Shown piece after piece: positions 1 through 64,000 of a stretch of 64,000 nucleotides of DNA. Numbering within the stretch: the stretch's first letter is position 1; every line of letters begins with the position of its first letter. The translations under genes were made by a program, and so were the position numbers. The DNA comes from Bacilli bacterium (GTDB lineage Bacteria > Bacillota_I > Bacilli_A > RFN20 > CAG-826), in assembly GCA_017468925.1 (NCBI GenBank), contig JAFUHI010000009.1, positions 338,162-402,161 of the forward strand. The letters run 5' to 3'. The notes under the pieces were generated by a model that did not search any database, was not told the DNA's origin, and saw only the letters and a program-made list of their open reading frames with translations.

Positions 1-2
1 TC

Positions 3-170
3 TGGGATTTGGTGGCGAACACCAAGGCGAAATGCATCTGCGGGGTTGATGCACACAACCCCAATAATTATTACGAAACGGACTATGGTTTCTTTAAGCA
101 ATTCATCGCCAAAAGGAAATTAAATTTGATCAAAAGGGTAGATTTGGTTAATCCATTTAAGAATAAATAA
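3..170 (+). CDS. C-terminus of a PHP-domain phosphatase (HisJ-like), partial
   Basis: The frame is open from the left window edge to a TAA at 168-170, giving 55 residues. The segment CGVDAHNPNNYYETDYG resembles the end of PHP-domain histidinol-phosphatase-like metal-dependent hydrolases, where an Asp-Ala-His motif near the C-terminus completes the metal site of the TIM-like barrel. The rest of the gene lies outside the window, so the substrate cannot be judged; PHP proteins also include other phosphoesterases. yebC follows 56 bases later on the same strand with its own ribosome site. The family call is inferred from a short tail only. Confidence 0.5.
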   Translation, partial: WDLVANTKAKCICGVDAHNPNNYYETDYGFFKQFIAKRKLNLIKRVDLVNPFKNK

Positions 171-226
171 ATATACTAGCCTTTTGTTTCGAGTGATAGA
201 ATATCAAAGCATTAAGGAGTTCATTT

Positions 227-931
227 ATGGGAAGACACTTCGAAGTTAGAGCGGCTGCAATGGCTGCGACCGCCAAAGCCAAAAGCGCAATCTATATGCG
301 TGCATCAAAGGAGATTTATGCTGCAGCTAAAAGCGGCATTCCTGACCCAGAAAGCAACCTCGCATTAAGAAGCGCTATTGAAAAATACCGCAAAACCTGC
401 CCAAAAGATGTTATTGATAGGGCAATAGAGAAAGCCAAAGGCGGAGACGCCACAGCCTATATTGAAGGCAGATACGAATTCTTCGGCCCTGGAGGCAGCT
501 ATATCGTCGTCGATACATTATCTGATAATGTCAATAGGGCTTTGGTTACCGTAAGAACAATTGTCACGAGGAAAGGTGGCAAGATGGGTTCGGTTCTTTA
601 TAATTTCCAAATGCTCGGTTTGATTGACGTCAAAGCCACAAATAGAGATGAGATTGAAGAGAATCTAATCTTAGGCGATGTCGATGTCCAAAGCGTCGAG
701 CAAAATGACGAATATGTTGAAGTCACAGTTTCTCCATCTGATTTTGAGAAAGCCAAAGATGTCTTGAAAGAAATGGGCATCACCGAATTTGAAACAGCAG
801 AGGTAACATTCGTCCCTAACGACTATGTGGACCTTGATGAAGAAAGCCTTGGAAAATTCAAAGACATGCTCTCGGCATTAGATGAAGCGGAAGATGTCCA
901 AGCCGTCTATCATAATGTCAGCAATATATAA
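227..931 (+). CDS. yebC: YebC/PmpR family protein
   Basis: A 234-residue protein close to the usual family length of about 240. The start ATG is set by AAGGAG eight bases upstream. The N-terminus MGRHFEVRAAAMAATAKAKS is a variant of the YebC MAGHSKW-type opening, followed by the helical region with PKDVIDRAIEKAKGG and the FEGPGG-like turn (here FFGPGG near residue 86). YebC-family proteins are cytoplasmic; some act as transcription regulators and some relieve ribosome stalling at proline-rich stretches. This divergent N-terminus recalls the second paralogue carried by many Bacillota. A strong terminator follows directly, so the gene ends its transcription unit. Confidence 0.88.
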   Translation: MGRHFEVRAAAMAATAKAKSAIYMRASKEIYAAAKSGIPDPESNLALRSAIEKYRKTCPKDVIDRAIEKAKGGDATAYIEGRYEFFGPGGSYIVVDTLSDNVNRALVTVRTIVTRKGGKMGSVLYNFQMLGLIDVKATNRDEIEENLILGDVDVQSVEQNDEYVEVTVSPSDFEKAKDVLKEMGITEFETAEVTFVPNDYVDLDEESLGKFKDMLSALDEAEDVQAVYHNVSNI

Positions 932-945
932 CTAAAAACTAACAT

Positions 946-978
946 AAACCAGCATTTGATAAAATATGCTGGTTTTTT
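946..978 (+). terminator. Rho-independent terminator after yebC
   Basis: The stem CCAGCAT/ATGCTGG (949-955 with 966-972) is extended by A-T pairs and followed by a run of six T. It lies 15 bases after the yebC stop. Confidence 0.85.
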
Positions 979-1029
979 GTATTCTTTTTAATTTAAAATT
1001 AAATATACATTTTGCAAGGTTATTGAATA

Positions 1030-3108
1030 ATGGAACATTTCTCATATAAATGCGGAAAGCACTATCTATCATTCGGAATAAAACAAAATAGAATCCGACT
1101 ATTATCAATATCAAAAAGAGCACCGAATTTTGATGAAAGATTATTTGATTCCGGGCGCTTTGTTGAAGTCCAAATATCTGGATTCGATCAAAATGGGCAT
1201 CACGGCATCAAAAATCTATCGACATATTTCGGCTCGAATTCGGTTTTTGTCGGAAAAGAAATAAAGCAAAACGAAGCCAAACAAGAACTCATTATCTCCA
1301 CGAAAACTGATGAAATCCTCGTAAAAACCCACTTAATTTCATACAAAGGCGTCGATGGTCTTTCGATTTTCAATGAAGTAGAAAATATAGGAAAAGAAAC
1401 ATATACGTTGGAATTTGTTTCCTCTGCTTTTATAACAAATATTTTCGACGCTTGCTCCGGTAAAGATTCAAAGGACGTATTCTTCCATTCTGCCACAAAC
1501 TCATGGCATGTGGAGGCTCAATGGAGAAGACATTCATTTCTCGATCTAGGAATGTTTAACGGCAATGACGATATTTCTGTTAAAAGGCTTGCGTTGAATA
1601 ACACAGGGTCGTGGTCTAGCAAAGAATATCTTCCAATGTGCGTTTTGGAGCATAAGAACAAATTCATTTTGGCACAGGTTGAGAACAATGGCTCTTGGCA
1701 TATAGAAGTTGGCGATATGATTAATAAGTATTATTTATCCGCCTCTGGTCCGACGTTTTTTGACAATCAATGGTTCAAGAAAATAAAGCCAGGTGAAGTA
1801 TTTACCGGAGTGACTGCCTCTTTATGCTTTGGAGACTCATTCGAAAGCGTTATCCAGGAAATAACCAAGTTAAGAAGGGCAGTTAGACGGAAGTTTGTCG
1901 ATAATGAAACATTGCCAGTCATATTTAATGACTACATGCACGCATTATGGGACGTCCAAACAGAGGAAACAATAAAACCTCTTGTCGACATTGCTAAAGA
2001 AGTTGGATGTGAAGAATTCTGCATTGATGCAGGATGGTTTGCCGAAAAAGCCCCGTGGTGGAATCTTTTAGGCGATTGGGAAGCATATGAAAATAATTTT
2101 CCTTCAGGTGGCCTCAAAGGAATGATTGATTATATCCATTCCAAAGGGATGAAAGCGGGCATTTGGTACGAGATTGAAGCGGTTGGAGAAGAGTCAAAAT
2201 TATTCAAAAATCACGATAAATCATGGTTTTTCAATGCGAATGGCAAATTGACATTCCATCATTCTAGGCATCAGTTGAATTTCGCTAACAAAGATGTCTA
2301 TGACTGGGCTAAAGGAATAATCGAATATGGCGTGAAGACATACGGTCTAGATTATATAAAGATGGACTATAATACCGATTCTGGACCTGGAAATGATTAC
2401 AACACTGACTCGCTTGGCGATGGGCTTCTTATACACGCTAGAGCCTATATTTCCTGGGTTAATGAAATCGAAGACGAATTCCCAAATCTCACAATCGAGA
2501 ACTGCGCTTCAGGCGGATGCAGAATGGATTATGAGACGCTTAAATATTTCCCAATTCAATCCACAAGCGACCAGATAGATTATAAGAAATATCCATATTT
2601 ATCCTCCGCTGTATTGACTGCCTGCCCGCCAGAACAAGCCGCTGTGTGGTCTTATCCTCTTGATTCACGCGTAAAGCCAGAAGATGTATGCGATGAAGCG
2701 GTTGCAATGAATATGTGCAACGCGATGTTAGGAAGAATCCATTTGGCAAGCTATATAAATAAATTGACACCCAGACAGATCGGTTTGATTAAAGAAGGAG
2801 TGGATTTCTTCAAAGCGACAAGAGACTGGAAGAAGAATTCGCTTCCTATCTACCCAAATGGCATTTCATATTTCTTTGATAAAAATGTCGTCGGTGGAAT
2901 CATGGATGACAATAATCTCATGCTAGGCGTATGGAATACGAGTGATAAAAAACAAGTCATTACTGTGGATCTAAAGAAATACAAAATCAAAAGCCTCTCT
3001 GTCGGTTATCCAACCTCACTAAATACAAAATATTCATTCAAGAATGGGATATTGAAAGTAGAGATGAAAGATCCTTATTCTGGCAGGATTTTCATCGCGA
3101 AACGCTAA
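1030..3108 (+). CDS. Alpha-galactosidase, GH36 family
   Basis: A 692-residue enzyme expected to hydrolyse terminal alpha-galactosides such as raffinose-family sugars. It has an N-terminal beta-sandwich (about 1-300), a TIM barrel (about 310-610) and a small C-terminal beta domain. Family motifs are visible: CIDAGWF in the barrel entry, YIKMDYN with the likely nucleophile Asp446, ENCASGGCRMDY, and STSDQID with the likely acid/base Asp514. There is no signal peptide, so it acts in the cytoplasm on imported oligosaccharides. The ribosome site is weak (AAGG, 10 bases upstream). It converges on the AbiEi-like gene and their ends overlap by 17 bases. A second clan GH-D enzyme lies at 59288. Exact substrate is inferred. 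Confidence 0.88.
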   Translation: MEHFSYKCGKHYLSFGIKQNRIRLLSISKRAPNFDERLFDSGRFVEVQISGFDQNGHHGIKNLSTYFGSNSVFVGKEIKQNEAKQELIISTKTDEILVKTHLISYKGVDGLSIFNEVENIGKETYTLEFVSSAFITNIFDACSGKDSKDVFFHSATNSWHVEAQWRRHSFLDLGMFNGNDDISVKRLALNNTGSWSSKEYLPMCVLEHKNKFILAQVENNGSWHIEVGDMINKYYLSASGPTFFDNQWFKKIKPGEVFTGVTASLCFGDSFESVIQEITKLRRAVRRKFVDNETLPVIFNDYMHALWDVQTEETIKPLVDIAKEVGCEEFCIDAGWFAEKAPWWNLLGDWEAYENNFPSGGLKGMIDYIHSKGMKAGIWYEIEAVGEESKLFKNHDKSWFFNANGKLTFHHSRHQLNFANKDVYDWAKGIIEYGVKTYGLDYIKMDYNTDSGPGNDYNTDSLGDGLLIHARAYISWVNEIEDEFPNLTIENCASGGCRMDYETLKYFPIQSTSDQIDYKKYPYLSSAVLTACPPEQAAVWSYPLDSRVKPEDVCDEAVAMNMCNAMLGRIHLASYINKLTPRQIGLIKEGVDFFKATRDWKKNSLPIYPNGISYFFDKNVVGGIMDDNNLMLGVWNTSDKKQVITVDLKKYKIKSLSVGYPTSLNTKYSFKNGILKVEMKDPYSGRIFIAKR

Positions 3109-3685
3109 AAAGATCGAAAAGCAATTCTATTTCTTTAATGCAGCTAAACGTTTTCGCATATTCAAAAAGAACGTCTTTTCTGTAATTCTTTTGGAAGAAA
3201 ACCTTGCAAATCTGACGTATATCGATTTGAAATCTATTCCTATACCGCACCAAATCAATGAATGTCCTTTCTATGTCGTAGGTGGAAACCAGCTTTCCTT
3301 GGGGAGTAACTTGAAGAGATAATCCAACTGAATATTCTTTATCCCCAACATGGAAAGAAGAAACGTCTTTTATTCCTTTCGACATGTAATTCCTTGGCAA
3401 AAACATATATGTCTCTTTGGGCTTTAGGCATAGCCCATGGAGATAGGCCGCGCTCAATAAAGAAAAGACAGCCTTCTTATATTTATAATGGATTACGTAA
3501 TATGGATCGGGGTCAAAGCCTCTTTTGATATAAAGACCTTTGGCGATTTTCTTGAATTGGCCTTCTTCCTCCGCCAAAACTAGATAAGTTTGGGCTATGC
3601 CCATGGCCTTGGCCTCGCTGACAGAAATGTATCCATCATTATTTTCGGCCATCACTAATATTTCGTAACTTTTCTTTTCGTTCAC
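3092..3685 (-). CDS. AbiEi-like antitoxin-domain protein (solitary)
   Basis: A 197-residue protein with a short N-terminal winged-helix-like part (about 5-55: ISVSEAKAMGIAQTYLVLAE then GQFKKIAKGLYIKRG) and the conserved AbiEi middle, with YKYKKAVFSLLSAAYLHGL and VSTYDIERTFIDLVRYRN. In type IV toxin-antitoxin systems AbiEi represses its promoter and opposes the nucleotidyltransferase toxin AbiEii. No nucleotidyltransferase gene lies next to it here: the neighbours are a GH36 enzyme, convergent and overlapping by 17 bases, and rplM, divergent. It may be an orphan antitoxin or a regulator of something else. The family call is good; the function is open. Confidence 0.72.
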   Translation of the reverse strand: MNEKKSYEILVMAENNDGYISVSEAKAMGIAQTYLVLAEEEGQFKKIAKGLYIKRGFDPDPYYVIHYKYKKAVFSLLSAAYLHGLCLKPKETYMFLPRNYMSKGIKDVSSFHVGDKEYSVGLSLQVTPQGKLVSTYDIERTFIDLVRYRNRFQIDIRQICKVFFQKNYRKDVLFEYAKTFSCIKEIELLFDLFSVSR

Positions 3686-3739
3686 ACTACAAATATATCA
3701 TTTTGTCGCTTAAACATAAATAAAAGTTTATTTTTTTCT

Positions 3740-3767
3740 TTGACTATCGCATTTTTTAATGGATAAT
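3740..3767 (+). promoter_or_regulatory. Promoter and leader of rplM-rpsI
   Basis: TTGACT (3740-3745), a 16-base spacer and GATAAT (3762-3767). The start would fall near 3774, leaving a leader of about 50 bases with CTTC/GAAG pairing around 3780-3793. In Bacillota a short autogenous L13 leader occupies this position; whether this one folds the same way is not tested. Confidence 0.6.
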
Positions 3768-3823
3768 TTACCTCGGCTCTTCAAAATGAAGAAGCGCTTA
3801 TTAGAAAGAGAAGGTAAACAACA

Positions 3824-4264
3824 ATGCAGCGTCAAACAACAATGGCTAAACCAGCCGAAGTCAAACGCAATTGGTATGTTGTCGATGCCACTGGCATCCC
3901 TCTAGGCCGTCTTGCTAGCCAAGTCGCCCAGATCATCACTGGCCGCAACAAACCAATCTTCACACCAAACGAAGACTGCGGAGACTATGTCATCATTATC
4001 AATGCCAGCCAAGTAAAATTGACAGGCAATGCCGAGCATAAGAAGAACTACTATAATGTTTCCGGCTATGCAGGCGGTCTTAGGACAAGAACCAGCGGAA
4101 CCATGCTTCGCGATTATCCAGAAGAAATGGTCCGTCGTGCCGTTTGGGGAATGATCCCGAAAGGCCCATTAGGTCGCAAGACTTTAAAGAAACTTTTCGT
4201 CTATCGTGATGAGAAGCATGAACAAGAAGCTCAAAAGCCAATCGCTCTCGAGCTTAAGAAATAA
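3824..4264 (+). CDS. rplM: 50S ribosomal protein L13
   Basis: A 146-residue protein, the normal length for L13. It binds 23S rRNA early in assembly of the large subunit. The opening [20 protein letters not shown] and the segments [11 protein letters not shown] and [10 protein letters not shown] are characteristic. The start at 3824 is preceded by GAAGG at a suitable distance; an inner ATG at 3842 is less likely because homologues carry the extra N-terminus. rpsI follows after 11 bases, the standard L13-S9 operon. Confidence 0.97.
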
Positions 4265-4275
4265 GGAGAAGTACC

Positions 4276-4668
4276 ATGGCTAAGAAAGAAACATTCTACG
4301 GAACCGGAAGAAGAAAATCTTCTATCGCTCGTGTTTATATCACAGCCGGCAAAGGCAAAATCACCATCAACGACAGAGCAGTTGACGAATATATGCCATA
4401 TGCCACTCTCGTCATGAACCTCAAGCAACCTTTGACCATCTTAGGCGTTGAAGGCAAATATGATGTCAAAGCCTATGCCAAAGGCGGCGGCTTCACTGGA
4501 CAAGCTGAAGCAGTTCGTCTAGGTATCGCTAGAGCCTTGCTTGAAGCCGGAGAAGAGAGAAAGCCTCTAAAAGTCGCTGGAATGCTCACAAGAAATTCCC
4601 GTGCCAAAGAGAGGAAGAAATACGGTCTCAAAGCTGCTCGTAGAGCACCTCAGTTCTCAAAACGTTAA
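4276..4668 (+). CDS. rpsI: 30S ribosomal protein S9
   Basis: A 130-residue protein of the small subunit whose basic C-terminal tail reaches the decoding-site tRNA. The N-terminal [20 protein letters not shown] and the terminal [17 protein letters not shown] are diagnostic, ending in the conserved SKR. AAGGAG lies seven bases before the ATG. It is co-transcribed with rplM and followed by a terminator. Confidence 0.97.
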
Positions 4669-4683
4669 TCAAAAGGAGAACCC

Positions 4684-4716
4684 AAACCTCACAAACGTTG
4701 CTTTGTGGGGTTTTTA
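4684..4716 (+). terminator. Terminator of the rplM-rpsI operon
   Basis: A ten-base-pair stem ACCTCACAAA/TTTGTGGGGT (4686-4695 with 4702-4711, one G-T pair) runs into a T tract. Confidence 0.85.
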
Positions 4717-4840
4717 TTTTCCAATTTATGGTGCCAAAAAACATGAGGATGATATTTAATGAAACTGCTTTTTAACAAAAACATCTAATTTTTAGTGTGT
4801 AATTATTCAAGTGAATATAAAATGAACGAAAAGGATCAAT

Positions 4841-6103
4841 ATGAAAGACAAGAAAATTAAAGAATTGATTGAAAAAGAATTGTTTAGGCAAAACAACGGA
4901 ATTGAGCTTATTGCCTCTGAGAACTATCCTTCCATTTCAGTTAGAGAGGCCCAAGGAAGCATTTTTACTGCCAAATACGCAGAAGGATATCCGGGAAGAA
5001 GGTATTACGGTGGCTGTGAAATTGTAGATGAATTGGAGAATCTAGCAATCGATAGGGCAAAGAAACTCTTTAATGTTAGGTTCGCCAATGTCCAACCGCA
5101 TTCTGGCTCACAAGCAAATTTTGCTGCCTATCGTTCTATTCTAACGCCAGGAGATAAAGTCCTTTCGCTGGAATTAAATGATGGAGGGCATTTAACGCAT
5201 GGCTCGCCTGTTTCATTTTCCAAAGACACATATCAATTCGAACATTATCCTTTGGGAGAAGATGGCCATTTGGACTATCCATTGATCAAAAAGAAATTAT
5301 ATGAATTTGAGCCAAATCTCCTTTTAGCGGGTTATTCAGCCTATCAATATGAAATCGATTTTAGACAAATGAGGGAGATTATTGATGAATATAATTCTTC
5401 TCATCAAATCAAATGCTATTTTATGGTGGATATGGCCCATATCGCCGGAATTGTTGCTGCAAAGAAATGCCAAAACCCGTGCGATTACGCTGACATCGTC
5501 ACTTCCACGACTCATAAGACATTAAGAGGTCCTAGAGGAGGCATAATATTAACAAATGATGAGACGATTGCAAAAAGAGTGGATAAATGTGTTTTCCCCT
5601 ATGCCCAAGGAGGACCGTTGGAGCATATTATCGCTGCAAAAGCCGTCTGTTTTAAGGAAGACGCCACAAAATCGTTTGCTAAATATATCGAGTGTGTTTT
5701 GGAAAACACCAAGGCCTGCAATGATGAATTAAAGAGGAGAGGTGCAATAGTGTCCGGAAGCGATAATCATTTGTTTTTGCTGAATGTTCTGGATAGCTTT
5801 GGAATAAATGGCAAAGAGGCTCAGAACAGACTAGAAGCCATAGGTGTTACAACAAATAAGAATATGATACACGGGGACAAACTTAAACCCGCCCTAACCT
5901 CAGGTCTTAGAATCGGCTTTGCCCCAGCAACCACAAGAGGATGTACCAAAGAACAGGCGATTGAAATCGGTGGCCTTATATACGATGTATGTTCCGACCA
6001 AAATTTTGACCAAAACAAAGAAAAATACATTAGCCACGTTTCCGATATCACCAAGCTTTGGAAAAAAATAGATGAAGTGGAATTCCCATTAGAAGATGAA
6101 TAA
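4841..6103 (+). CDS. glyA: Serine hydroxymethyltransferase
   Basis: A 420-residue PLP enzyme that interconverts serine and glycine while loading tetrahydrofolate with a one-carbon unit. Visible signatures are NNGIELIASENYPS near the start, YAEGYPGRRYYGGCE, and STTHKTLRGPRGG, where Lys226 should carry PLP. Length matches the family. AAAGGA precedes the ATG. The last eight bases overlap the next gene, implying translational coupling. Confidence 0.96.
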   Translation: MKDKKIKELIEKELFRQNNGIELIASENYPSISVREAQGSIFTAKYAEGYPGRRYYGGCEIVDELENLAIDRAKKLFNVRFANVQPHSGSQANFAAYRSILTPGDKVLSLELNDGGHLTHGSPVSFSKDTYQFEHYPLGEDGHLDYPLIKKKLYEFEPNLLLAGYSAYQYEIDFRQMREIIDEYNSSHQIKCYFMVDMAHIAGIVAAKKCQNPCDYADIVTSTTHKTLRGPRGGIILTNDETIAKRVDKCVFPYAQGGPLEHIIAAKAVCFKEDATKSFAKYIECVLENTKACNDELKRRGAIVSGSDNHLFLLNVLDSFGINGKEAQNRLEAIGVTTNKNMIHGDKLKPALTSGLRIGFAPATTRGCTKEQAIEIGGLIYDVCSDQNFDQNKEKYISHVSDITKLWKKIDEVEFPLEDE

Positions 6104-6467
6104 TCATTTATTTAAATTAGATTGTTATAGCGAAAAGATTATTTCGCAGTTTTTAAACGAAGGCTTTGTTGCAAAAAGAGTTTCTGCTTTATCTAGCGAT
6201 GGCACAGCGATAAACCCAAGTGAATGGGATGAAGAGAAGCTAATAAAAGGAATGGATTCAAAAGCGACAATTTTTATCAAGTCCTTCGAAAAAGACAATA
6301 AAACCGTCCTTCTATTGCAAAATGATGGTGAAGGAAAAAACATCCGCATTGAATTCGCGATGCCTTTGGAACTTATTTCGCTCAATGAGAAAGAAAGAAA
6401 AGAAATCATCAAAGAAGGAATGCTTGAATTTGGTCCAAATGGCGTTGCTATTTTAATTTCTCATTAG
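6096..6467 (+). CDS. Small conserved-looking protein coupled to glyA
   Basis: A 123-residue soluble protein that I do not recognise. It begins inside the end of glyA (8-base overlap). The sequence alternates charged and hydrophobic segments without signal peptide or membrane helix; the middle (ATIFIKSFEKDNKTVLLLQ) looks like paired beta strands and the end (EMLEFGPNGVAILISH-like) like another strand pair. Overlap with glyA suggests a shared mRNA, but no link with one-carbon metabolism can be read from the residues. It is the last gene before the tRNA-Ile promoter. Confidence 0.7.
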   Translation: MNNHLFKLDCYSEKIISQFLNEGFVAKRVSALSSDGTAINPSEWDEEKLIKGMDSKATIFIKSFEKDNKTVLLLQNDGEGKNIRIEFAMPLELISLNEKERKEIIKEGMLEFGPNGVAILISH

Positions 6468-6479
6468 AAAAACTTGTTC

Positions 6480-6508
6480 TTGTCAGTCTTTAAACATAGG
6501 TATATATT
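6480..6508 (+). promoter_or_regulatory. Promoter of tRNA-Ile
   Basis: TTGTCA (6480-6485), a 17-base spacer and TATATT (6503-6508), 24 bases before the tRNA. Confidence 0.6.
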
Positions 6509-6531
6509 TATATGGCACTCAATGAGTGCAT

Positions 6532-6608
6532 GGGCCTTTAGCTCAGCTGGTTAGAGCGCACGCTTGATAAGCGTGAGGTCGATGGTTCAAACCCATTAAG
6601 GCCCACCA
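6532..6608 (+). tRNA. tRNA-Ile(GAT)
   Basis: 77 bases with a perfect seven-base-pair acceptor stem GGGCCTT/AAGGCCC and encoded CCA. The anticodon loop CTTGATAAGC gives GAT. The T loop GGTTCAAACCC is normal. Confidence 0.95.
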
Positions 6609-6620
6609 AAAATTAAAATA

Positions 6621-6645
6621 ACAGGACATAATGTCCTGTTTTTGT
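6621..6645 (+). terminator. Terminator after tRNA-Ile
   Basis: The stem ACAGGACA/TGTCCTGT (6621-6628 with 6632-6639) is followed by TTTTTG. Confidence 0.85.
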
Positions 6646-6706
6646 TTTGCCGATAATTATTTTGAAATAAATCACTGTCTACTTATCTCATTTATACAAA
6701 TACCTA

Positions 6707-6735
6707 TGGCGACTTTTCCTTTTGAGTAATATAAT
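6707..6735 (+). promoter_or_regulatory. Promoter of tRNA-Val
   Basis: TGGCGA (6707-6712), a 17-base spacer and a perfect TATAAT (6730-6735), 24 bases before the tRNA. The weak -35 is the same hexamer as in front of tRNA-Thr. Confidence 0.55.
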
Positions 6736-6759
6736 TAACCACGCCGCAACAAGGCAAAA

Positions 6760-6834
6760 GGGCGTTTGGCTCAGTGGGAGAGCGTTTCCTTCACACGGAA
6801 GAGGTCGCTGGTTCGATCCCAGCAACGCCCACCA
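6760..6834 (+). tRNA. tRNA-Val(CAC)
   Basis: 75 bases with CCA encoded and acceptor stem GGGCGTT/AACGCCC. The seven-base anticodon loop TTCACAC gives CAC, reading GUG. A recombinase remnant begins 34 bases downstream, so the 3' end of this tRNA is a plausible old attachment site. Confidence 0.93.
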
Positions 6835-6845
6835 AAACGAAAAAT

Positions 6846-6868
6846 ACCTAGGATTTGCCTAGGTTTTT
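6846..6868. terminator. Terminator after tRNA-Val, possibly bidirectional
   Basis: The stem ACCTAGG/CCTAGGT (6846-6852 with 6858-6864) is followed by T5. An A-rich stretch precedes it, so it could also serve the recombinase remnant on the other strand, which ends at 6868. Confidence 0.75.
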
Positions 6869-7203
6869 CATTTATTGAGCATGCCTTCCATCATCGAGTC
6901 GACCTTCCTTCCGAGATCGCCGAGCTCGTTGCCGTAGAGCCTCAGATAGCAATCCATCGTGACCGATATGGATGAGTGCCTGAGCCATCTGGATACCAGC
7001 CTTATGTCCGTGCCCGAGGAGAAAAGCCAGGTCGCGCATGAGTCCCTCAGGCAATGCGGGGAAATCCTCCTCAGCCCGGCCTTCCTCGCCCCGTCGTCAA
7101 GCCATCTGGCGACTGATGTCATGCCGATGGGCCTCCCATTCCCTAGGGTGAACACGAAATCGTCCACCAGGGGGACCCCGAGAATCTCGTAGAGCCTGCG
7201 CAC
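6868..7203 (-). pseudogene. C-terminal remnant of a tyrosine recombinase (integrase)
   Basis: Only 111 residues remain of a phage-type integrase, normally 300-400. The retained part has the catalytic box: HCLRDSCATWL (His-x-x-Arg), then RLVSRWLRHSSISVTMDCYL with the second His and the Tyr nucleophile region. The N-terminal DNA-binding domain and first catalytic Arg are missing; a TAG lies three codons before the GTG at 7203, so the gene is cut there. The segment is strikingly GC-rich compared with its surroundings and uses codons unlike its neighbours, a sign of transfer. It sits directly behind tRNA-Val, the classic integration position. Confidence 0.8.
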
Positions 7204-7302
7204 ACTTGCCTAACCTTTGTAAAAATGCTTCTTAAAAATATTTGGCATATACTGGTGTGAGAATGGAGAATATAATATATTGATAACATAATAGGAGAAC
7301 AT

Positions 7303-7764
7303 ATGAGAAAAAAACGAGTTTATCCGGTTGTGTCGGCGGCAATAATATTTGCAAATGTTATTTCTATAATGATACTCGTACTTAGCTTCGCTAGGCTTGC
7401 ATCACCAATTAATGATTGGTCAGCATCAACCTTATCTTCATCTTCTAATAGCATTGTTCGTTCTTCGGGCACATATTCTACAAGCGTCGTTGGTGGCGGC
7501 GCTATGGATGCTGGATTCACATACACGTCTTCATCAGGCCACCGAGTTCAAACTTTGTATATATTAGGCCGCGCTGCTTGGTCATCTGATAAAGGCATAA
7601 CAACTTTTGGAGTTGAACTATTCAGGACAGCGATTTTGATAAATCTTGCGGTGATAATTGGAACATGTCTATTTATTGCGATAAAAGTTCATTACGACAA
7701 CAAGAAGTTGCTAATTAGTGGTGAACAAAAAGAAAGCGAACCATCCACGAAAGAAGAACAATAA
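7303..7764 (+). CDS. Small membrane protein with two predicted helices
   Basis: 153 residues, not recognised. TM1 spans about 10-32 (VSAAIIFANVISIMILVLSF). A Ser/Gly-rich external loop with strand-like segments follows (about 35-105), then TM2 about 108-130 (TAILINLAVIIGTCLFIAI) and a charged tail with many Glu and Lys. AGGAGA before the ATG is a good ribosome site and TATAAT stands at 7271-7276. It lies between two recombinase remnants and just before an AAA ATPase, so it may be cargo of the lost element. No function is proposed. Confidence 0.65.
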   Translation: MRKKRVYPVVSAAIIFANVISIMILVLSFARLASPINDWSASTLSSSSNSIVRSSGTYSTSVVGGGAMDAGFTYTSSSGHRVQTLYILGRAAWSSDKGITTFGVELFRTAILINLAVIIGTCLFIAIKVHYDNKKLLISGEQKESEPSTKEEQ

Positions 7765-7768
7765 TTTT

Positions 7769-7806
7769 CGTGTCTCATGAGTAAAGTCGTGTCGCGCATA
7801 AGTTCC
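7769..7806 (-). pseudogene. Possible second, highly decayed recombinase fragment
   Basis: This 38-base stretch matches positions 7009-7046 of the integrase remnant at 28 of 38 bases without gaps, including an exact nine-base GTCGCGCAT. In the recombinase the matched part encodes the box around RDSCATWLFSSG. No ORF survives. The match is short and could be coincidental, but it places recombinase-like sequence on both sides of the 7303 gene. Confidence 0.35.
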
Positions 7807-7846
7807 ATGCGATACATTTGGATGCCAACATTTCGCTGGAATTAAA

Positions 7847-7922
7847 CTTCTACCAATTTGTACTAAATTATAAACTTGTACCAACTTCTACCAATTTGTA
7901 CTAAATTTTAAACTTGTACCAA
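7847..7922 (+). repeat. Two tandem 38-base repeats carrying four TTGTAC boxes
   Basis: 7847-7884 and 7885-7922 are identical except for one base. Each unit carries TTGTAC twice, so boxes lie at 7858, 7876, 7896 and 7914, spaced 18, 20 and 18 bases, close to two helical turns. The last box is the -35 element of the promoter of the 7960 ATPase. The layout suits a cooperative operator or iteron array. Confidence 0.85.
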
Positions 7923-7942
7923 CATTCAATAAAGTATATACT
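7914..7942 (+). promoter_or_regulatory. Promoter of the AAA ATPase gene, -35 inside the repeat array
   Basis: TTGTAC (7914-7919), a 17-base spacer and TATACT (7937-7942). The predicted start near 7949 leaves an untranslated leader of only about 11 bases, consisting of the GAGGTGA ribosome site and its spacer. Confidence 0.65.
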
Positions 7943-7959
7943 TTAATCGAGGTGATTTT

Positions 7960-9012
7960 ATGATAAGTAATCCATTTAATTTGATGTATGGCAGGATTCC
8001 AAACGAAAGTTTTGTCGAAAGAGATTACATTGTTGACAATGTTATGAGCGTGTTTAGTGGAGACAATCCATCGACAATGGCTTATGCAATAACTGGTGTC
8101 AGGGGTAGCGGGAAAACTGTTTTGTTAAGGGATATCACAAACAAGTTTTCGCAGAAAAAAGACTGGATAACCGTCAATCTAAATTTTGGTAGTGATTTAG
8201 TTGTGTCGCTAGCGAACAAATTGCTACACGCTGGGTCGAAAGACAAATTATTCTTAAATTGGAAAATAACCGTAACTGCCTCAATTGTTTCCTTAACTAT
8301 GGGAAGAAGCAAAGAACAAATAACTGATCCAGAAATCATAATAGAAGAGCTGCTTAAAAAAATTAAAAAGAGTAAAAAAAGAGTGTTGATTGCAATAGAT
8401 GAAGTCAATAACACGAAGGAAATGAGATATTTTGCCAATGTATTTCAGACAGTTATTGGGCGTGGCTATGACGTTTTCTTGCTAATGACTGGATTGGAAA
8501 ACAATATATTATCTTTATTTAATAATAAAGCCACATCATTTTTGGCAAGAACGCCAAAAATCAAATTGAATCCGTTGGATATAAAAGAAATCGCAATGAA
8601 ATATCAAAAGCACCTTGGCCTAAACATGGAGAGGTCGATTGAATTGGCCAAAATTACAAAAGGTTATGCCTTTGCATATCAGGTCTTGGGCTATTATTTA
8701 TTCGAAGACAGCGACCTCCCACTAGAAAGTATTTTGAATAAATTTGATTCTTATATGAGAAACAACGGATACGATGTTATTTTTAATGATTTAACATCGA
8801 CCGAGAAGAAATTCTGCCTCGCCTTAGAGGAATGCAATTCCCAAGATGTATCAGAAGTCGCCAAGGCATCGAAAATGAATAGCAACAATTTCAACAAATA
8901 CCGCCTTATATTGATTGAAAAGGGTATCATCGAGTCGGTCGGCTATGGGAAAATAAGTTTTGTCTTGCCGAGATTTAACGAATTTGTTTCCTATGTCAGA
9001 TTGTATCGGTAG
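7960..9012 (+). CDS. AAA+/STAND-type ATPase with C-terminal winged helix
   Basis: A 350-residue cytoplasmic P-loop ATPase. Walker A is GVRGSGKT (46-53) and Walker B VLIAIDEVNN (about 142-151). The organisation resembles Orc1/Cdc6-like and archaeal-type ATPases found widely as orphan genes in gut bacteria: a nucleotide-binding core, a helical lid (about 200-255) and a helix-turn-helix-like end (EVAKASKMNSNNFNKYRLILIEKG). GAGGTGA precedes the ATG. It sits in an element scar behind a TTGTAC repeat array that its own winged helix could bind, though that is inference. It may be a regulator, a replication or partition factor of a lost element, or a signalling ATPase. Confidence 0.75.
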   Translation: MISNPFNLMYGRIPNESFVERDYIVDNVMSVFSGDNPSTMAYAITGVRGSGKTVLLRDITNKFSQKKDWITVNLNFGSDLVVSLANKLLHAGSKDKLFLNWKITVTASIVSLTMGRSKEQITDPEIIIEELLKKIKKSKKRVLIAIDEVNNTKEMRYFANVFQTVIGRGYDVFLLMTGLENNILSLFNNKATSFLARTPKIKLNPLDIKEIAMKYQKHLGLNMERSIELAKITKGYAFAYQVLGYYLFEDSDLPLESILNKFDSYMRNNGYDVIFNDLTSTEKKFCLALEECNSQDVSEVAKASKMNSNNFNKYRLILIEKGIIESVGYGKISFVLPRFNEFVSYVRLYR

Positions 9013-9077
9013 TTTTGCATGTTATACGCTTGCGTTGTTTTAATCCGAGTCGCCAAATTATTGCAATAATGGGTTAT

Positions 9078-9096
9078 CCCGATTAAAATAATCGGG
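9078..9096 (+). other. Perfect hairpin next to the start of the GT2 gene
   Basis: CCCGATTA/TAATCGGG with an AAA loop, ending five bases before the ATG at 9102 and occupying the position where a ribosome site should be. No T tract follows, so it is not an ordinary terminator. Confidence 0.5.
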
Positions 9097-9101
9097 CGCT
9101 T

Positions 9102-10625
9102 ATGTTCACTATATATACTGGTTTTTGGGAAAGTATTGGAAATTGGTTCGTTGAATTATGGAACGGGATTGTCGGTTTTTTTTCTGACTTTTGGAACAAT
9201 CTTTTCAATTTACTTAAAGACAGTGTTTTCCGCGCGGTAGGCATTACTTTAATCGTTGAATCGATTGAAAAAGGAGAGCCGATTCCAGGGCAAGCTTGGG
9301 TTAATTTGGTATTCGGCGTGATCGCTTTGATATTTGGTTTGATGCTTGCCTATAAGCCAATATTGCTATTCATGGGTCTTTTTGGCAAAAGCAGGAAATA
9401 TTCCTTCCAACCACAAGATAAGAAATATGCGATATTGATCGCTGCAAGAAACGAAAGCAAAGTCATTGCAAACTGCATCGAGTCGCTTCAAGCAATGGAC
9501 TATCCTCGCGATATGTTCGACATCATCGTTATAGCGGACAATTGCAGCGATAATACAGCGGAAATAGCAAAAAATATGGGTTGTATCGTATATGAGCACA
9601 ACGACCCTAATGAGAAAAGAAAAGCCTACGCCTTGAGATATTTCTTCAACGAATTCAAGAAAGAACACGATGTGGTTGAAAGCTATTACGCTTATATCAT
9701 TTTCGACGCTGACACGATTGCAGCGCCTTCCTTTTTGACCGAGATGAATAATGGCATGCAGGAAGGTGGATTTGATGAAGCATGCGGATATAGAAACGTC
9801 AAAAATCTATCTGAAAATATGGCGACATCCATCTCTGGTATCAATGTCCATGTCGCGGTTGTGGTGGGGCAACGCGCTAGAAGCATAATGAGAACAAACC
9901 AGCAAGTATATGGGACGTCAAGCTGTTTGAGAAGCTATCTTTTGAAAGACGGCTGGACCTGGACGACACTCACAGAAGATTTGGATTTGGAGGCTGATTT
10001 AGCGGCGAAAGGCTACTATACCGGGTATGTAGAAGATGCTGTTATATATGAAGAAGAGCCTAACAAAGTAAGATTATTCATCCGCCAGCAGATGAGGTGG
10101 ACAAAAGGAAATTGGCAAAGCTGGAAGAAATATTCTTGGCCTTTATTTGTCTCCTTTTTGAAGAAGCCTACTTGGAGCAAATACGATATGTATTGGCAAT
10201 TCTTCCCATATTCCATTTTCTCTTTCTATTTGGGATTGATTCAGCAAATTGTCTCCATCATCTTACTTTTGATATATGGCAGCCATGGTTATAACTGGAT
10301 TGATATTTTCGGCTATTTGATTGGCTTGTATGGCGGATTATATATATCCACCGTCTTCCAAGACGCTTTAGTCATGATAAAGGAATGGAAACGCATCCAT
10401 TTATCGCTTGGTAGAGCGGTCTTATATGTCTTCTTATTCCCGATTTATAATCTTATAAACATCCCTGTTTCCGCTTTCTCGGTGTTCTGGAACGTCAAAT
10501 GGAAACTCATTGACCATCACTACGTCGTTGATGCGAATGTATTGGTGAATGAAGAAGTGGAAAAAGCCGCTATGATAGAGGCGAAAAAAGAAAAACGCCG
10601 CAAGAAGAAACAAAAAGTGGCGTAG
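9102..10625 (+). CDS. Membrane-bound processive glycosyltransferase, family 2
   Basis: 507 residues related to cellulose, hyaluronan and poly-GlcNAc synthases. A Trp/Phe-rich N-terminal stretch and a membrane helix (about 66-92) precede the catalytic domain, which shows ILIAARNESKV, the nucleotide-sugar Asp in IADNCSDNT, the metal-binding FDAD (Asp202, Asp204), TED (291-293) with the catalytic Asp, and QQMRW (329-333), the QxxRW box of processive enzymes. Three or four helices follow (about 365-480) before a Lys-rich tail. It should polymerise and export a beta-linked glycan from a UDP-sugar; the sugar cannot be read. No clear ribosome site is seen: a strong hairpin occupies that place. No PilZ domain is seen. 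Confidence 0.85.
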   Translation: MFTIYTGFWESIGNWFVELWNGIVGFFSDFWNNLFNLLKDSVFRAVGITLIVESIEKGEPIPGQAWVNLVFGVIALIFGLMLAYKPILLFMGLFGKSRKYSFQPQDKKYAILIAARNESKVIANCIESLQAMDYPRDMFDIIVIADNCSDNTAEIAKNMGCIVYEHNDPNEKRKAYALRYFFNEFKKEHDVVESYYAYIIFDADTIAAPSFLTEMNNGMQEGGFDEACGYRNVKNLSENMATSISGINVHVAVVVGQRARSIMRTNQQVYGTSSCLRSYLLKDGWTWTTLTEDLDLEADLAAKGYYTGYVEDAVIYEEEPNKVRLFIRQQMRWTKGNWQSWKKYSWPLFVSFLKKPTWSKYDMYWQFFPYSIFSFYLGLIQQIVSIILLLIYGSHGYNWIDIFGYLIGLYGGLYISTVFQDALVMIKEWKRIHLSLGRAVLYVFLFPIYNLINIPVSAFSVFWNVKWKLIDHHYVVDANVLVNEEVEKAAMIEAKKEKRRKKKQKVA

Positions 10626-11492
10626 TTATATCGTCCAATCTTTCTCTGATTTTTTCTTTCTGGCAAGGAAAGGAATTATTCCATAATCTTCATTCAAAGG
10701 AAGTTCTTCGTTAGGAATATATCCTTTTTTGTATCTTCTTTTGAAAATCAATCTATTCAAAGCGATAGAACCTATGATGCATAAGGCGGCGATCAATAAG
10801 ACTGCCCCCATTGTCACTAATCGATGCCATAATTCGATATTCTCCCCGAATATCCAAGTGGCTAACGAACCATCCGCGATGAATACTCCTTTTGATTCGC
10901 CGCTATATCCTTCTGGATAGACGATTCCGAATTTGACCAAATACATCCATCCAGTTATCAAAGCTAGAATGATGGCAAGAGGGATGGCGTCTCTCTTTTT
11001 GAATTTGCTGACGTTGAATAAGCATAAAATTCCGATGAAGAAGAGGATTACATGCTGTATAACTCCTCTATATGCTGCGTAATATAGGAATACTGCATCT
11101 TTATGGGTTGAAAGCATGCCTTCTGGATTCATTAGCATTCCAGCGATATACCCAACCCCTATCGCGAAAGCGTAGAATCCTGCTGTATATCTAGTTCTAG
11201 GATGACCGATAAGAAGAAGGAGAGGGACTATATAGTAGGCGAAATAGGAATATTCCACCAATTTGACTTCGCCAATATCGACAAAAACCCAATAAAGCGA
11301 TTCAACTGATTTGAAGGCGAATAATATCATCGTGACAATAAAAGCAAGTTTCGCGGAGGCTTTTTGCTTTCTTCTTAATAAAAAAGTTATTAGTATCGCT
11401 AGGGCGGTTAATGCCACCCCTATCCAGAAATATATTACCGACAGAGGCTTTGTTAATTCTTCCATACACAAAAGTATATGACCATTGGCCAT
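10626..11492 (-). CDS. Polytopic membrane protein, YwaF/TIGR02206-like
   Basis: 288 residues with about seven hydrophobic helices (near 15-38, 46-66, 82-100, 104-125, 140-160, 172-190 and 222-248) and a basic C-terminal tail. Helix spacing and the periplasmic-side loop with ELWHRLVTMG resemble the YwaF/TMEM164-like group of uncharacterised integral membrane proteins. The stop abuts the stop of the convergent GT2 gene with no spacer. Another start at 11465 (MEELTKPLS) is possible because neither start has a clear ribosome site. Function unknown. Confidence 0.65.
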   Translation of the reverse strand: MANGHILLCMEELTKPLSVIYFWIGVALTALAILITFLLRRKQKASAKLAFIVTMILFAFKSVESLYWVFVDIGEVKLVEYSYFAYYIVPLLLLIGHPRTRYTAGFYAFAIGVGYIAGMLMNPEGMLSTHKDAVFLYYAAYRGVIQHVILFFIGILCLFNVSKFKKRDAIPLAIILALITGWMYLVKFGIVYPEGYSGESKGVFIADGSLATWIFGENIELWHRLVTMGAVLLIAALCIIGSIALNRLIFKRRYKKGYIPNEELPLNEDYGIIPFLARKKKSEKDWTI

Positions 11493-11522
11493 TATTTCAA
11501 ATTATTTTTGAACATAAAACAA

Positions 11523-11550
11523 TTAACAAATATATCCATTTATTTATAAT
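11523..11550 (+). promoter_or_regulatory. Promoter of the 11586 glycosidase operon
   Basis: TTAACA (11523-11528), a 16-base spacer and TATAAT (11545-11550), 35 bases before the ATG with GGAG between. Confidence 0.6.
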
Positions 11551-11585
11551 AAAGTTAATCAAATGGATTTAACTCGGAGTAAATT

Positions 11586-14387
11586 ATGAAAAACGTTGAC
11601 AACAAATACAAAGCAATTCCTTTTTGGTCATGGAACGATGAACTTGAGATACCAGAACTATTAAAACAAATAGAATGGATGAACGATAATGGCATAGGCG
11701 GTTTCTTCATGCACGCCAGAGGAGGTTTGAAAACCGAATATCTAGGCAAAAAATGGTTTGATTGCATTGAAGCCTGCGAAAAGAAGGCCAAAGAACTTGG
11801 GATGTATGCATATGCATATGACGAGAACGGCTGGCCCAGTGGATTCGTCGGAGGCAAATTATTAAGTGATATTGAGAATCACGATAAATATCTCACATGC
11901 AAAATCGGGGAATATGATTCTTCCGCAAAAGTTTCCTATAACCTAGATGGCGACAAATTAGTGAGAACGACTTCTGGCAATAACGTCCTTAATGTCTATG
12001 AATATTATGCCGCTTCCACCGCGGACATCTGCAATCCAGAGGTGGTGGATAAATTTATCGCCATGACCCATGAGGAATACAAGAAAAGAGACAATTTTGA
12101 TTTAAAAGGTTTTTTCACTGATGAGCCGCAATATTATAGGTGGGGCACATCATTCACCAGGGTTTTGCCAGGATTTTGGAAAGAAATGTATGACGAAGAC
12201 ATATACGATAAAATCGGCCTCCTATTCGTGGAAAAAGAAGGATATGAGGAATTTAGATACCGTTATTGGAAGACATTGCAGCAGCTGATGCTCAACAATT
12301 TCGCGAAAAAGATTTATGACTGGTGCGATGAAAATGGATATAAATTAACAGGCCATTATGTCGAAGAAACCTCTTTAGGTAATCAAATAATGTGCTGCGG
12401 AGGCGTGATGCCATTTTATGAATTTGAGCATATCCCCGGCATTGATTGGCTATCTAGAAATATTGGCACATCTTTATCCCCTAGACAATTAGGATCTGCG
12501 GCAGCCCAATTAGGCAAAAAGCAAACAATCACCGAGACATATGGCTGCTGTGGATGGGATGTATCTCCTAAAGAATTGAAGCATATTGCCGAATTCCTAT
12601 ATGTAGGAGGCGTCAATTTGATGTGTCATCACCTTCTCCCATATTCGGAGCATGGGCAAAGGAAGAGAGATTATCCGTCTCATTTCTCGATGGTCAACCC
12701 ATGGGTGAGAAACAACTTCAAAGAATTCAATGACTATTTCTCGATATTAGGAGAGGCGCTTTCGAAAAGTGAAGAGATATGCAATGTCGGTGTTTTAAAC
12801 CCCATCAGAAGCGCTTATCTCACATATAAGAGATTCGAGCCAGGATTTAACTGCATCGATATCGATGAAGGCTTAACAAAAGTATTAACGAAGCTCGATG
12901 ATATGCAAATCCAATATCATTTGATCGATGAGACGCTTCTGGAAAAACATGGCAAAGTCGAAGGCAATAAGTTTGTCATGGGCTTAGGCAAATACGATTA
13001 CATCATTCTCCCAAAAATAAGGACAATGGGTAAATTCACCGAGGAATTGCTTAGAAATTACATCAAAAACGGAGGAAAAGTCCTAATAGATGAAAATAAG
13101 CCGACATATCTAGAAGGCACCCCATACGATTATCCTTATCTAGAAAACAACGTCTCCTATGAAGAAATAAAGTCCGCTCAGCCGTATGTGACTAGTGGGG
13201 CCAAAGGAATCAGATTCACCTTAAGGAAAGATGAAGATGGAAATAAATTCATCTTCGCTGTAAATCTTTTAGATGAGCCTGTGGATATTTCTATTTCTTC
13301 CCCTGAATTTGCCTCATTCAAATCATATGATATCCTGCGCGACGAATATGAATTAATAGACACGACGCTGCATTTTGAGCCATATCAGTCGTATTTGCTA
13401 TATTTCTCCAATGAAAAAGCGGAAGAAAAAGAAGCGCTGTCCTCTTTAAGGTTTGAAAATGATTATGACATCGTCAAGTCTGTCGACAATTATTTGATGC
13501 TCGATAAACTTTCCTATTCATTTGACGCAAAAGAATGGAGCAAGCCTCTTCTCTATATGGGCGTCCAAGACGTGATGCTCAGATCAAGATATAAAGGCGA
13601 CCTCTATCTCAAATACGAATTTGATGTCAAAGAGATAGGAGAAGATATGGTTCTATTAAGTGAGAACAACAATATCATTTCCGTATCGCTTAATGGAAAA
13701 GAACTTAAGAAGACAGGCCATTCGAAAGTCGAGAATGAGTTATTCGAGTACGATATCTCTTCTGAAGTCAAAGTCGGCAGAAACACCGCGATTATCAAAG
13801 TCACTTATTTCCAATCTGATATCGTCTATTACACCTTGTTTGATGCGAATGACACCGAAAGCCTTAAGAACTGTTTGGCTTACGATTCCGACATTGAAGC
13901 GATATTCATCCGTGGGAAATTTGGTGTTTATGGCGATTTCAAAGAAGGCAAAGACAAGAACATCTTGTTAGGGAATAATTTCTATATCGGCAAGCAGAAG
14001 AAACACATCAATAACCTTATTGAAGAAGGCTTCCCATTCTTCGCAGGAGACATTTCCTTATCCACGAAAAAGAAAGTGGATTCCACCAAAAAGGAATTGG
14101 TGTTCGATGAAAGATTCCACCTCGTAGAAGTTGAAATCAATGGGGAAAACGCAGGGAAAATGATGTTCTCTTCCAAAAAAGACGTATCAAAATATCTTAA
14201 AGTCGGAGAGAATGATTTCGTAATAACCTTAACAGTCGGGAATAGAAACCTGCTTGGACCATTCCACACCCCAGAGCAAGAAAATCTCTCTATCGGCCCA
14301 TACACTTGGGAAAGATTTGGTTCTTGGAAAGATGGCGAATGCCCTGATTTAAGGGATGATTATTCTTTTGTGAAAACAATCATATAG
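11586..14387 (+). CDS. Glycoside hydrolase related to GH106 alpha-L-rhamnosidases
   Basis: 933 residues. The opening PFWSWNDELEIPELLKQIEW, then GIGGFFMHARGGL and AYDENGWPSG, are hallmarks of the large glycosyl-hydrolase group that includes GH106: an N-terminal TIM barrel (about 1-500) with candidate acid residues in TDEPQYYR and ETYGCCGWD, followed by beta-sandwich domains (about 530-930). There is no signal peptide, so it acts on imported material. GGAG precedes the ATG and the next gene starts eight bases after the stop, forming an operon with a GH109-like enzyme. Rhamnosidase activity is an inference; members of this group are diverse and the exact bond is unknown. Confidence 0.7.
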   Translation: MKNVDNKYKAIPFWSWNDELEIPELLKQIEWMNDNGIGGFFMHARGGLKTEYLGKKWFDCIEACEKKAKELGMYAYAYDENGWPSGFVGGKLLSDIENHDKYLTCKIGEYDSSAKVSYNLDGDKLVRTTSGNNVLNVYEYYAASTADICNPEVVDKFIAMTHEEYKKRDNFDLKGFFTDEPQYYRWGTSFTRVLPGFWKEMYDEDIYDKIGLLFVEKEGYEEFRYRYWKTLQQLMLNNFAKKIYDWCDENGYKLTGHYVEETSLGNQIMCCGGVMPFYEFEHIPGIDWLSRNIGTSLSPRQLGSAAAQLGKKQTITETYGCCGWDVSPKELKHIAEFLYVGGVNLMCHHLLPYSEHGQRKRDYPSHFSMVNPWVRNNFKEFNDYFSILGEALSKSEEICNVGVLNPIRSAYLTYKRFEPGFNCIDIDEGLTKVLTKLDDMQIQYHLIDETLLEKHGKVEGNKFVMGLGKYDYIILPKIRTMGKFTEELLRNYIKNGGKVLIDENKPTYLEGTPYDYPYLENNVSYEEIKSAQPYVTSGAKGIRFTLRKDEDGNKFIFAVNLLDEPVDISISSPEFASFKSYDILRDEYELIDTTLHFEPYQSYLLYFSNEKAEEKEALSSLRFENDYDIVKSVDNYLMLDKLSYSFDAKEWSKPLLYMGVQDVMLRSRYKGDLYLKYEFDVKEIGEDMVLLSENNNIISVSLNGKELKKTGHSKVENELFEYDISSEVKVGRNTAIIKVTYFQSDIVYYTLFDANDTESLKNCLAYDSDIEAIFIRGKFGVYGDFKEGKDKNILLGNNFYIGKQKKHINNLIEEGFPFFAGDISLSTKKKVDSTKKELVFDERFHLVEVEINGENAGKMMFSSKKDVSKYLKVGENDFVITLTVGNRNLLGPFHTPEQENLSIGPYTWERFGSWKDGECPDLRDDYSFVKTII

Positions 14388-14395
14388 GCGAGACT

Positions 14396-15628
14396 ATGGA
14401 AGAATATAAAATTGGCATAATTGGAGTGGGGAATAGAGGCTCCTGGCTACTAAAATACACTTTCCTCAATCACGATGTTAAAGTCATCGCGGTGTGCGAT
14501 AAATACGAAGATAGGGTTGAATCCGCAGCAAAAATGATTGAAGAAGCGGGACAACCAACCCCATTTAAGACGACTGATTATCATGAATTATTAGAAGTCA
14601 ATGGGATGGATGCGGTAGTCATTGCTACATCCTGGGCCTATCATATCCCAATCTCTATAGCCGCTTTGGAAAAGGGGATACCAGTTGGATGCGAAGTAGG
14701 AGGCGCTTATTCGTTAGAAGATTGTTATAAATTGATCGAGACTTGCACAAGGACAAAAGTCCCTTTCTCGATGGTAGAAAACGTTTCTTATGGGAAAGAG
14801 GAGCTGATGGTCCTAAAGATGGTAAGAGAGGGCTTATTTGGCGAAATCATCCATTGCGAAGGCGGATATCGCCACGATTTGAGGGAAGAAATCGGCTTTG
14901 GACGTGAGAATAGGCATTACCGTTTTAATGAATATCTAGATAGGAATAGAGAGAATTACCCTACTCACGAATTGGGCCCAATAAATAACATCTTGAATAT
15001 CACAAGAGGCAATAGGTATGTGTCTTTGATGTCTACTGCCAGCAAATCAGCAGGAATGCATGAATTCTTCTTGAAGAAGAAGGGTGAAGAATACGATGCG
15101 ACCAATATGGTTTTCAAACAAGGTGATGTAGTCACTACGCTTTTAAAAACCGAACAGGGTCAGCTTGTAAGAATCACTTTGGAAACCACATTGCCTAGAC
15201 CCTATTCCCGCAACTTGAATGTGATTGGGACAAAGGGCTCATATTGCGAAGAGAACAAATCCATTTTCATCGATGGGGAATATGATGAAGGCCAAGCGTG
15301 GAATTGGCGGCCAAATTGGGGTAATGTGGATAAATATTTCGAAAAATATAATTCAGGATTGTGGGAAGCTTATGAGAAAGGCGGCGTAGATGTCGGGCAT
15401 GGAGGAATTGATAGCCTATGCTGGATCGATTTCTTGTATCACGTAAAACATAAATTGCCTATGCCTACCGATGTATATGATTCTGTGACTATGATGGCGG
15501 TTTCGGTATTAAGCGAAATGTCTATAAAAAACGGCTCAACCTGGGTGGATTTCCCTGATTTCACAGATGGAAAATACAAGGAAAGAAAGCCTTGGGAGAT
15601 CATGGATTCTGTTCCTTGGCTAAGATAA
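14396..15628 (+). CDS. Gfo/Idh/MocA-family protein of the GH109 type
   Basis: 410 residues with a Rossmann fold at the start (IGIIGVGNRGSWLL) and the GH109-like segments GCEVGGAYSLEDCYKL, EGGYRHDLR and YPTHELGPI. GH109 enzymes are NAD-dependent glycosidases, first known for alpha-N-acetylgalactosamine, that oxidise and eliminate instead of using two acid residues; the YPTH His is typically near the active site. Lacking the usual Tat signal, it should work in the cytoplasm. Together with the preceding hydrolase it forms a two-gene glycan-breakdown operon. It could alternatively be a plain sugar dehydrogenase. Confidence 0.75.
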   Translation: MEEYKIGIIGVGNRGSWLLKYTFLNHDVKVIAVCDKYEDRVESAAKMIEEAGQPTPFKTTDYHELLEVNGMDAVVIATSWAYHIPISIAALEKGIPVGCEVGGAYSLEDCYKLIETCTRTKVPFSMVENVSYGKEELMVLKMVREGLFGEIIHCEGGYRHDLREEIGFGRENRHYRFNEYLDRNRENYPTHELGPINNILNITRGNRYVSLMSTASKSAGMHEFFLKKKGEEYDATNMVFKQGDVVTTLLKTEQGQLVRITLETTLPRPYSRNLNVIGTKGSYCEENKSIFIDGEYDEGQAWNWRPNWGNVDKYFEKYNSGLWEAYEKGGVDVGHGGIDSLCWIDFLYHVKHKLPMPTDVYDSVTMMAVSVLSEMSIKNGSTWVDFPDFTDGKYKERKPWEIMDSVPWLR

Positions 15629-15642
15629 ATGATATTTTTTAG

Positions 15643-15670
15643 TGGCGAAAGTCTCAATTAATTGTATAAT
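15643..15670 (+). promoter_or_regulatory. Promoter of tRNA-Thr
   Basis: TGGCGA (15643-15648), a 16-base spacer and TATAAT (15665-15670), ten bases before the tRNA. Confidence 0.5.
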
Positions 15671-15680
15671 TCTTTTTGCT

Positions 15681-15755
15681 GCCGACTTGGCTCAACGGTA
15701 GAGCAACGCACTTGTAATGCGTAGGTTGGGGGTTCGATTCCCTCAGTCGGCACCA
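15681..15755 (+). tRNA. tRNA-Thr(TGT)
   Basis: 75 bases with acceptor stem GCCGACT/AGTCGGC and encoded CCA. The anticodon loop ACTTGTAAT gives TGT. Confidence 0.94.
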
Positions 15756-15767
15756 ATTGCAAAAATG

Positions 15768-15792
15768 CCCTAATGAAAAATTAGGGTTTTTT
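15768..15792 (+). terminator. Terminator after tRNA-Thr
   Basis: CCCTAAT/ATTAGGG (15768-15774 with 15780-15786), GAAAA loop, then six T. Confidence 0.88.
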
Positions 15793-15996
15793 GTTGTCCG
15801 TTTATGAGGTTTAGCAAGATTTGAAACATCTAGTTTGATTCTTGTGAGGGGTAGAGATGAGTCTCGTTGTAATAAAGTATTTTATTCAAAAAGTTACAAA
15901 AATTTTTTCAATCACAATCTTGACACATATTTTTGACAACAAATCACATCTTTCATTTTACAAAAATAACGATGATATCTTGATATAAAAATCATA

Positions 15997-16506
15997 ATGT
16001 TATTTTTTATTTACAAATTGCGAAAATATTCAGCATTTATCGAAATGTTAAAAATTTTTAACATCCGAAAAATCTTATTGAAAAAATATGTTGATTTTCA
16101 TTATTTAGGACTGCTAATATATGCTCACGGTATGTCGAGAAGAAGAGGATTATCATACGAACAAAAGTTAATTGCCGCTTTGGAAAAACTACCTTCCCCA
16201 TTGGAGGATAAGAAACATAACATTAAGATATATTTCGAGGACAATAGGGCAAGGAGCAATCAAAGCCGGTTTGAACATATCGTTGATCAACGTCACGGCT
16301 TAAGGCCGAGTGACATTGAAAAAATACCGAGGTATTTGAAGAAATGCATTTTTAGGAGGGATCCAGAAAGAAGCGGGACATATAATATATACCTAAAGAG
16401 AAGAAGCGTTCGCGAGGAGTACATAAAAATATCGGTTAAAATCGATTCGCGTTCACCAAACGTTGCCATCGTTAAAACCATGTATGTCACAACAATAGTA
16501 AAATAA
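15997..16506 (+). CDS. Putative BECR-fold (barnase/EndoU/RelE-like) nuclease domain protein
   Basis: 169 residues, or 124 if the ATG at 16132 (MSRRRGLSYEQKL) is used; the first 45 residues are basic and hydrophobic and neither start has a good ribosome site. The C-terminal part, with FEHIVDQRHGLRPSDIEKIP, KRRSVREEYIKIS and a closing IVKTMYVTTIV, has the His/Arg-rich helix-then-sheet pattern of the phage-linked BECR nucleases (PBECR group) and related toxins. No immunity gene is obvious: the next transcript is an ncRNA. The fold assignment is inference from motif order only. Confidence 0.5.
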   Translation: MLFFIYKLRKYSAFIEMLKIFNIRKILLKKYVDFHYLGLLIYAHGMSRRRGLSYEQKLIAALEKLPSPLEDKKHNIKIYFEDNRARSNQSRFEHIVDQRHGLRPSDIEKIPRYLKKCIFRRDPERSGTYNIYLKRRSVREEYIKISVKIDSRSPNVAIVKTMYVTTIVK

Positions 16507-16507
16507 C

Positions 16508-16536
16508 TTCTCAAAACGAAAAAAATGTCCTATAAT
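16508..16536 (+). promoter_or_regulatory. Promoter of the structured ncRNA
   Basis: TTCTCA (16508-16513), a 17-base spacer and a perfect TATAAT (16531-16536). The start would be at about 16541-16543, the base of the closing stem. Confidence 0.65.
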
Positions 16537-16540
16537 AATC

Positions 16541-16700
16541 TTGTCAAGGGTGGAGATGTAATGTCACTACGGTTGATAAAAACTGACTGTGATGTTCAGC
16601 GTACGACCACGGCGCACCTCTAGGGGTGGTACACAGCGATCCAGGAACGCGCTGACCTGGTTGACAAGCAAAACAATGGCTCATCGGAGTCATTTTTTGT
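16541..16700 (+). ncRNA. Unassigned structured small RNA
   Basis: An independent transcription unit of about 155-160 bases with no ORF, between its own promoter and a strong terminator. The eight-base-pair closing stem CTTGTCAA/TTGACAAG (16540-16547 with 16661-16668) encloses two arms. Arm one pairs 16560-16567 with 16589-16596 and CGGTT/AACTG inside it (GATAAA loop). Arm two pairs CAGCG/CGCTG (16597-16601 with 16650-16654) and contains a hairpin CACCT/GGGTG with a CTAG loop (16615-16628). An alternative hairpin CCAGG/CCTGG (16641-16645 with 16656-16660) would compete with arm two. I see no SRP, tmRNA or RNase P signatures. A 6S-like regulator or a lineage-specific RNA are possible. Confidence 0.65.
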
Positions 16701-16704
16701 TTTT
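16671..16704. terminator. Bidirectional terminator between the ncRNA and the GH78-like gene
   Basis: AATGGCTC/GAGTCATT (16675-16682 with 16687-16694, ATCG loop) has a T tract on the right and an A-rich tract on the left, so it can stop both the ncRNA and the convergent gene that ends at 16713. Confidence 0.82.
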
Positions 16705-16712
16705 ACGGCCAT

Positions 16713-18860
16713 TTATTTAACGACTTCAATGCCTTTTGGGACTACGACAACAGGCTTTTCGCCTTTTTTGATAGAGATACTCATTTCGCCATAAGGCGTT
16801 GGTATTGTGTATTCCGCATCTATCCCCAAATATTGTGGCTTAAGAGATATTTTCTTCATGCCGGGTTCTAGTATCTTTAATCCACTTGACGCCATGATGA
16901 ATGAATAATATGGGGTACATGCCCAGGCGTGAGAATAATCGAATTTATACATCGGGGTTGGCGTGTAGAATCCTTCTGGCAACCCTTTGTCTTTGATTCT
17001 TACGTGCTTCAAGAACTCTTTTAATAGTTTCATCGCGTATTTCTTATCCATATCCGCCTTATGGATTGCTTCGAAAAGATAATGAAGGAAATATGGCTGG
17101 ATTTCGCATTCTTTTATCTCCCCATAGAAGATTTCCCTCAATATCTTTCTTGAGGTTTTCTTGTTTGCTAAGCCGAAATCGACCGCCAAAACATTCGCGT
17201 GTTTCCTGAAATATATCTTATCCGTGTTCTTTGGTGCATAATGCCCATGCGCATCTAAGATTTTTCTTATTTCATTAGAAATTGGGATTGTTGGTTCATC
17301 TAATGTATTCAACCCTTCGCAATACAATCCTTTTTCTTTGTCGAATAAAAGATTATTAATCGCATTTTTAAGCTTATTAGCCTCTCTATGCATCTTTCTG
17401 GAGTTTTTATTATCCCCTAATTCTGCATACATGAATTCAACGCATTTCAACGCGTCATATAAATACATGCAGCTGACTGATTGACCTAGGTTTTTAGTCG
17501 GGGAGAAGAGGCTTATCCCATCAACCATAAGCCAGTCGACAAAGATGTAATTGTAGATTTTCTCCACAAGACCATTTTCGCCCAGGCAAGAAAGATACAT
17601 ATCAATCGTTGCTCTAGCCCCTCCAACGCAGTCTTTTAATAAAGATTTATCTCCATCGAACATATAAATGTTCTTAAGCCATTTGATGAAGATCAACGCA
17701 TAATTCTTATTGATATTGTGCCCGGAGAAATCTTCGAGGAAATAAGCGTAGCCCCTTAATGTGTGTTTGCTTAAAGAGAGATCACCGCTGGAGAGGGCGT
17801 TCACTAAAGAGATGATGTTATAGTCGCCCGAGCAGCTCGCTAGAGGTTCCAAGTGCTTAGGGGAATCTAGTATCATAGTCTGCGAGCAGTTTTTGACAAC
17901 GAATTGGCATTTCTTGAATAAGTCAGCGAATCTTACATTGTTCGTTTTGATGCTATAGGAATGATCATACGGATAATGAGAATGCTTTATATGAATTGTG
18001 ACTGAAGCTGGTTTATCGCTTTTGTTATTCAAATAAAGGACAAACCCACCACATGAAACCATCTCGAATAGCCTGAAACGGCAGGACTTATTAACTTTGA
18101 ATTTATGCTCTTTGGAGACGAACCCCGCATCCTCTTTGCTTACGATTTTCCCTAATAGAAGCCCATCGCAATCAACTTCTATCTCGTAATAAGAAGAATA
18201 GATAAGAGGGAGATTGATATGGAATGATTTTCTTGATTGTCCATCTACTCTAAAACAATTATCAAAGCAAATCTCATCTTCCTTTGGGATTTTGATATCC
18301 GCTTTAACGAGTTTAAGAGGAAATTCGAATATTGAGGCATTCTCATATTCACCATCTAAAACCGTGTTGTCATAAGAGAATTCTTTCTGCATGAAATATG
18401 GCTCCAATTTTATTTGCCAGCTTTCATCTGTTTCGATAGGGGAAACACTGCCATCATCAAAAATAACTTCACCCTTAAGGAAGAAACCTCCATGACCTGA
18501 GCTAAAATCCCATAGTTCTAAACACCCAGCCCGTATTTGGGCAGAGATTTGCAGGGATTTTGTATCATCTTTAGGAACGAATCTGCCTTCTTGATAGAAA
18601 TAGCAGGGGACGCTTCTTTCTCTAGTTAAGAAATCACCAGGCCCTCTTGCGGTTGTTCCGCACATTAATTCTCCATTGCAATATAAGAAACCAACCGTAT
18701 CGATTGAAAAAGAGAAAACGAATTCTTTGATTCTCTTATCGAAATCGAACTCCTTCTTGATTGAAACGCAGGTTACTTGAAATTTGTTTTCTGAGAAATG
18801 GGAAAAACTACTGTTTTGATTATTTGGGTATTTCTCTTTATTTAGCCATATCCAACTCAT
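16713..18860 (-). CDS. GH78-like (alpha-L-rhamnosidase type) glycoside hydrolase
   Basis: 715 residues. Two beta-sandwich regions (about 1-300) precede an (alpha/alpha)6 barrel (about 330-640) with YNYIFVDWLM, LYDALKCVEFMYAELG and the late FDYSHAWACTPYYSF, which is the SHAWGA-like motif of GH78 and neighbouring clans, and end in a short beta domain. Acid residues in the barrel are present but I cannot pick the catalytic pair with confidence. There is no signal peptide. It is transcribed alone, convergent with the ncRNA. It probably removes terminal rhamnose or a similar deoxysugar from imported oligosaccharides, in keeping with the GH106-like gene nearby. Confidence 0.72.
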   Translation of the reverse strand: MSWIWLNKEKYPNNQNSSFSHFSENKFQVTCVSIKKEFDFDKRIKEFVFSFSIDTVGFLYCNGELMCGTTARGPGDFLTRERSVPCYFYQEGRFVPKDDTKSLQISAQIRAGCLELWDFSSGHGGFFLKGEVIFDDGSVSPIETDESWQIKLEPYFMQKEFSYDNTVLDGEYENASIFEFPLKLVKADIKIPKEDEICFDNCFRVDGQSRKSFHINLPLIYSSYYEIEVDCDGLLLGKIVSKEDAGFVSKEHKFKVNKSCRFRLFEMVSCGGFVLYLNNKSDKPASVTIHIKHSHYPYDHSYSIKTNNVRFADLFKKCQFVVKNCSQTMILDSPKHLEPLASCSGDYNIISLVNALSSGDLSLSKHTLRGYAYFLEDFSGHNINKNYALIFIKWLKNIYMFDGDKSLLKDCVGGARATIDMYLSCLGENGLVEKIYNYIFVDWLMVDGISLFSPTKNLGQSVSCMYLYDALKCVEFMYAELGDNKNSRKMHREANKLKNAINNLLFDKEKGLYCEGLNTLDEPTIPISNEIRKILDAHGHYAPKNTDKIYFRKHANVLAVDFGLANKKTSRKILREIFYGEIKECEIQPYFLHYLFEAIHKADMDKKYAMKLLKEFLKHVRIKDKGLPEGFYTPTPMYKFDYSHAWACTPYYSFIMASSGLKILEPGMKKISLKPQYLGIDAEYTIPTPYGEMSISIKKGEKPVVVVPKGIEVVK

Positions 18861-18908
18861 ATATAGACCTCTGTATCTTTTTATTATAAATAGACAATAA
18901 TTTGTTTG

Positions 18909-19955
18909 TTAATCTTTGTTGTTGTTTGGCTGCGCCCCATAATCTTTTGCCTGATCGATTTGCTCATCAAGGAATTTTTTTGCCTCTTTTTTGTTTTTAG
19001 TGGAAGAAGACATATAGACCTTTGGCTGATTGATGGTGACTTGATTGAATGGGATATTGATATCATTCTCATCAAAGATGAGTTTGAGCTCTCTCATAAG
19101 GTCACGCTCCACTTGGAAACGATTCTGCTCCTTGCAGTTGGCGATGAATTTCAAATAGACGCCAGAATCGCCTAAATCACTCACCCCGATGTAGAAAGGA
19201 CCATCGGTTATCGCTGGGATATTGGTTTTCATTCTCTCAAGATTGTTTTTGATGACAAGTTCCACTCGTTCAAGAGATTCGCCATAATCAATGCCTGCTT
19301 GAACGACTGCGACGCTTAATTTGCTAGTCATATTAATCAAAGATCTGATATCGGAATTGTTCATGACTTTGATATTCCCGCCCCAATCTTCTATCTGGGT
19401 CGTTCTTACACCTATCTCTTTGACGGTGCCCCTGAAATCATCGACGACGACTATATCTCCAATCTCAAAGACCCCTTCAAAGACGATGAATAAACCTGCG
19501 ATGACATCTCCTATGAGGCTTTGAGCCCCTAAGCCTATGATAAGGGAGACCACTCCAGCGGACACCAAAAGGGTGACCGTATCGACTCTAAATGCCTCAA
19601 GAACCAAGAATATAAGCACTATCGCAGCGATGTATTTTATCATCGACGCCAATAATTTAAGGACTGCCGCGCCTTTTTTAAGGAATTGGCTTATGAAATT
19701 AAGGATGATTCTTAGTGTAATCGAGATGGCGATTATGAAAATGATATAGCTTATTATTTTCACCGCGACGATTGGGTTGCCAATCCCGGAAAAAATATTC
19801 AAAGACAAATAGAATTGAGATGTTTCACCGAATATGAATTGCCCAAATATTAGGAAAATGAAATAGACCAGGGCAATCGTCAAGCCGATGATTTTCATAA
19901 TCATCTCGAAATAGTCTTGCTTTGTCTCTGGTTTTTTGAAGATCTTAAGTTTCAT
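18909..19955 (-). CDS. MscS-family mechanosensitive ion channel
   Basis: 348 residues. Three N-terminal helices (about 15-40, 63-88 and 108-125) lead into the pore helix and the MscS domain, with VTLLVSAGVVSLIIGLGAQSLIGDVIAGLFIVFEG-type Gly/Ala packing and the beta domain motif VDDFRGTVKEIGVRTTQIED followed by KVMNNSDI. MscS channels open under membrane tension to release solutes during osmotic downshift. The tail is basic and disordered. It starts 14 bases after the surface-protein gene at 19970-21592 and shares its transcript. Confidence 0.92.
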   Translation of the reverse strand: MKLKIFKKPETKQDYFEMIMKIIGLTIALVYFIFLIFGQFIFGETSQFYLSLNIFSGIGNPIVAVKIISYIIFIIAISITLRIILNFISQFLKKGAAVLKLLASMIKYIAAIVLIFLVLEAFRVDTVTLLVSAGVVSLIIGLGAQSLIGDVIAGLFIVFEGVFEIGDIVVVDDFRGTVKEIGVRTTQIEDWGGNIKVMNNSDIRSLINMTSKLSVAVVQAGIDYGESLERVELVIKNNLERMKTNIPAITDGPFYIGVSDLGDSGVYLKFIANCKEQNRFQVERDLMRELKLIFDENDINIPFNQVTINQPKVYMSSSTKNKKEAKKFLDEQIDQAKDYGAQPNNNKD

Positions 19956-19969
19956 ATGTTTATCCCTCC

Positions 19970-21592
19970 TTAAATCTCAAAAGAATGTGTATAGACAATA
20001 TTTGTGCTTAGTGAAATCTCTAATGTGTAAGTCCCTGAATCTAGGGTAAGGCTTTCCATCCCCGCCCCATTTACTCCCTTTGTGTCCAAATGGATAGAAT
20101 TGACCGAATCAAGCAAGTAATCGAATTGATAACTATATCCAGTCGCATAGCAATAGACGTTGAATGAATAATTCACCGCTGAATCATAATAGCCATTAAC
20201 GTAAGATAAATTCAAAACACCATCGGCGAAAGAGATATCGAACACCAAAGGCGCTAACGCGCCAAATTGGGCTGAAGAATCGAATATCGCCAACTCTAGC
20301 ATTGTATCGGGATTCACATAAGAAACAGAAACGACAAATTCACCTTCGTAGAAACTGCTTGCATCCAACGTTATGGTATCGGTATAGATGGTAGGCGCTT
20401 CACTATAATGGACCATATTCCCAAACCCATCATAAATGTAGACAAAGTTATCTATGTGGCTGTCTCCATAAAGGAAATCTATATATGATTCAGAGAAGGA
20501 TAGTTCCAAGGTTGAGGAATTTACTTCGAGTTTTGCGGCAAAATCGGTTTGAAAATTATCATTATAAAGCAAATTTCCATTGGAATCGGTTATTTCAATG
20601 TAATGGTCTGTTTCTGGGTCTAGGGAGTCTACTGCAACACTAAAAACATCGTCTTCTGTTTCAGAATTGGTTATTGGGATGACGCTGCCATCGAAATATG
20701 CGGTCATATCTCCAAGATAGTCTTTGGAAGACACCTTGAATTCATAATTAATTGAATTGAATGAGATATTGGAATTTATAAGTGACACGGAATATTGAGG
20801 TGGTGGGGGCAATATCTCGCATTCATAGACGGCTATCCCTATATCCTTATATGTTAATGTTATATATCCGTATTTTGTCGGATCGAATTCCTTTAGATAA
20901 AATTTCCCAAAGCTTTCAAATACGTCTTGAACGTATATGGGATTAGTTCCTTCTTGAAATACCTTGATGGTGGTGAATGGGAACGATGTGAAGTTCTCAA
21001 TATGGCCTATTAAACCTTCAAAGCCATATTCTTCAACGGCGATATATCCATAGTTCACATATTCGCTTAATGTGGAGAATGACTTCTCATATATGTTTTT
21101 CGCATTCTCATCATATATAGATAGGGTGTATGTGGTGTTTTCGTATAAATCGGAAAATTTATAGAATTTGTAATCCTCTATTTCCAAGAATGACTCCCAA
21201 TCACCATTTGAAAGAATCGCTTTTAAATGATTATCCCCGCGGTTTTTGACATCGATTTTGAATGTGAGATAAACGTTGTTCGCGGAAAACAAAGAGACAT
21301 CAACGCTTAAGGCTTTGCTCACCGCAGCCGCCCCGATGATCGTGGTTCCAGTCACCGCCCCAACAAGCAATATGGTGGTCAATGTCGATGTTGATTTGGA
21401 TTTCTTCCTTGTTTTATTTGAATTGAATTCTTCACCAGAATCGTTATATTCCTTGGTTTTTGAGGTATTTACTTCTTTTCCGAGATTGTTTGTTTCTATT
21501 ATCTTTTCATTAGAAAAATCACCACTGTGGTTAAGTTTGTCGTCGACAATGTTGAATTCGGTATCCTTTTTCGGATTGCCGTCTTGTCTCAT
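19970..21592 (-). CDS. Membrane-anchored surface protein with repeated beta domains
   Basis: 540 residues. A polar N-terminal cytoplasmic part (1-70, Asn/Lys/Glu rich) precedes one membrane helix (about 74-96, TLTTILLVGAVTGTTIIGAA). An exported part of fibronectin-like strands follows: at least four stretches carry the pattern in LYENTTYTLSIYDENAKN or DPETDHYIEITDSNGN, a phrase typical of fibronectin type III-like modules in Bacillota surface proteins. No LPxTG-type sorting signal is visible at the C-terminus. It is the first gene of a two-gene unit with mscS and is divergent from rarA. Role unknown; adhesion or cell-surface scaffolding is a guess. Confidence 0.7.
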   Translation of the reverse strand: MRQDGNPKKDTEFNIVDDKLNHSGDFSNEKIIETNNLGKEVNTSKTKEYNDSGEEFNSNKTRKKSKSTSTLTTILLVGAVTGTTIIGAAAVSKALSVDVSLFSANNVYLTFKIDVKNRGDNHLKAILSNGDWESFLEIEDYKFYKFSDLYENTTYTLSIYDENAKNIYEKSFSTLSEYVNYGYIAVEEYGFEGLIGHIENFTSFPFTTIKVFQEGTNPIYVQDVFESFGKFYLKEFDPTKYGYITLTYKDIGIAVYECEILPPPPQYSVSLINSNISFNSINYEFKVSSKDYLGDMTAYFDGSVIPITNSETEDDVFSVAVDSLDPETDHYIEITDSNGNLLYNDNFQTDFAAKLEVNSSTLELSFSESYIDFLYGDSHIDNFVYIYDGFGNMVHYSEAPTIYTDTITLDASSFYEGEFVVSVSYVNPDTMLELAIFDSSAQFGALAPLVFDISFADGVLNLSYVNGYYDSAVNYSFNVYCYATGYSYQFDYLLDSVNSIHLDTKGVNGAGMESLTLDSGTYTLEISLSTNIVYTHSFEI

Positions 21593-21718
21593 TATTACAT
21601 TTTACAATACTTATAATTTTTAAGATATACGTATTGGAAGAGAGAGGTAGTGAATTGATATATAGCATCCACTTCACATTTGAGAAAAAGAAGCAAGGCT
21701 ATTATCATTACATATGAT

Positions 21719-22990
21719 ATGAATGAACCTTTAGCGTTTAGATTAAGACCATCCACCTTGGATGAAGTCATTGGCCAGGATGAACTAGTGGGCAAAGAAG
21801 GATTTCTCCGCAAAAGCGTTGAGAAAGCCACGCCCATATCTTTCATATTGTTTGGGCCTCCGGGTACTGGGAAGACATCGATCGCCGAATCTTATGCGAA
21901 AGACATGAAGATTCATTATGAGAAGATAAACGCTGTAACCGCGGATAAAGATGAGATAAGAAATGCAATAGGTAACGCCAAATTGTTTGGCAAATCGATA
22001 ATCATCGTTGATGAGGTGCATAGGTTAGACAAAGGCAAGCAAGACCTTCTTTTGCCTTATGTGGAGAATGGTACTTTCTTCTTGATTGGTGCGACTACAA
22101 CAAACCCATATATATCGCTAAATAGGGCGATTAGAAGCAGATGTCGCTTGATGGAAGTCAAGCCTCTTTCCATAAACCAAGCAGAAGAGGGAATTAGAAG
22201 GGCTATTGCTTCTAAAAAAGGATTGAACAACAAAATCAACATTGATGACGCCGCCATAAAATACATTGCTTCTTTAAACGGAGGTGATCTGCGGTTCGCC
22301 CTCAATATGCTAGAAGTGGCGTCAATCCAATTTGATGAAAAACATCTTATAAGCAAAGAGGATCTGGAGACAATCGAAAGAGTGCCCAATCTAGCGATGG
22401 ATAAAGATGAAAGCGAACATTACGACTCTGTTTCTGCTTTGCAGAAATCCATAAGAGGAAGCGATGTCGACGCGGCCTTATATTATTTAGCTAGGCTATG
22501 CGTTGCGGGTGATTTGGATTCAATCAAAAGAAGGCTTTTGGTCACCGCTTACGAAGATGTGGGGCTTGCTAACCCCCAGGCTGTCACTAGGGCGCAGAAA
22601 GCGATAGAGGCAGCAGAACAGGTAGGTTTTCCAGAGGCTGTAATCCCTTTGGGTTTTGCGGTTGTGGACCTAGCATTATCCCCCAAATCGAAAGCGGCAT
22701 GCCTATCAATTCAAAGCACGATCGCGTATCTAGAAGATAAACCGGCTTACGTCCAGGATTATTTGAAATTGACGCCTGTAAACGTCAAAGAAGAATGGAA
22801 ATACCCATATGATAGACCGGATATCTGGGAGAAGATCCAATACCTTCCTGAGGCAGTAAAAGATATGAGTTTCTATTCACCTAACGAAAACAGCAGAAGT
22901 GCTTATGAAAAGGCATTAAATGCGAATTACGAAAGAATGAAAAAGCAGGGCAGATCATCCAATTTGCCTTCTTTGAAGAAAAAGAAATAA
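21719..22990 (+). CDS. rarA: Replication-associated recombination protein RarA
   Basis: About 423 residues from the ATG at 21719 (MNEPLAFRLRPSTLDEVIGQ), where homologues begin; a TTG at 21680 would add 13 residues but is less likely. RarA (MgsA) is a clamp-loader-like AAA+ ATPase that acts at stalled forks. Visible parts are Walker A FGPPGTGKTS, Walker B IIVDEVHRLDK, sensor GATTTNPYISLNRAIRSRC and the C-terminal tetramerisation region with EDVGLANPQA and ALSPKSKAA. Length is normal. A cre-like site begins four bases after the stop and belongs to the next unit. Confidence 0.94.
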   Translation: MNEPLAFRLRPSTLDEVIGQDELVGKEGFLRKSVEKATPISFILFGPPGTGKTSIAESYAKDMKIHYEKINAVTADKDEIRNAIGNAKLFGKSIIIVDEVHRLDKGKQDLLLPYVENGTFFLIGATTTNPYISLNRAIRSRCRLMEVKPLSINQAEEGIRRAIASKKGLNNKINIDDAAIKYIASLNGGDLRFALNMLEVASIQFDEKHLISKEDLETIERVPNLAMDKDESEHYDSVSALQKSIRGSDVDAALYYLARLCVAGDLDSIKRRLLVTAYEDVGLANPQAVTRAQKAIEAAEQVGFPEAVIPLGFAVVDLALSPKSKAACLSIQSTIAYLEDKPAYVQDYLKLTPVNVKEEWKYPYDRPDIWEKIQYLPEAVKDMSFYSPNENSRSAYEKALNANYERMKKQGRSSNLPSLKKKK

Positions 22991-22993
22991 AAC

Positions 22994-23007
22994 TGGAAAC
23001 GCTTTCA
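22994..23007. promoter_or_regulatory. cre site (CcpA or LacI-family operator)
   Basis: TGGAAACGCTTTCA; its reverse complement TGAAAGCGTTTCCA fits the cre consensus TGWAARCGYTWNCW at every position. It lies between rarA and a 44-residue ORF, upstream of a TTGACC/TAAAAG promoter candidate (23036-23065), a place more usual for activation than for a roadblock. Confidence 0.65.
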
Positions 23008-23091
23008 ATTAAATAAGACTTGTTCTTTTTCTTTTTTGACCTAAACTACATTTCCCTCTTAAAAGAGGAGAAATAGAAAGGCAGGCAAAAA

Positions 23092-23226
23092 ATGAAAGAA
23101 AAACAAGAATCAGCCTATGAACGTGAACAAGCTTCCCTTCTAGAAAAAGAAGAGAGGACTGAGGACTATGGCGATGGCCTATTAATCAGCTTCCTTGATT
23201 ACTTCACTTCAAACGACAATAACTAA
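23092..23226 (+). CDS. Small acidic protein, 44 residues
   Basis: The ORF starts at an ATG with AAGGCAGG just upstream and encodes a highly charged peptide rich in Glu and Lys in its first half (KEKQESAYEREQASLLEKEE), then GDGLLISFLDYFTS and an Asn/Asp tail. It has its own terminator and a candidate promoter, with a cre site 85 bases before the ATG, so expression may follow carbon supply. I do not recognise it. The strong ribosome site and dedicated terminator argue that it is real. Confidence 0.6.
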   Translation: MKEKQESAYEREQASLLEKEERTEDYGDGLLISFLDYFTSNDNN

Positions 23227-23246
23227 TTGTCCAGGCAAAAGCATCA

Positions 23247-23272
23247 AATCCACTAGAAATAGTGGGTTTTTT
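23247..23272 (+). terminator. Terminator of the 44-residue gene
   Basis: CCACTA/TAGTGG (23250-23255 with 23260-23265), GAAA loop, then G and T6. Confidence 0.85.
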
Positions 23273-23283
23273 CATATCCACGC

Positions 23284-23312
23284 TTGAATTAGTCGTTTGT
23301 TGATATCATAAT
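23284..23312 (+). promoter_or_regulatory. Promoter of tRNA-Leu
   Basis: TTGAAT (23284-23289), a 17-base spacer and CATAAT (23307-23312), 24 bases before the tRNA. Confidence 0.55.
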
Positions 23313-23336
23313 AACACGGCTAGAAAACTAGCAAGT

Positions 23337-23421
23337 GCACCTGTGGTGGAACTGGCAGACACGTTAGACTTAGGATCTAATGCTTCATGGCGTGCAGGTT
23401 CGATTCCTGTCAGGTGCACCA
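23337..23421 (+). tRNA. tRNA-Leu(TAG)
   Basis: 85 bases with a long variable arm (TGCTTCATGGCGT), acceptor stem GCACCTG/CAGGTGC and encoded CCA. The loop CTTAGGA gives anticodon TAG. Confidence 0.94.
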
Positions 23422-23454
23422 ATAATGCATACTTGAAAGTATGCATTATTTTTA
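23421..23454 (+). terminator. Terminator directly after tRNA-Leu
   Basis: A 13-base-pair stem AATAATGCATACT/AGTATGCATTATT starts on the last base of the tRNA CCA and runs into five T. Confidence 0.85.
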
Positions 23455-23466
23455 TCATATAGGTTG

Positions 23467-23583
23467 CTAATTAATATGATATATAAAGATCCACATGTGT
23501 CTGCGTGTTCTTCTTGTATTATTTTTATATCTACCAATTTGAGCATAAAAAGATTCTAGTTGTTCTTCGCTATCAGTGGACAT
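23467..23583 (-). other. Decayed accessory DNA with a 38-residue reading frame
   Basis: On the minus strand an ATG at 23583 opens 38 residues (MSTDSEEQLESFYAQIGRYK and a basic Arg-rich middle). The frame stays open for about 18 more sensible-looking codons upstream of that ATG (YLPHYHNRNDNRM) before a TAG, suggesting the tail of a longer lost gene. No ribosome site is seen. The rest of 23590-23750 holds only a perfect 16-base palindrome at 23674-23689. Confidence 0.3.
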
Positions 23584-23673
23584 TCTATTATCGTTGCGAT
23601 TGTGGTAATGAGGTAAATAACTGAAAAACTTTTTATCTATTCATTTTTGGTTTTCGCAAAAAACCTAACACAA

Positions 23674-23689
23674 ATATGTATATACATAT
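23674..23689. repeat. Perfect AT-rich palindrome
   Basis: ATATGTATATACATAT reads the same on both strands. It sits about 70-85 bases before the tiny ORF pair and could be an operator; an AT-only palindrome in AT-rich DNA is weak evidence. Confidence 0.35.
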
Positions 23690-23758
23690 CTTTTTGTAAA
23701 TCTTTATAGGATAATAGTTGTATGAATGAAAAAGTATTAATAAGCGTTGCGTGTCTAA

Positions 23759-23914
23759 ATGAGATGGGTTGAGCCTGAGTTGCAAAAAGTGATTACCTTT
23801 GCTTTTTTACTCCTGATTTTGATTTTTCTAATCCTAGGTACCATCAGTGCGCAATTGATACAAGAAAAATGGGAGCGGTCCTTAAATCTGGCTCAAACTT
23901 CCGTACCAGTATGA
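23759..23914 (+). CDS. 51-residue single-pass membrane peptide
   Basis: The ORF MRWVEPELQK leads into one strongly hydrophobic helix (VITFAFLLLILIFLILGTI, about 11-29), then a polar tail. There is no good ribosome site. Its TGA overlaps the ATG of the next tiny ORF as ATGA, a usual mark of coupling. It could be a fragment of a decayed gene or a true small-protein pair; below normal gene-calling size. Confidence 0.4.
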   Translation: MRWVEPELQKVITFAFLLLILIFLILGTISAQLIQEKWERSLNLAQTSVPV

Positions 23915-24030
23915 TTGAATTTAAGAATATACTGTGTGAGCAATTTAATACGAAAATTGAAGAGAAAGATTTTTCCTATTTGTTGGATACATTTTTAGAG
24001 TTTATCAAATTAAATCTTACCAATTTTTAA
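23911..24030 (+). CDS. 39-residue peptide overlapping the previous ORF
   Basis: Starts within the ATGA junction and encodes an amphipathic acidic-hydrophobic peptide (MIEFKNILCEQFNTKIEEKD, then SYLLDTFLEFIKLNL). It has no recognised relative. It may instead be the C-terminal piece of the same gene after a frameshift. Confidence 0.35.
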   Translation: MIEFKNILCEQFNTKIEEKDFSYLLDTFLEFIKLNLTNF

Positions 24031-24189
24031 TTTGTTTTAATCGGTTTTTTAATTATCATTTATCAATAAATTAATAACAATTATCTCATATTTAAAATAT
24101 AGGATTGAACTAATGTGGGTGTGATTTAATTACATTTTTATTGAACATTTGTTTTGGTGTTATAATGTTTCATCGAGAATGGGGATAAT

Positions 24190-24618
24190 ATGGAAAAAGA
24201 AAAAGCTTTAGAACTATGGGATGTTATTTACGGGAAAGGAACTGTCTGGGCAACTGATTGTTTTGGCACTTGGATGTGTCGTGATGATTACGGAGACACT
24301 GAAAAGAAAAGGGTGCGACCTGGTAACACTGATGAATTTGAATATGGTTGGGAGATTGATCATATTAGACCAAAAAGTAATTTTGGCGAAAATGCTGATC
24401 CAGATTTGTTAAACAACTATGAGATCGTGCATTGGAGGAACAATAGGGGCAAAGGGGATAATTATCCACAGTTTGCGCTAGGTGATAAAACATTCAAAGT
24501 CATTAAATGCGATATTTGTGAAAGTAATGATTTAAAAGGATATGGGATTGTTGATTCAGACAACAAAAGAATAGATTGGAAAGGGCGAGCGGGCAAATGC
24601 TTTGCCAACAATAAATAA
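24190..24618 (+). CDS. HNH endonuclease-like protein
   Basis: 142 residues. The motif WEIDHIRPKSNFG (residues 54-66) followed by LLNNYEIVHWRNNRGKG (73-89) is a clear HNH beta-beta-alpha-metal fold with Asp57-His58, Asn76 and His81. A CxxC at KCDICES in the tail may bind zinc. GGGGA stands nine bases before the ATG. Solitary HNH proteins like this occur in defence islands and mobile elements as DNA nickases or restriction-like nucleases. Its neighbours are a frameshifted AbiH and element debris, consistent with a defence hot spot. The target is unknown. Confidence 0.75.
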   Translation: MEKEKALELWDVIYGKGTVWATDCFGTWMCRDDYGDTEKKRVRPGNTDEFEYGWEIDHIRPKSNFGENADPDLLNNYEIVHWRNNRGKGDNYPQFALGDKTFKVIKCDICESNDLKGYGIVDSDNKRIDWKGRAGKCFANNK

Positions 24619-24644
24619 TTATAATTATTTAAAAACGCAACTTC

Positions 24645-24931
24645 ATGAGAATTTTTATAATAGGTAATGGTTTTGATTTAAGTCATGGTCTAGAAACAAG
24701 GTATAAGGATTTTAAAAAATATATTGAGCAAACTTATCTTTTAACTTTTAATCAATCTTTCTTGCCATATCCTGTACAAAAATATACGAAAACAATGTTT
24801 CTCTAAATAGAAAAAGGATTGTTGAAGAGTCAAACGCCATCAAAAAACTGTTTGTTGATTTGGTGTCTTGCAATGCCGGTCTTTCTTTTTTAGTCAACAA
24901 TCCAGATTACATCAGTTTCATAAACGACTAG
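24645..24931 (+). pseudogene. AbiH-like phage-resistance gene, frameshifted and truncated
   Basis: The ATG at 24645 opens MRIFIIGNGFDLSHGLETRY, the signature N-terminus of AbiH family abortive-infection proteins (IIGNGFDLSHGL). The frame stops after 53 residues at 24804-24806. Coding-like sequence continues in another frame (YENNVSLNRKRIVEESNAIK and on) to a TAG at 24929-24931. AbiH proteins are normally several hundred residues, so the rest is missing. It follows the HNH gene by 26 bases. Confidence 0.72.
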
Positions 24932-25058
24932 AAGTATTAAAAAGTTGTTAATTAAAAAGGGCTGTTGAAAAACCTAAAAGGGCTCAGTTAATAAAGTGTG
25001 TAAAATTGTGTAATCTTAAAACTAGGTTACCAAAACTGTTAAATTAACTGTGTATAAG
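24932..25058. other. AT-rich debris upstream of a terminator
   Basis: No gene or ribosome site is seen. GTGTGTAAAATTGTGTAA-type sequence at about 24998-25014 resembles the ends of some insertion sequences, but no partner repeat was found. Confidence 0.3.
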
Positions 25059-25087
25059 AGGATACGATGAAAATCGTGTCCTTTTTA
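25059..25087 (+). terminator. Strong orphan terminator
   Basis: AGGATACGAT/ATCGTGTCCT (25059-25068 with 25073-25082) with a GAAA loop and following T tract. No intact gene precedes it, so it is probably the end of a deleted one. Confidence 0.75.
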
Positions 25088-25216
25088 TTATCGAAACGTA
25101 GTGAGATAAAAACCGGGTGCTATGCACGTGAGAATAAAAGGGTTTCTCCTACGAAAAAGACCTCGCGTTATAATTGAACAGGCTGACAACCGTTCAATTA
25201 AACAGGAGGTACATCC

Positions 25217-25276
25217 ATGTCAAGTTGTTCGAAAGCATGTAATGTGATGTTTTCAACAAACCCTTACGAGAATTAA
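25217..25276 (+). pseudogene. 19-residue gene stub behind a strong ribosome site
   Basis: AGGAGG stands eight bases before an ATG encoding MSSCSKACNVMFSTNPYEN and a stop. A near-consensus ribosome site in front of so short a frame points to the start of a disrupted gene, such as a transposase, or a leader peptide. Codons after the stop (LIDKYKFDIVV in a shifted frame) also look coding. The remainder to 25458 shows nothing recognisable. Confidence 0.35.
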
Positions 25277-25458
25277 TTGATAAATATAAATTTGATATCG
25301 TTGTTAATTAAGTTGCTCAATTCCTTTGCTTGTTATTGATTGGCGCTCATGCATCCGCCAAACTAAAAAGAAAGTGTTTCGTTTGGATTGAATAGAGATA
25401 AAATATTCTTGTAGCACAAGAAAATAACTTTTTTGAGCAAAACAACTGATATCGATAG

Positions 25459-26427
25459 ATGGATAAAATGCAAAAATTCAACGATCTAATTTCTATAGTG
25501 ATGCCGGTATTTAATGTCCAAGAATATATTTCATTATCGCTTTTTTCTGTTATGAGACAAACACATAACCGCATTGAAATTATTATCGTTGATGACGGGT
25601 CTACTGATGAATCAATCAAAATTGCTGAGCGGATTGCCGCTGGAGATGACCGTGTCCGAATCATAAGGCAAGAAAACAAAGGGCTGGGAATGGCCAGAAA
25701 TATAGGATTAGAGAATTCCTTAGGTGAATGGGTATTTTTCTTGGACTCTGATGATACAATTTCACTAAACACGCTAGAATCAATGATAAAAACTGGCATA
25801 AAGTTCGACAGCGATTTTGTCTTTTCTGATTACAAAATGGTAACTGAACAAGTGAGTTGTGACGTAATCACTAATACAGAATCTTATGACGTCGATACTG
25901 ATAAATTGCTAATTGATTTTTTGACCAGAAAGACTGTTTTGATTGCCCCCGGAACGCTATATAGAAAAGATTTTTTGATAAGAAATGACTTATTCTTTTT
26001 TCCCATTCCTTGGTCAGAAGACCAGCATTTTTTGTGGAGAGTGCTTTCTAAGTCGAGGAAGGTCTCGTATGTAAAAGGAGCGTTCTATCACTATTTAGTC
26101 AGAGAAAAGTCTATTATGGTATCGACTGAAAACTATAAAAAAATCGAGAGTTATCATTATTTTGATGAACTTGTGAAAAGCGAATCAATCCGTCACCCTA
26201 TTGTTAAAAAATTTCTTCTTGCGAGATGGGTACTCGGAACGCTTAACTCTAGCGCAAAATCTGGAACATATAGTGATTGGAAAACGCTTTATAGGCAGCT
26301 TGACGCAAAGAATAAATGTAAGATTTTATACAAATTTCCGCATGTGAAAACTAGGTTTTTAGCATTTTGTCTTAGATATTTTCCGAAATTGTATTGGAGG
26401 GCATTCGGGTTGAAGAAAACTCGCTGA
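25459..26427 (+). CDS. Glycosyltransferase family 2
   Basis: 322 residues of GT-A fold. SIVMPVFNVQEYISLSLFSV opens the fold, DDGSTD (45-50) binds the nucleotide sugar and DSDD (96-99) is the metal-binding DxD. The C-terminal part has WSEDQHFLWRVL, the ED acid motif seen in capsule GT2 enzymes. No membrane helix. It is the first gene of the surface-polysaccharide cluster and probably adds one sugar to the lipid-linked repeat unit. The start could also be the ATG at 25468; neither has a strong ribosome site. Confidence 0.88.
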   Translation: MDKMQKFNDLISIVMPVFNVQEYISLSLFSVMRQTHNRIEIIIVDDGSTDESIKIAERIAAGDDRVRIIRQENKGLGMARNIGLENSLGEWVFFLDSDDTISLNTLESMIKTGIKFDSDFVFSDYKMVTEQVSCDVITNTESYDVDTDKLLIDFLTRKTVLIAPGTLYRKDFLIRNDLFFFPIPWSEDQHFLWRVLSKSRKVSYVKGAFYHYLVREKSIMVSTENYKKIESYHYFDELVKSESIRHPIVKKFLLARWVLGTLNSSAKSGTYSDWKTLYRQLDAKNKCKILYKFPHVKTRFLAFCLRYFPKLYWRAFGLKKTR

Positions 26428-26433
26428 TGCGAT

Positions 26434-27573
26434 ATGAAAACTAGGATTTTTTATTTAACTGATCTTTTGTCTCCGTATCGAGTGGATTGGATGAACGCCA
26501 TGTCCGATGACTATGACATCGAATGTTATGTCTTTGACCTTGACGAAAAGACAAGAACTAAGGACTGGCTTGCATATAGAAAGCCAAATTTCTCTGTTAA
26601 CACGATATCATCAACGTATTTTGCTGGCATCAGGTTTTCAAAGGAATGCACAAAAATTTTGAAAAACAGGAATTACGATATATATCTTATTGATGGATAT
26701 GCTTCATATGCCCAGGTTTCAGCCATCAAGAAATTAACAAAACTAAGAAAAAATGTATTTGTAAATATTGATGGCGTCGATATTTGGAAAAATGGCGGAT
26801 TTTTGTCACGAATCAAGAATGTTGTAAAAAAAGAAATATTCCGTTCCGGGGCTAATTTCCTTTGCGGCTCGTTGGTTGCCAAAGAATATGTTTTGTCGCT
26901 CGGTGCCAAAAAGGAGAATGTGTTTTTACATCATTTTACGTCGCTTTTCAAAAAAGATTTGGTGGATTTTTCTTACAAAAAGAACGCACAAAATGGATGT
27001 AAAAAAATGATTAACTGTCATGGTAAAAAAATGGCATTGGCCGTAGGGAGATTTATCACTCTTAAGCGTTATGATGATTTGATTAACGCCTGGACAGAGA
27101 TGCCTAAAGACTGGGAATTATATTTAATTGGCGGAGGCCGTCTTTATGATTGGTATTCCTCTTTAATCAGGGAAAAAGGTTTAACAAATGTGTTTCTGAT
27201 TGATTATATTGAGCCCAAAGAATTGGATAAATACTATCTGGCTGCTGATTTGTTTGTCCATACATCAGAAACGGAGACGTGGGGTTTGGTATTGAATGAG
27301 GCGATGGCAAAGTGCTGTCCTTGCATCGCGACTGATCGATGCGTGGCGGGAATAGAACTCATCAAAAACGGAATAAATGGTTTTATTTACAATGTTGGCG
27401 ACGTAAAAACATTATCAAAAAGAATACAAGAAGTGCTTCGAGATGAATATTTAACTGATAAAATGATGGAAAACGCAGCTGAAACAATTAAATGTTATAC
27501 AATTGAGAACATGGCCAAGACACATATTGATATTTTTAGGGAGGTTCTTTCTCATGCTATGGGTCAATGCTGA
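26434..27573 (+). CDS. Glycosyltransferase family 4
   Basis: 379 residues with two Rossmann-like halves (GT-B fold). The N-terminal half begins MKTRIFYLTDLLSPYRVDWM; the C-terminal half shows ALAVGRFITLKRYDDLINAW, DLFVHTSETETWGLVLNEAMA with the EX7E retaining motif, and ATDRCVAGIELIKNG. It should transfer a sugar with retention of configuration to the growing repeat unit in the cytoplasm. It lies six bases behind the GT2 gene; its last 20 bases overlap the deacetylase gene. Confidence 0.9.
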   Translation: MKTRIFYLTDLLSPYRVDWMNAMSDDYDIECYVFDLDEKTRTKDWLAYRKPNFSVNTISSTYFAGIRFSKECTKILKNRNYDIYLIDGYASYAQVSAIKKLTKLRKNVFVNIDGVDIWKNGGFLSRIKNVVKKEIFRSGANFLCGSLVAKEYVLSLGAKKENVFLHHFTSLFKKDLVDFSYKKNAQNGCKKMINCHGKKMALAVGRFITLKRYDDLINAWTEMPKDWELYLIGGGRLYDWYSSLIREKGLTNVFLIDYIEPKELDKYYLAADLFVHTSETETWGLVLNEAMAKCCPCIATDRCVAGIELIKNGINGFIYNVGDVKTLSKRIQEVLRDEYLTDKMMENAAETIKCYTIENMAKTHIDIFREVLSHAMGQC

Positions 27574-28300
27574 TGATTTTGGTTTCAGCAAGACAATTAC
27601 GCTGGCCATCTTAGATTGCTTCAAAAAAGGAATCATTACAACAACAACGGCGTGTGTAAACGGCCCTGATTTTTTGGAATCAGCCAAAATGATTAAAGGT
27701 ACTTTGTTTGAGAAAAAAGTCGGTTTACACATTAACATAACGGAAGGGGAACCGCTAACAGAGAAAATAAAAGACGTAAAATGGCTTTGTAAAGATGGCA
27801 AATTCATTGGCTTCCCAAAAAGAAACCACATCTTCTCAAAAAAAGATAAAAATGCGATTTATGAAGAAATAAAAGAGCAGTTCAAAGCCTTTAAAAGCAC
27901 CGGTTTGGAAATAAATCATGTTGATTCACACAACCACATTCACAACGCGCCAGGGATCTTCAATTTAATTTTAAAAATCATGAAGGAAGAGGGTGTTGAA
28001 AAAATTAGGATATTTAGAAATACAGGAAGCATCCCGTTTTATAAAAAAATTTATAAAGTAATGATGAATAAGAGAATTGAAAAAAATAGTTACTCAAGTT
28101 TCATGGGGTCTTTTGAAGACTTGAAGCTAGACTGGAAGAAAGAAAAAGATTCTATTTATGAGTTGATGATTCATCCAGATTATGATTCCGCAGGAGAACT
28201 AATAGACAGAGAAAATGAAGACTATAGCCTTCCTATTGGAAAAAAGATTGAAGAACTGATTGGATTCATTAAGGAAAAAAATATTAAAATTATAAAATAA
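27554..28300 (+). CDS. YdjC/ChbG-family carbohydrate deacetylase
   Basis: 248 residues from the ATG at 27554, which has GGGAGG upstream and gives MLWVNADDFGFS at the start as in homologues. YdjC/ChbG proteins are metal-dependent deacetylases of N-acetylated oligosaccharides. Visible metal ligands are Asp in NADDFG and the His pair in HVDSHNHIHNAPG; HPDYDSAGEL near the C-terminus fits the family. In this cluster it probably removes an acetyl group from an N-acetylhexosamine of the repeat unit or its lipid carrier. It overlaps the GT4 gene by 20 bases, so the two are coupled. Confidence 0.85.
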   Translation: MLWVNADDFGFSKTITLAILDCFKKGIITTTTACVNGPDFLESAKMIKGTLFEKKVGLHINITEGEPLTEKIKDVKWLCKDGKFIGFPKRNHIFSKKDKNAIYEEIKEQFKAFKSTGLEINHVDSHNHIHNAPGIFNLILKIMKEEGVEKIRIFRNTGSIPFYKKIYKVMMNKRIEKNSYSSFMGSFEDLKLDWKKEKDSIYELMIHPDYDSAGELIDRENEDYSLPIGKKIEELIGFIKEKNIKIIK

Positions 28301-28304
28301 AACT

Positions 28305-29120
28305 ATGAAAAAAATAGGACCGGATGAGCAAAGAAAATTATTGTTTGATCTTCTTACTGAGGTGGATGTTTTTTGCAAAAAAAATAATATCAGGTATTTT
28401 CTAGATTCTGGCACTCTTCTCGGCGCCATCCGCCATAAGGACTTTATTCCATGGGATGACGATATTGATATCTGTATGCCTAGACCTGACTATGACAGAT
28501 TTATAAAAATCACAAACAGTACACCAATTTCTGACAATATTTACGTCCTAAAAGAAAAAGAAGCCTTGTTTTGTTATATCAAGGTGTGTGATAAGAGAGT
28601 TGCGCTAATTGAATATCCTCAAACGTTGAGAATGGAAATAAACTTATACATCGATATCTTTCCAAAAGACGGTCTGCCAAACAACGAAAGAAAGGCCAAA
28701 AGACATGGCCAGAAAGTGCTTTTTTACAACAAGGTTTACTGGTTCAACAAATATTCTGTGAAAGTCTGGAAAAAAAGCAAAAACAAACTCAAAAAAATTA
28801 TTGCTTATATTTGCTATCCATTTTGCCATGATAAGTTGTGGCCATTGAATAAAGCGATTAGGCTTGCAAGGAAATATAGATACGAAGATAGCGAATATGT
28901 TTCTTCCTTGCTCGCTGGCGGGTGCAGAGGAAGAATAAGAAAGTCTTGTTTTTGCAAAGAAACAATGGTTACATTCCATAATCGTCAATTTCCTGCGCCA
29001 ATTGGATATGATGAATATTTGCGTGAACTTTATCGAGACATAAACGACGGAGATTACATGACTCTGCCGAATGATTGCGATAAAATCAAGCATGAATGTG
29101 AAATTTACTGGAAAGAATAA
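28305..29120 (+). CDS. LicD-family phosphotransferase
   Basis: 271 residues. The opening helix LLFDLLTEVDVFCKKNNIRY, followed by LDSGTLLGAIRHKDFIPWDD and the Asp-rich DDDIDICMPRPDYDRF, is the LicD/nucleotidyltransferase-like signature. LicD proteins attach phosphocholine or another phosphopolyol to surface glycans using a CDP-activated donor. The downstream IspD/TarI-like gene could supply CDP-ribitol or a similar donor, which makes phosphopolyol decoration the likely role. It is four bases behind the deacetylase gene. Confidence 0.9.
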   Translation: MKKIGPDEQRKLLFDLLTEVDVFCKKNNIRYFLDSGTLLGAIRHKDFIPWDDDIDICMPRPDYDRFIKITNSTPISDNIYVLKEKEALFCYIKVCDKRVALIEYPQTLRMEINLYIDIFPKDGLPNNERKAKRHGQKVLFYNKVYWFNKYSVKVWKKSKNKLKKIIAYICYPFCHDKLWPLNKAIRLARKYRYEDSEYVSSLLAGGCRGRIRKSCFCKETMVTFHNRQFPAPIGYDEYLRELYRDINDGDYMTLPNDCDKIKHECEIYWKE

Positions 29121-29133
29121 GGAGGGGGACAGA

Positions 29134-29847
29134 ATGAATTACGCGCTAATTTTCGCCGGAGGGACCGGTCAAAGAATGAACACAGTTTCTTTGCCAAAAC
29201 AGTTCTTAAAGGTACATGGTGCCCCAATTATCGTTCATACCATCAGACATTTTCAGAAATGCCCAAGCATAGATGGCATCGTTGTTGTCTGCATAAAAGA
29301 ATTCATTGGATTGATGAATGAACTAAAGGAACAGTATGGTTTGAATAAGGTTATGTCCGTTATTGAGGGTGGAGATACTGGTCAGGCTTCAATTATGAAT
29401 GGGCTTCTCTTTTTGAAATCGCTAGCGAACCAAGATGATATAGTGCTTATCCACGATGGAGTACGCCCATTAATTAATCAAGAAACCATTATAAAAAACA
29501 TAGAATGCGTAAAGAAAAACGGAAACTGCATTACCACAACAAAATCGACCGAGACAATTGTTATAACGGATGGAGACAATGTGACCGGAACTATTAATAG
29601 AGATAATTCTAAGTTTGGCAGAGCGCCTCAAAGTTTTATTTTGAAAGACATTTTGAAAGCGCATATCTCTTCTAAAGAAAAAGGGTTATCTTTTATTGAC
29701 TCTGCCACAATGATGTCTCATTTTGGGTTTAAACTCTTTACCGTCGATGGCCCTGTGAATAACATAAAAATAACAAGCCCGATCGATTATTTTATTTTCA
29801 AGGCCATTTTGGATGAGGCGGAAAGCGAGCAAATAAAATTTTTGTGA
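29134..29847 (+). CDS. IspD/TarI-like cytidylyltransferase
   Basis: 237 residues from the ATG at 29134, with AAGGAGG upstream; an earlier in-frame start inside licD is rejected. IFAGGTGQRMN is the CTP-binding loop, followed by LPKQFLKV, VLIHDGVRPLI and the RAPQSF motif of the IspD/TarI family. TarI makes CDP-ribitol and IspD acts in isoprenoid synthesis. Placement between licD and an NAD-dependent reductase/epimerase gene supports a TarI-type role: a CDP-polyol donor for LicD. If it is TarI, a TarJ-like reductase would be expected, and the 29849 product may fill a related role. Confidence 0.85.
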   Translation: MNYALIFAGGTGQRMNTVSLPKQFLKVHGAPIIVHTIRHFQKCPSIDGIVVVCIKEFIGLMNELKEQYGLNKVMSVIEGGDTGQASIMNGLLFLKSLANQDDIVLIHDGVRPLINQETIIKNIECVKKNGNCITTTKSTETIVITDGDNVTGTINRDNSKFGRAPQSFILKDILKAHISSKEKGLSFIDSATMMSHFGFKLFTVDGPVNNIKITSPIDYFIFKAILDEAESEQIKFL

Positions 29848-29848
29848 T

Positions 29849-30910
29849 ATGGATACCGCGAAATTAGATGAATACGATATTACATCCAAAAGGCTATATG
29901 ACGAAAAGATAGCTACTTTTTTGGAAAATAAAACTATTTTTATAACAGGTGCAACCGGGCTTATTGGAACTCAAGTCGGGAAAAGCCTTATTAGATATAG
30001 AAGACAATACGGAGGCAAATTTAAGATTGTTCTCCAAGCCCGTAATGTTGAGAAACTTATGAATCGATATAAAGAAGATTTGGTCGAAGAAGGTGTTTAT
30101 GTGGTTTTGGGAGATATCAGAGACATGATTATCTTTGATGGCAAAGTGGATTATATCATTCATTGTGCAAGCAACACTTCATCGGCTTTTTTTGTCACCA
30201 ATCCAGTTGAAACTATAGATATACTGGTTTCCGGAACGAAAAACGCCTTGGAATTCGCCAAAGAGAAAAGAGTGAAAGGTTTCCTTTATTTATCCACGCT
30301 TGAGGTATATGGAGATGTGTTTGATGATGCTGTCGCTATTGATGAATCCGCATTTCATTATTTGGATTTCTTGAGCGTTAGAAGCAGTTATCCGGAAGGA
30401 AAAAGAATGTGTGAGTGTTTGTGTTCATCCTACTATCACGAATATGGCGTCCCAATTCTCATTGCCAGATTAACTCAAACAATCGGCAGTGATATTGAAC
30501 CATATGACAATAGAGTTTTTGCCGAATTTGCAAGATGCTCCGTAAAAGGGAAAGATATTGTTCTGAAAACAGCGGGTGAAACGGTGCGAAGTTATTGCGA
30601 TGTTATCGATGGAACGGTCGCCCTATTTTATATTCTTTCAAAAGGTGAATTTGGAAATGCATACAACGTGGCCAACAATGCTACCATTTGTAGCATTATG
30701 CAGTTGGCTGAATTATTTCGCTCATTGAGCAAATATAATATTAATATCGTGTTTGATCGTAGCGCGAACGCTCGCAAGCTCGGATATAATAATGATATAA
30801 AAATAAGACTCGACACATCGAAGATTGAGTCGCTTGGCTGGAAACCAAGCTATAGTCTTAAAGACACCGTGCTTAGATTGATGAAAGGTTTGGCTCTTAA
30901 TGGTGATTAA
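29849..30910 (+). CDS. NAD-dependent epimerase/dehydratase (extended SDR)
   Basis: 353 residues. GATGLIG (34-40) is the NAD-binding glycine motif; the catalytic Ser/Thr precedes YPEGK, a YxxxK pair, in SSYPEGKRMCECLC. YLSTLEVYGD is the typical STxxVYG segment. It should oxidise, epimerise or dehydrate a nucleotide-linked sugar or polyol. It follows the cytidylyltransferase by one base, so a CDP-linked substrate is attractive, but UDP- or dTDP-sugars are equally possible. The end overlaps the next GT4 gene by 11 bases. Confidence 0.88.
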   Translation: MDTAKLDEYDITSKRLYDEKIATFLENKTIFITGATGLIGTQVGKSLIRYRRQYGGKFKIVLQARNVEKLMNRYKEDLVEEGVYVVLGDIRDMIIFDGKVDYIIHCASNTSSAFFVTNPVETIDILVSGTKNALEFAKEKRVKGFLYLSTLEVYGDVFDDAVAIDESAFHYLDFLSVRSSYPEGKRMCECLCSSYYHEYGVPILIARLTQTIGSDIEPYDNRVFAEFARCSVKGKDIVLKTAGETVRSYCDVIDGTVALFYILSKGEFGNAYNVANNATICSIMQLAELFRSLSKYNINIVFDRSANARKLGYNNDIKIRLDTSKIESLGWKPSYSLKDTVLRLMKGLALNGD

Positions 30911-32084
30911 TGTTGGCTATTTCGTCGAAACACCAGTCGCCCATAATCTCACTGGCGGATCTAGGTCTTTCTTGGAGTTGATTTTGAGATTGAAAAATGA
31001 TGGAGTGGTTCCATTCGTTGTCGTTTCTGAAAAATGGAAATTGACCGACATTCTGAAAAAAAATGGAATTAAATTCTGTGTTGCCAAATCTTTCAGGCCT
31101 TTTGTTTCTGTCGAAAAGCCCGTTTTTTTATTTCGTATCAGATATTTGGTAAAACAATTTTTTAACTATTTCGCTTATTTAAAAGCGAAGAAATTTTTCA
31201 AAGAAAACAAAGTTGAGATTATTCATATTAATAGTCAATTTGCGGGTATTTATGGCGCGAGAGTTGCAAAAAAACTCCATACGCCGTACGTCTATCATAT
31301 AAGGGAATTTTTGGACAAGGGATTTGGATTAAGATTTTTTAATGAAAAGAAGGCGTTTAGAGCGATTGATGGAGCCAATAAAATCATTGCCATCTCTACT
31401 TCAATCGAAAAATATAGAGCGGACATCCATTCTCCCGGAAAAGTCGTTAAGATCTATAATGGACTGAATTTTTCGGGCCTACCCAAGAACGAAAAAAAAG
31501 CAGGCGATAAGTTTTTGTCTCCTTGCGTCAACATGTGTATTGTTGGGAGAGTGTGTGAATTCAAACGCCAATTGGATGCGATTAAGGCGACGGAATTATT
31601 ATTCAAAAAATATCAAATTGAAGCTAAACTGCATATAATAGGATGCGAATGCAATGACGAATATGAGAAGTCTTTAAGGAGATATGTGGAAGACAATGGC
31701 CTCTGTGATATGGTTAATTTTGTTCCTTTTCTAAACGACCCGTTAAGCAAGATTCAAGACTTCGATATTGGGCTTATTTGTTCTGAAGGGGAGGCCTTCG
31801 GCCGCGCAACAATAGAATATTTTGCATCAAATTTACTTGTTTTTGGGGCTAATTCCGGCGCCACGCCAGAATTAATAAACAATAACGAAGATGGATATCT
31901 GTTTGAGTTGGGAGACTATGAGGAACTTGCTTTATTGATTAAAGAATCGATTGAAAACCCAGAACATTCACGCGAAATGATTGCGCGAGGTTACATGAAG
32001 GCCTTGAGTTTATATTCATTGGAAAAAACCGCAAAAGAGGTTCTAAAATTGTACAATGATATTTTGGGGCGAAGTCAGAAGTGA
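30900..32084 (+). CDS. Glycosyltransferase family 4
   Basis: 394 residues of GT-B fold. The N-terminal half includes a glycine-rich acceptor loop GGSRSFLELIL and HTPYVYHIREFL; the C-terminal half has CIVGRVCEFKRQLDAIKA and SEGEAFGRATIEYFA, matching the EX7E retaining motif, then GATPELI. Starts inside the epimerase gene (11-base overlap) and ends in a GTGA overlap with the flippase, so these are tightly coupled. Confidence 0.9.
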   Translation: MVINVGYFVETPVAHNLTGGSRSFLELILRLKNDGVVPFVVVSEKWKLTDILKKNGIKFCVAKSFRPFVSVEKPVFLFRIRYLVKQFFNYFAYLKAKKFFKENKVEIIHINSQFAGIYGARVAKKLHTPYVYHIREFLDKGFGLRFFNEKKAFRAIDGANKIIAISTSIEKYRADIHSPGKVVKIYNGLNFSGLPKNEKKAGDKFLSPCVNMCIVGRVCEFKRQLDAIKATELLFKKYQIEAKLHIIGCECNDEYEKSLRRYVEDNGLCDMVNFVPFLNDPLSKIQDFDIGLICSEGEAFGRATIEYFASNLLVFGANSGATPELINNNEDGYLFELGDYEELALLIKESIENPEHSREMIARGYMKALSLYSLEKTAKEVLKLYNDILGRSQK

Positions 32085-33526
32085 AAAGAGATAGCGTTAA
32101 GGTAAATTTTATTTTTCAACTGGTTTATCAGTTTGCTCTTTTGATTTTGCCGTTAATTACATCGCCCATAGTGACACGTGCTTTGGGCGATACTGGATTA
32201 GGAAATTATGCATATATCAATAGTATCGCGTATTATTTTTTGATTGTTTGTAATCTAGGGATAGCGAAATATGGTCAAAGACTGATTGCGTCAAACCGAG
32301 AAGATGATACGAAATTAAGAAAATCATTTTGGAGTCTTTTCGCTACTCATTCAGCAGTCTCTCTCTTGTCAATAACCGCTTATATTTTCTTTGTATCATT
32401 GTTTGTCAGAGACAATGTGAATATCTATTGGCTTAATCTTTTGTATATTGCTTCTGCGATGTTTGATGTAACGTGGTTATTTTATGGGTTAGAAAACTTC
32501 AAGAGCGTCGCTTTAAAAAATCTTGCCATAAGAATCGTCTGTTTTATCTTTATATTGATTTTTGTCAAAACAAAAAGCGATCTTTGGATTTATGCTCTTG
32601 TGCAATTCGGTAGCATTCTGCTCGGAAATCTTGCTCTTTTCCCGTTTGTTTTTAAAAACATCAAGCCGGTTAAGTTTTCTTTTAAAGAATGTCTCGTTCA
32701 CTTCAAACCAATGCTTGTTTTGTTTGTTTCTGTGCTCGCCGTTACGTTATACACCGTTTTTGATAAGACATTGCTTGGCATTTTAACGACGAAAGAAAAT
32801 GTTGCCTATTATGAATATGCCAACAAGATTATAGACATCCCTAAGGCATTTATAGTTATCATTGGCACCGTCATGTTTCCTAAAGCGTGCGCAGCAGCGA
32901 ATCGTAGCGACATAATCACCCAGAAAAAATACGCAAATTATTCATATATGATGGTAGCATTTATTGCCTTTGGCTCTATTTTTGGCTTGCTTGGCATTGG
33001 CAAATTATTCGCCGAAGTTTATTACGGTCGGGATTTTGTTGAATCGGGCAATGTTATATTAATGCTGTGTCCAATTATATTGACGGTTGGATTGGGCGAT
33101 GTCGTTCGAAGTTTGTTTTTGATTCCACAAAAGAAAGACACCATATACGTAATTTCAATATGTCTAAATGCGGCATTAAATCTTTTGCTGTCGTATTTGC
33201 TGATTCCGGTAATTGGAATTGGCGGCGCAGTAGTTGGAACAATTGCCGCAGATGCGTTTGGACTAATTTTTCAATCGATAGTATGCAGGAAATATATTGA
33301 GTTTAAAAACGTTTTTAAGCCTATTTTTATATATTTAGTGTGCGGAGTTCTTGCTTTTGGGATAATGAGAACAATCGATGTGATCGCAGCCCCTAAACAA
33401 ATCATTTTGCTAATAAAATTTTTTGTCGGCTTCTTGTCATATACCATTTTGTCTGGGGTTTTGACTGTTTTTTTCTTCCCAGAATTATCTGGAAAAATAC
33501 TTGTTTTTGCAAAAAGAAAAAAATAA
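32081..33526 (+). CDS. Polysaccharide repeat-unit flippase (Wzx-like, MOP superfamily)
   Basis: 481 residues with about 12-14 membrane helices throughout. It begins at a GTG that overlaps the TGA of the GT4 gene (GTGA). The N-terminal LPLITSPIVTRALGDTGLGNYAYI is the characteristic first-helix pattern of Wzx/RfbX-type flippases. It should move the undecaprenyl-linked oligosaccharide across the membrane for the polymerase encoded next. A late segment AALNLLLSYLLIPVIGIGGAV-type helix pair is typical. Confidence 0.92.
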   Translation: MKRDSVKVNFIFQLVYQFALLILPLITSPIVTRALGDTGLGNYAYINSIAYYFLIVCNLGIAKYGQRLIASNREDDTKLRKSFWSLFATHSAVSLLSITAYIFFVSLFVRDNVNIYWLNLLYIASAMFDVTWLFYGLENFKSVALKNLAIRIVCFIFILIFVKTKSDLWIYALVQFGSILLGNLALFPFVFKNIKPVKFSFKECLVHFKPMLVLFVSVLAVTLYTVFDKTLLGILTTKENVAYYEYANKIIDIPKAFIVIIGTVMFPKACAAANRSDIITQKKYANYSYMMVAFIAFGSIFGLLGIGKLFAEVYYGRDFVESGNVILMLCPIILTVGLGDVVRSLFLIPQKKDTIYVISICLNAALNLLLSYLLIPVIGIGGAVVGTIAADAFGLIFQSIVCRKYIEFKNVFKPIFIYLVCGVLAFGIMRTIDVIAAPKQIILLIKFFVGFLSYTILSGVLTVFFFPELSGKILVFAKRKK

Positions 33527-33555
33527 TTTTTTCTGTCGTATAATATAATTTATAA

Positions 33556-36396
33556 ATGCCAGGGTGCTGCATGTTATTTTTTGAAAAAGTCAGGCAAAGA
33601 ATAAAAGTTTGGTTGTTGAAGATAAAAGAAAGCTTTATCGACTCGTTTCCGTCTGAATATTTAAGTTTTGGCAAGAATAAAAAATTTGCTTTTGTCGCTT
33701 GTTATATCACAATGCTTCTTGCCGTGTTTGGTACCGTGTTATTTCAGGCGCCTAACTTTATAGATTGGAGTTTAAATACATATTTCATTTTCATTTGGAT
33801 TGCGCTGGCAGTTTTGCTTTTTATTTTTGATTATAAAAAATTTATTTTTTCTTTTTTTCGAAGTTTTGTTTTTTTGATTCCATTTTTGTTATATTTGTCA
33901 ATTGCTGTAGCATTTGGAATTAACGCATATTCTAGCGAGTTAACTAGATACATTCTTTTGTCGTTCTTTATTCTAATTCTGGGTTCTTCTTTTGCGCCTT
34001 ATATAAATAGCAGGAATAGGAGATGGATTTTCGGTTCCTTCTCTCTAGCTGCATTTTTTCTTGCACTTTTAACTTATATTTTGGTCCTAAGGGGAACTGA
34101 TTTAAGCAGTCCAACTTATGCGTATGAAAGCAAAAACTCTACAGGACCCATTTTGTTATGCGCTTCTGTCTTCTTGTTTTTTAGCTCTACATCAAGCAAA
34201 TTTCTCCACAGAATTCTTAGATGGCTTGGGGCTCTATTTTTTATAGTAATGATTGCAATAATGAAATGCAGAGCAGTTTTGGTTGCTGCCCCGTTCGTTT
34301 ATCTTGTAGTTTTTTTGTACACAAAGCCGACAAACGTCCAAATAACTATTGTTTTTTCTATTGTTATGTTGGCCATAATATTGATTTTTTCCATACCTTC
34401 AATCAGAGAAACGATTATTGATAATATTTTGTTCAATAACAAGACGAATTTAGATAGCCTTTCATCCGGGAGAATCTCATCGATTATCAAGGCGTTTGAG
34501 ATGTTCAGACCATTCCTTGGCAGTGGCGATACTTATGTGGATTGCTTCCCGGTGCAACTCATTTGTAGTTTCGGAATTTTTGGTTCCATTATGCTTTTGC
34601 CATTTATTGGATTGCGTTTTTATGCGCTTTACTTGGCAAAAAAACGTGAAAACAACAGGGCAAATTTTTATTTATTATTAATTTTAACTATTTTCTTTAT
34701 GATGAATTCACTTTTGGAGGGTCATGGTGCATTTGGTCCAGGTGCAAGATCATTTGTTTACTGGCTTGTCATAGGTTTTCATATTGGCAGAACTCGTTTA
34801 ATGCCATTGACAAATCAATGTGAGAAACTATGTGTAAAGACCACTCCGGATATAGTTTTTACAGCACTTTCTGCTCTTTTAGTTGTTTTGACATCAGCCA
34901 TTTCTGTAATACCCAATGCCTTTAGTAGTTTATCTTTGAAAGTTTACGATAGAATAGACCGCTCTGTAGTCTCTGGCGAATTTGTCGCACCAACTTCTAT
35001 TTCGGTAGAGGGTCCTAATAAGTTGTGCATTGGTCAAACTATAAAATTAAATGCTGTCATTTATCCAGAAAACGTTTCTGATTGTGGGCATCAATGGGAA
35101 TCGTGGTCGGCAGGCAATGTTTTAACCATAAACAAAGACACCGGTGAGATAACTGGAATCGGGACCGGAAGCGTGACTGTCAATGTCATATCGTTATCCG
35201 ATAGAAAAATACAATCTTCGAGAGTCGTTAGTGTAGTGCGTCCAGATGATTTTATATTTCCTGAATACACAATTAGTGTTGAAAAAAACTTAATGATGAT
35301 AGGCGATAAAATGGAGATAGTATACGACAGAAATACAATTTCAAACCCAGAATGGTTGTTATTCTCATCCAGCGACAAAAGCGTTGCATCCGTTGATGAA
35401 CACGGTGTTATAACGGCAGCCGGAAGCGGCGATTGTTTTATTTCATCTCAGCTAAAGATTGGCAATAAGATAAAATCAAATGATATTTTGATTTCTGTTT
35501 CTGATGAAACAATAACCCCAGTTACGTCGATTGCTTTTGATGTCCCTAATGAAATCTATCAATATGAGCCGCTTTCTTTGGAAACCAGATTAAATGAAGG
35601 CGCATCCAACACCGGAGTCAAATATAGTATTTCCGGCGTGCCCTATTCTTTCGAGAATGGCAAATTAATACTAAAAAAAGGTGGAGAAGCAACCGTGACA
35701 GCCTCATCAATCAGTAATCCAGAGGTTGTTCTGACAAAAAGTATTAAAGTGCTGAAAAATGAGCCCGTTAAGATCATCTTGGAACCTATTGATTGGTTGT
35801 ACATCAACAACAAATACAAACTAAACATTGATGTGCAATACGAAAGCGGGATTGTGAGAAGAGCAACAAAAGATGAAGTAGTTACGGAATCTGCCCGCGT
35901 TTCTTTTGGAAAGAATGGAATTTGCGACGATGGATTCACTTTGTGCGCTATGTCGTCTGGTTATGCTCAATTTACATTCCGTTCCAAAGAAACCATTGGT
36001 TTGGCAAAAAGATTTAGTTTCAGCGTCAAAAAGGTTCCGTTCGAGCAAAATGTCATCTCGGCAGAAAGTTTTGGGCTGTTTGTTTTTTCCACAATCTTTA
36101 GCATTTTTGCTTTTGTGAGTTTGATGATTAAGGGTAAAAAACGGCATGTTTTTCTTGTTTTGCTCTTCGCTTTCTCCCTTGGCGCTCAACTGCTACTTGT
36201 TTTTTTGCAAATAAAAACCTGGAATCCTTTGTATTTAATATCGCTTATGATGCCATTAATTCCTTGTATTATCATAACAGTTGCGTTTAGAAAGAAAAAA
36301 TGGTCGCTTGGATATGATTCTAGATTGCCAGATTTTGAAGAATTTGAGCGAAAAGAATTAGAAAAAAAGGATTTTTATTTCGAAGTGACAATATAA
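33556..36396 (+). CDS. Wzy-like polymerase fused to Ig-like (BIG2) domains
   Basis: 946 residues. The first half (about 50-460) has some 11 membrane helices with the layout of O-antigen or capsule polymerases, including a middle region with SSGRISSIIKAFEMFRPFLGSGDTY, similar to Wzy external loops. Then come at least three extracellular Ig-like modules of the BIG2 type: about 482-560 (INKDTGEITGIGTGSVTVNV), about 573-640 (SDKSVASVDEHGVITAAGSG) and about 655-735. Two or three more helices (about 836-912) return to the membrane. Ordinary Wzy proteins are about 400 residues, so the second half is an added binding module. Start is 33556, or 33571 (MLFFEKVRQR). TATAAT boxes lie at 33539 and 33544. 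It closes the cluster. Confidence 0.82.
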   Translation: MPGCCMLFFEKVRQRIKVWLLKIKESFIDSFPSEYLSFGKNKKFAFVACYITMLLAVFGTVLFQAPNFIDWSLNTYFIFIWIALAVLLFIFDYKKFIFSFFRSFVFLIPFLLYLSIAVAFGINAYSSELTRYILLSFFILILGSSFAPYINSRNRRWIFGSFSLAAFFLALLTYILVLRGTDLSSPTYAYESKNSTGPILLCASVFLFFSSTSSKFLHRILRWLGALFFIVMIAIMKCRAVLVAAPFVYLVVFLYTKPTNVQITIVFSIVMLAIILIFSIPSIRETIIDNILFNNKTNLDSLSSGRISSIIKAFEMFRPFLGSGDTYVDCFPVQLICSFGIFGSIMLLPFIGLRFYALYLAKKRENNRANFYLLLILTIFFMMNSLLEGHGAFGPGARSFVYWLVIGFHIGRTRLMPLTNQCEKLCVKTTPDIVFTALSALLVVLTSAISVIPNAFSSLSLKVYDRIDRSVVSGEFVAPTSISVEGPNKLCIGQTIKLNAVIYPENVSDCGHQWESWSAGNVLTINKDTGEITGIGTGSVTVNVISLSDRKIQSSRVVSVVRPDDFIFPEYTISVEKNLMMIGDKMEIVYDRNTISNPEWLLFSSSDKSVASVDEHGVITAAGSGDCFISSQLKIGNKIKSNDILISVSDETITPVTSIAFDVPNEIYQYEPLSLETRLNEGASNTGVKYSISGVPYSFENGKLILKKGGEATVTASSISNPEVVLTKSIKVLKNEPVKIILEPIDWLYINNKYKLNIDVQYESGIVRRATKDEVVTESARVSFGKNGICDDGFTLCAMSSGYAQFTFRSKETIGLAKRFSFSVKKVPFEQNVISAESFGLFVFSTIFSIFAFVSLMIKGKKRHVFLVLLFAFSLGAQLLLVFLQIKTWNPLYLISLMMPLIPCIIITVAFRKKKWSLGYDSRLPDFEEFERKELEKKDFYFEVTI

Positions 36397-36535
36397 TTTA
36401 AATGCGTTTGGCGCTAACGTTAACTACATAATTCTTGTCTTTTGTTTGCGCGTCTATTGCTCGTCGTTAATGGGACAGCGTATTGGAAGAACACTTGAAC
36501 AATTTGCAAAAAAGAACAAAATTGCTTTTAAAATA

Positions 36536-36560
36536 TAGAAGTATTTACAAAAAGGTTGCT
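36536..36560. repeat. Left terminal inverted repeat of the IS
   Basis: Begins TAGAAGTATTTACAAAAAGG; its reverse complement is found exactly at 37548-37572. Confidence 0.92.
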
Positions 36561-37413
36561 CACTTTTTCTGATTATATCTATCTTTTATGCGATAAGTGA
36601 TTTTAGATTGGAAGCATTTTAATTCCAATTGAGTCACTTTTTCATTGATGTTATATGCATTGATAGTTGATCTAAAGACAATCCAATTGAGATAATCTTG
36701 CAAATTCTCGCTTCTTGAACCGATATGGATAATCATATTTCTTTCTATCTCTCCGCAGAAAGAATTGATGGGTTGCATATGTTTTTTTTGGATTCTCTGG
36801 CAACCGATTTCCATATTTCATCAGTCGCATTCAATTCTTTTATAAGTTTATCGTGAGAAAATATTCCATCATGAATAATGTGACTGCCAGGGGCGATATG
36901 TTTGCCATATGAACCAAGGCACTGCTTGCTTGATATATGCCCTCTTCCCACTATTTCGGCATATTTATTGCCGTTGTTGTCTATCGCGCAAGCAACCACT
37001 ATTTGGTTAATGGATTGCCCTCGATATTTAAGACCATTAGCTTTTGTGACCAGATATCTTTTATTGACCGGTATTAATTTCTCATCGATCCAAACTGTGT
37101 TTGATAACATTGTTTCCTTTATCATTTGGCCCGCGACTTTATATATTTTCATTCTCCACATATAGGCAGTTCTGCTGGATATGGATAAAACATCCATGAT
37201 CGTTTCTATCTTGCTATCATCAATGACCAATATTATCAGCTTCCTTAATGTCTCTTTGTCTAGTTTCGCTGATGAAAACATTGTTTTAGTCGCTTCAAGA
37301 AATATTCTTTCGCATGACGAACATTTATATCTCTGTTTGCCTTCTCTTTTTCCGTTTTTCTTAAAAATGAAATCGCCGCAGAATGGGCAAAATAACTTCT
37401 TTGAATCCATCAA
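36560..37413 (-). CDS. IS1595-family transposase, expressed by predicted -1 frameshift
   Basis: Two frames make one protein. The first (start 37413, stop 36745) has an N-terminal zinc ribbon CPFCGDFIFKKNGKREGKQRYKC and SSCE, a helix-turn-helix and the DDE-type core (VWIDEKLIPV, VACAIDNNGNKYAEI, IIHDGIFSHD). The second (ending 36560) carries the family's C-terminal end MQPINSFCGEIERNMI and SENLQDYLNWIVFR. The frames meet at A_AAA_AAC (36781-36787 on the minus strand), a canonical -1 slippery heptamer inside an A8 run. The fused product would be about 284 residues, near normal. It could alternatively be an inactivated gene or use transcriptional slippage. An unshifted product ends at 222 residues without the C-terminal part. 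Confidence 0.82.
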
Positions 37414-37547
37414 AAAAGTTCCTTTCTAAAACGTAAGCAACCATCAACGAAAGGAACTGTGCTAGCAAAACCAATATTGATGGCTGCCTACGTTCGTTTT
37501 ACTAGCAAACTCATTATACAACAAAAGATTGCTGTCCTTAATCTATC

Positions 37548-37572
37548 AGCAACCTTTTTGTAAATACTTCTA
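37548..37572. repeat. Right terminal inverted repeat of the IS
   Basis: Exact inverted copy of 36536-36560. It lies 50 bases before the phosphatase start codon. Confidence 0.92.
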
Positions 37573-37622
37573 AAAATAAAACAATAATTCATTTTAATGA
37601 TTTAAATTGATAAAATTTTCTT

Positions 37623-38120
37623 ATGAAAGAAGTATATAAAAATCTATTTGTTGGATCACAATTTGATTATGAATGTAATCCTAAAATGTTCGATGATTGG
37701 TTTGTGGTTCATGCCTGTAAAGAACCTTATCACAGAAAAGCTTTAGGTTATACTGGGCGATCTGCGCCAAAGGACGACCCACGTTATTTATTTTTATATG
37801 ATGAAAAGAACCATTTGATTTTAAATATGGTTGATACTGATTCTCCAGAATTCTTTCGAGACGAAATGATTAATGAAGCCATTTTTTATGTTATAGGAGG
37901 ATTAAAAAAGGGGAAACGTGTTTTAATACATTGCAATCAAGGTGAGTCCAGAGCTCCATCTCTAGCACTCCTTTTATTAAATCAATTAGGAGTGTTGTCT
38001 TGTGACTTTGATGAGGCAATTAAAGTATTTGTCAAATTTTATCCAGATTATATGCCAAAACTTGGAATTTTAACTTACGTGAGAAGGAGATGGGTCCATG
38101 AAACTAAGAATCGAAATTAA
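37623..38120 (+). CDS. Dual-specificity/tyrosine phosphatase-like protein
   Basis: 165 residues, a compact cysteine-based phosphatase. The P-loop is HCNQGESRAPS with nucleophile Cys104 and Arg110 (CX5R); a general acid Asp is likely in VDTDSPEFF (Asp71 or Asp73), about 31 residues upstream as in dual-specificity enzymes. No signal peptide. Its end overlaps the following ATPase gene by 23 bases, so both are made together. Targets could be phosphoproteins, but small DSP-fold enzymes also act on nucleotides, RNA or phosphoinositides. The pairing with an ABC-type ATPase suggests a regulated two-protein system. Confidence 0.85.
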   Translation: MKEVYKNLFVGSQFDYECNPKMFDDWFVVHACKEPYHRKALGYTGRSAPKDDPRYLFLYDEKNHLILNMVDTDSPEFFRDEMINEAIFYVIGGLKKGKRVLIHCNQGESRAPSLALLLLNQLGVLSCDFDEAIKVFVKFYPDYMPKLGILTYVRRRWVHETKNRN

Positions 38121-40278
38121 CAAATGCCATGGTATTTATTCCATCAATGAAACATTAGATTTTAATGATAAACCAGTGATTATTCATGCTCCAAATGGGA
38201 CATTTAAAACCTCTTTTTGCAAAACTTTAGTTGAATGGATAAACGGCAATGATTCATATGATGTTGTTACAGGCGTTATCGGGAGCCGAATTGTAGAAAT
38301 TAATGGCAAAGCAGCTAAACCTGATGAATTTGAAGTGTTTACTGATTTTTCTCATTCTCAACCATTAAGCAATTCAAAAGGAATTTTGTTAAATAATTCT
38401 TTGAGAACGGCCTACGATGCAGCGTTGTCAACTTACGAAAGTCTTAGAGATGGACTTTTGAATGCTGTTAGTAAAAAATATAAAATCAGTAAAATAGATA
38501 TGGTTATTTGCAGAGTTTTTAATGCAAATGATGTGGATGTAGCTTTAAAGAAAATCTACTTTAAATTATCTAGAAAAAAGAAACTAAAAGTGTTTACAGG
38601 CAATTATTCGGATTATTTTTCTGATACCATAGGGAAAAATATTTCAAAGGATCCATCTAAACAAATAATAGAAAAATATCAAAAGATATACAACAAGACT
38701 CTAAAAGAGGCTTTCATAAAGGAAGGAGTGTTTGATTTTTATAATTTAATAAATGTCTCCGAATCTCTTTCCGAAAATAATTATTTCGATGCAGGGAACA
38801 TAATAGTATTAAATGGTGAAAAACCTATAACTACAACAAAAGAATTGAATTCATTTATCGACAGCATTAAAAATGGTATTTCCAAAGATTCCGAACTTCA
38901 ACAAGCTTTTATTGGGTTAGAAACCGATTTTTCAAAAAGAGGAATGAATAAAGTTGCTGAAAACATAAAGTCAGACCCTTCAATGGCTTTGCTTTATAAG
39001 AATTATTCTTCATTTGAAGAATCATATTTGCTTGACAAGTTCAATTCATTTAAATCTGATCTTATTGATATAAATAAACAATATAAAATAAGTAGGAAGA
39101 CCATTAAAAAAATAAAAAGTGAAGCTAAAAAAGACGATGAAATATGGCGAGATGTTATCGACACATTCGATAATCGCTTTAGAATGCCGTTTGATATTGT
39201 TATTGCTGACACACCATCTGCTGTTCTTGGAATTGATGATGTTGCTTATACGTATAAGTATAGAGTCAACGGCAACACGTACGATGTTGATGAAAGCGTG
39301 CTAATTAGCGATGTTTTGTCAGAAGGAGAGTCTAGGGTGTTTAGTCTGTTAAATACTATTTTTAGAATCAAAGAATTAGAAAAAAATGGAAAGCATAAAA
39401 TTTTAGTGTTTGATGATGTGGCAGATGCTTTTGATTATTCTAACAAGCACGCCATAATCGAATATTTAAGAGAGATTTCGCTAAATCCTTTGTTTGATGT
39501 TCTTGTTTTGACTCATAATTTTGATTTTTATAGACATTTTGGAAATAGAATTAGCGGAAGAGGATCATGCAAATTTGCATCTAGTGATGGATATGGGAAT
39601 ATCGCTTTTAGTGATGGAGAATATTTAAAAAATCTCTATACAAATTATTTGCGACAAAAAGCGATGGCACCTAATTCCCTTAATCATGCAATTGCAATTG
39701 TTCCGTTTGCAAGAGCGGCAGAAGAAATAATTAATCCAAATTATGAAACCAATGATACGATCTATGATTTATTAACAAATATTTTGCATTATAGACCAAA
39801 TAGTGGAGCAAGAATTACTGGCAATTCTTATGCTAAAAAGGTTGGGAAATTGTTGAATATGCAGCTCACCTCACTCATTGGGCACAAAACTAGATTGTAT
39901 AAAATAATATATAATCAAGCCATACAAATTGCGGCATCGACTACGATAGACCAAAAAATAGAGGAGAAGATTTTACTTTCGATGGCCATGAGAATTTTTG
40001 GTGAAAAATACATGATATATCACCTAAGAAATACTGGTGTTATAACTAACTCTTTCTGCTTGAATAATGTTCAGTTTGGGCAACTACTCGATTTATTCAG
40101 GAATAACAGCGGTAATAAACATGCAATTGATACGTTAGATTTAATAAGTATTTTTACTCCTATCGAAATACATGTTAATGGTTTTGCTTACGAACCGTTG
40201 ATTGATTATTCAATTGTTAGACTTAGAAAACTATTTAAAGACCTGGATATGTTGCTTGGAAAAACACTGAGACCTTGA
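38098..40278 (+). CDS. ABC-type (RloC/PrrC-like) ATPase with uncharacterised C-terminal domain
   Basis: 726 residues. Walker A is HAPNGTFKTS (30-39), a variant P-loop common in phage-defence ATPases of the AAA_13/PrrC/RloC kind. A long charged helical insert (about 110-370), probably coiled coil, splits the domain. Signature LSEGES (407-412), Walker B ILVFDD (435-440) and the H-loop LTHNFDF with His473 complete an ABC ATPase. The last 240 residues form a separate domain with FARAAEEI (Arg539, Glu543) and ILHYRPNS (His564), whose Arg-x3-Glu and His recall the anticodon-nuclease triad of PrrC/RloC; this is a suggestion only. The start is inside the phosphatase gene (23-base overlap). I know no named system with this gene pair. 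Confidence 0.8.
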   Translation: MKLRIEINKCHGIYSINETLDFNDKPVIIHAPNGTFKTSFCKTLVEWINGNDSYDVVTGVIGSRIVEINGKAAKPDEFEVFTDFSHSQPLSNSKGILLNNSLRTAYDAALSTYESLRDGLLNAVSKKYKISKIDMVICRVFNANDVDVALKKIYFKLSRKKKLKVFTGNYSDYFSDTIGKNISKDPSKQIIEKYQKIYNKTLKEAFIKEGVFDFYNLINVSESLSENNYFDAGNIIVLNGEKPITTTKELNSFIDSIKNGISKDSELQQAFIGLETDFSKRGMNKVAENIKSDPSMALLYKNYSSFEESYLLDKFNSFKSDLIDINKQYKISRKTIKKIKSEAKKDDEIWRDVIDTFDNRFRMPFDIVIADTPSAVLGIDDVAYTYKYRVNGNTYDVDESVLISDVLSEGESRVFSLLNTIFRIKELEKNGKHKILVFDDVADAFDYSNKHAIIEYLREISLNPLFDVLVLTHNFDFYRHFGNRISGRGSCKFASSDGYGNIAFSDGEYLKNLYTNYLRQKAMAPNSLNHAIAIVPFARAAEEIINPNYETNDTIYDLLTNILHYRPNSGARITGNSYAKKVGKLLNMQLTSLIGHKTRLYKIIYNQAIQIAASTTIDQKIEEKILLSMAMRIFGEKYMIYHLRNTGVITNSFCLNNVQFGQLLDLFRNNSGNKHAIDTLDLISIFTPIEIHVNGFAYEPLIDYSIVRLRKLFKDLDMLLGKTLRP

Positions 40279-40345
40279 TAGATTGTATTGTTACAGTCGG
40301 AAACTTTTTACTCATCTATAAAACTGGTATTTATATAGTCGGTGA

Positions 40346-40807
40346 AAGACAACGGCCATCGCTGAAAAAATACCAAATGGAAAATATAGTCGATATTCCG
40401 ACGATATCACCGTATCATCTTCCAAAAGAATACCAGTTAGTGTTCTCTGTGATATAGAAAATATCCTAGAAAATAATAAACTCATGATCAATCGCAAAAA
40501 AACACATTTTTCATCAAATGTTGATAATGTTTTGGTTACTGGCATTAGGATAAAAAGAAACGAATCTGTATCGTTGTCAACTTCATTTAAAAAAGATCTT
40601 AAAACAAGAATCTATCATAAGCTTAGATTTGGAAGCAATTCCGCGGAAAATGCATCGGTCTTGTTGGGCTTACTTAATTATTTAAAAATGATAGATATTC
40701 ATTATTTTAACAAAATAAATGCAAAATATCTTTCGGAAGACGGTTTGACTTGCTGTGAACAGCTTAAAAGAATAATCGCAACTGAGAAGCAAAAAAAGAC
40801 TGTATGA
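40346..40807 (+). pseudogene. C-terminal half of a retron-type reverse transcriptase
   Basis: A 153-codon open frame without a start before its key motif. It reads KYSRYSDDITVSS, the catalytic Y-x-D-D of retron and related bacterial reverse transcriptases (YSDD at 40394-40405), then LMINRKKTHFSSN and VLVTGIRIKRNESVSLSTSF, the motif following the palm (VTG) and the thumb helix KKDLKTRIYHKLRFG. The fingers and first palm half are missing: a TGA precedes at 40343-40345. The only ATG (40484) lies after the YSDD motif. It is therefore a truncated gene, separated by 67 bases from the ATPase stop, unless an unseen frameshift restores more. Confidence 0.78.
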
Positions 40808-40947
40808 TTTTCTAATATACAATTGTTTCGATAAAGAGAATGCCAGGCCATTTATATTGGTAAATTCTGTATCTAATAACATTTTGGAGAAAACTAAAGT
40901 ATAGTAAAAAAATAGAATATAATAGATACAAAGATAATATTACTTTT

Positions 40948-41229
40948 ATGGTTGGAACTATTACTGCGATATTTATTCTCGCGTTAGCGATTATTGGCTA
41001 TGCCAACTTATATGTTCATAATCTTTTTTTGTTTTGCCTTTTGGTTGCAATTTTATTAGTGATTATAGATATATTTTTTAGCGTTTTTTGGATTGTTTTT
41101 AGATTAAAAACATATAAAAAAATGGTACCGCACGAACAAGTTGACTGTATTATGACATTATTTATTAATGTAATCTCGCTCTTTTTTGCTATATTCGGAA
41201 TAGTGTTTGTGACAATTTACCAGTTGTAA
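40948..41229 (+). CDS. Small three-helix membrane protein
   Basis: 93 residues with three predicted membrane helices (about 5-25, 27-52 and 68-92) joined by short loops, the second being RLKTYKKMVPHEQVDC. No ribosome site is evident; TATAAT lies at 40918-40923. Retron and abortive-infection systems often carry small membrane effectors beside the reverse transcriptase, so it could be a leftover effector, but residue sequence alone shows no family. A weak hairpin GGTTGT/ACAACC (41245-41259) may end its transcript. Confidence 0.5.
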   Translation: MVGTITAIFILALAIIGYANLYVHNLFLFCLLVAILLVIIDIFFSVFWIVFRLKTYKKMVPHEQVDCIMTLFINVISLFFAIFGIVFVTIYQL

Positions 41230-41302
41230 AAGAAGTGATTAAAAGGTTGTGGCACAACCATTAATTGTTTTAAGGGCTCTAATTTGTTTTAATATGTGGT
41301 AG

Positions 41303-41536
41303 TTACCCTAGAAGCGCCTTCCCCGGTAACCGCTTTGAAATGGTGGGATTATCGTCTTTTTTACCATAGATACTTATAACAGGCATTTTGCATTTCTTTC
41401 TTAGTAGAATTATGGCTTCGGTCATCTCAGAAACATCGATAACTCCCTTATCGCATAATTCTTCTAAGATATAAAGACAGATGTTATATTCGTAAGGGAG
41501 TTTCTTATCTAAGATAACCTTATCCTTATTGTGCAT
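41303..41536 (-). CDS. Small protein, 77 residues, of unknown function
   Basis: A soluble peptide with two amphipathic helices: LPYEYNICLYILEELCDKGV and VSEMTEAIILLRKKC, then a polar tail. I do not recognise it, though the helix pair resembles small SHOCT-like proteins that travel with mobile elements. A second, truncated copy of its first 30 residues lies at 43543-43635, so the gene has been duplicated around the intervening cassette. A start-site stretch upstream is within the repeated segment. Confidence 0.5.
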   Translation of the reverse strand: MHNKDKVILDKKLPYEYNICLYILEELCDKGVIDVSEMTEAIILLRKKCKMPVISIYGKKDDNPTISKRLPGKALLG

Positions 41537-41581
41537 AGTGGCGCCTGTTCCTTATGTGTCTATAAATCCAATAATAAAAAG
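41452..41581. repeat. Left copy of a 120-130 base direct repeat
   Basis: Similar (roughly 75-80% by eye) to 43551-43670, in the same orientation. It covers the 5' part of the 77-residue gene and its upstream region. The pair flanks a glycosyltransferase and a PD-(D/E)XK-like gene. Confidence 0.75.
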
Positions 41582-41677
41582 AATATTTCAAGTAATAATT
41601 TAATTAAGCGTCTATTAATAAATAGACATAAAAATGCCCATAAAGTATTATATTCAAGAAGAAATAAAGTATATATT

Positions 41678-42424
41678 ATGGCATTAGTCAGTATTATTAC
41701 ACCTGCTTATAATTGTAAAAACACTATTAAGGGAACATACGATAGTGTTCTTTCTCAAACATTTAAAGACTGGGAATGGATAATAGTGGACGACTGCTCT
41801 AAGGACGATTCTTTTTCTTTTATTAAAGAATTAGCAAAAAGCGAGCCGAGAATAATTGTTCTACAGACATCAAAGAATGGTGGTTCCGCTGTTGCTAGAA
41901 ATATAGCGTTAAAACACGCTAGCGATAGATATATCACATTCTTAGATTCTGATGATTTTCTTGATCCAAATTATTTAGAATGCCAATTAGATTTTATCAA
42001 AGATAATGGTCCTCTTATTTCAGCGGGATATAGAAGACAAGCAGAACATACATGCACCGATTTCTTTGTTCCTGATGAAACTGATTATAAAGAAGCATTA
42101 AAAGGTAATCCTTTATCTTGTTTAACCACTATGTATGATAGAGAAGTTATTGGTGATGTTTTCTTTGACGAAACATATGATAGACACGAAGACTATATTT
42201 TATGGTTACCTATCCTTAAAAGAGGAATTGTTGCCAAAGGCAATCATAAAGTATTGGCGACTTATGTTATTCATTCAAATAGCAAAAACTCAAACAAATC
42301 CAAATTAGTTAAATCTATGTATCGTGTTTACCTTGATTCACAAAGATTTAATTGGCTTATGAGTTGGATTTATGTTTTTAGATATGCCTTATATAGCAGG
42401 AAAAAATATAAAAATGTTATGTAA
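41678..42424 (+). CDS. Glycosyltransferase family 2 (cassette copy)
   Basis: 248 residues from the ATG at 41678; earlier in-frame codons fall inside the direct repeat and are not typical of the family. SIITPAYNCKNTIKGT opens the GT-A fold, DDCSKDD (38-44) and DSDD (90-93) are the donor and metal motifs and YDRHEDYILWLPIL carries the ED acid motif. The tail is basic and may touch the membrane. Its closest neighbours are not polysaccharide genes: it lies with a predicted nuclease between direct repeats, so it may be a moved piece of the cluster at 25-36 kb or a decoration gene. Confidence 0.85.
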   Translation: MALVSIITPAYNCKNTIKGTYDSVLSQTFKDWEWIIVDDCSKDDSFSFIKELAKSEPRIIVLQTSKNGGSAVARNIALKHASDRYITFLDSDDFLDPNYLECQLDFIKDNGPLISAGYRRQAEHTCTDFFVPDETDYKEALKGNPLSCLTTMYDREVIGDVFFDETYDRHEDYILWLPILKRGIVAKGNHKVLATYVIHSNSKNSNKSKLVKSMYRVYLDSQRFNWLMSWIYVFRYALYSRKKYKNVM

Positions 42425-42465
42425 AAATATTTTAATGAATAAGTCGAAGAAATAGTACAGTTTAT

Positions 42466-43512
42466 ATGAGTGAGAGTAATTTAGAAAAAATATTAGCATT
42501 CCACGAGTTGGTAATGGGTAAAAGCGATGAATACAAAAAAGAAAAAGCCAAAGATTTTAACATTGATTTTGAAGAATATAAAAGACGAATAAAAGGTAAA
42601 GAAAAAGAAGCTGAATTTTTGATAATTATGCGCTCACTTAGAAGTGTGTCACATTTAGTTGCTTATGATGAAAGCTTGTCCAAAATAACAAATGAATTTA
42701 CATCAGATTATGAAATTACCTTTAGAGATAACTACAAAATTTTGCTTGAGATAAAATCATCTCACGAATTATCAAAAAGAATTATTTCTGGAGGGAATTT
42801 TGAAAAACGCCTCGATTTTGCTAAAAGCAAAAATATGCCATTAAGATTTGCCGTTTGCTTGGGTGGACATTGGGGTGTTTATACGTCTGATTATCTTAAA
42901 TCCAAGAACTTTGTGTTGGATTATTCAGACACAATGAACGAAGATAATCTAAAAAAATCTTGGCTTCAGAGCGAGTTTGGAACATGTTCATATGCATTTT
43001 TTAATAAAATTGAAATTATTAGCATTTATGAAAAAAACACCAAAAAAGGTTTGGGGATTTTCTTTGAAGATTATGGAGAATTAATCGAATATCGAATTCT
43101 TCAAGATGGTAAAGAGGTATTTAAATGTAACAAGAACAATTCAACGAATTTGTTTGTTTCAATGTGTGTTGAAGCCATTCAAGATGAATTATCGAAAGAC
43201 AATCATTATGTATATAAAAATGGAAATAAAACAAAAATAATAGAATTTAATACTAGAAAGCCATTATTAATACCAGAATACCGTTTTATATTATCGAGAA
43301 TAAACCATTTATCTTTTGGACATGATAGCAGAGATGATGATCTATTTTTTGTGGCAAAATCTTCACAAGAAGAATTTAATAATTATTCCGTTTCCTATAT
43401 AAGATTTGCGCTTTCAACACTCGTTGACAAAGGGCTAAAGGTTTTTGTTGAGAGGGACGGACTCTTATATAAATTTTCGCAATTTTCAAAAACGTTTTGG
43501 AATGTAAAATAA
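42466..43512 (+). CDS. Predicted PD-(D/E)XK-type nuclease
   Basis: 348 residues with no close relative that I recognise. Residues 80-99 read SDYEITFRDNYKILLEIKSS: Asp81 followed 14 residues later by Glu95-Ile-Lys97 is the D...E-x-K pattern of PD-(D/E)XK nucleases, in the usual strand-turn-strand setting. An N-terminal helical part (1-65) and a C-terminal part with a winged-helix-like end (ISYIRFALSTLVDKGLKVFV-like) surround the core. It may be a restriction-like or defence nuclease. No methyltransferase lies nearby. It follows the GT2 gene by 41 bases and ends at the edge of the right repeat. Confidence 0.6.
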   Translation: MSESNLEKILAFHELVMGKSDEYKKEKAKDFNIDFEEYKRRIKGKEKEAEFLIIMRSLRSVSHLVAYDESLSKITNEFTSDYEITFRDNYKILLEIKSSHELSKRIISGGNFEKRLDFAKSKNMPLRFAVCLGGHWGVYTSDYLKSKNFVLDYSDTMNEDNLKKSWLQSEFGTCSYAFFNKIEIISIYEKNTKKGLGIFFEDYGELIEYRILQDGKEVFKCNKNNSTNLFVSMCVEAIQDELSKDNHYVYKNGNKTKIIEFNTRKPLLIPEYRFILSRINHLSFGHDSRDDDLFFVAKSSQEEFNNYSVSYIRFALSTLVDKGLKVFVERDGLLYKFSQFSKTFWNVK

Positions 43513-43542
43513 CGCTTTAAAAACATTCGTTTCATTAAAGAA

Positions 43543-43635
43543 TTATATATCACATAATTTTTCTGAGATATAAAAACAGATGTTGTTTTCATATGGGAGT
43601 TTCTTATTAAAGATAACCTTATTCTTATGATGCAT
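43543..43635 (-). pseudogene. Truncated second copy of the 77-residue gene
   Basis: A 30-residue frame (start 43635) reads MHHKNKVIFNKKLPYENNIC, matching MHNKDKVILDKKLPYEYNIC of the 41303-41536 gene, and stops at TAA just after LCDI where the full copy continues LCDKGVID. It is the coding part of the right direct repeat. Confidence 0.75.
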
Positions 43636-43670
43636 ATTGGCTTATGTGTTTATAAAGTCATCAAAAAGAG
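43551..43670. repeat. Right copy of the direct repeat
   Basis: Same orientation as 41452-41581, with an 11-base gap relative to it near 43637. Between here and 43884 there is only a 44-codon frame (43630-43764) that looks like a gene tail; nothing else is recognised. Confidence 0.72.
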
Positions 43671-43884
43671 AGAAGAAATTGGAGTTTTAAAACTGTCGGA
43701 TGAAGATAGAAATATTAACAGCTTAAAATGGAACAGTGATCGAATGATTATTAATTTCAAATAATCGAAGATAAAGAATCCCAAATAATACAAACAATTG
43801 AACAATGAGCTTTGTTTTATCTTAGCGTGTTGCCATATTGATTTATCAATAAGGTTGGCTAAAATATAGCCGAGGTTAATTATT

Positions 43885-44940
43885 ATGCATGTTATAGCAA
43901 TCATTGGATGCGGAAGAATCGCAAATTTTGCTCATCTTCCCGCATTATCAAAACAAGATGATGTAAGGATAAAGTACGCCTGTGACATCATTTTAGAAAA
44001 AGCGGAAAAAGCCAAGAAAGATTTCCCGAAGATAGAGAACGTTATAGAGGATTATCATATCGCTTTAAACGATTCACAAGTCGAAGCGGTTTTCGTTTTG
44101 GTCCCTAATTTCGAGCATGACCGCATTTCCATCGATGCTTTAAGGGCGGGGAAACACGTATTGTGTGAAAAGCCAATCGCGGTGAATTACGCCAAAGCAA
44201 AGAAGATGGAAGAAGAGGCTAAGAAGGCGAATAAGATATTGAATATCGGTGTCTGCAATAGGTATAGCGCTCCAGTAGCCACTTTAGCAAAATACAATAA
44301 ACAGGGGAGATTTGGCAGGGTTTTCCATGTCGATTGCTCTTTTTCTTGCTGCCGTTCTATCCCTGGATTAGGCGGCCCATTCACCGATTCATCTAAATCA
44401 GGAGGAGGTGTCCTTATCGACTGGGGTGTTCACTTCCTCGACTTGATTCTCTATGTTCTTGGAGGAGCGAAAATAGAAACCGTATCCGCTGACACATATA
44501 GTGAGCTTGCCAAAGACATGAAATCATACAAATATTGGGATATGTGGGCCAAAGACACATCGGATATAGAAAATGGTGTCAATGACGTGGAGGAACTTAT
44601 ATCAGGTTATGTCAGGACCGATAAAGCATCCATATCTTTAAAAGGCGCCTGGGCGCAAAATGTCTGCGCGGATGATATGTATATCGATTTCCACGGGACC
44701 AAAGGTGGGGCAAGGCTCAAATACGGAGGCCAATTCACTTTCTTTAATGGGGAGACTCTAGAAGAAACACCATCCAACATTGAGATACCAAATATGTATG
44801 AAGTCGAGCAAAGATCGTTCTTTGATTCGATTGATACTGGTATCCCAGATAAAGGATACATAAGCAATGTTATTGAGGTCGCTAAATTAATGGATGAATT
44901 ATACGCTTCCGCCAAAATACATAAGGAGTTATCTATATGA
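43885..44940 (+). CDS. Gfo/Idh/MocA-family oxidoreductase
   Basis: 351 residues. AIIGCGRIANFAHLPAL is the N-terminal dinucleotide fold, followed by AGKHVLCEKPIAVN with the conserved EKP Lys that sits in the active site, and a C-terminal alpha/beta substrate domain with GGGVLIDWGVHFLDLI. These enzymes oxidise or reduce sugars and inositols with NAD(P). Its end overlaps the next gene by four bases (ATGA). The pair opens the carbohydrate-utilisation locus; substrate unknown. Confidence 0.9.
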   Translation: MHVIAIIGCGRIANFAHLPALSKQDDVRIKYACDIILEKAEKAKKDFPKIENVIEDYHIALNDSQVEAVFVLVPNFEHDRISIDALRAGKHVLCEKPIAVNYAKAKKMEEEAKKANKILNIGVCNRYSAPVATLAKYNKQGRFGRVFHVDCSFSCCRSIPGLGGPFTDSSKSGGGVLIDWGVHFLDLILYVLGGAKIETVSADTYSELAKDMKSYKYWDMWAKDTSDIENGVNDVEELISGYVRTDKASISLKGAWAQNVCADDMYIDFHGTKGGARLKYGGQFTFFNGETLEETPSNIEIPNMYEVEQRSFFDSIDTGIPDKGYISNVIEVAKLMDELYASAKIHKELSI

Positions 44941-45770
44941 AAAAGATAGGATTTATAGATCATTATTTGAATGAATGGCACGCTTTAAACTACCCAGAGA
45001 TGATTGAAAGAGCGAAGCAAGGGATGGATGAAGATTTCATCGTTGCCTACGCTTATGCCGAAAAGGATTTCGGTGACCTCACAACAGACAAATTCTGTGA
45101 GATGATGAACGTTGAAAAATGCTCATCAATCGAAGAGATATGTGAGAAAAGCGATTGCCTAATCATCTTCAGCCCCGATAATCCCGAAAGGAAATTGGAT
45201 TTGGCTAGGCAAGTTCTTCCATATGGAAAACCCACCTTCATCGATAAGACATTCGCCGCATCGTTAGAAGAAGCTAAAGAGATATATTCTATCGCGGAGA
45301 AATATCACACCCCGATGTTCTCGTCTTCATCTTTGAGATTCGCCCCAGAGATAAAAGAATATCCCGATGTGGATTCTTTGCTAATAATCGCCCCGGCATT
45401 GCATCCAGTGGACTATTGGGTCCATCCTTTAGAGATGCTTGTCACTAAAATGGGAGTGGGGGCTAAAAAGGCAAAACTCAGCAAAAGCGGGAACATATTA
45501 ACTTTATTCCTTAAATATGAGAATGAGAAAAACGCTTTAGTCGTTATGAAAGATATGGGCCCTGCTGAAGGATATTTCATCAGTGGTAACGGCACCACAC
45601 ACCAAACCATGGTGAAATTAGAAAAACCATTCTTTGACTATGAGATGAAAGACATTCTCCGTTTCTTCTTGGATGGGAAACCATCATTCCCAAAAGAGGA
45701 AACATTAGAGGTGATGAAGATAAGGGACTTCGCTTTGAAAGAAATATTTGATGAGTGGGTCGAGATCTAA
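44937..45770 (+). CDS. Short Gfo/Idh/MocA-like protein
   Basis: 277 residues, shorter than the usual 330-400. The first part is Rossmann-like but the glycine loop is degenerate (IGFIDHYLNEWH instead of GxGxxG), while GKPTFIDKTFAASLEEAKEI keeps the position and Lys of the EKP motif and SSSSLRFAPE matches the family. It overlaps the preceding oxidoreductase (ATGA). It may be a subunit or a catalytically altered partner. A loss of cofactor binding is suggested by the glycine loop, not shown. Confidence 0.78.
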   Translation: MKKIGFIDHYLNEWHALNYPEMIERAKQGMDEDFIVAYAYAEKDFGDLTTDKFCEMMNVEKCSSIEEICEKSDCLIIFSPDNPERKLDLARQVLPYGKPTFIDKTFAASLEEAKEIYSIAEKYHTPMFSSSSLRFAPEIKEYPDVDSLLIIAPALHPVDYWVHPLEMLVTKMGVGAKKAKLSKSGNILTLFLKYENEKNALVVMKDMGPAEGYFISGNGTTHQTMVKLEKPFFDYEMKDILRFFLDGKPSFPKEETLEVMKIRDFALKEIFDEWVEI

Positions 45771-45879
45771 TTTTTCAATCATTGATATAATTCTTAAAAT
45801 ATATTTTAACCGTCGAAACAATACTTGTTTTTAATATTAATATATTTAGAAAAAATCTAGGTTTTATCGGAAAAATCTT

Positions 45880-45908
45880 TTGAAACAAGACTTTTTTTGC
45901 TTTAAGAT
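45880..45908 (+). promoter_or_regulatory. Promoter of the 45932 surface protein gene
   Basis: TTGAAA (45880-45885), a 17-base spacer and TAAGAT (45903-45908), followed by GGAGGA before the ATG. Confidence 0.55.
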
Positions 45909-45931
45909 AAAACTAGTATGGAGGATATATT

Positions 45932-47407
45932 ATGAACGCAAAGAAAATAGGTTTTGTTTCGATAATTTCTTTTGCAACATTAGCGATAGCGGTGTTGATA
46001 TCCACTTCCAAAGAAAATGCACTTTCGTTGCGGGCTGAAGAATGTACTCATTCCAATGTCGAGCATTATGAAGCAACCCCAAATCATATAGAGCATTGGG
46101 CTTGTTGCGAATGCCATCATGCCTGGGCTGATGAAGGAAAAACCATAGAAGTGAGTGAAAACACCACGACTGATAGAGATATTTTAGACACCGATAATTA
46201 TTACCACGCAGCATATCAGATGGCAGATGATAATTGGGAATGGTCGGGCGCGATGAATGCTGTATACGATTCGACGTTCTCCTTCCTCCAAAAGGCTTCT
46301 TTGCCTTCAAGCAAACTATGCTTCATTGAGACAAATTCCACCGACACAACAATCGATGCGGATAAAATCGCCGCAGTCAAAATAACAAACAACACAGATG
46401 TGACGCTAAAAGTCACCCCATCATCAAGAGAATGGAATCCTTATCCAAACTATGTTTTCAATTTACCGGCTGGTGAAAGTGCGATTGCTTCTATCCCGGC
46501 AGCAGCTTGGAATGATAATACTGGAGGCAGGGCATTGACTGGCTTCGCACTCCGTTTAGATCCGGTCGGTTCATCAACATTTATCGGTGATGTGCTTGTT
46601 ACCACTCCAAGATTTGGATTGAATTATTACAATACTTCCTACAATTATGTTTCGGATTGGGTGTGGGATGGACCAATGGGTGTTAGCCTAGAAACATCTG
46701 AGGCCTACCAACTTGCTCATTATGAAGGGGTGGTGGAAGGTTTTGTCCAAACAAACGCTAAGGATATAACAGTTCCAGATGGTCATGCCTATAAAGTGAC
46801 AGTGATAAACAACACCGATGCGATTCTTGACACATACGTTAGAGATAGAGAATGGTCGACCAATTACAACCATTACACGATTGATGTAGGCGAAAAGAAG
46901 ATAATAACCATCACTTCATCCGCCATAAATCACGCTGGATCCAGCGGATTCACCGGCTTCTCGATCAGATTTGGCGCAACTTCGATCACAGGAGACATTT
47001 TGGTGTCAGCCCCAGTTGATGAATATTACACAAGATTTGAATCCAGTGTTTCATCAGAGGAAAAATTCATCGAAAATATCGGTTTTGCCTATGAAATTGA
47101 TGCGACAGGAACTACATCTTACCCAAATATCTATTTTAGAGGCAGAGAATATCTTGACCCATCGCTATATCAAGGAATCATGATTTATTTCTACAACTCT
47201 GGAAATAGCTCTAGCTGCGCTGCTTGGAGCGAAGACTGGAATGACCATGGCAACGGATTGGGAACATTGACGCCAAACACCTGGGTTTCGGCAATGATCA
47301 CTGTTGATACATGGAATGGAGATAACAATTCCAAGGATGTTGGCATATATGACGCTAATATAGGAGGCAAACTCCTCATCTCTTTAGGCGAGCCGGTTCT
47401 TTTGTGA
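45932..47407 (+). CDS. Secreted protein with two tandem beta-sandwich repeats
   Basis: 491 residues. A signal peptide (1-34: KKIGFVSIISFATLAIAVLI) is followed by a Cys/His cluster, CTHSNVEHYEATPNHIEHWA and CCECHHAWADE, resembling small zinc-binding motifs seen in Bacillota surface proteins. Then come two copies of a domain: VKITNNTDVTLKV...GFALRL...FIGDVLVTTP (about 130-225) and VTVINNTDAILDT...GFSIRF...ITGDILVSAP (about 280-360), and a third, less similar beta domain. No anchor is seen at the C-terminus, so it may be released or held by the repeats. Carbohydrate binding is plausible given the locus. GGAGGA precedes the ATG. Confidence 0.7.
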   Translation: MNAKKIGFVSIISFATLAIAVLISTSKENALSLRAEECTHSNVEHYEATPNHIEHWACCECHHAWADEGKTIEVSENTTTDRDILDTDNYYHAAYQMADDNWEWSGAMNAVYDSTFSFLQKASLPSSKLCFIETNSTDTTIDADKIAAVKITNNTDVTLKVTPSSREWNPYPNYVFNLPAGESAIASIPAAAWNDNTGGRALTGFALRLDPVGSSTFIGDVLVTTPRFGLNYYNTSYNYVSDWVWDGPMGVSLETSEAYQLAHYEGVVEGFVQTNAKDITVPDGHAYKVTVINNTDAILDTYVRDREWSTNYNHYTIDVGEKKIITITSSAINHAGSSGFTGFSIRFGATSITGDILVSAPVDEYYTRFESSVSSEEKFIENIGFAYEIDATGTTSYPNIYFRGREYLDPSLYQGIMIYFYNSGNSSSCAAWSEDWNDHGNGLGTLTPNTWVSAMITVDTWNGDNNSKDVGIYDANIGGKLLISLGEPVLL

Positions 47408-47423
47408 GCCGATAATGATTCTG

Positions 47424-47448
47424 AACCAGGGCATGCCCCTGGTTTTTA
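47424..47448 (+). terminator. Terminator after the 45932 gene
   Basis: ACCAGGG/CCCTGGT (47425-47431 with 47437-47443), then T5. It separates the surface protein from the transporter operon. Confidence 0.88.
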
Positions 47449-47577
47449 TTAATGTTAATTATTGTCGCAACAAAGAAATATAATGCATAGCATTATTTAT
47501 TTATATCAATCATTGAACTAATTTCGTTGAATAACTTGTTTTTATTTTTAAATAAAATACCATATATTTAGGTTAGT

Positions 47578-48534
47578 ATGGAAGCAAGGGAAAGAGCTGG
47601 TAAGCCATTTTCTTTGAAAGGGCTATATCGCAATCACAAAAAAGCCATCGATAAAAATGTTTTTGTCGTATCTTTTATGTTTTTGCCAATCATTTTGTTC
47701 CTGATTTTCTATGTCTATGTCAATTTGGATTCATTCGTGATGGCCTTTAGAGCGGTTGGGACATTAGAAGATGGGACCATTGGAGAATATTGGACTCTTA
47801 ATAATTTTGTTAACCTCGCTAACATCCTCAAGGGAGGCGAGGATGGTCTTGGCATCCTGACTGAAGCTATACTCAACACTTTGTTGTTCAATGTGGTCAA
47901 TCTCTTCTTAATCCTTCCCACAACCACGCTCATATGCTATTTCCTCTACAAGAAAATCGCTGGATATAAATTTTTCAGAGCCGTCTATTATCTCCCTTGC
48001 ATCATCACTAGCAGTGCGTTGGTGATGCTATTCAAACTCGCTTTGCAAGATGGAGGCCCGCTAGATGTTCTTTTTAGAAAGATGGGTTACTTTTATCCAT
48101 TGTCTCGTAGTCCTAGTGCTTTGATAACGATCCTTGTATATCATTTTTTGTTCAGTTTGGGCGGGAATATGATTGTTATATCCGGCGCCATGCGCTCAAT
48201 CAATTCCGAGATGCTTGAGTCGGCTGAGATAGATGGATGCAACTGGTTCCAGGAATTTATTTATATCATATTGCCTTCGATTTGGCCGACTATTTCAACT
48301 ATTTTGATTTTATCGGCCGCTGGATTCTTGGGAGCAACCGGTCCAATATTAGCCTTTACAGAGGGCGATAAAGGTACAATGACTTTATCTTTCTATACAT
48401 TTGCTTTGGTATCAGGTAAAGGTGCGCCGACAGATTATTATCTGGCATCGGCTATCGGCTTATGCATGTCGGCTATATCGTTCCCGCTGGCATTAGTTGT
48501 TAAAAAGGTGGTTTATGGCAAAGAAGGGGCTTAA
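47578..48534 (+). CDS. ABC sugar transporter permease 1 (CUT1 type)
   Basis: 318 residues with six membrane helices (first about 22-48). The EAA loop ESAEIDGCNWFQEFIYIILP, about 80 residues from the end, marks a binding-protein-dependent permease. Homologous to MalF/UgpA-like subunits that form a heterodimer with the next gene. The next gene begins 20 bases before its end, indicating coupled translation. The ribosome site is weak. Confidence 0.93.
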   Translation: MEARERAGKPFSLKGLYRNHKKAIDKNVFVVSFMFLPIILFLIFYVYVNLDSFVMAFRAVGTLEDGTIGEYWTLNNFVNLANILKGGEDGLGILTEAILNTLLFNVVNLFLILPTTTLICYFLYKKIAGYKFFRAVYYLPCIITSSALVMLFKLALQDGGPLDVLFRKMGYFYPLSRSPSALITILVYHFLFSLGGNMIVISGAMRSINSEMLESAEIDGCNWFQEFIYIILPSIWPTISTILILSAAGFLGATGPILAFTEGDKGTMTLSFYTFALVSGKGAPTDYYLASAIGLCMSAISFPLALVVKKVVYGKEGA

Positions 48535-49432
48535 TGGGAAATTAGTGGGCTTTAACGGCCGCAAGAAGTCGAAGAGCGAAAAAGTTGTCTTTGGCATCGC
48601 CTTCATTCTTTTTGCCGCCTACGCCGCCTTCATTCTCTTCTTCTTTGTCTTTGCTTTTCTATGCGCATTAAGACCGGATGGGACATCTTTTGAAAATGAA
48701 AGATTCCTCCATAGCAATCTGTTTTCTTGGCCATCCAACGCCTCGTTTAATTCTTTCTTGAACTCATTTGACACCATCGCCCAAATCAACGACCACGATA
48801 CATTCCTTTCCATCACTTGGAATTCGATTTGGAGGACGACGACATATGTTTTCCTTTCAATCCTCACCAGCTCCATGGTTTGTTATATTATCGTGTTCTA
48901 TCGCTCGAAATTCACAAAATTCATCTATAATCTTGGCATTTTGGTGTCCATTTTGCCTTTGTATGGTGGGACTGCGGCGACCATAAGACTCTATAACCAA
49001 CTACATTTCATCAATAATCCTCTTGCTTTGATAACATCCATCGGGCTCTATGGCGGATATTTCTTTTACATGCATTCGTTTTACAGGACTTTGTCTTGGC
49101 AATATGCGGAAGCCGCTTTTATCGACGGGGCTAGCCATTACCGTGTGTTTTTCCAGATAATGTTCCCGATGGTCTTGCCTAGCGCATCCGCTTTATTCGT
49201 CATGAGTTTTATCGCCTCGTGGAACGATTATGAATCAACGATTTTATATATGCCAAAATTCCCGAATTTGGCTTATGCGGTATACGCGATGGAATCGATC
49301 GCCACGTATAATAGCGCGATTCCAGCTTATTTAGCAGGCGTGTTGGTCACGCTTGTGCCGATACTTGTTTTGTTTTTGATTTTCCAAAACTCAATAATGG
49401 AAAAAGTCCATTTAGGTGGACTCAAAGGATAA
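48515..49432 (+). CDS. ABC sugar transporter permease 2 (CUT1 type)
   Basis: 305 residues from the ATG at 48515 (AAAAGGTGG just upstream); a TTG at 48497 is less likely. Six helices and the EAA loop EAAFIDGASHYRVFFQIMFP identify a MalG/UgpE-like subunit. It overlaps permease 1 by 20 bases and is followed after 12 bases by the binding protein. Confidence 0.93.
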   Translation: MAKKGLNGKLVGFNGRKKSKSEKVVFGIAFILFAAYAAFILFFFVFAFLCALRPDGTSFENERFLHSNLFSWPSNASFNSFLNSFDTIAQINDHDTFLSITWNSIWRTTTYVFLSILTSSMVCYIIVFYRSKFTKFIYNLGILVSILPLYGGTAATIRLYNQLHFINNPLALITSIGLYGGYFFYMHSFYRTLSWQYAEAAFIDGASHYRVFFQIMFPMVLPSASALFVMSFIASWNDYESTILYMPKFPNLAYAVYAMESIATYNSAIPAYLAGVLVTLVPILVLFLIFQNSIMEKVHLGGLKG

Positions 49433-49444
49433 AGGAGAGAAACT

Positions 49445-51058
49445 ATGAAAAAGATGAACCTAGCGCTGTTTGCAAGCCTAATCGCAATCCCTGCTTTGGC
49501 TGGATGCGGATCAAATGATGACCCAAACGCCATCAAAATCGCATGCGTTAAACTTGGATATGGCACCGAATGGCTTACCGCCTTAACCAAAAGATACACT
49601 GAAAAAACAGGCGTAACCTTCTCAATCCAACCAATGATTGGTCAAGCGGGAAACAATGGGCTAGACGATGAACTCAGAGCCTTAAGCGGAAGCTACGATC
49701 TATATGGACTTCGCCCAAATAGCTTTTATTTCCTTCTATATTCCGGAGCGGTGAACGCGAAAGGGAAAAGATATGAGACCGCTTTTGAGCCACTAGACGA
49801 TATCTATACCGCCGAATATTCTGGTGAAAATGGCAACAACACCATGGAAAAGAAGATGGATGAGTCATTTAAGAATTATGCGAATGTGAACGGCCATTAT
49901 TATGCCGTCCCTTGGGCCAACGGTTTTGTCACAATTATGAGAAATCTTGATATTTGGCAGAAACTCGGCTTCTCAAAAGAAGAATACCCGCGCACAACTG
50001 ACGAATTATTCGAGATGATGGATGAAATGAATAAGAAAATCGCCTCTGATAAGACAACGTTTAGCGAAGTCGCCCCGATGATATATTGTGAAACCGACGA
50101 ATATTATTCCACTATCTTGGGAAGCTGGTTTGCTCAATATGAAGGTGATGAAGAGATGCAGAAATTCTATGCTGGAAGAAATCCTGACGGCAAAAGAGGG
50201 CCGGATATGTTCACATATGAAGGCATCGCTGAATCGCTGAAGGTCATGAAAAAGATTCTTGAAAAAGACTCTGGCGGCAAATACGTTTATCAAAACGAGA
50301 AATCCAAGAGCCTTTCCTTCACATCAATGCAACAATATTTCTTATTCGGCTCCGCGGCAATGTGCGTTAATGGAACGTGGTTAGAAGTAGAGAATGCCGA
50401 CACGAGGAATCACGAAATCGACAGCATAAAGATCCCGATGGTCAGTTCCATCGTCGATAAACTAGTAGGAGATTATAACGACGAAGAATTAAGAGAGATG
50501 GTTTCGTTTGTGGACGCCCATTATGAAGAAGGCGACAACGAAGGGATGCCAGATTTTTCTGAAGAAGAGGACATCGAAACAGTCAGAGAATCTAGGAATA
50601 CAGGCTCAGTCATGAGAACTGACTACGATCATTTGTTCGTTATTCCATCATGGGCGGATCAAGAAAAGAAGCCGGAGACAAAGAAATTCCTCCAATGGAT
50701 GTATAGCGATGAGGCCTTGCAGCTTTTCTATGACACAATGAAAGGTCACCATTTGCCAGCGACACCATCCACAGGAAGCTATAACCAAGATAACGTCGAA
50801 TTATCCTACTTCAGGAAAAACGCGAACAAATTCTTCGCGGAAGGCAATTACTGCAGATATTTGGTCAACACAGTCAAAGACAAGATATTCTCCGTCGCTG
50901 GAGTTCAATCCAATTTCTCGAACACCATCGCCAAGAAAAAGAACTGCATTAGCTGGCTGGCTGATGGAATGACGGTGGAAAAAGTCATCGAAGAAAACAC
51001 GAACGCGCTGACCAGTAAATGGCAGTCGATCTTAAATAGCATTGGCAAGGAAGATTAA
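49445..51058 (+). CDS. Extracellular solute-binding lipoprotein of the ABC importer
   Basis: 537 residues. Signal peptide with lipobox ALAGC (Cys20 expected to carry lipid). The mature protein has the class I binding-protein pattern, with WANGFVTIMRNLDIWQKLGF, a middle helix region and a C-terminal FLQWMYSDEALQLFYDTM typical of large oligosaccharide-binding proteins. AAGGAG precedes the ATG. It delivers a glycan fragment to permeases 47578 and 48515. Length above 500 suits larger oligosaccharides. It is followed after one base by the next lipoprotein. Confidence 0.9.
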   Translation: MKKMNLALFASLIAIPALAGCGSNDDPNAIKIACVKLGYGTEWLTALTKRYTEKTGVTFSIQPMIGQAGNNGLDDELRALSGSYDLYGLRPNSFYFLLYSGAVNAKGKRYETAFEPLDDIYTAEYSGENGNNTMEKKMDESFKNYANVNGHYYAVPWANGFVTIMRNLDIWQKLGFSKEEYPRTTDELFEMMDEMNKKIASDKTTFSEVAPMIYCETDEYYSTILGSWFAQYEGDEEMQKFYAGRNPDGKRGPDMFTYEGIAESLKVMKKILEKDSGGKYVYQNEKSKSLSFTSMQQYFLFGSAAMCVNGTWLEVENADTRNHEIDSIKIPMVSSIVDKLVGDYNDEELREMVSFVDAHYEEGDNEGMPDFSEEEDIETVRESRNTGSVMRTDYDHLFVIPSWADQEKKPETKKFLQWMYSDEALQLFYDTMKGHHLPATPSTGSYNQDNVELSYFRKNANKFFAEGNYCRYLVNTVKDKIFSVAGVQSNFSNTIAKKKNCISWLADGMTVEKVIEENTNALTSKWQSILNSIGKED

Positions 51059-51059
51059 A

Positions 51060-53525
51060 ATGAGGAAACCGGTCTTTTTATTGTCGTTATCATGTTTGCT
51101 GGGGGTGATTTCATCGTGCGGAGGAAATGGCGGAGAGCAAAACGAATCATCTGTCTTTTCGACATGGACAACCTATTCGACTTCAAAAATCATTCAGCAG
51201 ACCTACAACAACAATAATTACATAAATACCGGGGATGCAGTGAAGATAAAGATGATGAGGGATGAATATGAATCTAGCCAACTCATCATCACTTCCGAGG
51301 GCAGGCAGTCCTTCGATTTGATTAAAGGGGATTTAATTGATGAGGCGACTGGGAATACAATTCCCCAGGAAAACATTGAGATATATGTTCAGAAATACAT
51401 TGAGCTAGAGCTCAATATGCATTCAAGCAACAACCCTCTATTTGTCGGCGGCGATATGATTCCTGATATGCTCCTCCCGCTAGAATACGCGAAGAGCAGC
51501 GGAGAGAATTTCACCAAAGCCAATTCAAATCAAGGAATAACCATTGAAATAAGCTCATATGGCCTCCCAGCAGGCGTTTATAAAGGCGAGTTCACTTTGA
51601 AAGTGGGCGAGATATCCAAGCAAATCCCCATTGAAGTCACGATTTGGGATATTCTCCTCGAAGGGAAAAGCACCATCCAATCTTGCTGGCTAATATATTC
51701 GATGTATATGCTTACTGGTGAGTATGATGCGAGTGAGAAAATGCTTGATACTTACGCCGATTTCCTTTCCAAATACAAAGCGAATCCATACATTATCCAA
51801 GAAGATGTCATGAATTCGCCGGAAGCTTTGATGCAAGACGTGAAGAGGATGTGGAACATAAAGAATTACAATTCCATAACCATTCCTTATGATTTTCCTT
51901 TGACATATGATGCATCGACTGCGCAAGGCGATAGAGCCGCAAGCTATATCGTCAAATTGGCGGAGGAATCGACAGAGGAGAATTTCTATCTCGATTATGC
52001 CTTGTTTTATCCTTCGACTTATGATGAAGCGGATGTAATCGCACCGAAAAAGGCGGCATCACCTGCATTCTTTAAGGAGGGAGGAAGCTACCAGCAAACG
52101 TTAGAAAAAGCCATTCGAATGCTTGAGAACAAAGGTTATTTCGCCACCAAGAGCAACGAATGGAATGAAAGGGTGAAGAAGGCTATCAGAGCCATCCCCG
52201 ATGTATTCACAAATGTTAATCTTGCAGAAGGATGGGTCAAGGAATATCCGGCCACATTCTGCCCTCAGATTAATGTTTTGGACTATAAAAAATACCAGGA
52301 ATTATACAAAGATTACGCGAATAAAAACGTCAACGGTGATTTCTGGACTTATACATGTTGTTCCCCGAATTATCCATATCCATCGCATCATTTGGATGAT
52401 GATTGCTTGTCCATGAGAATCATGGGGTGGATGGAGAAGGCATTCGATATCAATGGATATCTCTTCTTTATGGCGAATATGTACACGACCGAAAAAAGAA
52501 ACAACGAGTACACAACCCCATATGTGATCGCCAATAGAAACGATTCCGCAAATGGCGATGGATTCATCATGTACCCAGGAAGGCCATATGGTTCTCCAAC
52601 CCCATTCCCAAGCATGAGATTGGTGACATATCGCGATGGGCTAGAAGACTATGATATGCTTGAGGTTTTCGAAAGGAAAATCGAGGCAATGAAAGATAAA
52701 TATGGCATTGATGACCTTGATTCAAAAGAATATGTGAAAGATATCTATGACACTTTATTCAATAATTCAGTGCCGACCGAAGAGCATGCAAAAGTGTACG
52801 AAGCCAGAGAAGAATTGGCGAAACGCATACTCAATTTCGATAACGAAGACGATTTGTTTACATACGCTAAAAACGACGATGGGGTGTTTAATCTATACAT
52901 TCATACAAATAGCCCGACTTTGAAAATCCAAGGGAGCCAAGTAAGCGGAACCCTTCTTTCCGAAGCGAGGTATCGCTACATCATCCCTTTGAATGAGACA
53001 AAGGAAAATATCAGCATTGTCACCGATAAAGGGAATGTTTACGAATACGCTAACCGCGGATATAAGAACATAACGAATTTCATGCCTGATTATGATGGAG
53101 CGAAACTTTCAAAAAATTCTTCATTTGTCGCCGAAACAGGCAGGATTCACGCGAATATTGAGTCGGTGAGAGAAGAAACCATCAGCAAGACGATTCGCTT
53201 CGTTCCGTCCATTTCCTTTGAGGGATTGGAATTAGAAGGCGCCAAGAAACTGAAATTCAATTATTCCAATCCTTCATCCATAGAGAATCTGACATTTGAT
53301 GTTGACTTGGTCGGCAAAACCAAAACAGTCACAATCGCGGATCATTTTTGCATGAGTGGAGTCTCCAAAAGCATGGAGATCGACCTAAGCAAAGTCAACA
53401 TGGATCTATCTGACGTGAAGAGTCTTAGATTCAGCTTCGTCAATTATTATTTCGATTCGAATGAAGAAATGCAGCTATTCAACACTAGAGAGATTGAATT
53501 GGGGGACATTTTCGCATCTTATTGA
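51060..53525 (+). CDS. Lipoprotein with DUF4091-like C-terminal region
   Basis: 821 residues from the ATG at 51060, where the signal peptide with lipobox VISSC begins; an earlier ATG overlaps the binding-protein end. The central part resembles TIM-barrel glycosidase-like proteins, with WIYSMYM-type and NSPEALMQDVKRMWN segments, and near residue 530 YRDGLEDYDMLEVFERKIE matches the RDGLEDYEYL signature of DUF4091, a domain usually attached to glycosidase-like enzymes. A beta-rich tail (about 620-821) follows. It is probably a membrane-tethered glycan-processing or binding protein feeding the importer; catalytic residues cannot be assigned. Confidence 0.75.
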   Translation: MRKPVFLLSLSCLLGVISSCGGNGGEQNESSVFSTWTTYSTSKIIQQTYNNNNYINTGDAVKIKMMRDEYESSQLIITSEGRQSFDLIKGDLIDEATGNTIPQENIEIYVQKYIELELNMHSSNNPLFVGGDMIPDMLLPLEYAKSSGENFTKANSNQGITIEISSYGLPAGVYKGEFTLKVGEISKQIPIEVTIWDILLEGKSTIQSCWLIYSMYMLTGEYDASEKMLDTYADFLSKYKANPYIIQEDVMNSPEALMQDVKRMWNIKNYNSITIPYDFPLTYDASTAQGDRAASYIVKLAEESTEENFYLDYALFYPSTYDEADVIAPKKAASPAFFKEGGSYQQTLEKAIRMLENKGYFATKSNEWNERVKKAIRAIPDVFTNVNLAEGWVKEYPATFCPQINVLDYKKYQELYKDYANKNVNGDFWTYTCCSPNYPYPSHHLDDDCLSMRIMGWMEKAFDINGYLFFMANMYTTEKRNNEYTTPYVIANRNDSANGDGFIMYPGRPYGSPTPFPSMRLVTYRDGLEDYDMLEVFERKIEAMKDKYGIDDLDSKEYVKDIYDTLFNNSVPTEEHAKVYEAREELAKRILNFDNEDDLFTYAKNDDGVFNLYIHTNSPTLKIQGSQVSGTLLSEARYRYIIPLNETKENISIVTDKGNVYEYANRGYKNITNFMPDYDGAKLSKNSSFVAETGRIHANIESVREETISKTIRFVPSISFEGLELEGAKKLKFNYSNPSSIENLTFDVDLVGKTKTVTIADHFCMSGVSKSMEIDLSKVNMDLSDVKSLRFSFVNYYFDSNEEMQLFNTREIELGDIFASY

Positions 53526-53536
53526 GGGGAGGAATT

Positions 53537-55495
53537 ATGAGAAAGAAAGCGTATTTATTCATGCTGCCGTTCCTTCTTTTGGCAGGATGCACTCAACAAG
53601 AAGAAGCTAAAAAGGATGATAGGACCGAGGTCCTTATAAACGATTTCGAGACTATCGAGCAACTCACCCTTATGAAGTTCCCTCATCCGAAGCATTCAGA
53701 CCGCGGGAAAATGGAATTGGTGAATGAGCATGCCACAAGCGGAGAGAAGTCTTTGAAATATTCAAATGACCATGGAAAATATTTGGAAGTCTGTCACTAT
53801 TTTGACCATATTGTCGGAGGGGATATCGACATCTCAAACATCAAATCGATTGATGTGGATATTTTCAATGCCTCGGATTTTGATACAACTTGCACATTTT
53901 CAATCTATGCCACAAAAGAAATGACCGTTTTGCTTTCTAGCAATTTTGAATTAAAAGCAGACGAATTAACCCATGTCTCTATGCCTTTAAGCAAGCTCGC
54001 TTTGGAATTCAATTACGAATCTATCATCTGCACCTCGCTTACCTTGTATATGCCAAATACAGATTACAATAGAGGAATCGGCTATACCTTCTATGTCGAC
54101 AACTGGAAGGCGTATATGGGAAGCGAATACACCGAAGATGACTTGGAAAATAAGCCGAAAATAGAGACCATTCAGGAGAAAATCGAAGCGCTGCCCAGGA
54201 GTGAAGATATAACTTTGCTTAACAAAGATGCTTTGAAAGAAATAGCGGACCTTTTGTCTCCTTTGCCAGATTTATATCGTAGAGTAGTTCCTAATATCGC
54301 TAAATATTCCGCCTCAATTGAAACATATTATTCACTCATTGAAGCGGATAGAGTCATTGATTACGATAAGGATATTTTCATCAATTTCGATGAATTCTAC
54401 GGCTCCGCTCAACTTATACCATTCGCCGAAACAAAAGCCGATGTATTCTATTCAAACGATGAATGGGAAGGAAAGGAAAATGGAGTGGGATCAACAAAGA
54501 TAGTGTTCGACGGCACAACTGACAATACTTTTACTTACAAAAGCTCCCTCAATTTCAACGATTTCGATTTTGTTGAGTTCAAAATACATAACTCATCTCC
54601 AAACTACGTAAGAATTTGGCTATCTTATGACAATGAGATTTTCATCGATATCGCGCCTAATGATACGGCAAAAGCCAAATTCAACGCGCCTTTGCTAAAT
54701 AAGCAAAATTATTGGGCGATCCATCACCTAAGAAGTTTATCCGATTCGACTATCATAAGCGCGACTGGCGCTATATATCTATCAAAAGTGGTGGCGACAG
54801 GTAGAAGCCAAGAAACCCTTACCAAGCAAATGAAATACGCTTTTAATCGCTTGCCTTCCGTTCAATCGCTAGTTAACGAGGATGACTTCTTATCCGTCAT
54901 AACCACAGTAGCAACAGCTAGATATCTATACGGTCTTGTCCTTGATAAATCAGTCGTGGAAAGAGAAAAAGTCGAGTTGCTAGTCGCTTTGGAAGAGAAA
55001 ATAGAATCAAGCGGCTATGGCTTGGCGTATAACGCATATGATGGCGCCATGATGAGATTTTCCTCGTACGGAGAGGATTTCAGTGCCGCTTTCGCCATCG
55101 AAAACGAAACTTTTGGCTATGTCAATAACGCAACAATAACCAAAGTGCCAGATCATAAAGATAATCCAAATCTTCACGAACAAGCCTTCACTTTCGCCGG
55201 GGAAGTAACGCCAAATGAAGAGGTGGCAGGATATGTTTTGTTGGTCAACAACCCAACGGAATACACCTTTAATCTAATCGTTAGAAGCACCGACTGGGAT
55301 TGGGGCACTCATTCTAAATATTTCACCACCATGGAATTGAAACCAGGATGGAATAAGGTCAATATCAAAACCGCATTGCTATATTGCTCTGATGATCGGA
55401 AAGTATCTTTATTTGTCTCTGATGGCGGAATGGATTTGGATATGAGTGGGGTTTGGCAATTCTCATCGTTATTTGCAGTCCCAAGAGCGATATAA
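53537..55495 (+). CDS. Lipoprotein of unknown function in the importer operon
   Basis: 652 residues from the ATG at 53537, with GGGGAGG upstream (a TTG at 53522 is rejected). The lipobox is LLAGC. The rest is beta-rich with two regions that look like CBM-type jelly rolls (about 40-200, with LKYSNDHGKYLEVCHYFDHI, and about 480-652, ending in STDWDWGTHSKYFTTMELKP), separated by a helical linker. No catalytic motif is recognised. It likely binds a polysaccharide at the cell surface. The ABC ATPase starts eight bases after its stop. Confidence 0.65.
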   Translation: MRKKAYLFMLPFLLLAGCTQQEEAKKDDRTEVLINDFETIEQLTLMKFPHPKHSDRGKMELVNEHATSGEKSLKYSNDHGKYLEVCHYFDHIVGGDIDISNIKSIDVDIFNASDFDTTCTFSIYATKEMTVLLSSNFELKADELTHVSMPLSKLALEFNYESIICTSLTLYMPNTDYNRGIGYTFYVDNWKAYMGSEYTEDDLENKPKIETIQEKIEALPRSEDITLLNKDALKEIADLLSPLPDLYRRVVPNIAKYSASIETYYSLIEADRVIDYDKDIFINFDEFYGSAQLIPFAETKADVFYSNDEWEGKENGVGSTKIVFDGTTDNTFTYKSSLNFNDFDFVEFKIHNSSPNYVRIWLSYDNEIFIDIAPNDTAKAKFNAPLLNKQNYWAIHHLRSLSDSTIISATGAIYLSKVVATGRSQETLTKQMKYAFNRLPSVQSLVNEDDFLSVITTVATARYLYGLVLDKSVVEREKVELLVALEEKIESSGYGLAYNAYDGAMMRFSSYGEDFSAAFAIENETFGYVNNATITKVPDHKDNPNLHEQAFTFAGEVTPNEEVAGYVLLVNNPTEYTFNLIVRSTDWDWGTHSKYFTTMELKPGWNKVNIKTALLYCSDDRKVSLFVSDGGMDLDMSGVWQFSSLFAVPRAI

Positions 55496-55502
55496 TTAAT
55501 TC

Positions 55503-56237
55503 ATGCCATCGATCAAGCTTGAGAACTTGAATTTCAGTTTCGAAAAGAAAAAGGCAAAGACCGTTGTTTTAAATGATGTTTCGATTGAATTCGAATCTAA
55601 TAAGATCCATGTTATTTTAGGACAATCTGGATGTGGAAAAACCACGTTGCTCAAATGCATAAATGGATTATATGATTACGAAGGCCATATTTATTTCGAT
55701 GATATCTTAATGGATCAAGTCCCGCCAAAAGATAGGATGATAGGTTATGTCAGCCAGGAGTTTGGCTTATTTCCACATTTTTCTTTATTCAAGTCGATTA
55801 GTTACCCTCTTCTAATTAGTGGGACCGATGCTGATGAGATTAGAAGAAGAACAGACGAGATTTGCGAGGTTTTAGGCATAAAAGAGCTGCTTTCTCGCAA
55901 ACCGAAGCAAGTTTCCTTGGGCGAAGAACAAAGAGCGGCGATAGCAAGAGCTTTGATCAAAAGGCCTCCAATTTGCCTATTTGATGAACCGCTTAGCAAC
56001 GTTGATGAATCATCTAGAGCCAAAATCAGAGCAAAAATAAGAGACATGATCCATGAATACAACTGCACAGCGATATATGTGACTCATGATTTATCAGAAG
56101 CTACTTCAATAGCGGATTATATATACCTTTTGGGGAAGGGTGGATTTATTGCAAAAGGCACTGCGAAGGAAATGGTGGAAAGCAATAAATCAGAGGTTAA
56201 GGAATTTTTTGACACGCTAAAAAATGAAACGCTTTGA
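55503..56237 (+). CDS. ABC transporter ATPase, short MsmX/UgpC-like
   Basis: 244 residues. Walker A LGQSGCGKTT (39-48), Q-loop YVSQEFGLFP, signature VSLGEEQRAAIARAL and Walker B ICLFDEP are complete, with H-loop VTHDLSE. The first signature residues are VSLGE rather than LSGGQ. Sugar-importer ATPases of the MsmX/UgpC type are about 360 residues because of a C-terminal TOBE regulatory domain; this one ends at 244 and lacks it. It sits in the operon as a dedicated energy source for the 47578-51058 importer, whereas many Bacillota share one ATPase. Its end overlaps the next gene by 14 bases. Confidence 0.9.
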   Translation: MPSIKLENLNFSFEKKKAKTVVLNDVSIEFESNKIHVILGQSGCGKTTLLKCINGLYDYEGHIYFDDILMDQVPPKDRMIGYVSQEFGLFPHFSLFKSISYPLLISGTDADEIRRRTDEICEVLGIKELLSRKPKQVSLGEEQRAAIARALIKRPPICLFDEPLSNVDESSRAKIRAKIRDMIHEYNCTAIYVTHDLSEATSIADYIYLLGKGGFIAKGTAKEMVESNKSEVKEFFDTLKNETL

Positions 56238-56706
56238 TTACGAGAAAATATTAGAGAACAACTTGAGGGCGTATAGAAGGTCCGTTGTTTTCTTGGTCGC
56301 ATCTTCTGTCGTTTATGTTGCATGCTTTATTCTCGCCATATTCTTATCGAATTATGAAAACAGGGCGTTAATGATGGTTGTTTTCTCCATCATTCTTTCC
56401 CTGATTGGGATTGAAATAGTTGGAATAATAATCTATGGCCTATTAGAGAATAGAAGGAAGATGAAGCAAATAAATCTGATTTTCAGCTCATATCTGGAGC
56501 CTTTAGAAGGCGAGATAGTGGAGATAAAAGGGTTAATAAATTCCTCAATTGGGAGAAGAGGTCATGAAATCATAATCAAGAATGATTCACTTAGGAGTGT
56601 TTTATATGATCCTTCTTTTGGCGAAAACCCATTTAGAGTCGGCGATAAAGTCAAGATTGAGATCAGCGAGTCATTCATAGTCAAATATGAGGTGGAAAAT
56701 GCGTAA
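56224..56706 (+). CDS. Small two-helix membrane protein
   Basis: 160 residues, unrecognised. Two membrane helices (about 20-42 and 48-72) precede a cytoplasmic or external beta-rich domain ending in VGDKVKIEISESFIVKYEVEN. It overlaps the ATPase gene by 14 bases and the next gene by eight, so it is part of the operon. The charged loop ENRRKMKQIN follows the second helix. Confidence 0.65.
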   Translation: MKRFDYEKILENNLRAYRRSVVFLVASSVVYVACFILAIFLSNYENRALMMVVFSIILSLIGIEIVGIIIYGLLENRRKMKQINLIFSSYLEPLEGEIVEIKGLINSSIGRRGHEIIIKNDSLRSVLYDPSFGENPFRVGDKVKIEISESFIVKYEVENA

Positions 56707-57298
56707 TCTATTCTCTAAATGGTATTTATATCTTTTATCTGCGGTGGTATCCACTGTCGCAATATGCTTATCGATATCTTTTAAAACCGCACCGAAAGAT
56801 CACGAGAGAATTGATATATTCATTGGTGCTTTGGAAATGAAAACGTCGCAATTTGATAGAGATATTGACGAAAAAAAGCCAGATGGAATAAAGAAGGTCG
56901 AGACAAGATTTATTGCGAAAACCGCCAATAATTTCTCATATTTGTTTTTCTCTTTGAGAAGTGAGATGGATTTTTATATCCTTCCTTTGGATTTTGTTGA
57001 GGAAAATAAGGGCGACGTTGTGAATTACTCTTCGAACATCAAAATAGATTATCTAGAAAAAGAACTGGGAAGACACTTCGATTATTATTATGACGATGAA
57101 AATAGGCCAAAAGGGTTCAAAATCTATGATTGCAAGAAGGAAGAGGGGATATTGGGTAATTACATCACCTATTCAAACGATGAAGAAAGGAATGACTATT
57201 ATTTATTTTTCTCATTCAAGACCAAAAACATTGGCGAGATGAATGGTGGAGGAAGCACTGGTGCGTTTAAAGTGATAGATGTGCTATTTAATTTATGA
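56699..57298 (+). CDS. Signal-anchored protein of unknown function
   Basis: 199 residues from the ATG at 56699, where GAGGTGG provides a ribosome site; the ATG at 56687 is less likely. The first helix (about 6-26) looks like an uncleaved anchor. The exported part is beta/alpha mixed with an Asp/Glu/Tyr-rich middle (GRHFDYYYDDENRPKGF). It ends in an ATGA overlap with the YesL-like gene. No family recognised. Confidence 0.6.
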   Translation: MRNLFSKWYLYLLSAVVSTVAICLSISFKTAPKDHERIDIFIGALEMKTSQFDRDIDEKKPDGIKKVETRFIAKTANNFSYLFFSLRSEMDFYILPLDFVEENKGDVVNYSSNIKIDYLEKELGRHFDYYYDDENRPKGFKIYDCKKEEGILGNYITYSNDEERNDYYLFFSFKTKNIGEMNGGGSTGAFKVIDVLFNL

Positions 57299-58131
57299 GA
57301 AGAAATGATAGAAATCGTTCTGGATTTGAGTCTCTTCCAAAGAATTATAGGGAATTATTTTTCGACACGCTTAAACAGAATTGGAGAACGTTCTTTTTGG
57401 TTGGGTTGATATCTTTGCTATTTTTTCTCCCGACCTTGGTTTTCATGTTTTTGAACGACTACTATTTTTTAAGCATTTCATCTAATGAGTCATATACGTT
57501 AGCTGAAGTGGACGCTTTAAGGATAACATCCGCAAATTACTTTAATATCGGTGCTTCAGTCGGAATTGTGATAGCGTGCATAGGGATATCGGGCTTATCT
57601 AGGGTAAATCTATTTCTTTCTAGAGAAGAGGGTGTCTTCTTTTTCCAAGATTTCAATAAGGGAGTGAAGCAAAACACCAAAAATAACATTGTTTTCTTTA
57701 TTATTTACGCAATTCTCATTTATTTTTCGTTTTTCGTTACTAACAACATCGCTGGTAATATGTTTCTTTTGTTTATGCCATTCGCGTTGGTGCAGACAAT
57801 CTTCTTCCCATTGCTATTGATTAATGTGGAAACCACATCGATTTATTCTTGGTTAATCAAGGATTCTTTCCGCAACGCCTTTATTATTTACATAAAGAAC
57901 TTTGTTTTTGTTCTAATTTTCTCGACATTATTCACATCAATATTGTTGTTAAACCTGATTCAGCATATCGTCATAAAGTACATCTCGTTTGTTCTTTTCA
58001 TTGTGATAATCTATCCGCTGCTTGCTATTTCGTTCAGAGTTTTTATGAATAGGGCGTTGGATAGAGACATAAACAAGAAAAATTATCCCGAGATTTATAA
58101 GAAGGGGATATATACCGAAGAAAGCAAATAA
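57295..58131 (+). CDS. YesL/DUF624-like membrane protein
   Basis: 278 residues with about six helices. The opening YRELFFDTLKQNWRTFFLVG, the TLKQNW-type start and the closing FRVFMNRALDRDINKKNYP match the YesL family, commonly found beside sugar ABC importers (for example in rhamnogalacturonan loci). Its role is unknown; accessory to transport is suspected from context. It overlaps the previous gene as ATGA. Confidence 0.75.
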   Translation: MRRNDRNRSGFESLPKNYRELFFDTLKQNWRTFFLVGLISLLFFLPTLVFMFLNDYYFLSISSNESYTLAEVDALRITSANYFNIGASVGIVIACIGISGLSRVNLFLSREEGVFFFQDFNKGVKQNTKNNIVFFIIYAILIYFSFFVTNNIAGNMFLLFMPFALVQTIFFPLLLINVETTSIYSWLIKDSFRNAFIIYIKNFVFVLIFSTLFTSILLLNLIQHIVIKYISFVLFIVIIYPLLAISFRVFMNRALDRDINKKNYPEIYKKGIYTEESK

Positions 58132-58172
58132 TAATCATATGATTTGTGTTAATTTTTGATATAATTATTTTA

Positions 58173-59288
58173 ATGATAAATTATATTGAAAATCACACAG
58201 ATTCGCAGAAGAGCTTTCGCACAATTTTTTCTTTTATAGTAAAGAAAGGCAAGACCACAAGAAGAGAGATTCAAAAGGGCACTAATTATTCTTGGAGCAG
58301 CGTTTCCGGAGTGGTATCTGTGCTTTTAAATAACAATTTGGTAATCGAAACGGACCCAGTAATAAGCGGAGTAGGAAGAGGGACATCATACATTGTTCCA
58401 AACGGAGATAGATTTGTATCCATCGGCTTAGATATTAATTCGACAGGGTTCACCTCCTCTGTGGTTGGCGTCGATGGCAGCATTAAATATAAAAATATGC
58501 GTCCATACTTGGGGGACACGAAAGAATATGTCTTGGATTTGATGTTTAAATTGATTGACGATTGCCTGGCTTTTGCGAAGGATAAATACAATGTTGCCTC
58601 TATTGGTGTTTCTTGTCAGGGAACCGTAATAAACCACTCGATTTACAAAAGATTCGTATTCGCAAAAGATTTCATGTACTGCAACATAAAAGAGATAATT
58701 GAAAAGAAATATGGGATATTTACCTATTTAGAACACGATACGAACTGTCTGCTTGAGGATTATCTTTTCAATCATAACGAAGGCTATGTGTCCGTTTGCG
58801 TTGCTCGAATTGTCTCTGGTCTTGGGTTTGCTATTTCTTCAAACGGCCAATCTTTGGAAATGTTCGGCCCCATTGATTTCGGACATATGATAGTGCAACC
58901 AAGAGATGGCGACAAATGCTTATGTGGGATGAATGGGTGTTTAGAAGCGTATGTTTCTTCTGTTGGAATCGCTAGGAGAGCGGGTGTCGAAGATTTTTCG
59001 ATAATAGAGAAAAACAGGGACAAATATAGGAACATCCTGGATGAGGCTGGATTTTATTTGGGTGTTGCTTTAGCAAACCTTAGTCACATATTTTCCCTTG
59101 ACGGGGTTGTGATGACAGGCCACGTCATCGGAAACGATGAGACGATGCTCAAGCAAATTATTAAATACAACAACGAGTTTAGTGGCGAAGAAAGAGCGGA
59201 GATCAAATACCTGCCAAATCTTTCTCCTTCTTTCGGCGCTGCAAGATTATCGTTTATAGAAAAGGTTGATAAAGAAGGCGCATTTTAA
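58173..59288 (+). CDS. ROK-family transcriptional regulator
   Basis: 371 residues from the ATG at 58173. An N-terminal winged helix (about 1-70, with GKTTRREIQKGTNYSWSSVS) is followed by a ROK sugar-kinase-like domain: GLDINSTGFTSSVVGVDGS, EHDTNC, and CLCGMNGCLEAY, the zinc-binding ROK signature. Such XylR/NagC-type proteins repress sugar genes and release DNA when they bind a sugar or sugar phosphate. It probably controls this locus. TATAAT at 58160-58165 lies only eight bases upstream of the ATG, suggesting a leaderless or near-leaderless transcript. The stop overlaps the next ATG (TAATG). Confidence 0.9.
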   Translation: MINYIENHTDSQKSFRTIFSFIVKKGKTTRREIQKGTNYSWSSVSGVVSVLLNNNLVIETDPVISGVGRGTSYIVPNGDRFVSIGLDINSTGFTSSVVGVDGSIKYKNMRPYLGDTKEYVLDLMFKLIDDCLAFAKDKYNVASIGVSCQGTVINHSIYKRFVFAKDFMYCNIKEIIEKKYGIFTYLEHDTNCLLEDYLFNHNEGYVSVCVARIVSGLGFAISSNGQSLEMFGPIDFGHMIVQPRDGDKCLCGMNGCLEAYVSSVGIARRAGVEDFSIIEKNRDKYRNILDEAGFYLGVALANLSHIFSLDGVVMTGHVIGNDETMLKQIIKYNNEFSGEERAEIKYLPNLSPSFGAARLSFIEKVDKEGAF

Positions 59289-60820
59289 TGCAAATATATT
59301 TTAACACGCCAAAATATGTATTATTGAGCATCGATGGCAAAAATCCATGCAAATTACGCATGGAAGATGGAGAAGCTTCATTTGATGACGTTGAAATTAA
59401 GTTAAAAAATAATTGCATTTTTCTTAAAGCGACCTCCTCGTTGGTGTCACATATATATCTCGCTTACGACTCCGATTTTGGCGATAGCCATCTGTTTCTA
59501 GGTGATAGTTTCGAAAGAGGCTATGGAGATATGGGATGGAAAAAGAAAGAGGAAACAAAACAAATGTTTTGGTATTTTTTCGCCGACGATAAAAAGACAA
59601 ATAATCTAAGCGCTTTTGGGGTTGGTGTTCAGCCAAATTCGATAGTCTCTTATAAAATAAAAAATAACGAGATCATTGTTGATGTTAATGTTCAATCAGG
59701 CGGAAGTGGGGTGAATCTCGAAGGAAGGATGTTAAAAGCCGCCACATTTTTCTCAAAGGAATACCATTCCGGAAAAACTGAAGATAATTGTAGAGAATTT
59801 CTTTCTTTGCTTATGGGGTATATTAGGCCACTCAAGACCAAAACCCCCGTATATGGTTTCAACAACTGGTATTATGCCTATGGGGAATCAAGCTATCAGC
59901 AAATAATCAAAGATACGAAGCTATTATGCGAATTGAGTTATGGAATAAAAAACAGGCCATATATGGTGATTGATGATGGTTGGTCAATCAATCCATGTTC
60001 TGGCCCGTGGATGCCAAACGAGAAATTTAAAGATATGAAGGCGTTATCGGACGAAATCAAATCATACAATGTTATTCCTGGCATTTGGTTTAGACCACTA
60101 AAGGACCTATCTTCACAATTCGAAAACGCTAGACACCCGCTCAACCACGAATGGCTTGACCCAACTAGCGAAGAAGTCCTACAGAAAATAAAAAAGGATG
60201 TAGAGAGATTTGTGGGATGGGGATATAGATTGATTAAATTTGATTTCGTCACAGTTGATATTTATACAAAATATGGTTTTCAGATGGATGATAGTTTGAC
60301 CACTCAAGGATGGAAATATTTGGATAACCATCACACCAACGCTGAAATAATCATGAATTTGTATAAAGTTATTAGAAACGCTGCGGGCGATTGTGTACTT
60401 ATAGGCTGCAATTCTATTCCGCATTTATGCGCAGGCATGGTTGAGATAAATCGTATTGGTGATGATATATCCGGTTTTGAGTGGGAAAGAGTGAAGAAAT
60501 ACGGGGTTAATTCCCTTGCATTTAGATTGATCCAAAACAAAGTGTTTTATGACATAGATGCAGATTGCGTTGGAATAATGGGCAAAATTGATTGGAAAAA
60601 GAATCGGCAATGGCTGGATGTTCTTTCTAAATCCGGCTCACCATTATTCGTCTCTTGCGACCCTGATGAGGCAACCGAAGAAATTAAGAAAGACATCAAA
60701 GAAGCTTTTTCAATCAATTCAAGCCAAAAACATGCGTATTTTCCTCTCGATTGGCAGACCAGTTTCATTCCAAAAGAATGGGCGGATGAAAAAGAAAGAG
60801 ACATTTATGATTGGAATTGA
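59288..60820 (+). CDS. Clan GH-D alpha-galactosidase-like hydrolase
   Basis: 510 residues. A beta domain (1-190) precedes a TIM barrel with PVYGFNNWYYAYGESSYQQI, MVIDDGWSINP, RLIKFDFVT with the likely nucleophile Asp319, and RIGDDISGF with likely acid/base Asp392 or Asp393. These are the GH36/GH27 landmarks. The layout differs from classical GH36 (no long N-terminal sandwich of about 300 residues), so it may belong to a divergent GH36-like subgroup. Cytoplasmic. It is coupled to the ROK gene by TAATG, implying that its substrate is linked to the ROK effector. Confidence 0.82.
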   Translation: MQIYFNTPKYVLLSIDGKNPCKLRMEDGEASFDDVEIKLKNNCIFLKATSSLVSHIYLAYDSDFGDSHLFLGDSFERGYGDMGWKKKEETKQMFWYFFADDKKTNNLSAFGVGVQPNSIVSYKIKNNEIIVDVNVQSGGSGVNLEGRMLKAATFFSKEYHSGKTEDNCREFLSLLMGYIRPLKTKTPVYGFNNWYYAYGESSYQQIIKDTKLLCELSYGIKNRPYMVIDDGWSINPCSGPWMPNEKFKDMKALSDEIKSYNVIPGIWFRPLKDLSSQFENARHPLNHEWLDPTSEEVLQKIKKDVERFVGWGYRLIKFDFVTVDIYTKYGFQMDDSLTTQGWKYLDNHHTNAEIIMNLYKVIRNAAGDCVLIGCNSIPHLCAGMVEINRIGDDISGFEWERVKKYGVNSLAFRLIQNKVFYDIDADCVGIMGKIDWKKNRQWLDVLSKSGSPLFVSCDPDEATEEIKKDIKEAFSINSSQKHAYFPLDWQTSFIPKEWADEKERDIYDWN

Positions 60821-60957
60821 TTTATTAATATTGGAGATAAATCGCAATTAATAATATTAAAATATTATTATTACTATATTAATGAATGAGAAAAGACAAA
60901 TTTGCAAAATAACAACGTTTTATTTTGTTATAAAATAAACATATAAGGAAATTGTTT

Positions 60958-63537
60958 ATGAAAAAGAGAACTTCTGTTTTATTGTTATCTGTCGCTTTAT
61001 TGCCAATGATTGTTTCCTGCGGTGGTCGCGATGTAACATCTTCATCGTCGGGCGCTAGCATCCCGGTTCCCCCTGTCAGCTCATCTTCATCATCGACTTC
61101 AGAAATCGACGTTGATAGAGAGGCGGCAAGAGTCGTAGAGGAGATGATCGATGCGCTTAATGATTCATCTACGATCGAAGAAATTGAGGCGGTTGTTGCC
61201 GCATATAATAATCTGACAGAAAGGCAGAAGAACTTTGTTTCAAATAGAGATAAATTGGCGGAATATGAAGAGATGATTGAATATTATCGCCAAGTGCAAA
61301 TCATAATCTCTTTGATTGATGCCTTAGATGAAAACAATCCTGATGAAGACGCGGTTTCAGAAGTTATTGTGGCATATAATGCATTGCCGCCTGAGTGGCA
61401 AGAAAAAGTAACCAATTCTGATAAACTTGAAAGATGCGAAGTTAAAATCTGTGCTAAAATCCTAGAACCACTGTTTACAAAAGCAAATGCTTTGGATTTG
61501 ACGTTAACCAAAGACTCTGTCCAATTTGCTCTGCTATCCGAAAGAATTGAGAGTTCGCTTGAGATATTCTCCGCAGAACTTGCTTCAAAAGTTGATGGAT
61601 ATGCTGAATACAAAGCCGCGAAAGAAGAAAACGAAAAGGTTTATTCGATTGCTGTCGATGAATATATTTCAACCACTCACGATTTGCCAGATGGCAAGGC
61701 CGGATGGCCGCTTCCAAAAGAAGAAGATGGTGATTATGGATACTTGTTCCATGAGAACCTAAGCGATTATCAATTAAGCGGCCCAGGCAATATCCAAGTG
61801 GCTGGAGTCGCCGATTTTTCGCCTTTTAAAAAGATAGGTTTCTTCGTCTCGTGGGCTGTGAGTGGACAAATAGTCAAGGTGTTAAATGACGAAAGAGACG
61901 TATTTTTCGCAGAAACCCCAACTGTAGCGGGAGAATTCCAATATTTCGAGATACCAACCTCTTTGCTTCCAGACAAAACAGGTCTCAATTACACGCATAT
62001 TGCCTCATATTTCGAAGATAGAAGCTTGGGTGCGATGGATGGATATTACATAAGTTCCATAGTCGGCATCGGGATAGATGAAACAAAGGCTCAAGAGGAT
62101 GTTGATGCATTGATTGCCCTAATCAGTTCGCTTGATGAAAACGACCCTGACGAAGAGGCTGTTTTAGAGGCGAGAGAAAAATACGATGAGCTTCTTGATT
62201 TATATTCTGCTGAGTGGCAAGGAAAGGTCACAAACATCGACAAATTGACTAGATGCGAGGCAATCGTATCGGTCAGGATGATAAACAGAATGATCGTGAC
62301 TGCGAATTCTTTGTCTTTGGAAGAAGAAGCAAAAATCGCTCAATTTGCGATGCTTTCGGATAGAATTGACTCAATTTTTGATACACTTGACGCTTCAAAA
62401 GCCGCTTTGGTTGAAGGGTATGAAACATACTTGGCCAAAAAAGATAATATCGTTTCAGAAGCGGAAATCGCCTATAGTGGCGACTATCGTTTCTGGGATG
62501 GAAGCAAAGACAATTATTTAAAGGAAGCCGACGATGCGGAATTTGGCAAACTCTATTCGCATGTATTTGATAGAGCCCGCTCTGGAGAAGATAGCGATTC
62601 TATCGCAGTCTATCAAAGCAACCAGGGGCAGGATTGGACCAAATACAAAAAGATTGGCTTTTTTGCGAGATTTGATAAGCCAAACCCGAAGAATGATTTC
62701 TTCGTTGTCACGCCTGATTGGGCTGAAACGGTATATATCGTCCCGACATTGGTTGATGAAGCCACCAATCTATATTATTTCTCAATCGATTTGTCTTCCC
62801 TTGCTCATTCTTTTGCCTCGGATACGCAGCTTCAAGTGTATTTCGTAGAGGGAGTTGAAAAAGTAGATGTTAGTGCGATGGTCGGTTTCCTAAAGATGGA
62901 TATCAGCGGATTGGTGCAACTAGCAAACGAGCTTGATACGGCCACAAACGCAGCAATCGCCCGCTTTACCTTGTTAAGCGAGCAAATTGAATCGATATAC
63001 AATACGCTTGGGGAAGAGAGAAAGGCACTTGTTGAAGGATATGACGAGTATGCCATAAAACGCGATGAGTTAGCCGCTAGATGCTCAATACTTTACAATC
63101 AAATCTTTACGACTTACGATCCGCAGAATGAAGATCAATGGCCCATTATGCCAGTAAAAGAATCATCTGATTTCGGCATAGTCCACGGCTATGATTTTGG
63201 AAGAGATGTAAATGGCGGAATCAATATCTTCTTCAATGACGCGAAAGGAGATAATTGGGTAGGGAAGAAAGTTGGAATATTCATCCAATTAGATGAAGTT
63301 ACATCTGACCGTGCCGCCATGATTGGTGATGATTCCTGGAGCGAATGCTCTTGGAGCAGCCCGCTTCTATATGATGAAGCGAAATATATACATTATTATG
63401 AGTTCGATTTATCAAGCGGACTCACACACGCCTTCGAGACAAACCCATATCTTTATGTATATTTGAAAAGAGCAGGCGGAGTCGAAGGTAACACCGCCTA
63501 TGCAAATGTTTCAAATTTTGTTGTGTTCAACGATTAG
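60958..63537 (+). CDS. Large lipoprotein with three related helical-beta modules
   Basis: 859 residues from the ATG at 60958 (AAGGA upstream). The signal peptide ends in lipobox IVSC, followed by a Ser-rich linker (SSSSSTSEIDVDREAARVVE). Similar units recur: SLIDALDENNPDEDAVSEVI, VTNSDKLERCEVKICAKILE (about 115-220); SLDENDPDEEAVLEAREKYD and VTNIDKLTRCEAIVSVRMIN (about 385-500); and LATELDTATNAAIARFTLLS-like (about 650-710). Each helical unit is followed by a beta-rich module with DYGYLFHENL, KLYSHVFDRA or VHGYDFGRDV. The beta modules may be carbohydrate-binding. It has its own upstream region and is probably a surface glycan-binding protein; no catalytic site is apparent. Confidence 0.72.
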   Translation: MKKRTSVLLLSVALLPMIVSCGGRDVTSSSSGASIPVPPVSSSSSSTSEIDVDREAARVVEEMIDALNDSSTIEEIEAVVAAYNNLTERQKNFVSNRDKLAEYEEMIEYYRQVQIIISLIDALDENNPDEDAVSEVIVAYNALPPEWQEKVTNSDKLERCEVKICAKILEPLFTKANALDLTLTKDSVQFALLSERIESSLEIFSAELASKVDGYAEYKAAKEENEKVYSIAVDEYISTTHDLPDGKAGWPLPKEEDGDYGYLFHENLSDYQLSGPGNIQVAGVADFSPFKKIGFFVSWAVSGQIVKVLNDERDVFFAETPTVAGEFQYFEIPTSLLPDKTGLNYTHIASYFEDRSLGAMDGYYISSIVGIGIDETKAQEDVDALIALISSLDENDPDEEAVLEAREKYDELLDLYSAEWQGKVTNIDKLTRCEAIVSVRMINRMIVTANSLSLEEEAKIAQFAMLSDRIDSIFDTLDASKAALVEGYETYLAKKDNIVSEAEIAYSGDYRFWDGSKDNYLKEADDAEFGKLYSHVFDRARSGEDSDSIAVYQSNQGQDWTKYKKIGFFARFDKPNPKNDFFVVTPDWAETVYIVPTLVDEATNLYYFSIDLSSLAHSFASDTQLQVYFVEGVEKVDVSAMVGFLKMDISGLVQLANELDTATNAAIARFTLLSEQIESIYNTLGEERKALVEGYDEYAIKRDELAARCSILYNQIFTTYDPQNEDQWPIMPVKESSDFGIVHGYDFGRDVNGGINIFFNDAKGDNWVGKKVGIFIQLDEVTSDRAAMIGDDSWSECSWSSPLLYDEAKYIHYYEFDLSSGLTHAFETNPYLYVYLKRAGGVEGNTAYANVSNFVVFND

Positions 63538-63546
63538 GGAAAAATA

Positions 63547-64000
63547 TGGATAATGAATTCAAATTTGGTTTCTGGAATTACCTTACTGTCGGGACGATAG
63601 ATAAGAAAATCGTTCATGAATGGAAAGAGCTTGGCTGCAATCTCTTTATGTCTTTCCGTTTCCTAAAAGGGAAAAGCGACAAAAATAAGATGATCGAACT
63701 TCTCGATGAAGCCCAAAAAGTCGGTGTAAAAGTCATAATAAACGACGAAAGAACAGAATATCTTCGATTGAAGGAGATGAGCAAAGAAGAATTTATCGCA
63801 AACATAAAAGAAGCGGTGGATGATTTCGGCTCTCATCCTGCCACATATGGATTTTATGGCGGGGACGAGCCTTTTTCTGATCAAGAAGGCAATTTCGCCT
63901 TTACCATGTCGTTATTAAAGAATTTGATGCCAAACAAAACACATTTTGGGAATTTGCTGCCGTATTGGTCGGGGCTTTTGGGTGAGCCAGACGAGAATAA
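63547..64000 (+). CDS. TIM-barrel glycosidase-like protein, N-terminal part
   Basis: Runs off the right edge after 151 codons. FKFGFWNYLTVGTIDKKIVH opens it, then a barrel-like series of strands (NLFMSFRFL, VKVIIND, ATYGFYGGDEPF). GFYGGDEPF, with an acid pair at the end of a strand, is reminiscent of catalytic loops in glycosidase-like TIM barrels found in the same loci as DUF4091 or DUF4434 proteins. It starts nine bases after the 60958 stop and so is probably co-transcribed. No signal peptide. Family uncertain. Confidence 0.55.

Follow-up and report, generated by a model that had tools for sequence, protein, structure and literature searches.

The locus: an overlapping phosphatase and ATPase gene pair

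The window, by which we mean the whole 64,000-nucleotide stretch that was analysed, contains a gene for a dual-specificity-type Cys phosphatase (DSP) running directly into a gene for an ABC-type ATPase (Table 1). The original prediction was right that this overlapping pair is real: both ORFs are intact, share 23 bp and carry the motifs that had been named in them. Chance ORFs are excluded, as the DSP has relatives in ~100 loci and the ATPase matches PADLOC family PDC-S46 (PDLC05023) as a full-length member (E=1.2e-147, residues 2-717 of 726). The Shine-Dalgarno sequence of the ATPase gene (AGGAG) lies within the DSP gene, 8 nt 5' of the ATPase ATG, and the two proteins are therefore probably co-translated.

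Table 1. Features of the phosphatase-ATPase locus, in window coordinates
Feature	Coordinates	Strand	Description or basis
HNH-like ORF	24190-24618		no PADLOC match
Short ORF after the HNH-like ORF	24645-24806		53 aa, looks truncated
IS, zinc-ribbon transposase	36536..37572	-	222 aa, gene 36745-37413; perfect 25-bp terminal inverted repeats (36536-36560 and 37548-37572)
Dual-specificity-type Cys phosphatase (DSP), HACKEPYHR subfamily	37623..38120	+	intact ORF, 165 aa; Cys104, Arg110, Asp71
Shine-Dalgarno sequence of the ATPase gene	38085-38089		AGGAG
DSP/ATPase gene overlap	38098..38120	+	23 bp; sequence
ABC-type (SMC/Rad50/RloC-like) ATPase, family PDC-S46	38098..40278	+	intact ORF, 726 aa
S46 C-terminal helical domain, candidate effector	39640..40275	+	~residues 515-724; conservation, predicted helices
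Retron-type reverse transcriptase remnant	40346..40807	+	5'-truncated; YSDD motif and thumb
Gene once taken as PD-(D/E)XK-like	42466-43512		348 aa

Two of the neighbours listed in the original prediction were confirmed, namely the IS, which is bounded by perfect terminal repeats and stops 50 bp short of the DSP gene, and the reverse transcriptase (RT) fragment. No exact repeat indicative of a target-site duplication was found in the AT-rich flanks of the IS. The RT, whose frame is open from its first listed base, matches PADLOC RT_I-A (E=3e-14) and the NCBIfam St85 RT (E=9e-12, C-terminus only); lying directly 3' of the ATPase gene, it is a scar of former turnover at this site. The G+C content is 29-34% from the IS through the 348-aa gene, as would fit a recent acquisition; the window as a whole has 37.7% and the DNA immediately downstream 41%. 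The remaining neighbours fared less well. For the 348-aa gene, thought to be PD-(D/E)XK-like, neither Pfam nor NCBIfam gave a match, and PADLOC gave only a weak one (E=0.006). The predicted HNH gene is present as an HNH-like ORF ~13 kb away, while the AbiH gene is reduced to a 53-aa fragment, which we take to resemble the AbiH N-terminus. Nor is the site a dense defence hot spot: a polysaccharide-biosynthesis cluster makes up most of the wider surroundings. Retron and Septu-type ATPase-nuclease systems have a dedicated RT or HNH partner, whereas here the RT is a remnant and the HNH-like ORF is distant.

The ATPase and its C-terminal domain

The ATPase carries a P-loop (APNGTFKTS, with Lys37), an ABC signature (LSEGES, residues 407-412), Walker B (ILVFDD) and an H-loop (LTHNFDF), and also matches phrog_38705 (E=2e-64). 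PADLOC lists PDC-S46 (S46 hereafter) as a single-gene phage-defence candidate, and the window ATPase shares the full model; on its ATPase side, then, the locus is not an undescribed system, as had been suggested. We found no paper testing PDC-S46 in the open-access literature. Scans with the ATPase as a single sequence returned no relatives in genome or viral contigs; family and profile searches found some, and 43 full-length S46 sequences could be aligned with it. The searches found members in about 1-3% of genomes (~10 full-length in 392, 3 in 289 and 3 in 296), as well as on plasmids and viral contigs. They are usually solitary, with neighbours that vary over 44 other loci and include no constant partner, the DSP overlap in the window being the exception. 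Two S46 genes lie between hsdS and hsdR (L152, L195), a slot known for restriction-linked ORFs, and two more within type III RM loci (L003, L157).

The AF2 model of the ATPase is of moderate quality (pLDDT 75.9, pTM 0.56), and a Foldseek search with the whole model returned only SMC, Rad50 and PtuA-type heads. When the ABC region was compared with 20 RloC-type proteins, hhalign gave 98.7 (E=2.7e-16), so that a Rad50-like ABC head is present. Behind the head, the last ~210 residues are all-helical in the AF2 model. Ten positions in this part are invariant among the 43 diverse S46 sequences (R539, H564, K624, R632, H692, N694, F696, E699, P700 and D703) and E636 is conserved at 95%; judged by conservation, the invariant residues look like an active site. 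The domain has no Pfam match and no PDB relative by profile.

We considered whether this could be the nuclease domain of RloC or PrrC, whose triad is Arg-X3-Glu-X36-52-His (PMC2610378). Two arrangements in S46, R632-X3-E636-X55-H692 and R539-X3-E543-X20-H564, recall the pattern with different spacings, the X55 of the former falling outside the X36-52 of RloC. Profile comparison with the RloC-type nuclease domain, however, shows no similarity (probability 0.2), and the RloC zinc-hook CXXC occurs nowhere in the 726-aa sequence. RloC/PrrC-type ATPases, offered in the original prediction as relatives, are thus relevant for the ATPase part and not for the C-terminal domain. What RloC/PrrC, PDC-S06 and Pfam AAA_13 share with S46 is a Rad50/RloC-like ABC ATPase joined to a C-terminal helical domain, and RloC/PrrC also share the hsdS-hsdR slot. 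A HEPN/RloC identity found no profile support and is not adopted here; on the conservation and the predicted helices we regard the S46 C-terminal domain as a candidate effector domain and do not call it a HEPN nuclease. An ORF with this domain only (L056:6267-6911, E=4e-69) lies between sbcC and an exonuclease gene; the domain may be able to exist alone, or this copy may be a remnant.

The phosphatase and its genomic company

The active-site loop of the DSP reads H103-C104-NQGES-R110, and Asp71 is the likely general acid. The window protein itself matches Pfam DSPc below the gathering score (E=6.6e-5), and a profile built from 79 relatives reaches VHR/DUSP3 at 4e-10. Its AF2 model is confident (pLDDT 96.6) and finds human DUSPs as its best PDB matches (DUSP8, DUSP12, MKP5 and VHR, E about 1e-6), so that predicted structure and structural matches agree on a DSP fold. 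The 79 sequences all share C104, N105, G107 and R110, and at least 90% of them keep D71, i.e. the HCX5R(S/T) P-loop and the general acid are both present. Judged from homology and the model, a VHR-like protein phosphatase that removes phosphate from Ser, Thr or Tyr is the most likely identity of the protein. It shares the HCX5R loop, the general-acid Asp and the fold with VHR/DUSP3-type enzymes, and differs from them by an N-terminal segment of its own subfamily, HACKEPYHR, and by its occurrence in immune operons and phages. This basic, strongly conserved segment, together with HCNxGxSR, marks a coherent subfamily.

Relatives with 31-50% identity are spread over Bacteroidota, Pseudomonadota, Acidobacteriota, Planctomycetota, Chloroflexota, archaea, Patescibacteria and phages. 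Among the sampled genomes of the window's own phylum, the true subfamily was seen only in the window genome and one other (G211); the remaining matches there are far weaker and come mostly from UGA-recoding (mycoplasma-type) genomes. Judging by UGA-reading relatives within the GTDB class Bacilli, the host itself probably belongs to that class. On the maximum-likelihood tree the window DSP forms a long branch with no supported sister.

In bacteria, archaea and phages this subfamily recurs beside unrelated immune genes, including positions inside type I restriction operons; in L065 and L075 the gene order is hsdS-DSP-hsdR. Similarity to the window DSP decided which loci were included, many of the records are metagenome bins, and ORFs were called by length (crude longest ORFs). 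The 80 immediate same-strand neighbours include Methylase_S (hsdS) nine times, AAA_13 and RhuM four times each, and AbiTii and KAP twice each, with HsdR, HsdM, OLD, UvrD and Mrr also represented. The controls were 63 genes of these loci at a distance of 4.5-7 kb. Neither hsdS nor AAA_13 nor RhuM is among the control families listed, which are the 25 commonest and include every family with at least two matches, so that a lone match to one of the three could escape. With the controls taken as 0/63, the excess next to the DSP is significant for hsdS (Fisher p=0.005) and for hsdS, AAA_13 and RhuM pooled (p=3e-5), and not for AAA_13 or RhuM alone. The controls share their islands with the DSP, so that the comparison tests adjacency and understates any general enrichment in such islands.

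PADLOC names several of the partners: GajA-GajB (L115, with the DSP first, and L082, with the DSP last), a CD-NTase with a 4TM effector of CBASS (L113, DSP last), PifA (L088), QatA (L058), AbiTii (L052) and the RloC-like ATPase PDC-S06 (L091, L126, L130 and L133). The gap from the DSP to a same-strand neighbour is operon-like (30 bp or less) in 48 of 81 loci, as far as crude gene calls allow, and in five loci (L051, L063, L073, L130 and L133) DSP and hsdS overlap by exactly 4 bp in a stop/start arrangement. RM context is scattered over the maximum-likelihood tree of the DSP (its 14 rows need 13 changes, and well-supported branches force at least 4 of these), and the DSP has therefore swapped partners repeatedly. 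The possibility that the DSP is mere debris can thus be set aside, as members from many unrelated genomes adjoin named immune genes.

PADLOC models recognised 0 of the 79 subfamily members, and we found no paper in the open-access literature that ties such a DSP to defence. Phosphatase-type enzymes have been tied to phage defence before, in the DefensePredictor systems DS-8 and DS-9, which are metallophosphatase and HAD phosphatase systems of unknown substrate (PMC13092281), and whose folds differ from that of a Cys-dependent DSP. While the ATPase was already known as a candidate, the immune-linked DSP subfamily, as defined by sequence and gene linkage, is real and apparently undescribed.

Two mobile genes at one locus

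The flanks examined in 44 further S46 loci contain no DSP (upper 95% bound 6.6%), and none of 34 other DSP-bearing genomes has an intact S46; the sole S46 sequence among the latter is the C-terminal-only ORF of L056, 1.1 kb upstream of the DSP. The absence of the pair elsewhere indicates that the window joins two genes that move independently. The proposal of a new system made of this particular pair is not supported by these counts. The more general idea that a Cys phosphatase is linked to defence ATPases is supported (PDC-S06 at four loci, Gabija at two, QatA and PifA at one each). We read the window pair as an operon assembled by chance from two independently mobile immune genes, S46 being a lone effector and the DSP an interchangeable accessory, and give this reading a probability of about one half.

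Under this chance-assembly reading, S46 would work alone as a self-contained sensor-effector. Its ABC ATPase, as a dimer, would sense a phage-caused state such as DNA ends, DNA-bound complexes or nucleotide changes; ATP turnover would then switch on the C-terminal helical domain, probably a nuclease, and the activated protein would damage the infected cell and so stop the infection. This is the most likely course by analogy with Rad50, RloC and PtuA. The DSP would be an optional accessory able to join many immune operons, where it would most likely dephosphorylate immune or host proteins, either reversing the marks of phage kinases or setting the firing threshold of the linked effector; this half of the model is suggested by VHR-like homology and gene linkage. 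In both halves we infer the role in phage defence, the nuclease activity, the sensed state, the phosphatase substrate and the direction in which the phosphatase acts. Rather more tentatively, the subfamily might be a common accessory of immunity in bacteria and archaea, serving type I restriction, Gabija, CBASS, RloC-like ATPases, Qat, PifA and S46, and tuning them by protein dephosphorylation or undoing phage kinase attack. Such control of these systems by protein dephosphorylation is not described in the sources searched. GajAB is flanked by the same DSP subfamily in two loci, whereas no GajA or GajB adjoins the window DSP, and S46 is a different ATPase.

The most serious rival holds that the DSP is phage-derived passenger cargo, serving counter-defence or the takeover of host phosphorylation, which gathers in islands independently of its neighbours. 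It owes this rank to DSP genes that lie on phage contigs or in loci lacking a tight immune partner, and these also mean that the DSP may have a wider role. The gene is found on 20 viral contigs, in some of them adjoining terminase-like genes and with no immune gene adjacent, and matches five phage records; alphaproteobacterial and Chitinophaga loci show no tight immune partner, and the same islands carry much other cargo. Passive gathering sits poorly, however, with repeated insertion into compact hsd operons, several times with a 4-bp hsdS overlap, with the positions beside Gabija and CBASS, and with the independent re-pairing seen on the DSP tree, and we consider it unlikely.

Somewhat less probable still is that the DSP acts as an antitoxin-like brake, silencing a self-harming ATPase or nuclease by keeping that protein, or a partner, dephosphorylated until phage infection lifts the brake. 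The DSP gene does come first in the window, overlapping a potentially toxic effector, it precedes PDC-S06, GajA, QatA and PifA in several loci, and PrrC offers a precedent in being silenced by a linked partner (PMC2610378). The order is not constant, however, the DSP being last in L082 and L113, and S46 is normally found without a DSP, so that its silence does not need one. Gabija and type I RM, too, are well-known systems that do without a DSP.

We are equally doubtful of a DSP whose substrates are nucleotides or RNA ends (such as NTP, dNTP, RNA 5'-triphosphate or signal nucleotides) and which would thereby tune ATPase and nucleotide-sensing systems. Most of its partners are ATPases, systems that sense nucleotides, or cyclic-nucleotide systems, its conserved HACKEPYHR segment is basic, and the window DSP weakly matches the Pfam Rit1 DUSP-like domain (E=0.09), but its closest relatives in both sequence and fold are protein phosphatases of the VHR/MKP group. 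A specific S46-DSP two-gene system, with the window as a rare instance, is largely refuted by the 0/44 and 0/34 counts and very improbable, despite the 23-bp overlap with its coupled translation signals and the proximity of DSP and S46 C-terminal ORF in L056, which may reflect a looser link.

If linkage reflects function, one small phosphatase would tie together immune systems that are usually studied separately, and reversible protein phosphorylation would be a control point that they have in common, or else a common target of phage counter-attack. The link is easily testable, as one mutation, C104S, can be introduced into several of the linked operons, and for PDC-S46 the candidate effector gains a conserved set of residues for mutation.

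Two groups of DSP loci have surroundings of another kind. Three Chitinophaga genomes (L122, L123 and L129, near 8000-8480) carry a DSP relative with no obvious immune neighbour, in L122 and L129 seemingly at one shared genomic site; a settled, non-defence use of the gene is possible there. A further arrangement recurs in gammaproteobacteria: in two loci (L097:2389-3821 and L099:6524-9212) a HigA-like gene is followed by the DSP and then by an HTH-like gene; in L099 a HigBA-like pair precedes the DSP, and hsdR lies further downstream.
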